From Xylona heveae TC161 (lineage: Eukaryota > Ascomycota > Xylonomycetes > Xylonales > Xylonaceae): a DNA stretch of 64,000 nt. Each line of letters opens with the position of its first letter. Position 1 is the stretch's first letter. The notes under the pieces were generated by a model that was not told the origin of the DNA, made no database searches, and worked only from the letters and a program-made list of their open reading frames with translations. The stretch covers positions 62,001 through 126,000 of the forward strand of contig NW_017264197.1 of the NCBI RefSeq assembly GCF_001619985.1. Direction: 5' to 3'. Of this stretch, positions 1 to 64,000 are shown in pieces. Made by a program: the position numbers and the translations under genes.

Positions 1-624
1 TGGCCAGTTGTCAGTTTTTTTATTATTCCTTGTCACAATGTTCGCAATTCTTGCCAACAATTTCCACATACGAAAATAAAGTCAAGTCCAAGGGTCCAAG
101 ATGATCAAAAGATGTAAACTCCGTCACGTAGTCTCATTTCCTTAAATGGCTTTATCGACCAATCCACTATCAACTATCATTCTTAAATCCCAACCCGTTT
201 GGTTATTCCACACACACATTACGCAGGGTATCAATTGATGTTTTCCACATCATATCATATCATGGGTGACAAAAAACGGCGCAATATATCAAAAAGACAA
301 AAACAAAAGGTAACAGAAAAAAGTAACAGAAAAAAGGGGAAAGAAAAAAAGGGGGAAAGACAAAAGTAACAGAAAAAAGAAGGGGACTAAATAAACGCCA
401 TTCTTAGTCCTGGATGTACCGCAGCGCAGCGCAAACGCAAGACAAGACAGAGACCAAGAAAAAACGGGGAATTTGGAGTGTGCTTATACTAAACAAATCC
501 CAACACATCAAAGAGCGGCGCAAGAGGAAGCGAGAAGATGAAAAAAGGGTACCAAAGGACAAAAGGACAAATAGACAAAAGGACAAAAGGACAAAAGGAC
601 AGACATGTGCAACAGACTCTCAGC
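1..624. other. intergenic / ndc80 3' flank with purine-rich simple repeats
   Basis: No gene is seen. The right part is probably the 3' UTR of ndc80. It holds A/G-rich short repeats: several variants of aacagaaaaaag around 304-380, and a run of about five ten-base units of the form ggacaaaa with flanking variation at about 555-602. The open frames here translate to low-complexity Arg/Lys-rich peptides and are not credible genes. Confidence 0.6.
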
Positions 625-3419
625 TTAGTATCCTTCTTCATCGGGATCATATCCCGCACGGCTATACTCGTACGCTGCCGTCGCTGCTGCCGCTAGGTCT
701 TCATTCTCGTCGTTGTCGTCGTTGTCGTCGTCATCGCCGCCGGCGCCGGCTGTCGGTTGCGCATCTCCACCACCTCCGAAGACGTCGTCATCGTCATCGA
801 GACCGTAAGCATTAGGATCAGCATCAGCGTCACGGTAACCGTCGGGATTGGTATTGGCGTAAGTGTAATTGTCTTCTTCAGCGCCCAATTCTGCCTCGAC
901 TTCTTCTGCGACGAAGCCTTCAAAGTCCTCGAGGCTTTTTTGGACGTGAACTTTGAATTTGATGACGTCGTTGAGCAGACGCTCGGTTTCGGTGTGGAGT
1001 TCTTCACGGAGCGAGTTGGCGCGGAGAGTGAGTTGTTCGTATCTTTGAAAGAAGGATGTTAGTATCAACTCGTTTTTCCACCCTTTTCAAAATTGTAACA
1101 AGAAGCGTGATCTGAGAAAGGGGGAAAAGGGAAACCCCCCCCCTCAAAAAAAAAGAAAAAAAAACCACACAAGCAAAATACCCATGTGGGGGAAAAAAAA
1201 TTGACGTACTCAATATTGGTATTCATTTCGCGCTGCTCCATGAGCTGGATGCTTTCAGACAAAATGGCTCTCATCTTGGCGAGTTCTTTTTCCATCTTCT
1301 CAATTTGTGCATCGCTGGCGAGTTTTTGAGTAGTGGTGACCTAAACGTTTCGATAAGGTGAGATGAATTAGCCTTGACGTTCTTTCATATCGTTTTGCAA
1401 GAAAAGAGCACGGAATGGCTTGGAGAAAGAAAAGGGGGCATCAGGTCTCACCTCCTTGGTCTTTTCGAATTCTTCTTCTGCGGCGCGAACTCGGTGTTCG
1501 AGTGCCTCGACTTCGCTGCGCTTGTCATCAATCGTCTCCTTGATCTTGTCCAGCAGGTCATGGTTATTCAGATCTTGCTCGAGCGCGACGTTCCGCCGGT
1601 CACTAATGTCCTTCTTCAATGAGCCGAGATTACTTCTGACTGCTCCTCGCAGGTCCAGGTTGAGCAGCTGGTGAGGCTGATAGCCGGTGGTGGCGTCTGC
1701 GAGTAAGCGATCACCATCAGACACACCGTGTGAGCTGCCTCCTGTGGGGGAAGAAGAAAAATTTGGACCGTCATTAATGGTCAGGCTGAGCTCGTAGTTT
1801 TCGCCCTTTGCATTTGGCGCTGACGAGGGGACAATGCCGACTTGATAGGCGAGGGAGTTGTACTTTTCCACGACGCGTTCGAGCTCGTCCAGTCGTCGTA
1901 CAGCTTCGTATTCTCGTTCAGCGGCCTTGGCCTTGGCTTCTTCGAGCCGTATAGCTGCGTTTTCGACGCCCTTTTGAAGCCGCTCCCGCTCCGAGTTCAT
2001 GCGGTCGATATCCTGGGTTGTGATGCCTTGTCTGTCCACTGCGGCGTGCAAGCCGGCCTTCTCTTCTTCAGCTTGTTGGAGTTCGAGTTCGGCCTTTTCG
2101 AGCTCGTCGCTAAGAAGCTTGATGCGTGATTCGTATTTTTCGGCTTTCGCCTCCATGCTGGCGTTGTATTGTTCAAATTTACCCTTGTCGGTCTCCAAGA
2201 TCTTGAAATGTTTGTCGAGCTTGGCAATGTCCGGAGCTGATCTTTCCATTTCCTCAATTTGCTCCAAGAGGTTCTTATTCTCCGCTTCGAGCACTGCCAG
2301 CTCCTCCAGATATTTGGAGTTTGAATTGTCGAATTCCGCAGCCATTGCCTCAACATGCGGCACGAGTAATCGATCCGCGTCTTCGTCGTCGTCATCCTCG
2401 CCGACCTGGAGCCAGTCATGGTATGCGCCGCTCAGGAAGCGAAAGATGATTCGATCTCCGCTAATGTCAACCCCGGCTTCAGCGCATGCATCATCATAGA
2501 CCCCCATGTCGTAGCGCTCTAGCATCTGTGCTAGTTGCATCATCCAGTGGAGCAGGCCAAGGAAGGTCGACCAATTTTGACCACCTACGGCAGCAATTTG
2601 CGATTTCGTAATGCTCTTTTCAAAGGGGTATCGAAGTTGTTTGAGAATCGGAGGCACTTCCTGGTCAATGTTCTTCTGAAACCGGTAGCTAGGGTCGATG
2701 CGGTGATACAGCCATTGGAACATGTAATTGAAATCTTTTTGTGTCGGCGATTTCATCGTGTTGTGTGTAAGTGAATGCTTCATCTCCATTTCAAAATTGT
2801 ATTGCGTCAAGTAGTCCATCAACTCCTGTCCCAGGCGCGCTTGGTAGGATCGATCTTTGAGCGGTCGCGGGTCGCGGGGCACACCGGCAGGGACCGGTCC
2901 AGACTGGAAGAAGCTTTGATGCGCAAAGGGGCCTACTGCTCCAGAAGGTCGCGAATACACGCTGCTACGGCGCTGAGCCTGCTGCTGCGCGGGTGTTTGT
3001 GTCACGCTGGGAGGCGCATAGCTTTTTCGACCCCCGCCAATATTCTGGAACATTTGTGATGAACTACGCTTCACCGCAGACATGCCCAGATCAGCGGCCA
3101 GATTTCCGCCAGAGGATGAGCGTGAAAAGATCGGTTGGTTTGGTCGGCCGGGCGCGAGGGACATGCGAGAGCCTGAAGTGGACCGGCCAACTGTGCCAGT
3201 AAACTGAGGTTGCGGTATGCCGATAGATGAGGCACGTTTGAGCGCCGAGGCGGGCTGGGGAATATTAGAGTTGAAGTTGATGCCTCCGAGAGTCTAGTAT
3301 CAAAATTATCATTAGCAAACCATGAACGCTGGCAATCGTGCCAAGGAAACTTTTTATCCCTGCAATCAACATACCTCTCGGGGCCGGCGCACGCTGAAAA
3401 GCCCCGTATCTTGCGACAT
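625..3419 (-). CDS. ndc80: kinetochore protein Ndc80 (Hec1 family)
   Basis: Large subunit of the outer-kinetochore NDC80 complex, which binds microtubules with Nuf2 through a calponin-homology head and joins Spc24/Spc25 through a coiled coil. Four exons fit: 3419-3375, 3293-1452, 1340-1210 and 1042-625, giving 811 residues. All introns are GT-AG and the phases match. The start at 3419 gives [19 protein letters not shown], the usual fungal N-terminus, so the in-frame Met at 3164 is internal. The globular head spans about residues 150-275 ([34 protein letters not shown]). Long heptad-rich coiled coil follows, interrupted near residues 470-540. The last ~45 residues are an Asp/Glu/Asn-rich tail ending in DPDEEGY, which is unusual for the family. 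It is divergent from pex14 across a 578-bp spacer. Family is certain; the last two introns are small and A/C-rich but restore the coiled coil. Confidence 0.95.
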
Positions 3420-3997
3420 GGTTGCCGAAGACAGGCTCCTTCCCACCGGATGAAATACTCGAGTTATTCAAGGGCGATTGTAAGTAGTTGCTCGAATTGT
3501 GCTCTGTGCGTTTGCCGTGGAAGCGTTCGGACGGTTGTGGTAGTGGAGTTGATGACAGTTGATGGCGGGTGCGTTGTCGGTCGTGTGTTGATGTAAACAA
3601 ACCCTGATGCGCTATGATTGGTCGGCTGGTCTATCTAAGCAACCATTTAAAATTGTCTGCAAAATATAGTAATTTGTGCATAGAGATTATCAGGATCAAT
3701 TGAATTATATAGATTTTAATTTTTCAAATATATTTACCATGCTATTCAATATAAATGATCAGAATGATTGAAAGTCACGAGACCGGCGGAATGACAGATG
3801 CCTCGGCTCACCGACCACCGTCATTTTGGGAGGAAACCGACCCCCGACGGCTCCATTATCGCAATTCATTATCAACCTTAAGCTTTCAATCTCGACTCTT
3901 GCTCTGTCCAGACACTGCTCAGATTTTGAATATTGGAGAAATAATTTCATTCTGAGCCGACTACTCCATTGACTGGCATTTTTGCCAGACCACCATC
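3420..3997. promoter_or_regulatory. shared divergent promoter region ndc80 / pex14
   Basis: The two start codons lie 578 bp apart on opposite strands, so both promoters must lie here or overlap the neighbouring leader. The middle (about 3650-3760) is strongly AT-rich. No specific operator could be assigned. Confidence 0.5.
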
Positions 3998-5341
3998 ATG
4001 ATTCGCGAGGACCTTATTGAATCTGCGGTTAGTAATTAACTTCACGTGCGCCGAATATTGCTAATGACCCATTAGGTTTCTTGTGAGTACCAGAGCGCCC
4101 CTTGCTAAGCAACCACATTATATCTGACTTTATGAATCAAAGTCCTGCAGGATCCCGGAGTCGCGGCGTCGCCCATTGAGAGGCGGATATCCTTTCTCCA
4201 ATCAAAGAATCTCACGTCGGAAGAGATCGCCGAAGCCCTCGCTCGCACGGGTGAAGACCCTTCGACAATACCGCCACCTACAGATGCAAGTTCTACTTCA
4301 TCTGCATCCGGAAATGCATACCAGAATCAGCAGGTGATACGACGGCAGCAGCCGCCACCGCAATGGGGACATGGAGGCTATCCGAACGGTTTTTGGCAGC
4401 CGCCTCCGCCTGAGTAAGTGCACAGCCTACTCGCACCGATCAACGGAGCTTTGGACTCATACGAGATTACAGGGTTCCGCGCAGGGACTGGCGAGACTGG
4501 TTTATCATGGCTACCGTGATGGGTGGAGTGTCCTATGGCCTCTATGTTATCGCAAAGGTATGGTGGCTACGACCCTGGTTTATTTGGCGGTAGACTAATC
4601 TAGTTGAAGCGTTATATCTACCCTTTGATTGCACCCCCAACACCACCACAGCTAGAGCAGGACAAAGCCTCCATTGACGCCTCATTCGAGAAGGCGTTTG
4701 CGCTATTAGACCAACTCGGCTCAGACACCGAGGCACTCAAAGCAGCAGAGCAAGCACGAACGGACAGGCTAGATTCCGCATTATCAGAAGTTGAAACAGT
4801 CATCTCCGAGCTGAAAGCTGCGAGTAGACGACGAGAAGATGAAGGCGACAGAATTAACCGGGAGGTGAAGAGCCTCAGGACGATGATTCCCAAAGCAATG
4901 GAGGCGCAAAAGGTCAATACAGACACCAGATTACAGGAGCTGAGCACCGAGCTGATGAGTTTGAAAACTCTCATCGGTAACCGCCTTGGTGGAAGCTCTG
5001 TCGGTGCTAAATCACCCGGCGTCAACATGTTTGGTCCTCAGGGAACTGCGAGTGTAAATGGCAGTGGCTTCAATACCCCAGGTCAGGCCACTCCATCCGT
5101 TTCGGCCGGTGGAGTGAGCTCAGTGCAAGGAACAGGCGGCAGCAGCATCTCTCAACCCGCGGCCCCAGCCGCGGCAACAAAACCTGAATCATCCAGCCCC
5201 TTTCCCCTAGGCTCTCTCGGAGCCAAGGCATCAATCCCCGCTTGGCAGATGGCTGCCGCAAACAAGAACAAGCCTGCCACGGATACTCCAGTAAACGGAA
5301 CCGAAAGCAACACACCTGACGAAGCTTCAGGAAGCTCGTAG
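3998..5341 (+). CDS. pex14: peroxisomal membrane protein Pex14 (peroxin-14)
   Basis: Core of the peroxisomal docking complex that receives cargo-loaded Pex5/Pex7. Five exons: 3998-4027, 4076-4082, 4143-4413, 4473-4557 and 4604-5341, giving 376 residues. Exon 2 is a 7-nt microexon; without it the conserved N-terminal motif (SAVSFLQDP) cannot be made. The N-terminal Pex5-binding helical domain covers about residues 1-45 (SPIERRISFLQSKNLTSEEI). A Pro-rich linker follows, then a hydrophobic segment at about 108-130 (WFIMATVMGGVSYGLYVIAK) that is the likely membrane span, then KRYIYPLIAPPTPPQLE, a long coiled coil to about residue 265, and a Ser/Thr/Gly/Ala-rich C-terminus. Length and order match fungal Pex14. 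It is divergent from ndc80. Confidence 0.95.
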
Positions 5342-5774
5342 GAGCAAGCTTAGGATATCATTACTTGTTTTAAAGTCAATTCTTCTCTGATATGCTTTGG
5401 AAGCGTCCGAACATGGTCAATTCGAAATTTCTTGCATTCTTTGCCCAAGAGACCGGGTTATCACGAACCTGCTATTGTACTGTATTTTACTTCAATAATA
5501 TATCTCTGCCATATTAATTCCAAATAACTTCTCAATTTTCATTAGACTATCAAGGATTGGTTGATTTTATGCTCACTGTTTCGCATCCCATGTAGCTCAT
5601 CCATACTCGGATGTCCTCACAGTCTAGATATATGACGTCGGTAAATAAGCGTCGCCTTATCTCCGGACCCTTCATAAACACCACACTCATTACTCCAGAT
5701 ATTATCCCTCCAACCCCAACCTACCATGAACAATAATTGATTCCCACTACCTACTACACTTGTCCCGCCCGAAA
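5342..5774. other. intergenic, no gene seen
   Basis: AT-rich 3' flank of pex14 and 5' flank of the next gene. It contains likely polyadenylation-type AT stretches near 5480-5530 but no coding signal. Confidence 0.5.
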
Positions 5775-7371
5775 ATGACAACGACCGCAGAGATCCAAGC
5801 ATGTCTGCGCTTCCTCTCGCAGGACGCCAAGGTGCCACTAGCCACGGCCATGGCCAAGATGCCTGACCTCCGCAAAGCTGGCTTGACAAGGTACCAATTC
5901 TCCATTTTATAACCCCTCTAACTTGTAGACTTTCATTCTATCCTAATTTATTCTATTCAACTCCTCCATATGTAAATATACATAAGCTCCATTTCACTCC
6001 ACGCCTTTGAATCGTTTCGCATCTCTCTTCTACCCTTACAATGCCAGAAACGAGGAGCAAAAATGAAACACACAGAAGATCTCTACTGACACTGCTATGA
6101 TCCCGCCCTGAAGCCCCACAACCATCTCTTCATCATCTTCTAACAACAACCTGTCCGTGTTGCAAAACATATTCAACAATGACGAGAAACTCGCCAAGCA
6201 GATCCTCAACGCCGCAAAGCGCGTCTCGAAGAAACGAAGCGCACCAACCGCCACTGAATCTTCAAATAATGATGCTACACCATCTAGCGGCGCTTCCCAC
6301 GGGCAGAAACGCAGGAAAACCAGCGCGTCCACCTTCTCTTCGTCGATATCTGGGAACCTACCGGGCCTCGAAAAAGAGGAGCAAGAAGACGCGCTGCGAC
6401 TGCCCGAGATGCCAACCTCTATGACCGAAGAAGAGCTCTCGAACACAATACTGCACACGAACCGCGCACCGCTTGTGCTTGCATTTGCAGTGGTACTGCT
6501 GAAATACACCATGCCTGAACAACCGCTGTCGAGTCGGCTGAGCCTTGCGCAGGCCTACGTGAGCATAAGCAGTCGTAGTCGGGCGGTGAGCTTGGGACTG
6601 GAATCGGGAAAGAGCGCGGAAGAGGAAGGGTGGGGACAGGGACAGCCGGTGGTGAGAGTCATGGGGAAGGATATTTGTGTGTTGCGCAGATGGGATTATG
6701 AGACTGACAGTAGCGGCCTTGGAAAAAGTACGTCCGACAATGGTGCTGGCGAAGAGACAAAACAGAACGAGGAGGAGTCTGGTTTGCACAGTGGTGATAA
6801 TGCGTCTCAAAAGGAACAGAATGCTTCATTGGACAGCTCATCAGGGCCCGCGCACGAAAGCCAGCATCAGGAGCAGGAGCAGGACCAGAACCGGGCACCC
6901 GCGTTATGGGGGCTAGATCTAGAAGCGCTCAAAGCGTCAAACACCAAGCCCGGTGGCACGGCCACCAGAGACAGAGGCAAAGGCAGTATTACTTATGGAC
7001 ATTTACCGATATACACGCCTCAGTCTGCGAGAGATTACTTGCTCCGGTCATTTGCCAGCGGAGCACATGCCAAAGGCTCTACCGCTACTACGGGGTCTCC
7101 GAGAGAAGGGCAATCGAGAGCACAACGAAAGGGACAAGGACAAGCATCTGCAGCTGCCGCCGAAAAGGAGCGCAATTTGGGTCTTCTGCTAAAGGCGCTT
7201 GATCTGCTATATGCATCATGGGCACCAGTCATGTCTGCCGAGGAGCTGGATCGCAAGTCCTGGCCGTGGTACGCGCAGGTACGGCCGGCTGTAGAGCACG
7301 GGGTTGCGGGCTGGGGCGGGAAAAATGAAGTCAAACTTGGAGATATATTAGCCTTACGGCGAAGAACTTGA
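5775..7371 (+). CDS. conserved fungal protein of unknown function
   Basis: Two exons are proposed, 5775-5890 and 6114-7371, for 457 residues. The donor is AG|gtacca. The acceptor at 6113 is the only AG between the last in-frame stop and the start of the conserved-looking stretch NLSVLQNIFNNDEKLAKQIL, so the 223-nt intron is longer than its neighbours but forced. Visible parts: a helical N-terminus (residues 1-38), a Lys/Arg/Ser-rich likely nuclear-localisation stretch (AAKRVSKKR; HGQKRRKTS), a hydrophobic helical block around residues 130-190 (NRAPLVLAFAVVLLKYTMPE), a low-complexity Gln/Glu/Ser region, and a Trp-rich C-terminus (SWPWYAQVRPAVEHGVAGWG). I do not recognise the family. No membrane signal is convincing, because the hydrophobic block looks like a buried helix. 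It converges with the BTB gene downstream. Confidence 0.75.
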
Positions 7372-7838
7372 TTATATTGGTGCTAGACGATGGCGCCACT
7401 GGATGAAAGCGTATTTGTTGTTTTAATGTTGATACCCAGACAGTTCATATAAATGACGCCTTGTTCCCCGTGGAAAAACAAAATGATCTGAATGAGCAAA
7501 ATAATCGGGCTACGAAGCTTATGATATTCTTGGAGTATAGCCCCTTTTCCTGACGCCTCTTTCGTTATAATTCGTGTTGTGGCTCGTGGGTTCGTCTTAT
7601 ATTTAAACGCAGGATAAGAGAAGTAATTATGCAGTGAGCCCGATAATTTATGCAACGCTAGACCTGGGTTATGACTTTGGGGAAATCATCGGAGTCCATT
7701 AGCATTAGAACCATCCAATGGCAATAGCGGACAGCAGTGTCAAGGGAAATGCTAGCAAAGAATTGTCTTGATCAGTGATTGGAAGGGTAAACCGGTAGCA
7801 ACGTTTCGGAAGCCTGGTAGTCTGGGTTATGGTGGATA
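7372..7838. other. short convergent intergenic region
   Basis: Lies between the 3' ends of two converging genes and is presumably made of 3' UTRs. No other signal is seen. Confidence 0.5.
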
Positions 7839-8738
7839 TTATGATGACTGCGCCGCCCCAGAAAACAAACGACTAAGTAGACCTTGCTGGCGGCCGGGAG
7901 CTCCGCGTATACTCATGCGCGGGAACGGATCGACCGCAGGACATTCCTTGGGCGGGTCATTTTCCGGCAATGTTACCACGTCATCAGGGGAAATAAGCCG
8001 AATAATGTCGGCGGCAGCCTCTACTTTAAAGTCCTGCTTGCGGCAGCAGAGACGTAAGTCGGACGCAAACCGGGGGAGCTTGAAGACGACGTCTTTGAAA
8101 AATTCATTGTCACCCAAATGGTGCTGCAAATACCGATCGACACAGTACGAGACTAGGGTGTCTTTTATGGCGTCGTCTTGGAGAACGGAGCTGCTGTAGA
8201 CAAGACGGATAGCTTCACAAAGACCGGGTGGAGGGTGCGGATGGCTGCATGATTCTTCAAGGGTTCCAGAAAAGCGCCACCGCGCCATTTTCTGCAGTGC
8301 GTTTATGTCCAGAATGAAGCCCAGTCGGCACATTTCCACATGCAATGAGAGTGAGTCCGGGAAATCTGCATCCTCGTCGTCGTCCTCATCTGAGAGACCG
8401 GATATTTCCACATACGTCTCCGTAGCATCAGCACACAGTCCAGTGTCTGCTACAGCGGCGTCTTCGACATTATTTAAGTAATCTCCAGTGTACAGATATC
8501 GCAAGAGACCTTCAGCCGCGAGAGGGCTTTCGGTACTGAGCTCGAGACGGGCATTGCCTGATTTTTCCTCCTCAAAAGCGCCAGCGAGCAGAGGACATCG
8601 CTGGCTGAGTATATCTTGGTTGAGATTGTGGAAAGGAAAGGTGATGCTCTGCTGGTCATGTTTGCTTGGCGCTGTGATGTTGAACACGATAGTCGCGTTT
8701 CCAGCAGGGAAATTATTCAAGAATCTTGGCCCTGGCAT
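7839..8738 (-). CDS. BTB/POZ domain protein
   Basis: Single-exon gene of 299 residues with an ATG start. The N-terminal half has the BTB pattern: a beta-strand (NATIVFNITAPSK), FPFHNLNQDILSQRCPLLAGAF in place of the usual 'H+..vL...S.yF' segment, then STESPLAAEGLLRYLYTGDY, the typical helix plus L..YTG-Y signature. An acidic insert (DEDDDEDADFP) follows, then a helical segment beginning VEMCRLGFILDINALQKMAR, the standard post-BTB 'ADKY.i..L' position, and a C-terminal helical region. Fungal BTB-only proteins of this size are common and mostly uncharacterised; some act as Cullin-3 adaptors. No BACK, Kelch or zinc-finger partner is visible, so the role is left open. Confidence 0.85.
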   Translation of the reverse strand: MPGPRFLNNFPAGNATIVFNITAPSKHDQQSITFPFHNLNQDILSQRCPLLAGAFEEEKSGNARLELSTESPLAAEGLLRYLYTGDYLNNVEDAAVADTGLCADATETYVEISGLSDEDDDEDADFPDSLSLHVEMCRLGFILDINALQKMARWRFSGTLEESCSHPHPPPGLCEAIRLVYSSSVLQDDAIKDTLVSYCVDRYLQHHLGDNEFFKDVVFKLPRFASDLRLCCRKQDFKVEAAADIIRLISPDDVVTLPENDPPKECPAVDPFPRMSIRGAPGRQQGLLSRLFSGAAQSS

Positions 8739-10034
8739 TCTTGTGTCAAAGTCTTAAAAGAACCCAAGTGTGTAGACGGACAGCAGGCTGTCAAAAGCCT
8801 CTCAGAAGATTGAGTGCCGAGTGCGGTAGTATGCAGTAGCTGAACTGCACATGCTCAGGATCAGAGACGGAAAGGAGGGTCTGTCCAAGAGAGTCTCGCC
8901 TCTGAGCTTCTGCAAAGTGTAAAGCATCCGGGTTAGCTAGGAGAAATGTATCCAAAGTGATAGAGAATCAAAAGTTTTAAAAGGCCCATGTAGAATGGTA
9001 GATTGTGCTCTAGCTATTCCCAGGCCAGATATTGCTGGCGTTAAGAGTCAGCAAAGCACATGATTTACCTGCCGTGCGGCTATGTTGAACATGCTAGGAG
9101 GGCATTGCATGGCGAACTGGGAGCAAGGCTGTTAGGCAGCCATGCCAGTCGCCCAGTCGGGCGAGGACAGAGTCACGCTCGGGATGTGCAGGCTTGATGC
9201 CTGGAATGCTGAAAAGCTTTGATTCGTGGATTTGCATTGCATGGTCTTGCCCTGAGCAAACGCGCTGAAAGATTCAACCCTTATAAGCTCAAATGCGCCG
9301 TTTGTATGGCTGTAACAGGGTATAGATGCTTCTCCCCCGAACCCGCTGCCATTTATGCAAATTGTACCAGGATTCCATCTGGCGGCGTCTCTGGAACGTC
9401 TGTGATGTCGGACGTCGAGTGTTTCTTATCCATTGTTGTGAACTGTATTGTTCTTCTGCATTGTACCTTGTAGCATTATATGATGCGCGTGATCATGTGA
9501 AAGTTGTCGCGTTTCATTGTCATATAGTGAGTCTTGGTCTTCCGGAAGCTGTTTAGCTTACAGGTATAAACCTACCTATTATGTTAAATGTTTTGTTTGT
9601 GCCCCTTTGAGAGTGTTGATCAACAATACTTCGCAGCGGTCAATCATGGCATTTTCTTCAACGCTTACTCCAGATATAAGAAACCTGTGCCATGGTAAAA
9701 TCACGGAATAGCTCATGTCGGCTTGCGTTGATATGCTGACGTTCCATTGCTGAGCCCTTGTTTGTTCATAGTGGGTTGACTAAGAACTGTTGAGTTCCTT
9801 CCTTCGGAGGTCGCTCGGATGCGGGAGAAGAACACACCACTTGTCAGCGATTATGTACAGTTTCACTCAACTTTCCCGATTGCTTGTTTGATTTTCCAAA
9901 GAACGTTGTTTTCTCCAGTTCCGTTACTTCTATTAAGTTTCATAAAAGAAGAATTTACGTCAATTGAGGTTAGAATATAAGTGCCGGTGAATAAGCTTGC
10001 TCCACTACTTCCCATCAACCCTCAAAAGGCCACA
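8739..10034. other. intergenic, no gene seen
   Basis: About 1.3 kb between the BTB gene (divergent) and the small membrane-protein gene. It holds only short unrelated open frames with no coding-type composition and no recognisable RNA gene. Confidence 0.5.
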
Positions 10035-10476
10035 ATGGCGTGGCTCTCGATCCTGCCGGCCCATCTCAACACAGTCGAGGGATGGCTAGTCCGTTTATTT
10101 GTGAGTGCTGCGCTCAGAGCGTCCTTTAGGATAGCGCTTCTACGCAGGATTTTTGCTAATTGTACCTCTTCTGCTGCTTAATTAGATACTATTCGCATTG
10201 TTAACCATCGGACCATGGGCGATCCTCCTTGTTTACGATGTTCTTCTCTACATCTGGCGATCTGCAGCCTACGAGGTACCGGTCGTTGGAGGCCGAGCGC
10301 ATGGAAGAAGGCGGCCAAGAGCACCTAGCTTGACGGAACGGCCAAGTGGACGGCCTCGCCGCTTCAGCCTGAGCCAGACTATTTCTTCAACGGCTGAGTC
10401 GTCAGAGAACACTGATAACTTGAGGAAGAGACCGAATCCACAAACGAGCGACCAATCCAATAATAGCGTTCATTAG
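10035..10476 (+). CDS. small conserved membrane protein, function unknown
   Basis: Two exons, 10035-10100 and 10186-10476, encode 118 residues. The intron is 85 nt, phase 0, with gtgagt donor and ttag acceptor. The product starts MAWLSILPAHLNTVEGWLVR and runs into a strongly hydrophobic stretch across the splice junction (LFILFALLTIGPWAILLVYD, residues ~21-40, continuing LLYIWR), so one or two membrane passes are likely. The remainder is basic and Ser-rich (SLTERPSGRPRRFSL), looks disordered and cytosolic, and carries possible basophilic kinase sites. Splicing joins two open segments that separately look meaningless, which is good evidence for the model. I recognise it only as the kind of short single-pass protein conserved in Eurotiomycetes; no function is known to me. 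Confidence 0.8.
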
Positions 10477-11223
10477 CGGCGAGCGACAAGAGGACAGAGC
10501 ATTCTTATAAGTTTATTTAAAGCTGCATCGGCGTTCAAAAGAGACGCGTTGGGACATTTTAGGGTTGGCATCATGCATTGTATTCAGAGTCATAGACATT
10601 TGCTCGCTGCTTCACCACTGCTAGAAATCAATAACTACAATCACGAAAAATAACGAGGGAAATTGTGTTATATTAATTTTCTGCCACTCTCATAGCTACG
10701 TCTGATGATATTAGGGAAGTGCGTATTTTATCTGACCAAGAAAGGAGAACCGGCCCTTGAAAGGAATGAGTATCTAGAAGACAGCGCAAAGAAAATGCGG
10801 CCAATCCCATTGGTAGCAGACATGAAACAATTCCCGACGGCTGAGAAAAGTAGGATGAAGTTAAAATAGAATGAAAGCACTCTGACATATCAAACAAACA
10901 CTGGGTATCTAGCTAAAGTGCCATACTGATGGAATTGCCGAAAGCGGGCGGAATACGCTCAGGTGCCAAAAAAACGCCTCCAATGAGTTTAGAATAAACC
11001 GAAAAGTAAAAAGGAAAAAATATATGTGAGTAATGTAATCGCAATGTCAGCGACGCTGCCTTCCGCTTTCCAGACTGAGATCCAATGACCAGAGTGAGTC
11101 CCAAAGGTGAGATTTTAATCTTTCCGCTGGACGAGATTGTGCCTCTCCTGTAGGCGCCGGCGATGCTCTTGATATTGACTCATTTCGAACTTCCGCCTAG
11201 TATCCGTCAGTTCGGTTGGCTGG
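10477..11223. other. convergent intergenic region
   Basis: About 750 bp between the small membrane gene (+) and atg11 (-). AT-rich 3' flanks; the short minus-strand frames here are not credible genes. Confidence 0.5.
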
Positions 11224-14200
11224 TCAAGGACCCCACAGAAGATCGTTTCGAACCTCTTGAATGCCACCACCTCCCTTTGCAGCTGTTTCCAAAGTGTCAG
11301 GATCCCTCGACGATGCATTGTCTGCCTGGGGTCCACCCAAAGTATTTCCTCTCGAAGGTTCCGCTGAGCTTGGACCAGCGGCTGAGATAGGCGCAATGAC
11401 ACTTCTCTTTGACGTTGAACTACTTCGTCGGCTATCAAGGCTCTTGCTTAGGGTCTTGGTAACACCCCCGCTGATTGCTGGCTTCTTGATCCCGATACTT
11501 CCCTTGGCATCGACATGAGCGCTGGCCACCGTGCTTTTGCCCAGCCCTGGAGTTGTTGGGGCACCAGGTTTCTCCTCATACGCATCGAGTAGATACCACC
11601 TCAATCCGTCCGATAGCTCGAAAGGGTTTTCATCATCAAATGAAATGGCACCTTCACTAGTCTCCCCAATTGATCGTCGGTCGCTACCAGCAGTTGTAGA
11701 GGTCGCAGCGCCGCCCATCGATTTGGAGAGATCGACAATTCGCTCCTCAACTCGAGATATGCGCGCAAGAAGCCAGTCACGGCTGCTCAATTTATGCGAA
11801 TCCTGTTCTCGCAAGAAATAATGAGGCGCTCCAACATTAAAAGCAGCCCAGGGTCTTGTGGCTTGATTCCTTGTTGGCAAGAAGAGAGCAAGGTCACCTT
11901 CCTTGAACGAACGAAACGCAATCTTTCCATGCGCTTCCGCCTGAGCCCGATGAGCCTTGTCGCGATAAGACCGTGTTTCTCTTTGCCATTTTCGAGCCAA
12001 GTGCTCAGTCTCTTTGATACGCTTCGTTATAACCTCTGAAAATACGATGAGATCAAATCTGTCAATTGATTGGAGGAAAGCCTGGAATTGAGTTGATTCA
12101 TCTTGCGCGTCTTCAGCTTGCATCCAAGCTAGCAGATCAAGCTCTCCTTCGTCCTGCCATGGCAGCATTGCGGGTATTGACCTAGACAGACTAGGATTCC
12201 TGGAAGCCTCCAAGTCGTTTGTAGAAGCGGCGGCGCTTGAACTTCTCGGGACTCTTTGGATAACAATGGAATTGTCGCGACGTGTGACAGAAAATCCAAG
12301 AGATTCAAGCAGTTGACCCAAGCGTTCATTGTGCGAGTAAAGTCGCTGAGATAGATGTTTTGCACGTGAAGTGCGACCATTAAGTCGTGACTTCAAGAGA
12401 TGCAGTTGCTGATTACCTTCCTCGGCCCTTCTTCGCCAGAGACTAGTCTCCTCATTGAGATGCACGCTGTGCGCTTCTGCCACGGCAAGCTTCTCGGACA
12501 AATCAGCGACCTTCTGTTCCTCTGCAAGAATCCTGGCTTTCAGTGTTTCTGAGCCTGTCTCGCCATCCGCGAATTTCGAACGGAGATTTTGCAATTCGTT
12601 GCGCTCATCCTCCAGGCAGGCGGAGAGAGATGAAGTCCGTGCTTGCTCTTCAGCCAGTCGATCTTGAGCCTCAAAATGAACTTGAATTTCCTTGTCGAGT
12701 TTCTCCGAAAGAGAATCTCTTTCTGCTTCAGCCTTGCAAATTCGCTCCTGGTACATTTCTGAGTCTTGACGAACCATCGACAAGTCTGTTTCGAGACCCC
12801 TAATAGAAGCGACCGCTCGCTCTGCGAGTCGTGAGACCTCGTTCAGAATAGCGGCGAAGCCTGCGGGTGCTCTATCTTTTGGAGTAAGGCATTCAAAAGT
12901 CTCTTGGAGAACCGACAGATGTTGCTCATAATCGCGTAAATTGTCGCTAACCTGATTTTGAAGCTCGTCTGCTTGGGCACGAAGGCGGGTCATTGCTTCG
13001 ACAATCGATCCATTTTCTACCTTGAGCCTTTCAGCCTCCTTTTGCTGCGAATCAATCTGCTTCTGCATTTCTTTGGCCTGATCGATTGCTCCTTGTTGAG
13101 CCTCATCAACAGCCATCTCGAGTGATCTGTATCTCTGATCTACTCCAGATCTAGCGTTATCGCGGCTGCCGAGAGCTCTGTCTAGCTCGTCTTCGAGCTC
13201 CTCATTTCTATGCTTCAGCTTACGTAGCTCTTCATTCAGTAGCTTCCGCTCGTCAGAGAATTCACGCTGCTGCGCCTCTAAATTTCCCAGCAAATCATTC
13301 TTGATCGAGGTTGCCTCCTCGATGCGGGCCTTGATGTGCTGTTCCGCCTCGGTTCTTGCGTTGGCTTCTTTACGTAGTTCTCCGTGGTGTTCACGTTCCG
13401 CCAGCAATTCAGCTTCCAAATTCAATATTCGCTGCAGCAGTGCTTTATCTTCGGGGACTTGATTCGCTGAAAATCTGCGGGAAGAGACCGAAGATCGACG
13501 CGAAAACGCATCTTGCGGCCGCGTTGAGTTGCCAATATTTTGACTAAAATTGTGCAACTGCTGTTCTGGATTCGGGCTGCTCGATGCTTGGAACAAGTTA
13601 CCACTGGCATTGCGGCTAATATGGCTTTGTCGATGAAGTAAATCTTCTAACTTCCGCACTCGACTTTCAGAGCCCTTCAATTTCTCTTCAAGTTTAAGCT
13701 TTTCTTCTCTTAAACCTCTGATGTTATTGGTATCTCCACGCATTAGCATGGAGCCTTTTCCAAAGTCATGAACACTACCCATCTTGAAGGCTTTTGCTAC
13801 CTTCGTCTGTTGCCGCGTTGGGCGATCAAGGCTATTAGCTGCTTGTGACAACTCCTTCACGGTTTCTTCCATATCTCCAAGATGTTGTAGCTCCTCAATA
13901 TATAAATTGACATCTTCGCGGGAAGTCGATGGCCACCCTGTATCTTCATCCCCTTGAAGGTTCAGCTCGACGCCGATTGGTCTGCCACTAGTGATGTCGG
14001 TAGAGATGAAGCCGTCCATGCTTTTAAGCCACTTCCTCCTGCGTCTTTCCTCCTCCTCCTTAAAGGAGGCAATTTCCTCTGCCAGAGCAGATGAATCAAT
14101 CTTGATTTTCTCAGACCATTCGCTACGACGCACGGCCTCGATTAAAACGGCACCGTACGTGAGAGGCAACCGGGAGAGCTGGGTGAGATATTCAAGAGCA

Positions 14201-15539
14201 GAAACTCCATCAGGGGTGAGATCCAAAGACGATAACTGAGAGTGAACATTTGCAAGCATGGATTCAATGGCTGAGATAGTCTGCATTTGACGAATAGTCG
14301 ATTCTGTTAGTGCATTCTTGTGCTCAACCGCTTGGCGCAGCATATGACCAATCTCAACAGCCGATTCAGACAGAGAGGGCAAATAGTTTCGCGTGTGGAG
14401 AAGAGCCATCTTGGATGCCTGTGAAATTGTTTTTGATGATGCTTGAAGCCCCAACACATGTTCATAATCCGACGAGACCTTTCTTGTAACCACTTCCACA
14501 TCCTCGATCAATCGTACTGACTCTTCGGCAATCTCGAAAACTGAGTTGGAAGATGCCTTGCTCACGGTCTCGTGCAGTTCTTGACTTTCGGATTGGATGA
14601 GTTCGACAACGACCCCTAACTCGACGATGCGTTTGTTGAAGCGATCAATGATTGTTGAACTCAGTGATCCTGCTTTCTTGGCGGCGTCGGCATTAATAAA
14701 ATCGACTAGTGTAATGATGTCCTGATCCCCAGACTTGGCCGACCTCTCTTCATCTCCCGGTGCATCGCGACCAAGGATGACCCTCTGAAAGCCTCCTTTT
14801 GCATGAATTTGCTCTAATTTAGACAAAGTAGACTCCCAGCCTTCAATGACTTCGCGATGATTACGTAGCAGATCTTCAGCCCACGCCTTGGCATCAGCAT
14901 ATTTCTGCTGCAAGCTTCGAACGTGCGAATGAAGGTTGTCAACTCCGACATTTATCCCGCGGTAGATGATGCTACTCCTCTCCCGTTGCTCGTGAATAGA
15001 ATTTGTCATAGAAGTACATTTGTTGAGAAGGTCCACGGTCCAGTCCCTCCGCTCTTTGAACAGATTTTTCCAGGCCTGAAGGTCATTCTGATTGGCAAGT
15101 CGATCTGGGGGGTTCGTAGGGGAAAATGGAGATGGAACTATGGTGGACGGGATTGAAGGCCCAGGAGATCCTTTTGGGGCCGTCGCAATATACTGCCGGT
15201 CGTATACGAATATTTCTTTCTAGATAACTTGTAAGCTAATCTTCCGACCTACGTGGACGGGACTAATCATACTTCTGTGAGGAGAGTTTGGAGCTTGACC
15301 TGTTTACCGCGAGAGCTCATTAAAATTTGGTTCTGCGGCTGAACCGGCGCATTTTTGGATATCCATGTTTGCAAAGCATCGAAACTGTGTTGAGTATTAG
15401 CAGTCAGAGATTCAGACCTTGTGATAATGGAATAAGCTTGAGCGGATATACAAAGCAACAGGATAACTCACGAAGTAAATGATACCGGATCGGCTTGTAG
15501 ACGATCGCCTGTGTGAGCAATATATATCTGCAGCGACAT
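11224..15539 (-). CDS. atg11: autophagy-related protein 11 (Atg11)
   Basis: Scaffold for selective autophagy (pexophagy, mitophagy, Cvt-type pathways) that links cargo receptors to the Atg1 kinase complex. Three exons: 15539-15472, 15384-15273 and 15219-11224, giving 1391 residues, the normal fungal length. Exon 1 begins MSLQIYIAHTGDRLQADPVS, the family's ubiquitin-like N-terminus. It continues in exon 2 (SFDALQTWISK; RGKQVKLQTLLTE) and exon 3 (KEIFVYDRQYIA). Long coiled-coil regions occupy roughly residues 560-1080. The conserved Atg11 C-terminal domain lies near residues 1158-1230 (FRSFKEGDLALFLPTRN; PWAAFNVGAPHYFL; RDWLLARISRVEERIVDLS). A disordered Ser-rich tail ends EVRNDLLWGP. Junction phases agree. 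It is divergent from the CENP-H-like gene. Confidence 0.96.
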
Positions 15540-15982
15540 CACCTCCTTTTGCTGCAGCTCCTTCAACAAAATGCCTATGATGACCTCCCAGTCACTTAAC
15601 GACCGATGGAGTTTGAAACTGTAACCTGTAACTTAGATAGCTGGGAGATCAAATGACGCCCCAGGCAGAAGCGAGGTCGCGACCCCGATAAACGTTCAGC
15701 CACAAATTGTGGCTTTGTCACTAAGTACGGAGGTAATTGGCCACATTTGTTAACACTTACTGTGTAAGGCCCAATAGTTGGGCGTTTAGCCGACCAAAGA
15801 GTATCACGGGGCGCGAAAGAACGACGAGAGCAACGCGAGCAACGTGAAATTGAAAATTGAGAAAATAATGCTCGTCGTGCTGATCTAGAGGACACAACTT
15901 TGGGGACATTAGGCAATCTGCCTAGACAGCAATTTAGGTCTTTCGGATATGCTTTCTATTGAACCTGAGAGCATTCCCGAAG
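15540..15982. promoter_or_regulatory. shared divergent promoter region atg11 / CENP-H-like gene
   Basis: 443 bp separate the two start codons, which point away from each other. No individual factor site can be asserted. Confidence 0.5.
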
Positions 15983-16851
15983 ATGTCAGCCTTGGAAAAC
16001 GTAAATGTATCCTCGCCGGATTCGAGCAAAAACCAGTATGACGATTCCTTTGTGGAGTTTTCTCGAAGGGACAGCGAGAATGATTTTCCATTCACGGAGC
16101 TGGAGAAAGACGCATTAGGTCTCTATGATAGATTAGGCGCAATCAAGCTTGAGCAGCGTCTATTGGAAGCAACGTATTCGAATTCATCAGGTTTATATGT
16201 GCTCAATTCATGTCTTTTGAACTTGAACTAAACACTTGGGCAGATGTCATGGATGAGCCAGACGATGGCATTGAGGCGCAGCTGCAAGTTGCGCAGCGCG
16301 AGTTATTGGACGCCAGGGCAAGCTATAATTTGAAGAAACAAATAGCAGAGAGTATCATCATCACAGACCCAACATTGAAAGCGGTGCATTCGGGTGCAAA
16401 TGGCACTCCTGCAGAGAGGTATATGATCTCAAATCGTTTACTTGGTTCATAAAATGCATCAGACTGATAATGTTACAGAGACTTGGCTCCTCTGATTGAT
16501 CGAAGAGATATCCTTTCGATCGCTCACTCCAACCTCTGTTCCTTGCTTTCGTCAACCCGAACCACTTTGACCAGAAGAGAAGCAGAGCAGATTACTCTGA
16601 CAACAACAAACCAAGATCTTGCAAGCTCAATTATACGGCTGGCAGATGATGCGAATACACATGACATTCTCACACAGAGGCAAGAGGCTATCGTGCAATT
16701 AGATGAGCTCGAAAGAGAGTGTCGCGTTCAGAAATCTAGATGGCGGATAATGAAGAGCGTCGTCGCGGCTGCTGTTGTTGGAAGCGGTGTCGACTGGGCT
16801 GGAAACGAATTACTTCAAGACTTGGTACTGGACGATGAGGAGAACTTTTGA
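15983..16851 (+). CDS. probable inner-kinetochore protein, CENP-H / Fta3-like
   Basis: Three exons, 15983-16190, 16244-16418 and 16479-16851, give 251 residues. The splices join SSDVMDEPDDG and AERDLAPLIDRR without breaks. The protein is mostly helical and coiled coil: ELEKDALGLYDRLGAIKLEQ, then QLQVAQRELLDARASYNLKK, then a Leu/Thr-rich helix pair. It ends with the block WRIMKSVVAAAVVGSGVDWA followed by GNELLQDLVLDDEE. That last block (helix, GSGVDWA, then L..LVL plus acids) matches what I remember of the CENP-H C-terminus, part of the CCAN complex that connects CENP-A chromatin to the outer kinetochore. The size agrees with fungal CENP-H. The assignment rests on this motif and the coiled-coil layout, so another short coiled-coil kinetochore subunit such as CENP-K is possible. 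Confidence 0.68.
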
Positions 16852-17012
16852 CATGAACAATCTATTCCTATCAATGTCCAATTGAGTCGAATCTTTACAT
16901 CCTTATCGTCTTGAAAAAGAAATGAAAGGGAAAAAAAAATACTAAACATAGATTTCAACAACATCTTCCCAGGAAGCTGATAAGAGATCGGTCTCAAGTA
17001 GATGTAAATCTA

Positions 17013-17491
17013 ACGTATTTCCCAAGCGACCCGGCCACCCAAGCGACCCGGCCAGGCAGAATTCTATACAAAAAATGTGATTATATCTCAACAACAATTG
17101 TAGTTTTTAAATGGATATTTCTATCATGGGGTCTAGAGAACTATTTCAGCTGGATATCTTGTTTATAGGAAGTTTGTTCAATTTTTTCATTCAAAAAAAA
17201 TTTTATATACTATTTTTAGTATCAAATATATATAATTTGAGAAATAAAATGCAAAACAACCTAAAAATATTTAAGATGATTGTCATGTGATATATCTACC
17301 CTAAGAGAATCAAGTTACTCAGTTTCAACTTAAAATAATTCATTGATGTTGAGATATGAAGCTTGTAAAATTGTATGAGATATCTGCCTGGCCGCAGGTG
17401 GCCGGGTCGCTTGGGTGGCCGGGTCGCTTGGGTGGCCGGGTCGCTTGGGTGGCCGGGTCGCTTGGGTGGCCGGGTCGCTTGGGAAATACGT
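17013..17491. mobile_element. non-autonomous TA-flanked MITE (Tc1/mariner-pogo/Fot1-like) with tandem-repeat ends
   Basis: A 479-bp element lies between TA dinucleotides (17011-17012 and 17492-17493) that look like a target-site duplication. The left end reads acgtatttcccaagcg; the right end is its exact inverse. The inverted ends consist of a 17-bp unit, cccaagcgacccggcca: two copies on the left (17021-17054) and five perfect copies in opposite orientation on the right (17399-17483), plus a degraded partial unit just inside. Inverted similarity continues inward through ggcaga and an AT-rich stretch. The interior (about 17060-17395) is AT-rich with no transposase coding capacity. TA duplication and an ACGTA-type terminus point to the mariner/pogo superfamily; it probably depends on a transposase elsewhere. 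It sits about 160 bp past the stop of the CENP-H-like gene. Confidence 0.85.
17399..17483 (+). repeat. five perfect 17-bp tandem units inside the right MITE end
   Basis: The unit tggccgggtcgcttggg is repeated five times without a mismatch. The inverse unit occurs twice at 17021-17054. Perfect identity suggests recent copy-number change or ongoing homogenisation. Confidence 0.95.
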
Positions 17492-17493
17492 TA

Positions 17494-19019
17494 ACGACGA
17501 CGCTACTCCGTACCGTACTTATTGAGCTCTCAGTACCTACCTGAAGCGCAGTTTACGGCCATAGGTTCCACTCCACGCAAGCTGGAGCTGCCGATCGTGT
17601 GATCGGGTTGTTGGAGGGAGCCGATCCGTACAATACAGCACGTCAAGTTGTTAGCAGACAAAGCTTTTAATTAGTTGGGGAGGTACGAAGTATGGGACAC
17701 TGGTACCCCATTGTGCGGTTAAGCTTTATTGCACACCGTCGCAAAAGTAATGAGAAACAAAACAGCATCCGCAACTTTGTACGAGGGGGTTCTCTCCCGT
17801 TAGAAATGTCGGATGATCTACCAGCGTACCACGACGCTGGATGCACGGTTGGTCAGTGATGCCGCGCTGTTTAAGTGTCCACCGGATACCTTGGATCAAG
17901 GTACTGTCTGGGCAACCGTTCGCCATCTCAGTTTCCAAGCCTGCCAAAACTTCAGCTGCAAGTACTCTTCCGAGAGGTACCGAGAACAGCGATCCGTTTC
18001 AGCCACCTTTCTATGAAGGGTAGAGGGACCGTGCTATAACAATGAGGTAGCACTTTCGCAAGGAAAGAAAGGTACATTCGTTTTTCATCCCATGCAGTAC
18101 TACTACGCGGGCTTCACTTTCCCTTCGCGGTTCATGCTCTCATTGTCAGGTATGTTACTGCGTAATTGCCGAAGATGCGCCCGCGTCAGAACGACAGCCA
18201 GATTAGGGATACTGCGTACCTCTGTACGAGAGAGGGAAATGACCTGCGAGATCCCATCGTTACCCTCCCGCTAACTTTGCATTTTGCGGACTTAAGAGAA
18301 AGTATGCATAGCGACAAAGGAAAGCTGGATTCGGTTGCTGGCAGGTCTACTCCGTAGTGGTGGGCGAACCTCTTCTCCTACCTTCCAAGGCATAATCTTA
18401 AATCGATCTGCTCATACACTGCAGTCAGGGAGCTCGCCTACTGGACTTGGTCTAAAAGCATCCCATGGTGAGGGTAACTTATATGAGGCTTTAACTACAG
18501 CTGGCATGCTTCGTCGATTGATCCGCTCAGTATGGGAGTCTACGCTCTAAAGTAAATCAGCATAATAGAGACATTGTCCTGTTCCCGCATATGTGAAGAC
18601 TTGGGGAAAGCGCATAAAATCCCAGGGGCGAAAAAGTTAGTAGAGGTACAAAGTAGCAAGTACCGTATTCGGACCGCGAAGGTATGAGGTCATGAAGGTC
18701 TCTAGTACCGCACCAAAGCGTCGCTCAAGGGGCCACCAAGAGGCAAGGTCGGTCAGCTACTGTACGCCTAGCAGTAGCAGGAGCAAGCAGCCCTTGCCGG
18801 CTATGAAGCAAGAATGCAATGAAAGAAGAAAAGAGAGGGGCGCTGGCTAGACAACAGCTGACGATTGGCCGGCGAGTCTCATTGCTAGTCTGATTGCGTG
18901 GAGAACTGAACTGGAGCTTTCGGTTGCTCTTCCCTCCAGACGTCCCAGTGGCCCTGCGAGCCCTTCCCAGCTTTCCCTCCTCAGTCTGCATTCACAGCGC
19001 TTGCCCGCAGTAGTAGCAA
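17494..19019. other. intergenic, no gene seen
   Basis: About 1.5 kb, right of the MITE. Frequent gtacc/tactccgtac-type words are typical of Eurotiomycete intergenic DNA. Open frames are short, on both strands, and not joined by sensible splice sites. Confidence 0.5.
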
Positions 19020-19490
19020 CGTCTAGCAAGCAAAGCACCAACGGGCGGGCTCCATTCCCTCTCGTTGCCCTCTCGCTTCCCTTGGCTCTCTCCCCCCCAG
19101 TGTTGTGGCAGCGTCAGCTCTTGTCAGCGTTTGACCCAAAGGTGTCCACACTTAAGTCACCACAGTACGTACTACAGTGCAGTCCACACAGTCCTTCCCC
19201 CTCTCGCCCCGTTGCCCGCCCACCCAATTCACCTTGCCAAACCCAAAAGGGCGCGCCGCCCATAGTAAGTTGCAACCCTCCCCCCCAAAGCAGCGCAGAA
19301 GCACCCAGAGCAGCCCCGTCGTTCCTAAGCCTTGGCTTTGCCGACCTGACCTGCCCTGCTCGCCTGCTCCGGCTGACCAAAACCGCAGCCAGTCCCTCCC
19401 CTCATACAAAGTGCCTCTCACTGCTATTCTTCCCACTCTACCTCAATCTCTCATACAAATCGCCCATACAGCGCGTCGCTCTCCAAACAG
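19020..19490 (+). promoter_or_regulatory. C/T-rich promoter and leader of nhp6
   Basis: A long pyrimidine-rich stretch (for example 19060-19100, 19190-19240 and 19395-19450) ends at ccaaacag|gtgagt, a strong donor at 19491. CT-rich tracts just before the start of transcription are a hallmark of highly expressed filamentous-fungal genes. The +1 site itself is not determined. Confidence 0.55.
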
Positions 19491-20041
19491 GTGAGTACCA
19501 TAAGTCGCTTGTGCCAACATGATTCGCGAAGGCGGTCTAGATGTTTTCTGAGCTCCAGACGCGCTTTTTTTTTCTCCACCACAGTGCATTGCAGCCTCGT
19601 GCAGTGCTGATTCCGTCACGTCTTTTTGAACGAGCTTTCGCGCTTCGTCTGTTGTCGTTCCTTCATCGTCCCATCATCCGCTGACTCGAGCTTGCTCCGA
19701 CTACAGATACACAACATCCACAGCTTCAAGCTCGATATTTACGCCTTTTCGGCATTTCAGGTATGCTCAATTTTCGCGTTTCTGGCTGATTCTCGTGGTC
19801 TGGGCTGGCCGGGTGTTGTGGTGATCGCGACACCCCAAACCCGCGACCGCGCCCCAAACACTCGCGAGCATCTTCGGTCCTACCTTTTCTCCTTTGTACC
19901 GTACCCTCCATGGGCACTGGAAATTCGCGTCAATGTGCAATTTCCAAGCTGAAAATTTGTTTAGCATTGGTTGAATTTTGACACATCGAGCTAACGTTGA
20001 ATTGCGACGCGTCTAGTTTACGTTCCATAGCTTCAGTCACA
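19491..20041 (+). other. probable 5' UTR of nhp6 with two leader introns
   Basis: A gtgagt donor at 19491 pairs plausibly with an acceptor near 19706 or 19723 (catccacag). A short exon follows, ending at 19760 (ggcatttcag|gtatgc). A second intron could end at 20016 (gtctag) or 20030 (ttccatag), eleven bases before the ATG. The splice sites are good but there is no protein to test them. Confidence 0.5.
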
Positions 20042-20520
20042 ATGGCTAAGAAGGAGGCCACCAAGACCCGCAAGACCAGAGATGGCAGAAAGAAGAAGGG
20101 TGCGCACACCTCCGCGTCTCAAAAAAAATTTCTGGGCTTTGCTGATTTTGACTCAAAACCAGATCCCAACGCGCCTAAGCGTGGTCTTTCAGCCTACATG
20201 TTTTTTGCCAATGAGCAGCGCGACAACGTGAGAGATGAGAACCCTGGCATTGCCTTCGGTAGGTGGTCCAGTCCTGGCCAATTTTTTTTTTATTTCAGGA
20301 AATTAACGCTGCCCCAGGTCAGGTTGGAAAGATCCTTGGTGAGAGATGGAAGGCTCTCGCTGAGGACAAGCGCCGACCCTACGAGGACAAGGCTGCTGCC
20401 GACAAGAAGCGGTATGAGGCCGAGAAAGCTCGCTACGTAAGAACCCTGGCCTCTGTCGTATAGCACATTTACTGATGATGGAAGATGCAGGAGCAAGGTG
20501 ACGAAGAGGAATCCGCGTAA
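20042..20520 (+). CDS. nhp6: HMG-box non-histone chromosomal protein Nhp6
   Basis: Small architectural chromatin protein that bends DNA without sequence specificity and assists FACT and transcription. Four coding exons: 20042-20099, 20163-20258, 20318-20436 and 20491-20520, encoding 100 residues. A short basic tail ([19 protein letters not shown]) leads into one HMG box at about residues 20-90: [20 protein letters not shown], then [20 protein letters not shown] and [20 protein letters not shown]. It ends with a short acidic tail (EQGDEEESA). The first coding intron (20100-20162) is 63 nt, a multiple of three, and has no stop, so retention would insert 21 residues before the box; splicing gives the canonical [11 protein letters not shown]. 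Length is normal for fungal Nhp6. Confidence 0.96.
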
Positions 20521-22237
20521 AGTAGATGCCCCGATTTTGGTATCTACTTTACCTCTCCAAACGCCTCGGACTTGACTTTTTTTCCGTGTTCGTAGGCACA
20601 CGAGGAGCGTGATGGCTTAACAGGGTTGCGCTGGCGGGTGTCTCTTTTACTCTTGTTTCTTTGGTTGGTGCTCGGGTATGTCACGGTTGGCTCTTGGTGT
20701 GCAGGCTTTTCTTAAGGGCGGTTTGCTAGGAGAGCTTTTCCTACAATAGTTCATTGAGGAGTGAAAGGCGATCACATAATTGACGCGTTGACGCGCTTCG
20801 TGCTCTGTTGCCTGTCATCGTGGACAAAGGGAAGGCAATTCTCGTAAGGCATTACTATGGTCGCCCTCGAGCTTTGTTGAAACTGTATACTAGTTGACCA
20901 ATGCTTCAACGAGGTTTCTCCTCATTTTTATTTTCGATAAAGCTAAGATGATATTGCATGAGATCTGTGACTGGGGTATAGAAGGTTTCGGGTCCACGTG
21001 GCCCCCATGGGCTTGCTGTACCTGGATCGGCGTTGTTTTGGCGCAGCCATTTAGAACTAACACCAACGAAGCAAAGGTGTAGGAATGGAATGATTGGATA
21101 TCGTGAAACTAATGCTGGCGGGTAAGGCTGTAAAGCTCTTGTGAAAGGGGACCAGCTTCAACTGACGGCTGCATCAACTGGTGCCTATGTTTGGACGGCC
21201 ACGGAGCCGTGTTGTTCGCTCCGTCTTTGGCTGTTCGCTTCGCCCCCATACACAGCCCACTTGTTAGGCAAAGCCGCAACCTGCAAGTGGCATGCCTAAA
21301 CAGTTCAAAGCCAGGCAACACTCCTGAGCGCATGAGTATAAAATGGTTGAGTCCGCTGGTCTTGAAGCACACGTAGTTTTGGATCCTGTGAGAAAAAGAT
21401 ATGGGCGAGCTGATCACGACTGAACTTACCTATCAAATAAAGTGGAAGCTTTTAGCTTTGTCACGGTTCTACATTAAATCTCAGACACACTACCTGTCTC
21501 CAACCAGAGGGAAAGATTGCCAAAAACACCGGCATAGCATCACAGACGACGCTCCAAAGTAACATATCGTTCCTCCTCACCGTCGCGTCTTGATCTGAGC
21601 GAAAATTGATTCCTATCTTTTGTCCGGGGAAAAACGCACATCTTTCTATTGCAATAAGACGGGAAATGTTGACTACAAGAGAAAGCCAGTTCCCATGACT
21701 TTTTCCACATGGCACAGAGAGCTCTTCTGGATACAATGGACGCTGCGCTTTACATTATACCGCAGCAATGGGGCAAAAAAAAATCACCTGACAGGGTTAT
21801 TGAAGACACCGAGCAATGATGAACAAATCTTCTTCCTCAGCGAGAAAACGGGCTGCAAGGTCTGCTTCTTGCTTACCTACCTAGGTCGGCGGTTTTAGCT
21901 CAATGAAACGCTAATTTGGCCCTATGGGTCGAACTGAGTGCACGCCGCTGGTGTGTCGCTGCAGACCCCATCGGCAGTGGCATGAGAGCTGCAGCCCCCC
22001 CGGGACATTGTTATTGGCTTCGATTGCATGTCGCGAGGCCTGAACTGACACGTCGATGGCACCATGGGGGTTTAAGAGCCTCATGGGACCCGCCACTAAA
22101 TCGATCTCTTTTTACCCCACCCCCGGCTGCAATTTTCAAATGGATGATACGGGCGGCCATGGGCAGTAATTATTGCGGGGCACATATTTTCATCTTGTCC
22201 GTGCGTCTACAAGCCAGATGTTGTTGACGCGGGAAGA
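20521..22237. other. intergenic, no gene seen
   Basis: nhp6 3' UTR followed by about 1.5 kb with only short, unconnected open frames. The segment just before 22238 is probably the promoter of the next gene. Confidence 0.5.
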
Positions 22238-24218
22238 ATGGACAGAGCATTAATCGCGGCGGCCGAGATTTCAGAAGACGTCGCCTCCGCTCTCAACCAA
22301 TTATTGCGTCCAATCCCCGAGCACTCGAGCGAGATCACCGCCAATATTGGCCAGCTTTTTGCCATCAGCTCGACACTGCGCAAGCTGGAAGAGGTCCTGG
22401 GAACGCGATTTTACTCGCGACGGTTTTCCTCGATTGCCCGAGAATTGGATACTCTATTGCAAAGCCTTAACCTAACCCTTGAAGATGTACTTCGACTGCT
22501 AGCTCCCTTGGGACGTACAAGTAATCCCGGCGTGATAGCATATCGACAAGCGTGGGCAGATATCCGTAATCATTGTCGCGAAGAGGACGGCGAGCGACTT
22601 CATGCCCGTTTGGAAAAATACAATTATTTTAGCGAACAGTTACTGTACCTTCTGAAGGAGTAAGTCTTGTCATCCAATAACAATAAAGGCGAGAGAGGAC
22701 AGGGTTAAGCTCCCAGTGATTTTCAGCGATCAACCCAGCTTCGAGGCATTATATCATCTCCGAGCGCAAATTAGGGGTCTTTTAGACAGACAAGAGATGC
22801 TTGACGGAGCTTTTTCGCGTTTGTCAATCGGCATGCAGCGTACGTTGCCTTCCGTTTCCCATTCAGTGGACTCTTTGTGTTTCGAATTGTAACAACTCTG
22901 CCTGAAACCTCAGCAGCCAGAGGCGGACGAACTTCCTACGGGCCCCGTTCACCAATATCCCCGCGGTCACCGCGGTCGCCTTCGTCGTCTTCTGAAAGAG
23001 ATTACGCCTTTCCCCCTGTAGCACCGGAGATCCCGATATCACCAGTCACCACGACTTCATTTTCCACGTACTCGTCGCATTCATCGGCTGGAAATGGAGC
23101 CACCTTTCATTGGGCGAGCGTAGTCTTTGACGGCCGCCACCCTACAACTGTCTTTCAAACCCCTGGCCAACCGTAAGTTATGCTCATCTATCAACTCTGT
23201 GCTTAGTATATATTTAAACTCTCGACAGATCCAGATGTCTTGGCAAGGACATGCCAATGGCGCAGCATAAAGTCTCAAAGGATCATGCTAAAGTATTTGA
23301 ACTGTTAGTCCTTTGGCTGTCTTTGAGTCTATAAATCTTACTGATCGATCGAAAGGCCTTTTGAGAACAGAGAATTGTTCGTTTCTCTCCATTGGCGACA
23401 GAGCGATGACCGAGCCAGAATCATCTGCACAACCATCAGCAGCCGTAGTGGTTCTAGGAAGCGTGAGTCGTGTTTGCCTCTAACATCATTGCTTGTTCGC
23501 CGAGTGGAATCATGTCTGCAATTTCGAAGGCTGAGCGGTTCGACTGGGAAGCTGGAGCTCTGGGCCAGCCTCAAATTTACTACATATGAACGTAGGTGCA
23601 TTCCGCCCTCGTAACCCCTTTCAAAGGGCGGCTACTCAATACTCAATCTTTCAGGGATGGTCCTTTTTTTCTGCACATTTCTCTCTCTGAAAGCTCAAGA
23701 TAATTCTGAGTCCAGAGTGGGTCCTGACGACTACACTTTAGATGGGGAGAAAGAAGAGTTTGGGGGGTAAAGGTGACTACCGAATTTGTCTTTTTTCATC
23801 AACTGATAAGTTACCAGTCAAATTTACGAGGATGGGTATCTTCACGCCCTCCGAATCTTCAAAGACAGAGACTCCCGCGGCATTCGACTGGAGGCCTCTG
23901 TCCTTGAAGGCGAGCTTGAGCGGAGTCCGGTGTGGACTGCTTTTATCACACCGTATGTGGGGTCCTCGTCCTGGATCAGGCGACGAGATTCGTGTCGAAT
24001 TTATCTTCGTGAACTGCACCCGTACATCTTCGCTCCTGATTATACTCCGTTGCGCGGCCCTAGAGGCGAGCACGTTCTATATTTCACTACTCCCGACGGT
24101 GAGTATAAAGAATTACTGTGCACTTAAGGAATCAAAATCAATTTGCTGATAACAAATGCGATTCCTCTTAACAGATGCTTCAGACTTTCGAGCGGTCTTT
24201 GAGTCCCTGAGCCTTTGA
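22238..24218 (+). CDS. conserved fungal protein of unknown function, nine exons
   Basis: Exons 22238-22659, 22727-22839, 22914 (or 22917)-23172, 23229-23303, 23356-23462, 23505-23591, 23655-23766, 23818-24098 and 24175-24218 join in phase to a 499-residue protein. Every intron is 42-76 nt with GT-AG ends. The N-terminal ~175 residues are all-helical (ALNQLLRPIPEHSSEITANI; ARELDTLLQSLNLTLEDVLR). A Ser/Pro/Arg-rich linker with repeated SPRSP-type motifs follows, likely phosphorylated. The C-terminal half is beta-rich (WASVVFDGRHPTTVF; RELFVSLHWRQSDDRARIIC; KLELWASLKFTTYE) and ends with VLYFTTPDDASDFRAVFESL, where short EF/DFRAVF-like helices recall domains that follow lipid- or actin-binding folds. 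I do not recognise the family. Exon 3 starts at a cagcag tandem acceptor, so two isoforms differing by one Ala are possible. Confidence 0.78.
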
Positions 24219-24813
24219 CTCCTCACCGTCAAAAAGCCCGCAAAGTATTCTTTTGCAGTTCAGGAGACCTATTTCACGATTGATGACTTATGCATACCGA
24301 TCACGATAACGACTTACGATGTTATGACAATAACCAACAAAAGCTTTTGGGCGGCTCGCATTATGGCGTTTCGCTGCCTTACCTCCACGCACTTTGATAA
24401 ATACTTGGAAACAGAATCATTTTGGTTCAATTACTATGGCATACAAATGACGATTAATCGACCTTGATTGGATAGCCTTACGGCTCAAACTTTTTCATTG
24501 GCCCTGTGATCATGTTTTGGTTCAGAGAAATACTCTTGTTATTGTTTAGCACAGTGGCCGAGGCATCTCCTCGCCCCGCCACATTTTGCTCGGCGCTTTT
24601 TCTCTCATTGATAATCAAGCTAGAATTATAACGTTCCACCATGCAGACAGGGATATATTGCGGCAACGAAACAAAATGAAACAGATCCAGCAACACACCC
24701 AAGAGTATATTGAAAATCATGGAGGCATCGATGATCTTTGTCCTCGCCAAGCTCCTGCTTTATTTTTGACATCTTACTTTCTTCTGGGCTTCTCAAGAAT
24801 CCATCAAATTTTT
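24219..24813. other. convergent intergenic region
   Basis: Lies between two converging 3' ends. No RNA gene or repeat is seen. Confidence 0.5.
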
Positions 24814-25500
24814 CTAACCGGAAAAAAAGGCTTCTTGGTAAAACCGAGCTTCCTCGATGCTCTCCAGAATGTCCTGTCGCGCCTCATGAATCCCTCTTTT
24901 CTGAGGAATCTCGTTGAGGACGGGTGCAGGAGCCCATCTCCGCGCAGCTTCCTTTAGAGAGCTAACATCTAAAATACGATAATGTAGATGATCGAGCACA
25001 GCATTGTAGGGCGCTTTGCAAAGAAAGGCCTTGTCAGCATGCACACTATTTCCTGCCAACATTGCCTTGCGGGGTTGAGGCACATATTTCTTGACATAGG
25101 CAAGCAATTCTATCGCGGCTTGTTCCGCCGTGGTTGTCGAGGTTAAAACTGCAGCAGTCAGGCCAGTAGCTCCATGTGTTTTGATGCACCATTCGTTCAT
25201 GGAATCTAGCACTGCTTTGTCATGATGAATGATTGCACCATATCCCTCTTCATCTAACAGCCTTAACTGCGCGTCTGTGATGAAACAGGAGATTTGGAGA
25301 ATGGAGTCCTTCTCGTAATCCAACCCTGTCATCTAAATTTTCGGGAGGATCATGCGTTAGTACCAAAGGTCTCAAATATCCAAAGAAAAAGATAGAAGGT
25401 CTGGCGGCAATGGCAAGTCAATGTTGGTTTTCATCTTCCCAGTTCTTACCTCACAGTCTATCCAAACAAGAGGGTCTTCGGATCTCGTGGTCGACATCAT
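24814..25500 (-). CDS. rex2: oligoribonuclease (REX2 / Orn, DEDDh 3'-5' exonuclease)
   Basis: Degrades very short RNAs to nucleotides, in fungi mostly in mitochondria. Two exons, 25500-25450 and 25332-24814, give 189 residues, close to the ~180 of bacterial Orn. The intron falls inside the first catalytic motif: DPLVWIDCE | MTGLDYEKD (ExoI, Asp and Glu). Other motifs: GNSVHADKAFL (ExoII region), YRILDVSSLKEAARRW, and HEARQDILESIEEARFY (ExoIII His and Asp). An in-frame stop lies just upstream of the ATG ATG at 25500, so any mitochondrial presequence would need another exon, and I see none. The third motif is somewhat divergent (HEARQD rather than the common HRALDD) but keeps His and Asp. Confidence 0.92.
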
Positions 25501-25909
25501 AACTTATTGCTATGCTTTGCCAGACCGCAACGGAGGTTTGTGTGACGAGATTGGTTTGTGCGAGATAGCTCGCGGAGTGCCCGTGCCTAGCCCACACTAC
25601 CTCGTAGGCTGCTTGTTGAACGAAGTCTAGCGAGGGTCTCACCAGGCCTGGTTAGGCTACTAAGGTAGATAAGCATCGATACGACTGCGGGGAATTTATC
25701 AGCGGACATTCAGCGAGGGGATGATTGGTTAGCCTCTCACCTTCCGCTACCACATTCTTAGAGAGGGTTTCAGCTGCCTAACGTCTGTCATTTTTGGGAC
25801 TCTTACCAATCGCATTTAAAGATGCATTTGCTCTCATGTCCTCATGATAAGATGTCCTGAATTGGCTCATTGATTTCTGTGCTTTTGCAGGGGCTTCTTC
25901 GATTCGAAA
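25501..25909. promoter_or_regulatory. shared divergent promoter region rex2 / oxidoreductase
   Basis: 409 bp between divergent start codons. No specific site assigned. Confidence 0.45.
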
Positions 25910-27614
25910 ATGGGTAAAAATCAAAGCGTGCTTGACACAGCAACGACTCCTAGTACAGATTCCAAACAAACAATACCCGAATGCGAACCACCTGCATCAC
26001 CTTCAAGATCCGAGAATCCTCCAAGAATACTGGTTATTGGTGCTGGCTCTCGTGGAAACTCTTATGCCCGTGCCATCAGAGACTCAACAGCCGGGAAAGT
26101 TGTGGCCGTTGCCGAACCTATCAAATTTAAACGGCATGCTTTCGGGGGGAAATACATTTGGGGCGAGAGCACTGCAGCTGAGGGCCAGGAATTTGGGAGT
26201 TGGGAGCAGTGGCTAGAGTGGGAGAAACTTCGCAGAAAACGACAAACTGCCGGGGAGAAGGTACCAGACGGAGTCGATGGTGTTCTTGTCTGCACGCTGG
26301 ACGAAACTCACGTCGAGATTATTACAGCAATTGCGCCGTTAAACCTCCATATTCTGAGCGAAAAGCCCTTGGCTACAAAGCTGGAAGATTGTCTGCGCAT
26401 CTACAGTTCACTCTTGCCGTCGGGTCCGCGCTCTGACCCGTCCGCCATCTTTGCAGTTGGACATGTCTTGCGTTACAGCCCACATAATATGTTGCTACGC
26501 AGACTGCTTCTGGAAGAGAGGGTCGTTGGCGAGTTGATTTCTATTGAGCACACTGAGCCTGTGGGGTGGTGGCATTTCTCGCACAGTTACGTGAGGTATG
26601 TGGGGCCTGTCAATGGATTATGGATGCTTGGGTTAACAAAAGGTTAGGGGTAATTGGCGCAAGGAATCAACAACGGCACCTTCGCTGCTGACAAAAAGCT
26701 GTCATGATATTGACCTTCTTCTCTGGCTTTTGTCCTCACCACCGTCAGGTTCAAAGCGCCCTCCTCATTTGCCGGTTCGAGTGTCCTCTACAGGTCACCT
26801 CGTGCATTTTAAACCTTCCAGAAAACCAGCTAGTGCGGGCGATGCAACCAACTGTCTGTCTTGTCCGGCCGAATCGCAATGCCAGTATAGTGCTAAAAAG
26901 ATTTATCTCGATCGCAATCTCCGGCAAGGCAACACTGGTTGGCCCGTGAAGATAGTCAGCCCTGACATTGAAGACATTATGCAGCGAGATGGGCTTGATG
27001 CTGCGGAGCGTAAGCTGCTCAGATCTCTTGCGGAAGATCACAGCCCATCTATGAGTGCGCAAGAGATCGAAGGTCGACCATGGTTTGGAAGGTGCGTATT
27101 CGATGCTGGCAACGATGTGTGCGATGATCAGTTCGTCACAATAGAATGGGAAGACGACCCTATTCCGGACTTTACCGACGGGATCCCTGGGAAATTGAGA
27201 GATCGGGGCGCCAAAACAGCCACTCTGCACATGATTGCCTTCACAGAAAAGATATGCGAAAGAAGAGGTCGAGTTTACGGCGATCAGGGCGAGGTTGAAT
27301 ACGATAGTAACGTGATACGGGTTCATAGCTTCGCCTCAAACAAGACAAAGACATATCATCCTCGTCAAGCAGGCGGCGGTCATGGTGGCGGTGATGATGG
27401 ATTGGCGTCTCAGTTCGTTTCGGCAATTGAGGCTGTGAAGAATCAGTGCTTGGACGTCAAAGAGGCGCAGGTTCGCTATGTGGGATGCACTTTGGAGGAT
27501 GTCATTCGTAGCCATGCTCTAGTCTTTGCGGCTGAAGAAGCTAGAAGGTGCCACAAAGTTGTCAACTGGACAGATTGGTGGCAGCATAACGTCGAGCTGG
27601 CGTTTCAGAAGTGA
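25910..27614 (+). CDS. Gfo/Idh/MocA-family NAD(P)-dependent oxidoreductase
   Basis: Two exons, 25910-26595 and 26648-27614, encode 550 residues. After a ~35-residue Ser/Pro-rich leader, a Rossmann fold begins: RILVIGAGSRGNSYARAI (GxGxxG-type nucleotide loop). The family's EKP motif follows near residue 151 (HILSEKPLATKLEDC), with Lys the usual catalytic or substrate residue. Then VGHVLRYSPHNMLLRRLL, and after the splice RGNWRKESTTAPSLLTKSCH | DIDLLLWLL, the C-terminal-domain segment that holds the conserved Asp/His. The protein is longer than typical bacterial members (~350) because of an insert with a CxxC-type patch (NCLSCPAESQCQYS) at about residues 285-300. Substrate cannot be told from sequence: dehydrogenation of a sugar, inositol or related polyol is the family norm. 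Confidence 0.88.
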
Positions 27615-29168
27615 AATGAGAGGGCTTTTATCTAGACAGCGCGCTCCGTGTCTGACTTGGGAGCAGCATAAGCGATAATGCTTGAGGCATTGCTAACCTG
27701 AACGTGTAGGCAAGGAGCCAGGGTTTTGGGCCTTTAGGCAAGATTGTGCTTGGCTCGCCGAGAACATTAGAGCTGGTGAAAGATGATCAAGATGTCTAGA
27801 CAAGTTGGCTCAACTCGACGCGTACCTGCCTTAGCGATCGATATATTCAACCTTAAATCTGATAATTCCCGATCCTGCTTTGGCTACTTGCACCGCACGG
27901 TCCTTTCGGGATTCAAGAGAACTAAAATGGGAACATGGGACAATCGAAGTCACGAAACACATGAGAGCCTAACCAGCGGGCGCATGTCGCGCGTCAAAAT
28001 TAATCAACATTAAGTCCGATTGATCAGCTTTTTCAAGAATGATTGCTATTCTTGTTATGCACATCGTGCGATTAATTACCCTGAAGGGAAATAAAAATTA
28101 AAAATAATAAGACGCAAAAAGCAAGCTTCTTCACAATATGTCACCCCGCAAAAGCGGTGCCGGGCGGCAACCATCGCGCTAAAGGGCCATGAACCAATCA
28201 ACAACGGTCACCCACGCGCCGAGCCTCACCTTTACTATCGAACTTTGAACAAACGATTTGATATCTTTGCACCTCAAATCGCCCCTGGCGTCTCTTGTCC
28301 ACTCATTTGCAAATATGCCCTTGATCTTTCATGCAGGTCGCAACGACTGCACAAGCGTTCCCGACGTTGTCATGTCCACCTGTTCCTAGATCTCGGCGCC
28401 TCGTGAGATGAAACTCGCAGCGTGGGCCACGTTTTGGGCCTATTGCCTTCTTTTTACTTTCTCTTCTGGGAATTTCATTCTCAACATGGCCTTTTGCTTT
28501 GGTATTCCGTTGTACTTCTGGCACCCCAAATAGAAATGGGCCAGGTATATGGCCTTACAGCGGAGGGCAGAAAATAGAAAGTGTGACCTTATGGTCGCTT
28601 CTCTGCAAGATGCTTCCGACGGGTCGCGCGCGTCCTTTCGCTGAGTGGTCTCACAGAAGAGACCCTGGGTCGTTTCAGCAATCTTATTCTTGGATTCCGT
28701 GAAGCATTGTTTCTTTTCTCAGTTTCAATATGGTTGTCGGAAATATTCTTTCCCCATGTTTCAGATGCATCCACCTTTTGAGGCTTTCGGATGCGCTTGT
28801 ATCATGTCAACATCTTGGAGACATAAGTATGTCCCACAACGCCCCTCGTGGTGATGATATCCAGGTCGCATCTCAGGATTCCAACTCAGACTGGACGGCA
28901 ATCACGAGCGTGGTTGGATACCAACCTTGAGACACGACACTCTTCATGTTTCCTTTCAATCGTTTAAGAACGCGCTGAATCTTCTTGTTCACCCTTTGAC
29001 GGCTACCATACGACATCGGACGCCAAAGCAGGGCCTACTGTCTTCGCCTAAGTGTTCTCGGGTAAATTAGGTTGGACTTCCCTCTGGCCTTCTTGCACCT
29101 TAAAGCACTGATGTCACTTCAGCATCGCCCTCAAAGCTGTGGGCTGACCAATTACCGCTTTAGGAAAA
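27615..29168. other. intergenic, no gene seen
   Basis: About 1.55 kb between two same-strand genes. Only small open frames on both strands; none shows a domain or joins by splicing. The right end should contain the promoter and leader of the next gene. Confidence 0.5.
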
Positions 29169-30881
29169 ATGTCAACTCCATACAGTCCATTTTACTATCG
29201 CCTTGCGACACCTCCAGCGCAAGCAATGCCCTTGATATTGGATGGCAGTACACATAGTCGAACCACTTCTAGCTCCTCATGCCGTTCAAGTGATTCATCT
29301 CCTGACTCTGTCCAAACGGCCTTTACGACGCCTGTCAAATCTCCCATAAGAAACCATGGGCCTCCCCTTTTGCCCAAGATCCGACCACAGGATCAGGAGC
29401 TTGAGCAACCTTGCCCAGCTGTAAAGCGTCATCGCAAAGCGCTTTCCAGTACCTCCAACCCTCCTGGATCCATGATGAGCCTTGCACGTCCGAGTGTCTC
29501 ACGTAGCGTCGTCGATTCGCCAGATTGTGTGAACCTATTGTCGCCGGGGGTGGGCAATCCCATATTCAATGCCCGTACCCCTAATTCTGCTCTAGAGTCT
29601 CCCATTGCCTTGTCGACAGCCCAAGCTCGCTCCGCATCCTCTTCGTCTGGTGCCCATGCTCGCTCCACATCCGCGTCCAGCCTCGACGGCTTTTTGCTTG
29701 GCCGATATGGCTTCCCGACTTATCGACAATTGCCTGCGTACATTGCGCCCTTGCCGTTCAGTCTCCCTCCTCATGCCTCCACTGTACAAGGGATGCCAGA
29801 GTATATGCGTGCCGCTGCTACGGCTGTTGCTCCTGTTGCTCCTGTTGCCCCTAGCCAGAGAGTCTCGTACCAGGAATACTCTCTCCCGACTGAGCTCCAA
29901 TACCACCCAGCCGCGAGCACAATGTCGACCACTACCCTCCTGGACTTTTTGACTGCTCCGAACCCCACTCCTTCGCTGGTGCGCCAAATTAATACCCTCA
30001 TGCGTGGTGACAATACCCACTTTTGGTGGGATATCCGCAATCTGCGCTCCTGGGCCGACTTCACTCTCCAAACGATTGAGAGTATCCCAGACTTTCCCCA
30101 GCTGCTCCGTACCGAAATTGCCCGTACTGCGCTGCCCACGCCTCGCTATGATCCCGGCCATCTTCAGCCCGAGAATGAATCTGTTCTGCACGATCTATGC
30201 AATGATTTCTACGCCACAAAGGTCAACTCTGCGATAAAGGTTGCCCAAGGCCAGCCACATGTCTGCATGCGAGCGGAAAAGCCTCGCGAGGGACGCCGTC
30301 AACCCGAATTTATTTCGTCGTATCAGCATGACCATCACAATCAGGACTTTTACTATGGCGACGGCCGTGGCCGAGTAGTTGGACTGGTCAAATCGTTTGA
30401 TCGCTGGAACACGGGCATGCGCGTCGACAAGCCCCACCGGCAGGTTGAATACCTGCAGGGTCTTTCTCACCTGCACCGCCACATGCGCGAGCACAGCTGC
30501 CGCTACGGATTCATCGTTACGGAGATTGAGCTGGTATGTGTGCGGGCCGGCACGACAAACAAGCCTTACTTTGGATTCTTAGAGCTCTCGCGGCCCATTC
30601 CCATTGAGCTCCATGGTCGTGGCGAACTGACAGCTTGCCTGGCGCTGTGGTATCTTCACATGCTCGCCAAGGAAGTTCCCCTCAATGGCCAGGTTGGCGC
30701 GAAAATGCACGTCGGTCCTCCCGGGGCCCTGACTCGCCAGAACTGTCTAGAAAAAGATGGCTGGATACCAGCGCCACAAGTGGGCGAGAAGAGAATGGCT
30801 AAGCGTATCAGGGGTTGGGTTTTTCCTGAAGAGCCTCTGCATCGGCGCGAGCATGGAATCAAGAAGAGGTGGCACAAGTAG
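29169..30881 (+). CDS. conserved fungal protein of unknown function
   Basis: Single long exon of 570 residues. The first ~250 residues are Ser/Pro/Thr-rich and look disordered, with possible proline-directed phosphosites (SPDSVQTAFTTPVKSP). The C-terminal ~310 residues are well structured and rich in Trp, His and Arg: LLDFLTAPNPTPSLVRQINT, WWDIRNLRSWADFTLQTIES, RVVGLVKSFDRWNTGMRVD, LSHLHRHMREHSCRYGFIVT followed by EIELVCVRAG, and TACLALWYLHMLAKEVPL. The E-x-E region after the HRHMREH segment, with an adjacent hydrophobic strand, faintly resembles a nuclease-type core, but that is a guess. Homologues are, as I recall, widely labelled 'sialidase' in fungal databases; I see no Asp-box or other sialidase hallmark, so I do not support that name. 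An intron-free 1.7-kb frame is unusual among its neighbours. Confidence 0.85.
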   Translation: MSTPYSPFYYRLATPPAQAMPLILDGSTHSRTTSSSSCRSSDSSPDSVQTAFTTPVKSPIRNHGPPLLPKIRPQDQELEQPCPAVKRHRKALSSTSNPPGSMMSLARPSVSRSVVDSPDCVNLLSPGVGNPIFNARTPNSALESPIALSTAQARSASSSSGAHARSTSASSLDGFLLGRYGFPTYRQLPAYIAPLPFSLPPHASTVQGMPEYMRAAATAVAPVAPVAPSQRVSYQEYSLPTELQYHPAASTMSTTTLLDFLTAPNPTPSLVRQINTLMRGDNTHFWWDIRNLRSWADFTLQTIESIPDFPQLLRTEIARTALPTPRYDPGHLQPENESVLHDLCNDFYATKVNSAIKVAQGQPHVCMRAEKPREGRRQPEFISSYQHDHHNQDFYYGDGRGRVVGLVKSFDRWNTGMRVDKPHRQVEYLQGLSHLHRHMREHSCRYGFIVTEIELVCVRAGTTNKPYFGFLELSRPIPIELHGRGELTACLALWYLHMLAKEVPLNGQVGAKMHVGPPGALTRQNCLEKDGWIPAPQVGEKRMAKRIRGWVFPEEPLHRREHGIKKRWHK

Positions 30882-32504
30882 CCGGCGGTGGTTGATGCAG
30901 GGCTGACGATTAGAGTGCAAGGTGGTCTATGATATCGATCATGACTCGGAGACATCTTTTTCTTCACTTTTTTTTTTTTTCGATTCTTCTTTTTCATTCT
31001 CTGTCTCTATTTGGGAACTACTTTGGACCCGTTTACATTCCTTTTCGATTCTCGACCATGTCTCGTTGCATATTTCTGTATCCCTTTTATTCGATTCTCA
31101 CTCTGTATTAGTATACCACTTTTAGCATATAGCTTTTTAACGACGACCGTAGATTGATGAATTTCCTTTTCTTTTTCCTTTTTTCTTTTCATTACTCTCC
31201 TTCATATATTTTCTTATCTTGTGGGATACCTGACAAATGACCGATTGAATTGGGAGGCTATTTATTTTTTGGGGGGCCGTTTTAAGGATATTTACAGGCC
31301 AAATCTAACGCTGATCGCTTCTGATCCAGCAACTATTCACCGTTGAGAGAAAGGGCCTCGTTGAAAGGGCAGTGAGGGTGAAAGAAGGCGCGAATCCAAA
31401 GGCTTGACGACGAGTGTGGACAAGGAATTCAATCCATTGGTTTTTTGAGACATGTAGTGTTTCATATTAGTAGGATGGGTGGTGTCTTATCGCCCATTAA
31501 AATCGATTTTATCAGGTTGAGGGGTCCGCAACTAGAGGGGCAATGAGGGGAACAAGGGGGTCCGCATATCATACCTTAAGCACCGTGGGCATAAAATATT
31601 GCAGAACAGCAATTAATAAGTGCTTTCAGAATGATTGCATGTCCGGGGATCCATGTATGATTGGGTCGCCGACTTTTAATTGACGGCCAAAGGTTTAATT
31701 GAATCGATTGCAGATCTCTCTGGTGCCGAGGTCCATGCTCTAAGCATAAGGTATATGTATATATAATCGTTTGGATCACGCCAGAGAGAGAGAGAGCAAA
31801 CGGATGTCGCTACGTGGCTGTTGTATGCATTCTATTGAATCCACTCAATTCAGTTGAAGAGTGCTGTAGCAGGGAATCATTCATATAATTGACTGGACAG
31901 GAACAAATCATGCGACGGGGGACGATGATAAGTGCGTGCTCAATTGGGGAAGGGAAAAGGGGAGTTGTGGGATGGCTAGACTGGGCTCAGCCAAGCCAAT
32001 CTTGGAAATTCGCCATGTTTGAGTGAGGAGCATCAACCAGCGACTAGTGAGAAATCGACCCTTTTGGGATCGTCTAGTGGCCCTGGTTCGCTTCCTACCT
32101 CAGTTGGGTAATCCGTATTTGATCCACTTCTCTGCTAAAACTGCCTGCCCGGCTGGCTGAAAAGAAGAGCCTGGACGGGAGGTGTGGGCGTGGGTACCTA
32201 CCTAGCAATTGGAAAAGGAATTAATCACCATCTTGTACTGTAATGAAACCATTTGCGTGTGGTAACAGCAAGATATGTACTATATACTAGTCTCGATCTT
32301 TCTACTTATAGGTCCAAGTCGTAGTGGCGTCCGAGGCACAACAATTCTGGGCTGCAAACCACAAGAGACCCCTGAAAGATCATCTCCCACAGGTATAAGA
32401 ACCTCTTGTCGTGTCAAAATTCATCTGGTCAATTGGACATAACAGACAGCACTCCGTGTTTTGCCGTGAAAAAAAAAAAAGAAAAGGGTCTCTCACGACG
32501 TTGT
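30882..32504. other. intergenic, no gene seen
   Basis: 3' flank of the previous gene (T-rich around 30960-31200) and distal upstream DNA of phosphoglucomutase. A short (ag)n run lies at about 31783-31796. No other coding or RNA signal. Confidence 0.5.
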
Positions 32505-32707
32505 TGTTGTCCCTTTCCCTCTCTTGTCGCTCCCCTGTTACGCTCCTGCTTTTCCCCACCCCGCGTCTCAACCACACCCCACCTAGCCAGGTCACCTAAC
32601 TTATCCGTCACCGCAAGTTTCCACTCTCCTTTAGTCTTTCCTACTTAATCTCATCAATTCCCTCTGGAGAAGCATTTGATTCCCAGAACATCTTTGCCAT
32701 CCTCAAA
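32505..32707 (+). promoter_or_regulatory. C/T-rich core promoter and leader of phosphoglucomutase
   Basis: The strand is strongly pyrimidine-rich from about 32505 to 32655 (ccctttccctctcttgtcgc and similar), ending shortly before the ATG at 32708. This is the layout usual for highly expressed fungal metabolic genes. Confidence 0.55.
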
Positions 32708-34620
32708 ATGAGCGTCCAAACCGTTTCTTTCTCCCCCTTTGCGGACCAGAAGCCCGGAACGTAAGTAATCTGATCATTTCTTCCGATGAAGCTTGCCCTT
32801 GGTGTTTGGGGATGGGAGGTACCAGAAAACTGGCCGCTCCTTTCCCTCTTCATCCTTAAAAACTTCTTCTCCGCGACCACTTCACGCTTGAAGATGTGCT
32901 AACAAAATTGGATTTTGAAGTTCCGGACTTCGTAAGAAGGTCACCGTTTTCCAGAAGCCCCACTACAGCGAGGCTTTCGTCACCAGCATCCTTCTTTCCA
33001 TCCCCGAGGGTGTTGAGGGCAGCTTCCTCGTCATCGGTGGTGATGGCCGTTTCTACAACCCCGAGGTTATGCAGCTCATTGCCAAGATTGGCGCTGCCTA
33101 CGGTGTCAAGAAGCTGCTCATCGGCCAGAACGGCATTCTGAGCACGCCCGCCTCTTCCCACATCATCCGCAAGAGACAGGCTACCGGTGGAATTCTCCTC
33201 ACTGCCAGCCACAACCCTGGTGGTAAGTGCCTCTGCGGAAGAAAAGATAATAATAATAATAAAGCGATTGGAACAAAAATACTAATGAATTTGTCTGATT
33301 GCAGGTCCCACCGAAGACTTCGGTATCAAGTACAACTTGGCTAATGGCGCTCCCGCCCCCGAGTCCGTTACCAACAAGATCTTCGAGGTGTCCAAGACCC
33401 TCACCTCGTACAAGATTGCCGACCTTCCCGAGATTGACCTCTCCACCATTGGCACCAAGACCTATGGCTCGCTCGAGGTCGAGATTGTCGACTCCACTGC
33501 AGACTACGTTGAGATGCTCAAGGACATTTTTGACTTCCCCTTGATCAAGTCTTTCCTTGACACCCACAAGGACTTCAAGGTCCTCTTTGACGGCCTTCAC
33601 GGTGTGACTGGCCCCTACGGAAAGGCCATCTTCGAGAAGGAGCTTGGCCTGCCCTCCAACAGCACCCAGAACTGCATCCCCTCCCCCAACTTTGGTGGCG
33701 GTCACCCCGACCCCAACCTGACCTATGCCCACTCGCTGGTCGAGGTTGTCGACAAGAACGGCATCCAGTTTGGTGCTGCTAGTGACGGTGACGGTGACCG
33801 CAACATGATCTACGGCGCCAACACTTTCGTCTCTCCCGGTGACAGCTTGGCCATCATTGCCCACCACGCCAAGCTCATCCCCTACTTCAAGAAGCAGGGT
33901 GTCTACGGTCTTGCCCGTTCCATGCCTACCTCTGGTGCCGTTGACCTGGTCGCCAAGAAGCAGGGTCTTCAGTCCTACGAGGTGCCCACTGGCTGGAAGT
34001 TCTTCTGCGCCCTGTTCGACACCAACAAGATGTCGATTTGCGGTGAGGAGAGTTTCGGCACCGGCAGCAACCACATCCGTGAAAAGGACGGTGTCTGGGC
34101 TGTCATTGCCTGGTTGAACATTATTGCTGGTGTCGCCCAGCAGAAGCCCCATGAGACCCCCAGCATCGCCTCCATCCAGAAGGAGTTCTGGCAAATCTAC
34201 GGCCGTACGTTTTTCACTCGCTACGACTATGAGAATGTTGACGGTGCTGGCGCCTCCAACATGGTTGCTCACGTCAAGGACCTCATCACCACCCAGAAGG
34301 CTACCTTTGTGGGCTCGACTGTCAGCGGCCGCAAGGTCGTTGAGGCCGACGACTTCTCCTACACCGATCTCGACGGCAGCGTCAGCAAGAACCAGGGTAT
34401 CTTCGTCAAGTTTGACGATGGCAGCAGAATCGTTGTCCGTCTGTCGGGCACTGGCAGCAGCGGTGCTACCATCCGTCTGTACATTGAGAAGCACGAGAAT
34501 GACCCCAAGTCCTTTGACCTCGACGCCCAGGACTACCTCAAGGACAACATCACTCTGGCCATTGACTTGCTCAAGCTGAAGGAGTTTGTTGGCCGCACTG
34601 ACCCTGACGTCAAGACCTAA
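32708..34620 (+). CDS. pgm: phosphoglucomutase (glucose-1-P / glucose-6-P)
   Basis: Interconverts glucose 1-phosphate and glucose 6-phosphate, linking glycolysis with glycogen, trehalose and UDP-glucose (cell wall) synthesis; cytosolic. Three exons, 32708-32760, 32921-33222 and 33305-34620, give 556 residues, the usual length. All four active-site loops are present: the phosphoserine loop TASHNPGG (residues 112-119, Ser114), split by intron 2 within its last Gly; the metal loop DGDGDR (279-284); the sugar-binding loop [17 protein letters not shown]; and the phosphate-binding loop [13 protein letters not shown]. Codon use is strongly C-ending, as expected for high expression, which also produces a long antisense open frame that is not a gene. 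The CT-rich promoter supports strong transcription. Confidence 0.98.
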
Positions 34621-35303
34621 ATCAAGTGAAAAGTTGTTGGGTTCGGGGATAAGCTTTGAGATATCCAAACCGCTATCCATGGGCGCTCTTTTTCTTTGTT
34701 GATTTTATCCATTTCCCCCTCATTCTACATTTTATCCTTTTATTTTTTTTTTCCCTTCCCTTTTTAAACACTGCTACGAACTTGATGTCCGTGTTCTTAC
34801 ACTTTTTGGGACTATAATATGTATATTCTCGTATATATACCAGAATTCTAAATGCAAATGATGAGCGCCTAGATTCAGGCATGAAACTCTTCAGTCTTGT
34901 ATCGATTCTTCTTTGTGTTTCAATCCACCATGAGACTTGCCTCGTACTTCTGGCCTAGTCTAGGTTATCCAAATCATCCTTACCCTCCATGTATGTTTCT
35001 TTATGTAACCCATAGTACATGCGTGCCCCTCTGCCGGCGTCTAGCCAACCAGTCCCAACTTCTTTGACTCGAGTCTCTCGACAAAGAAGTCATATCGACC
35101 TACTCTTCACACCATCAACTTAGGTGAAGATTAGTAGCTGGGGCGATTGAAACAAAGAAATGAAAAGCTACTCTAGCCCAGAACACGGTCAGAATGCCTC
35201 AATCAAAGGAGAAAAACAAAAACCAATGGCTACAAAAAAATAGAATACGCACATGGAAGAAAAATAAATACAAAAAAATCGTCGACTTCCTGTGTTTTCT
35301 TTC
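34621..35303. other. phosphoglucomutase 3' flank / spacer before tRNA genes
   Basis: T-rich 3' UTR-type DNA to about 34860, then unremarkable sequence. The A-rich stretch at 35211-35280 lies just past the 3' end of the minus-strand tRNA at 35304, where polymerase III would terminate on its T run (seen as aaaaa on this strand). Confidence 0.5.
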
Positions 35304-35388
35304 TCCTCCAGGTGGGCTCGAACCACCAACCTCCCGGTAAACCAGTTGATTAACAGCCGGACGCGCTAGCCAATTGCGCCATAGAGGA
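35304..35388 (-). tRNA. tRNA-Asn: tRNA-Asn (GUU), with a 12-nt intron
   Basis: Cloverleaf read on the minus strand: acceptor 5' TCCTCTA pairs with 3' TGGAGGA. D arm GCGC/GCGC contains the A box (TGGCGCAATTGG). Anticodon stem TCCGG/CCGGG with loop CTGTTAA (anticodon GTT). T arm GGTGG/CCACC with B box GGTTCGAGCCC. The gene is 85 nt; a 12-nt insert at 35339-35350 lies just 3' of position 37, the canonical site for the tRNA-splicing endonuclease. Removing it gives a 73-nt tRNA identical to the neighbouring copy. No CCA is encoded. Confidence 0.96.
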
Positions 35389-35451
35389 TTGAAAGTTATT
35401 GTCCTACACTCTTTGTGAGAGAGCGTAGGTTGGAAAAAGGAAGTGTGAAGC

Positions 35452-35524
35452 TCCTCCAGGTGGGCTCGAACCACCAACCTCCCGGTTAACAGCCGGACGC
35501 GCTAGCCAATTGCGCCATAGAGGA
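35452..35524 (-). tRNA. tRNA-Asn: tRNA-Asn (GUU), intronless copy
   Basis: 73 nt, with the same acceptor, D, anticodon and T arms as the copy 63 bp away but without the intron. The mature sequences are identical over all 73 positions. The two genes are in tandem on the minus strand, so this one lies upstream in transcription direction. Confidence 0.97.
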
Positions 35525-35994
35525 TCTGCTTTACCCAATGAGCTAGAAGCCCTTTGGTTGATGGCGACGACGATATCTGATTCTATATTGTCAAAGAAAC
35601 AATGGGAGCTCGGGGACTTTATAGCCCCTCTGTTTGGCATTATCTGTACGGAGTACTCGGCCGACGTCAACTCCGCATTGCGACGCGGATATCGATGGTT
35701 TTTGATTAAATTTTCACAAAGCTGCACAGGCGTCTGATATTGATTGCATGATTTATTATACCCTCGCTCCAGGATTACGTCGGCGGAACCCTGTCATCGC
35801 CGCCACTCGCACCTCGGACCTTGTACCTGAGCTGCCGTCTAGCTTCAGGCTCTCCCAACAGCAGACTGCGGAGCAAAGCGGTTCTTGGCTGTCAGCGATG
35901 TCTCATGTTGCTTCATATATTCAACTCTGCAGATGACGACTGTGGCTGGCCTTGCTGAAGTACCTCCCCAACCGCTTTTTGACTACGTCTCATA
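35525..35994. other. spacer between tRNA-Asn genes and deubiquitinase gene
   Basis: 470 bp. Includes the 5' flank of the tRNA genes and the promoter of the + strand gene. A cggagtactcgg word at about 35649 is of the kind common in Eurotiomycete spacers. No gene seen. Confidence 0.45.
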
Positions 35995-38777
35995 ATGAGC
36001 AGGCATGGGGGCATGCATATGTCGGGAGCCTCGAGTTCAGGGTCTTATGACTCCGGGAGGAGAACAGATGGAACTTCTCCAAGTTCAGGACGACGCCCGT
36101 ATCCGCATGTCAAAGACCTCGTTACAAGAGCTGTCACCGATGTGAATAGTTACGCTCCGGTGAGTCTTCCCCGGGCGGAGTCATTGGCATTACTTTTGTT
36201 GGAGGAAGGGAAGTGCATTTGTTAACTTGTTCTATAATGCTGTAGCTGCCGAAACTTTTACGCACTGCCGAACTATCTGCCAAGCAGGCAGATAACCTAC
36301 TCAATCTTGAACGATCGCACCCAGACCTAGCATTCGCCGAATACGTCAGAGCGTCTCATATAATATCCGAAGTAATTCCTTACCATAAGGACGCGCCCTC
36401 ATTACACAGTGGACAAGTTGGAGGTAGTAGCGATTGGGCAGCGCTTTGGCGACTAAACAGGGAACTTATCAAGGTCGGGAAACCTTGCAGCAGAATCTCA
36501 AACGGTTCTCTTCCGAAATGCATGTACCCGAAATGCTGACGAAGGGGTGGATATATATAGAAAATCGACGCCCAGCATACAGAGTTTGATGCTGTCAGGA
36601 ATATAATTATCGACGATAACATCTCCAGTGGCGTTAAGCCGACACTGCCGTCAGTAGCATCGTCCCCATCATCACGAACCGTCAGTCGCCCTTCGTCGCG
36701 ACCGCAGTCGGTGCACGGTTACTATCTCAATGGAGATGGCGCAGTCTCGAATTCCGACGGGAGAGCATCTTCACTATTACAGCGGCAGTCCATCGGCGCT
36801 GCGGCTGAACTCCGTTCTGGCCGTGTCACTCCGACGACTTTAAGTGGCTCCGCGATGGCCTCGACGCCTCCGCGAAGGTCGCCATTCCAACATGAAGGGC
36901 CGGAGAGCCTTCTGCGAAGGAGTCCCGGACAGAATATCCCTCCACCCGCCACTTCCCCGGCGAAGTCATCAACCGATGGATTGGCCGAACGTTTTGCTAG
37001 GCTCAGGACCGCTAGCTCAGGCGGTGGCCCGTCTTTGAATGGTCTGCCCCGAAAACTGGTACCGGGCTCTGCAATAGCTCCAGAGATTCCAAATGGTGCA
37101 CCGACGCCCATTGTACGAATGCCTTCACCCAGCCAGTTCATGACTGCTCCTGCTCCGAAATATGCACCCCCAAGCGGTTCAACTACGCCCTCGAACGACC
37201 CTGCCCGCCAGAGCAGGCTGTACGGGCCACGAGATCCACCAGTATCACATCTTGTACCTCCGGCTCCCCCTAAAATCCCATTGAACACTCAAATTCCGTC
37301 GACGCTGCCAAGGGCGCCCAGTCCAACTTATAGTCCTGCGCGCAATTTGCCGGCTCCTTCCAACATCAATCCACCCAGAACCACCGCTAGGAGCATGGTG
37401 AGTTCTGGGCGTCGTCCTGATGCCACGGCTCTCTCTGGGACGACATCGGACGTTGATCAAAGATTCGGCCATACTCCACCAGGTTCTATCAGAAATGGTA
37501 GTGTAGGCTTTGATCCAGGGCGCGTTCCTAAAAGGAAACCAGTCGAAAGAAACTCATTACCCATAACATTAGAGCCCGCAATCACTGCAGCAGAGCTCAG
37601 AGAATATCTCAAATATTTCAACGTCTTGCTCGTCGATCTTCGTGAGCGAGACGAATTTGACGAAGGACACATTTTCGCCACGTCAGTCATCTGCATTGAA
37701 CCAACGGCGCTGAGAATGAACATGTCGGCAGAAGATCTTGAGCAGAGCCTCATCCTCTCACCAGAGTCGGAGCTATCACTCTTTGAAATAAGAGACTCAT
37801 TTGATTTGGTTGTTTACTATGATCAATCGACCTCCTCTGCGGATTTTCTAAAGTCTGCAGGGGGGCACAATTCACAGACGGACTTTCTCAAAGCTTTCTA
37901 CTCTTCCGTGACCGATTTCAATTATGACAGTCCGCTCAAGCGGCCACCAAAACTCTTGCTTGGCGGATTGGAAGCGTGGATTGATCTCGTGGGGCCGCGT
38001 GCGCTCGCGACCTCTGAAACTTCCGCTCCAGGGGCAAAGAACGGCAGGCCGATTTCACGAGTGCCAATGGCAGGTGCTTCGTCCAATCTTTCGCCAAAGA
38101 GGAGGCGCATTAGGGGTTACGATCCGCGAAATGTGGAAGAACAACAGTATTGGCTGGAAAAGGCTCGCAAGGAGAGTTATAGCTATGAGCCACCAGAATT
38201 GTCTGTGGGAGAGGAAGGAGATGGATCGGAAGGTGGTTTCTCAATGGTTCACAGCTATGAAGAGTTTCATAGACGCTATCCCGAGGCTTCGGATCTACAG
38301 CAGTCTATGAGTTCTCCGACTCCGGCTCCAGCTCCATACCAATATCACTCTGCCTCGATACCGCGACCACCCTCTCGGCCAGCTCCTGCAGTACCACGGA
38401 CAAGCTACAGCGGTGTATCGGAGCGAACATTGTCATCACAATCAAGTCGGCCTCCCCATGCATCGCCCGGCACGGCGCCGCCGCTCTACAATTCAACAGG
38501 AGGCCCGAATACTTTTCGAATCAAGCTTCCAGACTCTGGTCTTAAAAATTATGGCATAACGTGTTATATGAATGCTACCCTTCAATGTTTAAGCGCGACT
38601 ATACCTCTGTCGCATTGGCTTCTTATGGACAAGTTCACGTCAGCGTTGCAAGTGAGAAACGCCAAAGGAACAAGAGGCGTCTTGCCACAGTATCTTGCCA
38701 ACTTGTTGAAATGCTTATGGAGTGGAAAAGGACTGGACAAGTCACTCTATTCTTTTCGGGTGAGTCTTCTCTTCTCC

Positions 38778-38816
<39 letters not shown>

Positions 38817-40022
38817 CCCAATACTAATCACCTTTCAAGGAATTTNNNNNNNNNNNNNNNCTACCCTTCAATGTTTAAGCGCGACTATACCTCTGTCGCA
38901 TTGGCTTCTTATGGACAAGTTCACGTCAGCGTTGCAAGTGAGAAACGCCAAAGGATTTATATTCGTTTTTCCACAGTTTCTTCCCAATTTTTTGAAATGC
39001 TTATTGAGTTGAAAAGGACTGTAGAAGTCAGTCTATTATTTTCGTGAGAGTCTTCTCTTCTCCGGTTTTTTTTTTTTTTTTTTTTTGTTTTTTTTGTTTT
39101 TTCCCAATACTAATCACCTTTCAAGGAATTTGCAATCCACGAAAATATCCAATGGGGTGAAAACCGGCAACAAGACGCAAAAGAATTTCTTGATTTTCTA
39201 TTGGACTTGCTGCACGAGGATCTGAATATACATTCTAATCGGCACATGCTTCGACCGTTGAGAGACTCTGAAGAAGAGAGGAGAGAAAGACTGTCGATTG
39301 CGGTGGCATCAAAGTCTGAGTGGAGTCGATATGCGCATCGCAACTGCTCGTACTTGTCAAGCCTATTTGCCGGGCAACACGCAAGCCGGCTCAGGTGCAA
39401 GACATGCAACCGGACATCAACGACATATGAAGCATTTTGGTCAATTAGCGTGGAAATTCCACGCTCGGGAACGAGCAATCTACAAGATTGCCTCCGCAGC
39501 TACTTTCAAGAGGAAAACCTTACCGGCGACGCAGCATGGAAATGTCCTCACTGCAAATGCGCACGAGAGGCCACGAAACGAATTGTGATCACCCGCGTGC
39601 CTCAGCTTCTAGTCGTTCATTTCAAGCGTTTCGCCACCTCAATGAATGGTTCTACCCACAAGGTCCACACGCCCATAGACTTTCCACTGCACGGGCTCAA
39701 TCTCGAACCGTTTGCTATTCCTCCGGCAACGCCCGAGGAGTGTCAGAAAATGGTGTCGTTTGGTTTCGACCAACATCCAGAAGCAGACTATGCGACAAAT
39801 CCGCCTTTTCTCTACGATGCGTATGCTGTCCTCAAGCACATTGGCTCGTCTGCCAATTCTGGCCACTACATAGCCGCGGCCAAGGACACTGGCCGAGGCT
39901 GCTGGCGAGTGTACAATGATACGGAGTACAAGGACATCGATCCGAAAAAGGTAAAGGAGTCGGACCGGCTGCAGAATAAAGAAGCATATATTGTGTTTTA
40001 TATGCGATCTAGCGCTAGGTAG
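35995..40022 (+). CDS. doa4: ubiquitin-specific protease with rhodanese-like domain (Doa4/Ubp4 type)
   Basis: Cysteine protease that removes ubiquitin from endocytic cargo and proteasome substrates; Doa4-type enzymes act at endosomes with ESCRT-III. Exons 35995-36159, 36246-36473, 36561-38759 and 39126-40022 give 1162 residues. A helical MIT-like N-terminus (RTAELSAKQADNLLNLERSH) leads to a disordered Pro/Ser region, then a rhodanese-like domain at about residues 471-600 (NVLLVDLRERDEFDEGHIFA) lacking the catalytic Cys, as in Ubp4/USP8. The USP domain runs from ~784 to the end: Cys box GLKNYGITCYMNATLQCL (Cys799, with oxyanion Asn five before), QQDAKEFLDFLLDLL, zinc ribbon CKTC...CPHC, and His box SSANSGHYIAAAKDTG (His1111) with CWRVYNDTEYKDID. 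The gene looks intact; the Ns and repeat inside it are an assembly fault within intron 3. Confidence 0.93.
38575..39131. repeat. false 271-bp tandem duplication around an N gap (assembly artefact)
   Basis: 38575-38845 and 38861-39131 are two copies of the same 271-bp segment, running from inside the Cys box through the end of exon 3 and intron 3 to the first bases of exon 4. They are separated by 15 Ns (38846-38860). Copy 1 encodes the correct protein and splice donor; copy 2 has a cluster of substitutions, many to T, and a damaged donor. The segment includes a ~38-base T run. This is what two unmerged contig ends at a homopolymer look like. Confidence 0.9.
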
Positions 40023-41499
40023 TTTGTGCGGTCATTTCTTTTCCCCCCTTTTCTCTCAGTTTGGCCAATGCATTTTGCATGACTTGCATTGTCTGTCCAG
40101 TGATCTTCACAATGTCTGGTCGTCACGTCATGTCTGGTTCAGCAGGTTCATGTCCGTTCGGCAGTCTGCATTAATGATAATTATGTGTATCTACTTATGC
40201 CCTGCATTACTGTTACTGTTACTGTCACTGTGTTCTTTGTCACCGTCGTACTATTTCCTGTTGGCGTGATTCGAATTCATTGATCATTGTTTCATTGACT
40301 CCTTGGTTTTGTCGCATTGGCGCTATACGAAGCGTTGGCCTTTCTTTGTTCTCTTCTCGTCTATAGATTTGACAGTCTTGTTTCAGACTTGACTCGCTAC
40401 GTACGTTCCAACTCACGAGTTTGCATGGGCATGTATAAAGATATTTTTCTTCCTAGTTTTCTGAGCCGCCATGTTATGCTGTAGATGGTTCTTGATGTAT
40501 GGTATAATGTATTCATTTTTCTGCTTTTTTTCTTTCGGTCTCTTTCAGTCTTTGTCCTCTGTAGGCTTGTCCTCCACTGCATACGAAAACATCATTTGTC
40601 GGTCTAGTCTAGTCTGTCGGTGTTGATGTCTACATTCCACTGATTCGGTTCGAATTCCGTTTCCATCAGTAAGAGTACAGTGGCAGTGATTTGCCTGCTG
40701 TTATACAAGTACATCTATTAGGAACAAGAAGTAATTATTTCTTTAGACTAATTTTGTCACTTGGTGTTGTGACTAATGTCTATACTACTTTAATTTTTCT
40801 TTGTCCGAGTTCTGGATATGGTATATCATTTTAGTTTTCTTTGTCCAAGTCCAGTATAAACCATATCACTCTGCTTTCTTTGTCTGGGTCTATCATGTAA
40901 CATGTTATTTTAATTCCTTTCCTATATAATGTGACCGTGTCTTTCACTGCATACAGACACTGAACACCAAACACCAAACACTGAACACTGAACACCAGAC
41001 TATTAACAATTCAACACCATCAAGGATACCTGGATAGATTAGATGCTAGCCTGCTAGGAATCCTGTGTGATTGTATCAAGTAAAAAATAGAATAATATGA
41101 TTATATGACCCATTTCTAAAACAGATGTAATATACTAATATGTAAAACAGAGTCAGTGAGTCACACATGAGTCATGGCTCATGACATTGATAGTAATAGC
41201 TGACAGACTAACAGTGCTGAGTAAACTGTAAAATATAAAGAAATGGAAATCCATGGACCATGGTAGTTGGTAGTTTGTAGTCAGTGTTTCCTGTATGATG
41301 GATCGTGATATCAAAGGTAATTTTCGTTGCACGGACTTTGTTCGCGTCATTATTTTTTTTTTTTAACTTTTATTTTTTTTTTATTTTTCCATTGTTAGCA
41401 TTCCTTTTCTTTTCTTTTCTTTTTGTTTTTCTTTCTTTCTTTCTTTTTTGGAATTAAAAAGTAAATCTAAAGTGTTTCTTTTATTAAGAAAAGAAGAAG

Positions 41500-41533
<34 letters not shown>

Positions 41534-44304
41534 AAGAAAAGGGAGAAAAGGGAGAGAAGGACAAAAGTAATACTAAATGTAACAGGCTAATAGCAACAAG
41601 AAACAAACAAAATAACCTGAAAAGGTTTCAACTTCCCTGGTTTCTAATACTACAGAAAGGCAAATCTGCAAGCCACAAAACAAAACAAAACAGAGGCTTA
41701 CGGTATACAGTATACTGTATTACGGTTTACAGTTTACCGTTTACCTTATAGGGCAGGCCGCAGGCCGCAGGCAGCTGGCAGCAGGCTGGCAGCAAAACAA
41801 AAACAAAAACAGAAACAGAAAACAGTAAAGGCATGCCGCATATGGGAAATGGGCAATGGGGACAATGGGAAAGGGAAATGATGGTAAAGCCAGCAAGAAA
41901 TCGCACGCTGCACGCCGCATGCCACACGCCGCACAGATGAGAAAAGGAATGGTAAAGATAGATCATAGAAATGGCAAGAAAAGTACAACGCCGTACTCTC
42001 GTACTCTCCACGAGTATTCCTGTTTCGCGTGATGTATACACTATCTGGATTCTGGATCCTGGATTCTGCTTTGCATCTTCGATCTGCCGAACCGAAATAA
42101 AAAAAAAAAAAAAAAAGTAAAAAAAGGGCCAAGATCTATGATCCACTATTGACTGTCTACGTCCATGGTTTGCGGCATATGGTCCACGTTCACAGATTTA
42201 AAGTCCGGACTGAGTTGCTGACAAACGGACCATGGTAAAACTGAGATCTGTGAGATGTATGACAGTATGATTCAATGACATGATTCAATGACACAAGACA
42301 CAAGTCAAAGTTAAATTAAAGGTAAAGTTAAAGGTTAAAGGTCAAAGGTAAAGGTAAAGGTAAAGGCAAAGGTAAAGGGCAAGGTAGAAGGTCAAAGCAT
42401 ACAGAATTACAGATAGACTACTACAGGATAAACTACCAAGTTACCAATGTTATTCTATAAAAGAGGGAAACGTCACGGAAAACACTGGCCAAAGGGTGTG
42501 AATGTTGAAGAATGTCTGGCGCGGATATAACTTCCCCATCCCGTCGCCATCGCCATCCCGTCCTGTCGGTGTCACCATCTGTTTCCCTGTCACTGGTGCT
42601 GGTGCTGGTGCTAATGCCAATGCCAGTGCCAGTAGGGGCGTGGCTATGACAGTCATGATTTAATGCATCATGGATACTGGACATGGGACACGGGACTTGA
42701 TGGGACGTGGGTAGCACTGCATCACTGTATCAGTGACACGTACACGGGAAATGGAACGAGGAAATCAGAAATAGAAAATTAAAGGATCATGGATAAGCCA
42801 ATGGATCATGGATCGATCATGGATCACGGATCATGGATAATGGATCATGAATGCCATAATACAATAACCTAAGATCAACAGTAGATGAACCAGTCCATGA
42901 AAGCAAACTAAACAATAACCATGGATATGAAATGAAATGGTAAACCATGGAAATGAAACAAAACGATAAACCACGGTAAAGAATCGAAATGACATGGCAA
43001 GCTAAATTAATTAATCAAAGACATTAGCCCAGCTGCCCAAAAGCTAGATTAAATTAAAACCACCAACTCTGTACTACGTACGTACTGTACGGGTAGAAAG
43101 ATCGGTGTAAAGCTTAATTGAGAACATTACCACCTTGCATAACATACCTACCCGTATAGGTATAATGTAATCTGTGAGTCTAGGTCTGTGAGTCTAAGCT
43201 GTGAGTCTGTGGCGCAGACACGTACTCGCAGACTCGCAGACTTGCAGACTTGTAGACTCGCTGACTCGAAGTGAAGGTTACGTATTACTTGACAGTTTTT
43301 ATTACGTACTGGTACTACAGGACGCGAAACTTTAAGGCGTGTACAGAGTACAGGACAATACCTAGGTGAGGTACCTTACATATCACAACAGATAACGTAC
43401 AACAACAAATAATATAAATGACAAGAGACAATGCATGCAATGATGGACAATACATATAAAAGTATAACGAAATAAAAAGTGTCATGAAAATGTTATGATA
43501 AGGACGGAGACACTAACGCTTTCATTACGACCAATACTAACACTAACACTAACACTAACAGCGAACTGTAGACAGTAGACAGTGGGCAGTGGACAGCAAA
43601 CATACAACAGTGGACAGGATGTCAAGCTCAAAGCTTAATGGAACCACAGACGATGGTCACGATACTAATAGATACAGCACTTTAGCAACTGGGCGTACCG
43701 TACGAGGTGCAGGGTCATAGAGGCTGGCAGTCGGGCGGGTTACGGAACAACATCCGACGTCCAACGATCAACTGGCTTGGATTTGGGGTCAAATAGCTTG
43801 AGAGTTAATCGGAGGCTGGGAAATAGAGTTGCGGGACGGACAGAGGGAAGGAAATGAAAAGATGTAAACAGGAAAAGGTTAATAAAAAGGAGAGGGTTTA
43901 ATTAAAAGGAAAAGGTATAATTAATAGAAAAAAGGTTAAATGACTGATTAATTTCCCCATTCTGTAAGTCTATGAAGCGGTGAGCGAGGCGGGAGGCGCG
44001 AGGCGTGAGACGTGGGGTAGTGGGAACATGGGATTGCGGGATAGTAGATGGTGGATGTGGCCGTATCCACCCATCGGTCCAATCATATATTTATCCGTAC
44101 GGAACGTATTGGTATGTACATGGCGACCAGGACGTATATGGTAGGGTTAGAGAAATACCAGGGTAAGGTGAAGGAACAGCGCTAGGCTGATCCATTTACA
44201 AGGATATGCCGGATGGATGGCATTCCTGAAAATAATATCTGTACCAGTAGGTAGATGTGTTTCAGGCCCTTGGCCAAGGGATGGCAGAGACGGAAAACGT
44301 GGGG
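40023..44304. repeat. 4.3-kb gene-free patchwork of simple and cryptic repeats
   Basis: Lies between converging genes. It contains (tttc)n/(tttctt)n about 41405-41450, poly-A 41500-41531, an aaac(a/ag)-rich tract 41803-41828, aaaggt/aaaggtaa units 42310-42395, repeated ggatcatgga words 42780-42855, three ctgtgagtct units then several gcagact units about 43170-43262 (roughly inverse to each other), and (ctaaca) units 43537-43560. The + strand is purine-rich over much of 41.5-44.3 kb. No open frame is credible and no RNA gene is recognised. Confidence 0.75.
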
Positions 44305-47300
44305 TTAAGCCTTTACCCGACGCTTGTATTTGCGAGGATCTAAATGTATAGAAAACGGTGATATCATTAGCCGTGTCGAGAAAATATAAGCGACATGTCA
44401 GAGATCGTTAGGGGCAAAAAAGTCAAATGGAAAAGAAGGCAAACATGAGAAAGGTCGTGGGGGAAATCCAATGGCATTAGACGGCGGATAAAGAATCCGT
44501 AAATACCATGATATTGATGACGAAGACAAAGAAAGCCATATAGGACTACCCTTCGTTAAGAAGGGTCTTCGTTAAGAAGGGAGGCAAAGGTGGCTAAGCA
44601 AAGAAGACTCATCACACATACCTTTTCGAGACATTCTGACTCTATCTCTCGTGCCTAGAGGAAGAAAGTCACGCGGAAGGGTTAGCACATGTGCGGCTCA
44701 GCAGTACACCAGTAAACCTTAAATGCATGAATGCAGCACGGAGGGCGGGAGATAAGGCAGGTGGGAAAAGAGACATGAGACGAGCGGACATATGTCCGGG
44801 GTGATGCGGGCTAAGCCCGGACTGGCTTAGTGGGGAAAGTGCGGCTACTCCCACAACTGTGGAGAGGAAGAATTGCGGGGTGTGGGGTCGGCGCTAAGCG
44901 AGCGATCCGGTGGACCGATGCCATGCTGCTGGAAGCCGGCGGCATGCCCCCCCATCGTCCGGGAGTTGAGTCCGAACAAATTGACCCGGAGAGGTGTACG
45001 CAGAGGGAGGAGGGATCTTATAGGAAAAAGCTTACCTTTACCGCCTTCCCAGAATCCACTAGATGTCTTGCCCGTTAACACTTTATGGCAAGCCACGCAG
45101 TCCTCTGGTCGATAATTTTGTTCACGAGAACCTGGAAAACGGTCATTCGTTAGTAACGGCGTCCACTGCCAAGAAGCACAGGGAAAAAGTCAATCGGCGA
45201 ATCGTACAAAAGCCACTGTTTAGTAAAATTCAGTCAGCTGGGTATCCCAAAATTGCATTTAGTGTTCAATCAAAGAATTCTGTGGGTATATTTGCCATAG
45301 GGTAAAAGCAGCATGGACTCACCATATCATCCGGTTGGCGTGTTCGTTGGGGTGGTCGCTCGCTTCATCGTGACATCTGCAAATGCACCCCCCACGTTAG
45401 CAGTCAATCTTCCCACCATCTGTGTGTGCAAATCCGGGATTTGGTAGTATCTGACCTGTCACATGCAAACACTTTCGCACAACAGCCGAATCTGCCACTA
45501 TCGTCAGCCCTGTAAACTAGCGCAAACCTCCCCCGGTAATAATTCCGCAAGAGGTGACGAAAGAGGCTGGCATCTCCCATGTGTGGGAAGCCCCCGAATA
45601 TGGTACGCACCGGAACCATCGGTAGCTCTTTCCATAGTGTTTGCACCGTCCGCGCCGGGGCAACTCTTGTCCCGCGATGATTCCGAGGTTCTCTTTGATC
45701 TAAGTTTCGACCCTTGTCAGTTGCTTTCCCAGGTTTGTCAATTACGGGGGCGATCGCAGCTTACCTTTTTCCGGGGTGGAGCCTGACTGGCGCGAACTGT
45801 CAAGTGAACACCTTTTGTTTAGCCTTTCTGACTCTTCTCTATGGGGAAATTTCTCTTTGGCGTGGGCGCAATAGACTTTGAGGACCCCGAAAAGAGAAAA
45901 TCTGAAGACGAGCGGATGATTAAATGACGTCCGAGAGTACTCACCAGCAGCAGCGCTTATCCTTAGCAGCCTAATCTCCGGCATTTTGAATGCTAACCCA
46001 TCATCTCCAATTTAGCTTATGATCAGTAGCAGAAGCAGCTGCATGAGGCACAAACTTACACATTTTGCGGTGACATTCCCTGCAGATCGCCATAGCTGAG
46101 TCGCCTCGCACGGCAACAACTCCGGCAGTGTACGCGCTCGAGCACTCCGCACACGTTGGGACAAAAGTGCTGAACACAAAAGACGTTAAGCAAATAACCT
46201 AATCTGAGACTACAAAACAGGCTACCTACCTTGGAAGAAGATCAGCAACGATGCAACCGTCGCAGTCGAGGTAACCTGCTCGAACAGAGTTTGCATGCAT
46301 CAATTCTTTACGAAATCCTGTAGTAATTGTAAACGAGTTGCCCCTTTTTCATTCCGAAAGGGGCGGATGGAAAAAGAAAAACAAACCTATGCTAAATGCT
46401 TTGGCGCATTTCTTGCAATATTCGGTGCGCAGGCCAGATGCGTCCCGTTTGGAGTTGTCTCGAAGATTGGTAATATCTGTTAGATCTTTGCATCGGTCGC
46501 ATTTTACAGTAAGACTCAAGATGGTCAACTCGAGTAATTCAACACCGTAGAGTTCAAGGTACGGGAATGAGAGCAGAATTCCAGATTCTGCATTGCTCGC
46601 AGGTGCAGATGAAGACTCGGTCTGAGGCTCGACCTTCTCCTCTGATCCCTCCTCTGCTTCTTCATCCGCAGAATCGCTGCTGGCGAAGTCGCTGTCTGAA
46701 TACTCGTCTGATTCATCTCTGGTGTCCCACTCTGGTGGCCGTGGAATGACCTTGACATGGCTCTTGTCCGTCTCCTGTTCAACATTCGACGGAGGTGCAT
46801 CGGACACGGTCTGAGGCTCTGCAATTGTTAGTGCAGACATGTCAATACTGACTTCTGCCGCCTTTTCCTCATGTAAAGGCGTTGTTGCCATTGTATGCAT
46901 ATTTTGCGACAGATAGTTAATATGTCCAAGCAAATTGACATCTGGGTTTTCAGCTGCTCTCTTTTCAAACGCCTTGACAGTATTTTCAGCAGCATCTGGG
47001 TTGACGCCTAACAATTCCACCGTGCAAGGCTCCACATTGTAACGTGCAGGCACGATGAGCCGCACAGACTTGATAGACTGCAGAGGCACAGGCAGATCGC
47101 CCCGCTTGCGCGGCTCGATTGGAATGCTATAGCTTAATCCATCTGGAGATTTGGAAAACATGGGAAGCCTGCCCAGCCGAGCTTCCAACTGACGAGTCTC
47201 CATTTCGCGCTTCTGCCGAGCTTGCGCCTCCTGTGCCGGGCTCACTGCTGCGGGACGCGCCTTGACCGTTGCAGGTTTCTGAGCTGACAGAGGGGCAGCA

Positions 47301-48633
47301 GCTGGCGCTTGCTGCGCTGGAACTGCTTGAGGTGCTGGGGCCGGAGCCTTTGCAGGAGATGGATTCTGCTCGCTGCCAGAGCGAACATTAGGAATTAGTT
47401 TGATAGTCGCAGCTTTTTCGCCAGTCAAAAGATCTTCCAGGCGTCTGTCTAGGGCATTCATCAGTCCCAAGAGCGTCAGCCTTGGCGTTTTCGCGGCTAA
47501 TTCATCAAAGCCTTTCTCGACATTGATTTGATAGCCTCTGCCCATCTCTTTGTTCATCACTCTGAGAGAAGGCATGCTGCCAGCAGCGGGATAACCGGAC
47601 GGGACATGCAAGATGCATTCCAACGCCTCAATGTCGAATGGAAAATCCGGATCCGATGGGGCCATGTTAATGTGAAACGCTGTTGCGCCATTGGTAGATG
47701 ACTCCTCTGGCGAGTACCGTCGACGTAATTGCTGAATTTCAAACTGCCTTGGATCATGCTTTTGCGCAGTAGAAACAGGCTTCTGGACAACTCGTGAAGC
47801 ATCCACTGGCCCCGGTAGGTATCGACGGCCTTGGGAGCGGGATTTCGGTTCTTTGACTTGATCGGCGCCAGACGGTTGTCCCGCGCGTGTTGGTTCGAGA
47901 TGATTGTTGTTGTCGTTGCCGCCGCGGGATGATTGAGCATGGCGTTCTTGCATCTGACCACGATCCGCATGTGGCTGTCCGTTTCCTGATGCCACAAGCC
48001 TTGAGCGGTCATGGACAAAGGGGCACGTACTACCTGCACGACACCCTACATGATCACCCCCAAAATAACAAAATTAATTACAATTCAACAAGGGGAAAAA
48101 AAAAAATAATGCATAAGCATTGATTCCGAGCTTTGATCGCCAATGGCCTGCATGCAGGAGAGGGCAAGCATTTTTGCCAATCGTGCCCCCCACCCCATCC
48201 AAGGCTGCATAAAATCTCAGGCAGCCAGACACATCCGGCAGGACAGATGCAGGGAAAAGGCAGGGAAAAACAAGAGTCAAAAAATGCGCAGAACTGCAGC
48301 GCGTGGGTTCACAGAGTGGTCGAGAGGGAGTGAGGTCGAGGTCATGGGTAAAGGCGCAGTGGAAGAATTACCATTTTTGGAACCAAAATACCGACAGAGC
48401 GGTCTCTGCTTGTCTCTTTTCGCGCGCGGAGGATTACTCGGAGGGTTGCTCGATGCCAACGCAGAGGTCGGCGGACCTTGTCAGGTGAGCCAGCTGACCA
48501 GACGAACAGTTGCAGGTACTCGCCAACGCATCAATCAATATTTCCATGACTTACCTCGCGGGGTGTCGCCTCCACCACTTCCACCTGCGCCATCCGTGGA
48601 GCTGGGAACATCTGAAGCACCACTGGGATGCAT
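44305..48633 (-). CDS. CCCH and CHY zinc-finger protein
   Basis: Fourteen exons: 48633-48555, 48476-48372, 48045-46387, 46317-46230, 46169-46060, 45992-45945, 45796-45765, 45699-45611, 45491-45456, 45376-45323, 45215-45208, 45131-45036, 44654-44622 and 44339-44305 (823 residues). A CCCH finger (C-x8-C-x5-C-x3-H: CRYFGSKNG, then CRAGSTCPFVH) is assembled across introns 1-2. Then an acidic/Pro-rich middle, CxxC pairs (CDRCKDLTD; TEYCKKC; DCDGCIVADLLP; TCAECSS; CRECHRK), and the CHY domain: GRCKHYGKSYRWFRFGC, KVFACDRCHDEASDHPNEHA, NRMICGFCSREQ, CVACHKVLTGK, SGFWEGGKGTRD, ending SRKDPRKYKRRVKA. Exon 11 is an 8-nt microexon needed for ICGFCSREQ. CHY proteins bind zinc and some act with E3 ligases (Pirh2, plant MIEL/BRUTUS); no RING is seen here. 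The CCCH finger suggests RNA binding. The ATG at 48633 is the least certain part. Confidence 0.9.
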
Positions 48634-51588
48634 TGGAAACGAAGGTGGGAGTGTTTCCGGAGGGACAGGGGTGGTGATGGCGGGTAGTGGTGGTGAGAAA
48701 TAAAAGAAAAGAAAAAAGATACAAATGATTTGAAGAGCAACAACAGTGATACAGTTTATCTTGTCTCCAAGAAGACGTTCAGGTGTCCTTGGTTCGTCGT
48801 TGAAGTCGTACAACACTTGCGCGCTCAGCTTATTACTCGGTAAAAAGTCTTTGTGGTCAGCAGATTTGCGCAACCACAAGGCTTTTTAATTCTGATCCTT
48901 CCCGAGAACCACAAATATGAAGATCAATTGTTGCCAGAACGAAACATTGGCCTCGCTTTTTAACGTCAACACCAGTCAAGTCGACATGTTGACAATGCAT
49001 GTCAGGGTCACATTCTAATTCCTATCCTGCTTACGTGCAGCGGTGAAAAGTAGTCATCCTTATTGTTGCATTACCCAATATGGGAAATATTCCACAGCAT
49101 TGCATCGAGTCAGCATCACCATCACCACATGGGGCACTGTTGTTACTACGTCTGGTAATACCCCAACTTATCGTGCCATGTGTGGAGGTGAGTCAGTACC
49201 CCACGATAGGAAAACGAGGTGGAACAATAATTGTGCACGGCATTATTGCCGCATCTGTGCACAAGTATGCTCAAGTACACCATGCGGCCGCTGGCTCCCC
49301 TCGCGAGCGACACATGCTCTTCATACACTATCTTATCCAGCGTAATGGAAGCAACACAGAGGTGACAAATGATTTTTCCATGTTGAGAGATTTAAAATGT
49401 CATTCCCCAATTGGAAGAACGTAAAATCTTACCACTTCTCTTTCTCTTCCTCCAACCAACATGTGTTCTGTAGTAGCCTTCCCTACCTACTTCGTACTAA
49501 TCCTCAGGTATGACGTACCAGAGAGGCAAAACATTACAGCTCGGCTAGGGCCCTGACGACAATAAAAAACTTTCGAAGCGAGTCCTGATTCAACATCCCA
49601 AAGAGGAAGGAACTTCTTGAAGAGGGAAAGACTTGGATCCATCTGATCGGAAGGATTCGGGAAAAATCAAATCTCTTGTTGCAAGTGTCCCAACCATAAC
49701 TGTAGTGTCAGCGACATCGATATTAACGACACCGCGCTGTGTGGTTGATTTACCACAACATCGTACAAGAGTCACTTAGCCACCAGTTAAACTGTTCTAG
49801 GGCTACAACGTGGGTCAGTCGCTTGGTTCTCATCCGTTCATGTGGGTACGGATGAGATCCCTCCCAATTTCCGACCCCGAAGAAGGGATGATGGTGCCTC
49901 ACGGTACCCCAATGACCTCATGAAAAGGAGAAATGGGCAAAACATAGTGAGAGAAATCATTATTGCTCCACGGCTGTACAAGTGGAGACAATAGAAACGG
50001 CTGGGATAAGATGAGATGATGACAACGCGGAAGAAAAGTACTACGTAGTAAATTACAGTAACTCCGTATCCCTACCCGTGCAAATTGTCGTAGTACGGTA
50101 GATAGGCAAACGCTATCAACTGATCTTGGGGGTCGTGCAGACCCAAAGAGGTTCGTCCAATCGATCGGGTAGCAGACGGTCACGGTCCAGGTCACTGGGA
50201 ATGAGCAGTACGTTTAGGAGTGCTCAGTACCGAGTACCGAGTATGATGATCCGCTCAGAGTGTGTCATAAGGTATGTATTGCAGTTATGCGTGCAGTGCA
50301 GACTTACGGTACAGTGGATTGCCCTCTCATACCTAAGGTACTTACAACCCGAACAGATGGAGTGTCTCAAATTGCATGTGGAAAACCCCCCATGTACGCC
50401 ATCATCCTCCCCCCTCCCTCCGAGGCTCCTTCACATACACACACGGAACAACAACACGGAACTGCTGTCAATGTCGCTTCCCTTTCTTCCCCCCTCCCTG
50501 CCCACCCTGGCCAGCCCACCCTACGAAAGCGCGTCGGACTGTCCAAAACTGCCAGGGATCCCGCGTCGAAGGCGCACCCTCCTTCTTCAAGTGTGCATGC
50601 CCAGACGGATGATGCTATAGTAAATGCTTAATCTATGGTGGCGGCCTGCGCTGTTGTTACTTGCAAGTGTCGGAATCCCAAAAGAGGCGGTCAGAGCATT
50701 GTTGTGAAGATTATATCCCAAAGAGACCCTTGCTCCCCTCCAACTCGATAGAGACAAAATACCACTTCCTAGTCAAATCTACACTATTAGCGACTCAATA
50801 TCATCAGTCATTGTCACGAGGCATCAAAGTTCCAATTGGCGGGAATTGGCATGTGATATCAATAATCTTTTATTTGGATTTTTTTGAGGATTTAATCATT
50901 TTAAATCTTCTTTGCTAGAGTTCCGTCATCGTAGCTTGTATCGTGCCACAAAATCCGTCCATAGACCATAACCCATATCCACCCAAAGAACAAATCCCGA
51001 GAAACAAGACTGAACCCTGATGATGAAATGCCAATGGCCCCATAAACCTATCCGTGACCATAAACCTATCCGTGATGAGGAAACCGTGCCGTCCCACTTC
51101 ATGATATATAAAAAAACCGCTGCAGTGAATAAAAGATAAAATAGCATTTGTGATGCCATATGAGTACAACAATGCATGATAGCGCAGTGAACCATGGGTC
51201 CCTTCCCATGCCAGGCTAAAACAAACAAAACCCAATAAAAAAATGCAGTGGTAAGCGCGAGCTTTGGTATCAATTGAAAATAGAAAGAGAATCGTCACAC
51301 CCAGGCTATGCCCCATTGTGAGAACCGCGCCCATTTTTTTAGACGCCTCGAAGAAGCAGAGCGGATAAAGAAACTGGTGCAACAATTGGCTTGGACAACG
51401 CCATTTCGCTATGATGTAAAAGGCAGGCTGCGAGAGTAAAAAGATAAATAATCCTGCTGTGCAGGATTGCCCTTTAAAAGGGTCTTGGCCCATTTTTTGG
51501 TTTGATAAAAAATAATGGTATGGGCGTGGTTTGGTGAAAATTAAAAAGAGAAGTCGCACAACAGCTCGATCTAAAGAGCAACGATGAT
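48634..51588. other. intergenic, no supported gene
   Basis: About 2.95 kb. The left part is the promoter region of the CCCH/CHY gene, the right part the 3' flank of the DUF1752 gene. A 226-codon minus-strand open frame (51595-50915) overlaps that gene's stop and is treated as chance. A direct repeat of ataaacctatccgtga lies at about 51042-51075. Confidence 0.5.
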
Positions 51589-53308
51589 TTACCATCCCTT
51601 CTGATGATATTCTCCAAGTCCGTGGTCAAAGTATTGGTTCCATGAGCCAGTCTTTGAGGCGTCCTTGGAGCTGCCAGACCGTTGACCGGGATATTCCTGG
51701 AGATTGGCAACATCATGAGCAGTGTGTCGTCGCTTGAGAACGGCATTTGCAGTGGTGCTCTTCTGCTGACGCTCCCACAAGAGATGCCGTCGAAGGGACT
51801 CGGTGAGCTCAGTGGCCAACATGTTGCGGCGCGTGGTGCGAGGAGAGAGAGCCGGTGGTTGAGTGTTGGAGGTGTTCATGCCGATGGGCTTTGATCGAGG
51901 AATGCCGACGCCCCGCATTGTGAGCGCCGACTCGTCTTCAGGAGAGCCAGCGACCGAAGGGCCGTTAGGAGAGCTAGTGCGTGATCGATGCAAAGCAGGG
52001 GTGGATCGCGAGGCAATGTTTTGCATGGCGGCAGCCCGCTGAGGTTGGTGAAGAAGGTTGGTTAACAAGGACCGCCTTGAGGTCAGGTGTGGACGCGAAT
52101 CCACTCGCTGGAACATCTGCTTGTCATCCATGCTGGAACGGGCGCTCTCGGTAACAGAGTCTTCCCAATCAGAAGAGTCGTCATCGTCCTCGATGGCGCT
52201 CTCGGAGACATCCTCTTCGTCGTCACTCTCAAAGACGTCCTCATCTTCGGCAGCACGCTCGAGAATGGTGCGAGTAGCAACTTCTTCCTTGAATGAAGTC
52301 TGCTTCTTCTTCGAGCCAGGCTTTCGCAGACCGTCGGAGAGCGAGCTACGGTGGGGAGGTTGCGACATGTGCTCCTCGAGTGAGCTCTCCTCCTCTCCAG
52401 ACGATGCACCAAGCATAAACATGCCACCCTTCTTCTTCTGCTCAACCTTGAAAGGGGTCGGTGGTCGGGCAGGAACAATAGACTGGGGCTGCAGCTGGGG
52501 TTGAGAGCGAACTGAGGAAGAAATTTGACCGGGCGAGAAACCACGGACAATGCTGTGGGTGCTAATGCTCTGAGAGCCGGTGTTGTCGTCATCTTCCGAG
52601 TCGATATCTGCAGCCTTTTGCTTCTGCTTCTCCTGGCTCACAGTGGAGTGCTGAGGGGCGGTAGCGGCACGGGCGACTGAGGGGCGGGGGGAGGACGGGC
52701 GTTGAATTACAGCAGAACTGGTTGCCCGTAGTGGAGCAGGACGAACGGAAAAGGGCTCGAGGGGTTCGAGTTCCTTCTTCTCCTTAATGTTCATGACCAT
52801 CTTTTCAAGGTCAAGCGAGGTGATGTGCCTCTCACGCCCTCTGCTTCGATCAGAGTCCCGAGATACCGGCTTTGGTCGTTGAATGTCGAGGGGAGCGGAC
52901 TTGTTCTTGTTGGACTGCATGCAATCGTCCGAGGCGGCGGAGTCGACACTGCCTGAAAGTTCAGGAACATCTTCTGATTCGTGAGCGACGGCCAGTCGGT
53001 GCGATACTGCCATGGGCGAAGTTGATGGCTGGGCGACGCTTTCGGGCTCGCAGCAGAAGGTTTCTCGATTCCACAATCTCCAGCTAAGATTCTCTAGCCG
53101 TCGGCCTTCTTCCATGGAATCGGCACACTTTGAGAAGACTGCACACAAGCACACTTTCGTTAGTAAATCAGAGCCAAATACGAACACGGGCGTATCGAAG
53201 CAGCTCACCAGTCCACATGCTGAATAGATTCTCTGCATTCCGCGTGTCCACCTTGTGGATCTTCGCGGCATCCACTGTCAACACCGGGGCGGCAAGGCGT
53301 GGTGCCAT
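51589..53308 (-). CDS. DUF1752 (GATA N-terminal-like) / DUF3295 fungal regulatory protein
   Basis: Two exons, 53308-53209 and 53138-51589, give 549 residues from the ATG in MAPRLAAPVLTVDAAKIHKV. The N-terminus carries the motif seen at the start of AreA-like GATA factors and stand-alone regulators: NAENLFSMWTVFSKCADSME followed by EGRRLENLSWRLWNRE, joined exactly across the 70-nt intron. The rest is mainly disordered: basic RGRERHITSLDLEKMV, Ser/Pro linkers, KKKGGMFMLGASSGEEESSL, an acidic block (EDVFESDDEEDVSE), DSSDWEDSV, and a conserved C-terminus beginning RRNMLATELTESLRRHLLWE. No DNA-binding finger is present, so it is probably an adaptor in nutrient (nitrogen or glucose) signalling rather than a GATA factor. 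The frame stays open ~77 codons upstream of this ATG without another ATG; see findings. Confidence 0.87.
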
Positions 53309-56300
53309 CTCGACGGATGCGGCTCGATCCAAGTCGAGCTGATGCGCGTCTGGAGGCACGGTGACGGTTGCTGAAGTCGAATCCGTGGCGGATAGAATGG
53401 GTTCTTGGTCGATACCCAACAAGCCAACGAGGGGAAACGGAGATGAAGTAAGGTGAAGGGGAGGACTAGCGTCTAGGAACGTGTAGTGGTTGGAATTACA
53501 GCTCGGGTAAGAAGGGTAATGGGGAGGCGAGAGCGGTGACTAGAAAAGCGTGTAGTCGTGGAAGCGAGGCAAGTTGTCGATTAATGGCGAGGGATGAAAG
53601 AGAGTGTGTGCTGGTCCAAAGCCTCTCTTGTTTCTTTTGGAAAAGGACGTTGCTTTTGGTTGACGCGGAGGAAGGATAAGGCCCCTGGGGTATCGTGTGG
53701 AAAGAATGGGGAATGAAGATGGGGGACGGGGTTCCTTTTGTGCGTCTTTGTCAAGATCTAAACGAAAGGAGAGGGAGCTACGTCGGAAGTGTGGGCGAGA
53801 GCTGGTTTTGTCTAAGATGTCGCAAAAGCAGACAGCCAGACACACACACACGAAAGGACCACAGGAACCGATGCGGTGGGACCGAGGGGACAGGAAGGAC
53901 CATGGGGCCAGCGGACCCATGTATCATCATCATTATTTTACGGCGCATTGGGCAACTGTCCGATTGGGGGGTGGGTGTGTGGGAGGATGTGGGCGGTGCG
54001 TGTGGGTGCCCGGCTTTTTTCTCATTGACACACGCTTCACTTACCGCCAGAAGAGACGAGGTTACTCCGGGACCAGAGCTAGATACATGGCGATACATTT
54101 GTGTGTTCCGTCACGAGTAAGGCCGAACTAGAGGCGGAGGGAATTCGGCGATGGGGGGGGGAGGTTGAAGGGGCGCGAGCAAAAAGGGGGCCGGATGGGT
54201 GGTTTGACTGAAAAAGGAATGGTGGGTGGCTGCATTCGCTGCATGGGTGGCCAGAGTGGGCGAGTGCCGGGGGTGTTTTTGGTAGGAAAACAGATTTGTG
54301 GGTCTCCTTTCCCTCTACTCGCCCGGCATACATCAGATGGGACCGTATCGATTCTGTCCTTAACACCTCTCGCTCGCTTCACTGACTATAGAGCTGTACC
54401 TAGTAAATAATCATCTTCTTTCTGCCTGGATGGGATTCGTTGCTAGGAATGGGACCGAAGCTAAGGATCATGGATCCTCCGAGCAGTCCCAAAATCTATG
54501 ATGCCAGACCTAATCTTCCTTAGAGACCATTTGCTCTCGGCCCCTATCACCGCTCCACTCTCCGACCACGTTTTTCCTCACTAGGACGCTCCCTTGTGCC
54601 CGATAGGATGGAAAGGAGGGAGATGAGAACATGACCCGATGTGTGTCCAAACCCTGGGCCCGCTCTTCTTCGTCTTAATACTGTGGAGTCTGTCGATCCT
54701 CAAATGTTATCATTTCTCTACAACGGTGGTTTGACGGACCGGGTAGGAATCAGGAAACTGAAAACGGGCGGGTTGATTAGATTGGGAAGGAGTGAGGGTT
54801 GTCGGTGTAGAAGACGATCTTCTTTTCCGCTGGCTGACTTGCAAAAGACCCTTCACGTTCGCCATCAAACAGCATCAGCAGCAAACACAAGGATCTCGCC
54901 CTGTCTTGCAAAGTCGAGAAAGGCAGAAAACCCTGCGCCAGCTCACTGTAGTCATCGGATGAGGCGCAGCAGTGAGAGTGAGGTACCTAAAAAATTTCCT
55001 AAACAAGTATCGAGACCTGATTGTCGCGCGGGGGCAGCACGGAAGATAGGTAAAGGTACCCACTCTTCGAAGCCAAATTGTCGCGTGGAGAAGAGATGAC
55101 CCGCCCTGGCCCCGCCCTTGGGATTTCATTGTTCTCTTTGGGTACTGCACCAGAAGTACTCAAGCCCAACCTGTCTGGCGCAAAATACCTCTCTTCGAGT
55201 ACTGCGCCTCCTTGTTTCAACGGGCCCTAGGGACTCTTCATTTCCACCAACCGCAATCAGCACAGTATGATATCAGTTCACAAAGAAATGAGCATCATAA
55301 TGATTGGAAGACAATGTGGAAATAGACTATCGCTGCAAAGTGAAAATAATCCAAATTTGAATAATCACAAGGCCCGCAGCGTTTGCAGGATCCGGCCAGG
55401 CACGGGTCTTTTGCCGCTGCTGTAATCGAGCCGGCTTTCTCACGGCATGTGAACCTGCCTTTGATGGCCAGGCCAGACTGGAATAATGACACGCGGAGCG
55501 AACCAAAGGTTCAATAAAGAACGGGCTCGGCGTGACTTTTCTTTTCTTGCGCCGTCATAGGGCACAAGGTGTGGGTCGGAAAAATTCCTCCCTCGGCAGT
55601 AGAAGTGTGCCGTAGTCACGTTGGTGCAGTAAATGAAATTTTCCGCACGCGCGCACGAATTTGGTCTGGCCACAGCTTATCTCGCGCGAGTCTTTCGTGT
55701 CCAGACTTTGCAAATGCGCACTACAGCCGTTTAAGACACCAGCGCAACAGCATTTGATGGATTCGAAAAGGAAAATTCCGAGAGACATGAAACGTAATTT
55801 TCTAAATGAACTGTGACGAGTACGAGTATTCGTACAAAGGAGGACAGAAGAAGCAAATACTCCGATATAGCTCTCGTCACATTATTGCGTTCATGAAACG
55901 ATTCCCTAAATTGGAACCGGCAGATGATCTTTGATTATTCTTGGATTCGGTGGGTGCCTTCAGCTGCATTTGAGGCGCCTATCGCCGCAGGGTTACTTAC
56001 AGCAACAGAAAACTCCCCACAGCGTCAATATACACGTCTCACATCAATGTCTGCAATTTTGCAGCTAATGCATCACATGGGATAGTCTCAATTGAATTGC
56101 ACACGTAGAGATTCGAAATGAACAAAACTGTTGTGTAATCCTCTTTTAATGGGAATGTAAATATGAGCGCGCCCCATGAATCAACTTTGTTGGGGTGTAC
56201 GACCTTTCGAGTTCGAGCTTGTATGGTCATGTATCAAAAGTACGAGCTTCATGTATCGATCTGTGTGCTCCTCAAGCTGTTTCTTGTATTTGTGGTAAGC

Positions 56301-59300
56301 GTGAGTCTGACTCTCCAAACACAGTGCCTCAAACCATATCATTGGAAGCAGGTTCTCACAGCAGAGCTTGGAAACACGTATAATGAACCTTGATCACGTT
56401 CATTGCTTTTCATCTGACCCCTTAAATACCATGGGACGATCATCGCCTTGTTGAAAACACATTGCTTTTCATGTCTAGACCATGAGAATGGCAACTGCTG
56501 GGCACGTGGACGTGGGAGGCCAAAAGGTGTCTCATGTGTTGTACAAAGCCGGGGGTATGGAACCTACACAATAATTGCTTTCGGTTAAGCTTCGCGAGGC
56601 AAGCACCCTAGCACTCTGTAACCTGACAATACCATGCTTACCATGAACAGCTGGAGTCCTTTAAAGAACAGTCATTGTTCCATCTATCATGAGACCTGCG
56701 CAGGAACGAGTTGTTTGATTACCCGTCGAACAAGCGCGCGCACGGTTGCGGCGATGGAAATATCCTTGTCGTAGGGGCGGGATCTTGAAGGCTGGATCAG
56801 CCCGCTTTTGCTTTTCCCCCATACATACTGCCGCATTTGCTTTTTTGCCTGTGATGAACAAGAATGTGCCACCTGAGCGTCGCGTGAAAGGGCCCCATGC
56901 AGGGATCTCCGCAACTCAGCATGCAAAGGATGGGGAAACTTGGGGAAGTGGCGTTCCTGCGTCCAATCCCGGCTGCGTAGTCGACTTACCAGTTGACACC
57001 CACGATGCGGGTGGCCGACTTCCCCGATCAGATTCTGGCACCCCTTGTGCAACGCATCTCTCAAAAACCAAAACATAAAAATAGCAAATCTCCTGGACTC
57101 GAGGTGACTCAAAAAATATCTACTAGATTGAGAGGACAATGAGAAGAGCAATTCGGCGCTTTGTGTGCTTTCGGTTCCCGGGTTCTCTTGAGAATTTTCG
57201 GCCAAAGCTGTGCCTTCGTCTCAATTGCCGAACTGTGGGGATCGTGAACCCACTGATGGGCGGATTGACGGGTCCCCACTGGGGCGAGACTTCCCCAGAT
57301 CATCTACTCCTTACCGGTCCTGTGAATATGGGGCCGATGTCGACATGTCCATCACTTCCCAAAAATTGAGCCCACCGACCAATGACGCAAATAGTCTGGA
57401 CCGTGAAAGCGGTTTCAATTTGTTTTTTTTTCCCTTTGCTTTGTCGCGTGTCTTTTCTGGTCATCTGAACATTCCCCGGACACATTCAGGGGTCTCCACC
57501 CACGTTCCAGAACCTACCCCAACTTCTGAGCACCTATGGGAACTTTGAGCTTTCGCCGATCCCATGATATCATGAGCAAGTTTCTCACAATCCAGCAGGA
57601 CTTTGAGGCCCTTGATCGTCATTCCAGAATGGCTTCAGACTTGTTCTTTTTACCAGGAATTTCTTTGCTTGGACTCCTAGGGGCACCGAAAAAACCAATG
57701 CTGACTCATCATCTCAGGCACCTACTTTATCAGGTTAGTATTGATGTGAGCCCAAGGTCGCGACTTAGGGAGTCTGGCCGAGGACGGCTGGCTCTTGTAC
57801 GGGAAGGGATAAGGGCCCCTTGGTCCGGGAGTGGCACAACGTCCCCGGCAATTACCAGGCTTGGCTTTCGGCCCATTTTCGGTCAGGCTGAAACATTTGA
57901 AATTAGCCAGAGTGCGGAAATCTCGTAGGTGAAGGAATAAAGGAGGTTGAGGCGATGCACCGTCGTGCATTTCTGATCTATCTCGCTCCCTGTACTGCAC
58001 TGGCGTCCGCCCGCGCTTCTACGGCATTCTGCAAACACCAAAAAATAATATCACGTGAGATCTTCCCACCATAGGGATAAGAGATGGTTGACAATACTCA
58101 GCTCGCACAGACTGGTTCGATACGCAAAATCTGCCCCACTATGGCAAAGCCAGCTCAAGGAGGGAAGCCTTCGGCATCTACTATCCCCTACTTTTTTTTC
58201 TTATTATGATACATATTTTCGCGACTGACGCATCATCTTGAGCGAAAAGGCATCATCGCATTGCGTCTGATTCGAGGTGACCGCCTTGTCATCTGATCGC
58301 CGGCAGGGCTGCAGACTCCATCTCAACAATGCAGCGCCGATCATGGCACGTTCCTTTGTATCGACATGAGCGAGAATAATATAATTTCAATTTCTGCGCT
58401 GCAAAGTGGCGTCATAACATTGGACCCCCCGGCATGGGAAAAAGGGGTCATCATTATCAATTACTCATTCGTTTGGGAAGCTCTCGCTGCCTGGCTCATT
58501 GGTTATCGACGGATGTCTCGGAGCTTCAGTTGCAATCCGAAACGCCTGACAGAGCATGCGCCTAGTCTAAGTCTATAGCATGCGCTGGCACGATTAGAAT
58601 TTTTCACGCCTCCCAAGGCAAGATGTTTCATTTTACTGAACACTATTTCCCGGTTTCGAGAGAAGAGACTGAACTCAACCACACCATCTACGAGGCACGG
58701 ACCATGGTATCCGCTCAAGACAAAATAACGACTGCATAAAACAGCTCATTCTACGGCATCAATCAGGTGAGTCTCAATCATGAAAAGGGGAAGACGATTC
58801 GATACATATCGATGGTGAGATACAAGACTATATCCGGTATGAGTACGAAGGTAGACAAGGCTGTAGAGACCATGAAAGGTAATCTGATGCTGCGGCGCTT
58901 CCGAATCTCTCCTGCTCGGAGTCTGGCGGTTTCCGGATCGTCATATTCTCATTTCAGGGGCCTCCCAGTACGGCAGGACTTGAGCATTCGGTATTGTGCC
59001 TCAAAAACTCAGCGACCTACATCAGTGGCTGCTGTAGACGGGCCGATCGCAACACACTTTGGGGGATATGAGACAATGCAAAACGAAATGGGGAGCCATC
59101 TTCGAAGGCCATTCCGAAGTTGTGTAATACAGACAGAGATGATTTTTCTCAGCCGTGCTGCATCCCAGGTATGACGCAGATTTTCAGAGGAACAAGGTTC
59201 AGCTATCAGCTTTCACTGTCGCTGAAGAGGGTGCCATAAAAATGATCAGTCCTGATGGGCACATGGACGTGATGTGGGGGCTCTCACCCCTATTGATCAA

Positions 59301-60751
59301 CCAAGTCCTACGATGTCGCAATGCAAGGTAGCAAGCAGAAGAACACTTTATTTCGTAATTGGGTAGGGGTTTCCTTGCGCACTGTAGGAAGCCGTGTGTT
59401 TTTCCGTTCGAGAAATATTGCGAGCTGAGTGGAGATACGGGACACCCCATCCCCAGTACATTCGTGTACGGGGGAGGGTCTCCTTAGGTAGCTTTCTTGC
59501 CTGTCAGCATCGGGTGGGGGGCCTGTTGACTTGGACATTTACCCGCTCAGCCCACGTCCAATCTTCCCGCGCACAAAACGGTTGGACTGGAAAAGGAGGC
59601 TCATAGGGACCCATTTCTCTCTTCATGACATCAACATACATATTCGAAGCGTGCTTTTATTGAATTAATCGGTACACCATGACTATCGGTCTACATGACT
59701 GGGGGTATTTTGATAGACATCCTTCACAGAACATCAACAGCGATTCTGCGTCGAATAACGTGATCGGATAAACTGTGAATTTGAGCTTATTGAATAGATT
59801 GTAGAGAACGATAGGGAAACGGTCAAAGAACTTGAAATCTCATCGGTTTAGTCCACAAATCTTTCCATCCTCTGGGTCTGAATTTCACAATAGGCTTATC
59901 GTTTGTCGATATGTTTTGACGTGGCCTTGTCAGTATTACGATTAGGCAACAGCATATTCCTCATCCTTTCCTTCTCCAATTTGGCTGGCCAGTCAACACA
60001 TGAGGACTTGGCTGATGGTAACGAATGTTTTGGTGGTATGGAAAAATATTTTTGGTTTTTTTATTCGTTTTCCTCTGGCTTCATCATTTTGGGGGATTTT
60101 AATTCTATTTTCGGCTGTTTTCTTTTAACATGGATAACATTATATTGTACTTGACACTCGTAAGTCTGATCATATTTTCACAGCTCATGCGTCCAAGCCA
60201 TCCCTTTCGAATTCTTCTTTGTCCGACTCTCTACATGATGCAAACTCAGAGCTCTGCCTATTCTTTCAACAATCTCGAAATGTTGAGTCTTTTTGGTACA
60301 GAATGCTGAGTTGGGACCCGCGAGCCGCGGGAACTTCGGCCAGAAGATCGGCTCGGTCGGACCCTGGCCCGGGCCGCCTGATAAGCGAAAAGGGTATAAT
60401 CACCTTCCTTTCTTGATAGCGCCTTAGGATTCCTCTGCTTCAAACCTCAGATCGGAGAGATGTGCTATGGGCCTACAACGAAGTCGTTTGAGCTTCAACG
60501 ATCCACATATTGTGTATGGCTGCACCTGTGCAAGTGCGAAAACAACTGCGATTGAGATTCGCTAATTTGAAATGCCACGCTACAAGACGCCAAGGGCTGA
60601 CAAGGAGAAGCTAGTTCTCCACGTCTTAGATATACGCTCTCAATATTACCAATGACCAAAACTTTCATTCGTTTGACAGATTTTGGCTTTCTGATTTATC
60701 TTTGATTTTTGTTTCTCTTCATCCTTGGTTTGCACTGTCTTCCGCCTCGTT
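53309..60751. other. 7.4-kb stretch with no supportable gene
   Basis: Begins with the C/T-rich leader and promoter of the DUF1752 gene (to about 54.4 kb). The rest holds scattered open frames up to 172 codons (57205-56687, minus) and 135 codons (58767-59174, plus) without domains, coding-type composition or splice continuity. No tRNA, inverted-repeat element or tandem array was recognised. Just before 60752 lies the promoter and leader of the deaminase gene (T/C-rich 60690-60745). Confidence 0.5.
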
Positions 60752-61946
60752 ATGCCCGCCCCATCATATGAGGATCGCCAGGAATGGCGGCGACAGCAAT
60801 TAGAAGCAAATGATCAATTTGTGGTGGAAATTCCCAAGGTCGAACTTCATGTTCACATAGAAGGAACCATGACGCCGGAGCTGCGATGGCAGCTAAGTCT
60901 TCGAAACGGCATTCCCCTCGCAGTTGGACCGCAAAAGACTGTACTGGATTCATTGGAGAAGGTACGGCAGATCTACAAGCAGATCAGGGGTCGTATTGGT
61001 GCCGCATCTGCAGATCAAAAGCTGCATTTTACATTCTTTGAAGCATATTATGGAGGATTTGATCTCTTGCAAACCGAGCAGGATTATTATGAGCTCGCGA
61101 TGAACTATTTTGAGCGTGCTGCTCAGATGAACGTTCGCTATTGTGAGCCATTCTTTGATATTCAGGGCCATAGCCGCCGAGGGATCCCAGTTACTGTAGT
61201 GATGAATGGGTTCAAAAAGGCGCAGATAGAGGCTGAGGAGAGATTAAATGTGAGCGCTCATACCGGGCTCCCATCTGACAAAGCCCAACACTGATTGAAT
61301 CAAGGTGAAATCCCAATGGATCATGTGCATGCTGCGAGACATGTCTCCGGAATCAGCAATGGAAAATTACATTGCAGCCCTTCCATTCAGAGACATGATT
61401 GTGGGCATTGGACTGGATTCGGATGAAAAGGATCATCCACCGTCGCTGTTCAAGGAGCTATTCTTACGTGCCCGTGCGGATGGATTCAAATTGACCAGCC
61501 ATTGCGATTTTCATCAGAAAGACACACATGATCATATCCGGCAAGTTGTCGAGGAAGTTGGCGGCAAAGGAGCAGATCGTATCGATCACGGCATGAATGC
61601 TACAGACCGCAGCGAGCTTATGGGTCTCATCAAAGAACGGGACATTGGCATGACTGTTTGCCCATGTGCTTATATTCGTCATCAACCAGTCGTGGAAGTA
61701 TTTCCTCGCATTCGTAAACTTTTTGATGCCGGAATCAAAGTCACAATTGCCAGCGATGACCCGGCTTACATGGAGGATAACTGGGTCTTGCATAATCTTC
61801 TGATGGCTCGAGATAAATGCAGTTTCACAGACAAGGAGATTGTGCAACTGCAAAGAAACGCCGTCTCAATCTGCTGGGCCCCGGAAAACTCCAAACAAAC
61901 ACTCTTGCATGAACTTGACGCTTTTGCAAAATCATATTCCGTATAG
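60752..61946 (+). CDS. adenosine/adenine deaminase-family metallohydrolase
   Basis: Zinc hydrolase of the amidohydrolase superfamily that deaminates a purine base or nucleoside. Two exons, 60752-61249 and 61305-61946, encode 379 residues. Metal and catalytic residues are all visible: VELHVHIEGTMTPEL (His33, His35), LTSHCDFHQKDTHDHIRQVV (His232), DRIDHGMNATDR (catalytic His), and TIASDDPAYMEDNW (Asp317 metal ligand, Asp318). The spacing and the VGIGLDSDEKDHPPSLFKEL segment resemble the fungal adenine deaminase (Aah1) branch more than mammalian ADA, but the residues that separate adenine from adenosine cannot be judged safely by eye. The upstream TTG-started extension is ignored; the ATG at 60752 gives the normal N-terminus. 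It sits 0.46 kb before a Dal5-type transporter. Confidence 0.88.
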
Positions 61947-62410
61947 ACAAATTTTCTGCGTCCTTTTCCGTATAAAGTCTGACTTCTGATGGGTACGGCT
62001 GTCAAAACATTGCCGGAACCTCCCGAGCATCGTGATATCGCGGGTACCTGACACTTCAGCCTATCTCTCATGCCAACCCTGCGCTAGTAACCCGTCAAAT
62101 TATGTTGACTTGTCCCCAACTTAGTTGACAGCGCCGGCCAAGGCGAGTTAAGCTATCCGACCCGCAAACTAACTGTGATATGGCATTCTTCAGTATATTT
62201 ACTCCAACACCATTGGCCGATAAGCCTAATCCTTATCGCAGCGGTGCAATACGGCAGTTAAGGGTCGTATCGTGTTGTCGGATTTGGTGATAGGAAGATC
62301 TGGGAGGAAAATGGTATATGCTTGGACGAAAGGTTCTGGAGTAAACTTCTTGAACGTGAGATCCCTTTTGTCATTTCGAGGTTGTGTGTGTTGTGTGCAA
62401 ATTATTCGAA
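61947..62410. other. spacer between deaminase and MFS genes
   Basis: 464 bp between co-directional genes. The cttatcgcagcg / cgataagc-like words near 62215-62240 could be GATA-type elements, as expected upstream of a nitrogen-regulated permease, but this is speculative. Confidence 0.4.
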
Positions 62411-64000
62411 ATGGCGAACAAAGACCCTGCTCAGGTTGACGTGGGGGAGGAAAGACCAGAGGTGAATGAAGCAACGCAGGCGCTGGCCAAGAGAGTACTT
62501 CGGAAAATCGACCTGAGGATCCTGACTTTTATGTTTGTGACTTACAACTTCAATTTCATGGACAAGATCATTTTGTCATCTGCTGCGGTGTTTGGGCTCA
62601 GCAAAGATACTCACTTGCATGGAACGCAATATTCCTGGATCAGCTCAATCTTTTACTTTGGATACCTCGTTTTCGAATATCCAACAACTCTGCTTATTCA
62701 AAAGCTACCAATTGGAAAGTTCTTGTTTGCCGTGCTGGTCATCTGGGGCGCAATTGTGGCTTGCACAGCTGCTTGCTCGAACTTTGGCGGATTGGCAGCA
62801 TGTCGATTTTTCCTAGGCGTTGCGGTAGGGTCTCTAGTCAACTTTTCTCTGGTTATTAGACCTGTCCTTTGTATATTCATTGACAATGGGTTATAGGAAG
62901 CAACAATCTCGCCTGCATTTGTGTATATCACCAGCATGTGGTATACGCGTGATGAGATCCCCACACGCACCGGTGTATGGTTTGCTGGAAACAGCTGCGG
63001 CGGCTTTATTGCGTCTCTGCTTGCTTATGCCATTGGACAAATCACGCACCCCCTTGCTCCATGGCAATGGATGTTTATCGTATGTCAAATCATCGCAACA
63101 ACTTGAAGTGATTAACTCATGGACTCTGTCAAGATTTTCGGCGTTGCGACGAGTATTTGGGGCATCTTTGTGCTCTTTCTCCTCCCGGATACGATCAACG
63201 ACGCCAAATTCCTGACAGAAGAGGAAAAGCAATACGCAGAAGACCGAGTTGTTGTCAGCGGCACAGGCCGGACAAACCAGAGCAATAGTGCGTGGAAAAA
63301 GGAACAGGTCCTGGAGTGTCTTCTCGACCCAAAGACTTGGTTCTTTGCCGCTATTTCTGTTCTTACTCAAGTGAGTATTACCCTCGATCTACCAGATTAT
63401 AGGACTATATCAGGAAAAAGGACAGCCCTGATAATTTTTTTTTGCAGATCCCCAATGGCGGCACCGGCAGCTTTGGCAATCTCGCCCTCAAAGGCTTTGG
63501 ATTTACCAGTCTTCAAACCACTCTCATGACTCTCCCTGCGTCCGTTATTTCCATGACGACAATTCTCGCGACGGGCTGGCTTGCGGGCCGATTCCGCAAC
63601 GCCACAACCTTGCTAATCGTCGCCGTCGTCATCCCACCCGTCGTGGGTAGCGCTCTTATCTTCTCACTTACAAACAAGGGCGTTCGTCTATTTGCCTACT
63701 ACTGCGTATGTCTCCTGTCCATTTCCCACGTCGCTTCTTAAACCCCCCATCCAGCGGCGTAAGTTCTTTCTGACAAGTTGTATACAGCTTCAAACGGGAC
63801 CAGCGGCCATTCCACTAGCTCTCGGACTAGTATCTGCAAATTACAAAGGCGTAACCAAGAAAATGACCGTGACTGCCATTCTCTTTGTCACATATTGTGC
63901 AGGTAACATTGCCGGACCTCAAACATTTATCTCCAGCGAAGCCTCGAGGTGGGTGTTCCTTCTTTCTATCTTCTGATACTCTCCTCCAATTATTTCCCCA
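62411..64000 (+). CDS. MFS transporter, Dal5/allantoate permease-like (3' end beyond window)
   Basis: Exons 62411-62824, 62897-63079, 63134-63370, 63448-63705 and 63788-63948 are in phase; the gene continues beyond 64000. About 417 residues are present, against the ~490-520 usual for the anion:cation symporter (ACS) family. After a ~25-residue cytosolic start, RVLRKIDLRILTFMFVTYNF leads into TM1 (the family's K-D-R-hydrophobic start; FMDKIILSSAAVFGL). TM2-3 hold QYSWISSIFYFGYLVFEYPT, then CRFFLGVAEATISPAFVYIT across intron 1, MWYTRDEIPTRTGVWFAGNS, a central loop DTINDAKFLTEEEKQYAEDR, and C-half helices ending NYKGVTKKMTVTAILFVTYC and NIAGPQTFISSEAS. These are Dal5-family signatures (allantoate, nicotinate, thiamine or other small anions). 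Substrate unknown. The neighbouring purine deaminase would fit purine or ureide use. Confidence 0.9.

Follow-up and report, generated by a model that had tools for sequence, protein, structure and literature searches.

Coding exons of a few nucleotides have been published from several fungi, down to a length of 1 nt, and the exon treated here is therefore to be regarded as a correction of a gene model rather than as a new phenomenon. One of the fungi concerned, Phanerochaete chrysosporium, is a basidiomycete. Its P450 genes resemble the CHY zinc-finger gene considered here in that exons down to 6 bp lie amid short introns, the difference being that these are P450 genes (PMC1184071). A 1-nt exon in the CYP621A P450 genes of Fusarium was described for 20 orthologues, with RNA reads in two species (PMC12940212). 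Like the CHY exon it is tiny, has canonical AG..GT borders, keeps the phase within a conserved motif and has the support of an intronless relative; nevertheless, it has 1 nt and is confirmed by RNA, whereas the CHY exon has 8 nt and is predicted from the sequence of one genome. The microexon of Xlr2 from Trichoderma virens likewise carries zinc-ligand cysteines and was missed by gene prediction (PMC11121469), but it has 20 nt and is glucose-regulated, whereas no sign of regulation was noticed for the 8-nt CHY exon. Exon II of Aspergillus niger rtnA is also small, lies beside short introns and can be lost via a stwintron (PMC6616335); it has 15 nt, its stwintron is of the [D5,6] type and was shown by RT-PCR, whereas the GT at the CHY junction is only a possibility. 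For A. nidulans, Table 4 of PMC2397502 counts a single cassette exon whose boundaries are unambiguous, and the mean length of cassette exons is given there as 8. Among the papers listed for CHY zinc fingers and fungi, none dealt with the gene studied here, as judged by title and beginning of the abstract.

In the window, i.e., the whole stretch of 64 kb (64,000 nucleotides) of Xylona heveae DNA that was analysed, the CHY gene very probably includes an 8-base exon which provides a zinc finger with two of its metal-binding cysteines. The exon and its surroundings, as predicted from the sequence and the spliced model, are as follows:

44305..48633, minus strand: host gene, modelled with 14 exons and 823 aa, with a weak CCCH finger near the N-terminus and a C-terminal zf-CHY domain
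45323..45376, minus strand: preceding exon, 54 nt, CHDEASDHPNEHANRMI-(TG), with the 3' end ...CGG ATG ATA TG at 45323
45216..45322, minus strand: upstream flanking intron, 107 nt, GTGAGT...AAACAG, with the branch-like GCTGAC starting at -23
45215..45208, minus strand: predicted 8-nt microexon TGGCTTTT, flanked by aaacag and gtacga
45132..45207, minus strand: downstream flanking intron, 76 nt, GTACGA...TTCCAG, with the branch-like ACTAAC starting at -23
45036..45131, minus strand: following exon, 96 nt, (GT)-SREQNYRPEDCVACHK..., whose onset at 45131 is GTTCTCGT

The borders which the earlier note had assigned to this exon (end of the preceding exon at 45323, exon at 45215..45208, start of the following exon at 45131) proved exact. 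Through its two junctions TGGCTTTT contributes to the codons TG+T, GGC, TTT and T+GT and thereby gives C-G-F-C, so that an intron interrupts each of the two cysteine codons, the first as TG|T (upstream junction) and the second as T|GT (downstream junction), in agreement with the proposal that zinc-ligand cysteines are divided over both junctions. The exon is far below the usual exon size, has canonical splice sites on both sides and is accompanied by branch elements in both introns. Moreover, it is required for the frame together with the conserved motif; the stwintron product discussed below keeps the frame without the CxxC.

All GT-AG paths with one or two introns, nested ones included, were enumerated between fixed points in the flanking exons, with each intron having at least 40 nt. 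No one-step path stayed open. Among the two-step paths there were two open products: MICGFCSREQ, which includes the 8-nt exon, and MICSREQ, from which it is missing. Permitting GC donors added a single-intron product (GC-AG) as well as exons of 17 nt and 38 nt, which insert 3 and 10 residues, respectively, after CGFC. The claim that no direct splice keeps the frame thus holds for GT-AG introns, but one GC-AG path is open; the earlier note had also missed the open stwintron path and the two GC-donor exons.

For the scoring against zf-CHY, all products received a common upstream context and truncated products ended at their own stop. The microexon product ranked first of the seven scored with 40.4 bits, followed by the 17-nt variant (36.5), retention of the second intron (35.6), the stwintron product (34.7), the 38-nt variant (34.4), the single GC intron (31.9) and the skipped form (31.4). 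The margin over the next product is modest (3.9 bits), and none of the seven falls below the cut-off of 31.3, although the skipped form barely reaches it. The 8-nt exon accordingly restores the CxxC of zf-CHY and outscores the six alternatives tried, which bears out the earlier claim that it yields the family motif. Direct single-intron splicing was rejected, given that no GT-AG path is open and that the GC-AG path loses both cysteines, and so were the longer GC-donor exons for their lower scores. Skipping of the 8-nt exon reads MIWFS-stop, retention of the first intron MIW-stop and retention of the second MICGFCTIRRLTFSLCFLAVDAVTNE-stop, i.e., 20 residues beyond CGFC; in each of these cases the protein ends within 25 codons.

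The modelled exons of the host gene, 14 in number, are all in frame through to the stop. In the full protein of 823 aa, zf-CHY (PF05495) was matched at residues 726-786 with 35.3 bits (curated cut-off 31.3), and in the C-terminal 133 aa with 40.4 bits over profile positions 1-63 of 68. Small exons follow one another in the 3' part of the gene, and the internal exons of at most 36 nt have lengths of 32, 36, 8 and 33 nt. Those accompanying the microexon in the spliced model are:

45765..45796, minus strand: 32-nt exon, upstream of the CHY domain
45456..45491, minus strand: 36-nt exon, within the same CHY domain (GCCAKVFACD)
44622..44654, minus strand: 33-nt exon, downstream of the CHY domain and less certain because it lies outside the Pfam match

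The looser branch pattern RCTRAY is present in 8 of the 13 host-gene introns and absent in 5. At the other end of the protein, the models for the N-terminal CCCH finger scored under their cut-off. An intron interrupts this finger (CRYFGSKNGCRAGSTCPFVH) as well, between the exons 48372-48476 and 46387-48045 (both minus strand); with 326 nt, this intron is the second longest among the 13 of the model.

A zf-CHY domain without such interruption occurs elsewhere in the same genome. The six-frame search of the whole genome (24.3 Mb, 17 contigs) returned one match, with 77.2 bits:

C2:2192325-2192522 of this genome (locus L001): second CHY gene (RING/CHY-type), with the CHY domain and its CxxC in one uninterrupted frame

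This gene is taken by us to carry a RING, a label given from motifs in its sequence. The CHY gene of the window was not returned by this exon-by-exon search, which shows that introns hide the domain. Alignment of the two sequences gave 11 identical Cys/His columns, both microexon cysteines included; C17 of the window protein is not among them. The solved RCHY1 CHY domains align in the same register with weak E-values (0.024, 0.029 and 0.14); these three and a polyketide synthase structure (E 0.2), which was taken as a chance match, were the 4 sequences at E<=1. Scans of viral and prokaryote collections yielded 5 pattern hits and 0 relatives with the full protein (viral_contigs), and 45 pattern hits and 0 relatives with the C-terminal 133 aa (genome_contigs).

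The strength of the splice signals was judged with a matrix self-trained on this genome, and a self-trained codon-usage gene finder, run on 274 kb for the microexon count, predicted 135 genes with 286 introns. The donor of the upstream intron, GTGAGT, scores 5.99, that of the downstream intron, GTACGA, 2.39 and the junctional GTGGCT 0.35. The second donor (TTT|GTACGA) is weak, with lower scores in 13% of the 134 self-trained donors; donors beginning with GTACG are nonetheless common in this genome (31 of the 286 predicted introns, 3 being GTACGA). Lengths of 107 and 76 nt are unremarkable for the flanking introns; in the self-trained set the median was 76 nt. RCTRAC in the zone from -45 to -14 of both introns was found in 0.09% of 20,000 mononucleotide shuffles. 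Furthermore, the 191-nt interval was shuffled 20,000 times by dinucleotides with its ends kept. An in-frame exon of at most 12 nt arose in 15.7% of these shuffles, but one which restores CGxC in 11 of 20,000, or in 2 of 20,000 if the donor had to be GTRNG; for exons of up to 30 nt these CGxC counts were 17 and 0 of 20,000, respectively. Chance thus readily produces a tiny exon that only keeps the frame, but rarely one that restores the motif as well.

It is highly probable that the 8 nt at 45215..45208 form a coding exon of the CHY gene which is included constitutively and spliced by intron definition, with its two introns being removed sequentially. Fungi were inferred to splice predominantly via intron definition (PMC2397502), and this mode is regarded as the default in Ascomycota (PMC6616335). 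Each of the short flanking introns would then be recognised across its own length, and the size of 8 nt should be no obstacle because intron definition would spare the bridging of the exon. The introns would go one after the other, either removal placing the 8 nt into an exon of normal size: they merge into a 62-nt exon if the upstream intron leaves first and into a 104-nt exon if the downstream one does. Since GTGAGT clearly outscores GTACGA, the upstream intron is presumably excised first. Inclusion of the 8 nt would supply the CxxC knuckle of the CHY domain, and an mRNA that skips them or retains an intron would be non-functional. As splicing errors at this site give an early stop, constitutive inclusion is favoured over a switch; the arrangement most likely originated as two introns lying 8 nt apart and not as a regulatory device.

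Several other readings of the interval have to be weighed against constitutive inclusion. Once the 107-nt intron is out, the G at 45323 is followed directly by the T at 45215. The resulting junction (...ATATG|TGGCTTTTGTACGA) makes the possible donor GTGGCT, so that an external intron would receive its donor through the loss of an internal one, with the frame open. By this stwintron, made up of the whole 191 nt plus one G, the 8 nt and that G would be removed, 45324 would be joined to 45131 and the protein would read MI-C-SREQ, being three residues (CGF) shorter. Two nested orders reach this product, which is the only other open outcome of one- and two-step GT-AG splicing and which, as given above, exceeds the zf-CHY cut-off too. 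Stwintrons of the [D1,2] type occur in fungi (PMC12403724), and a stwintron mediates the skipping of the 15-nt exon in A. niger rtnA (PMC6616335). Nevertheless, the CxxC knuckle is gone, the zf-CHY score drops by 5.7 bits and GTGGCT deviates from the donor consensus, scoring below the training threshold of 1 and far below GTACGA. None of the 286 predicted introns starts with GTGGCT and 1 of 286 starts with GTGGC, a count that is partly circular because the gene finder barred donors scoring below 1. That the stwintron accounts for the interval is thus very unlikely, and we think that its product is minor or unused, as the knuckle is destroyed and the donor poor. A related idea, very unlikely in its own right, is that the 191-nt interval works as a two-way in-frame switch, in which GTGGCT and GTACGA, 9 nt further downstream, compete after removal of the first intron and yield domains with CGFC or with C. 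Were this true, one and the same element could act either as a microexon or as a stwintron, and the sequence in which the introns leave would set the metal binding of the protein. The open stwintron route offers a direct test of how splice order bears on the fate of a microexon in an intron-defining organism, and proof that its product is made as well would lift the CHY case above the known tiny exons of fungi.

Regulation could also act by conditional skipping of a cassette microexon, which would serve as a switch by shifting the frame and cutting the protein short or by destabilising the mRNA. The glucose-regulated 20-nt exon with zinc-ligand cysteines in T. virens Xlr2 is a precedent (PMC11121469), but 8 nt is no multiple of three, the skipped transcript stops after MIWFS, and cassette exons make up on average 3% of cassette and retained-intron events in fungi and protists (PMC2397502). 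Such a switch is highly improbable, and condition-dependent skipping of the 8-nt exon finds no support here. That an assembly error or a pseudogene underlies the interval, the microexon being a chance fit around a frame-breaking indel, could be suspected from the gap and duplicated patch elsewhere in the window (38.7-39.1 kb); the rarity of CGxC-restoring exons among the shuffles and the modelled exons running in frame to the stop speak against it and make it extremely improbable.

According to the earlier note, the exon was the second microexon in the window. An exon with evidence of a like kind was found in PEX14, although the one originally intended may have been another. It was spotted by eye when five stretches of the window that surround intron junctions were inspected:

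4076..4082, plus strand: 7-nt microexon GTTTCTT of PEX14, whose start codon lies at 3998; its flanking introns have 48 nt (4028-4075) and 60 nt (4083-4142)

Inclusion of this exon makes PEX14 read MIREDLIESAVSFLQDPGVAASP, with a Pex14_N score of 68.8 bits, compared with 43.0 bits and 53.3 bits for the open single-intron alternatives SADP and AVILQDP. All three scored forms lie above the Pex14_N cut-off of 23.2; the enumeration gave a fourth open product, AVNP, outside the three scored. Skipping of the 7 nt breaks the frame and retention of either intron leads to a stop. The pattern RCTRAY was not found in the second intron of the pair (4083-4142). The gain in domain score is larger for the PEX14 than for the CHY microexon. 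In the library searched, PEX14 and microexon occurred together in no paper.

The further suggestion that this lineage splices such exons routinely is compatible with two microexons below 10 nt in 64 kb, but two cases only suggest it and give no rate. On the 274 kb, the gene finder, with any exon size allowed, proposed 5 exons of at most 24 nt, neither of the two supported microexons being among them, and it also failed to predict the 3' part of the CHY gene. It is too insensitive, and consequently no microexon frequency is claimed. Since codon-usage prediction missed both microexons, automatic annotation is likely to err on the CHY gene model, and a wrong model would remove the cysteine pair from the metal-binding motif. 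Exons below 10 nt may well be under-counted in this fungus, as judged by the 7-nt and 8-nt exons in one 64-kb window. A weak ab initio candidate for a 9-nt exon (TGGTTGACG, score gain 4.23) was noted at about 7407-7415 on the minus strand of locus L021 (C5:323407-323415 of genome G000; 261415..261407 of the sample).

Two further observations concern other parts of the window. At 38650-39140 (plus strand), within the gene of a ubiquitin C-terminal hydrolase, two diverged copies of the same coding patch (with, e.g., AAGTGAGAAACGCCAAAGGA twice) flank a run of N accompanied by poly-T tracts, and the sequence there seems to have been mis-assembled locally at a gap. At 33199-34704 (minus strand), an open frame of 501 aa runs antisense to a phosphoglucomutase gene (33289-34620, plus strand) and is probably a by-product of strong codon bias.
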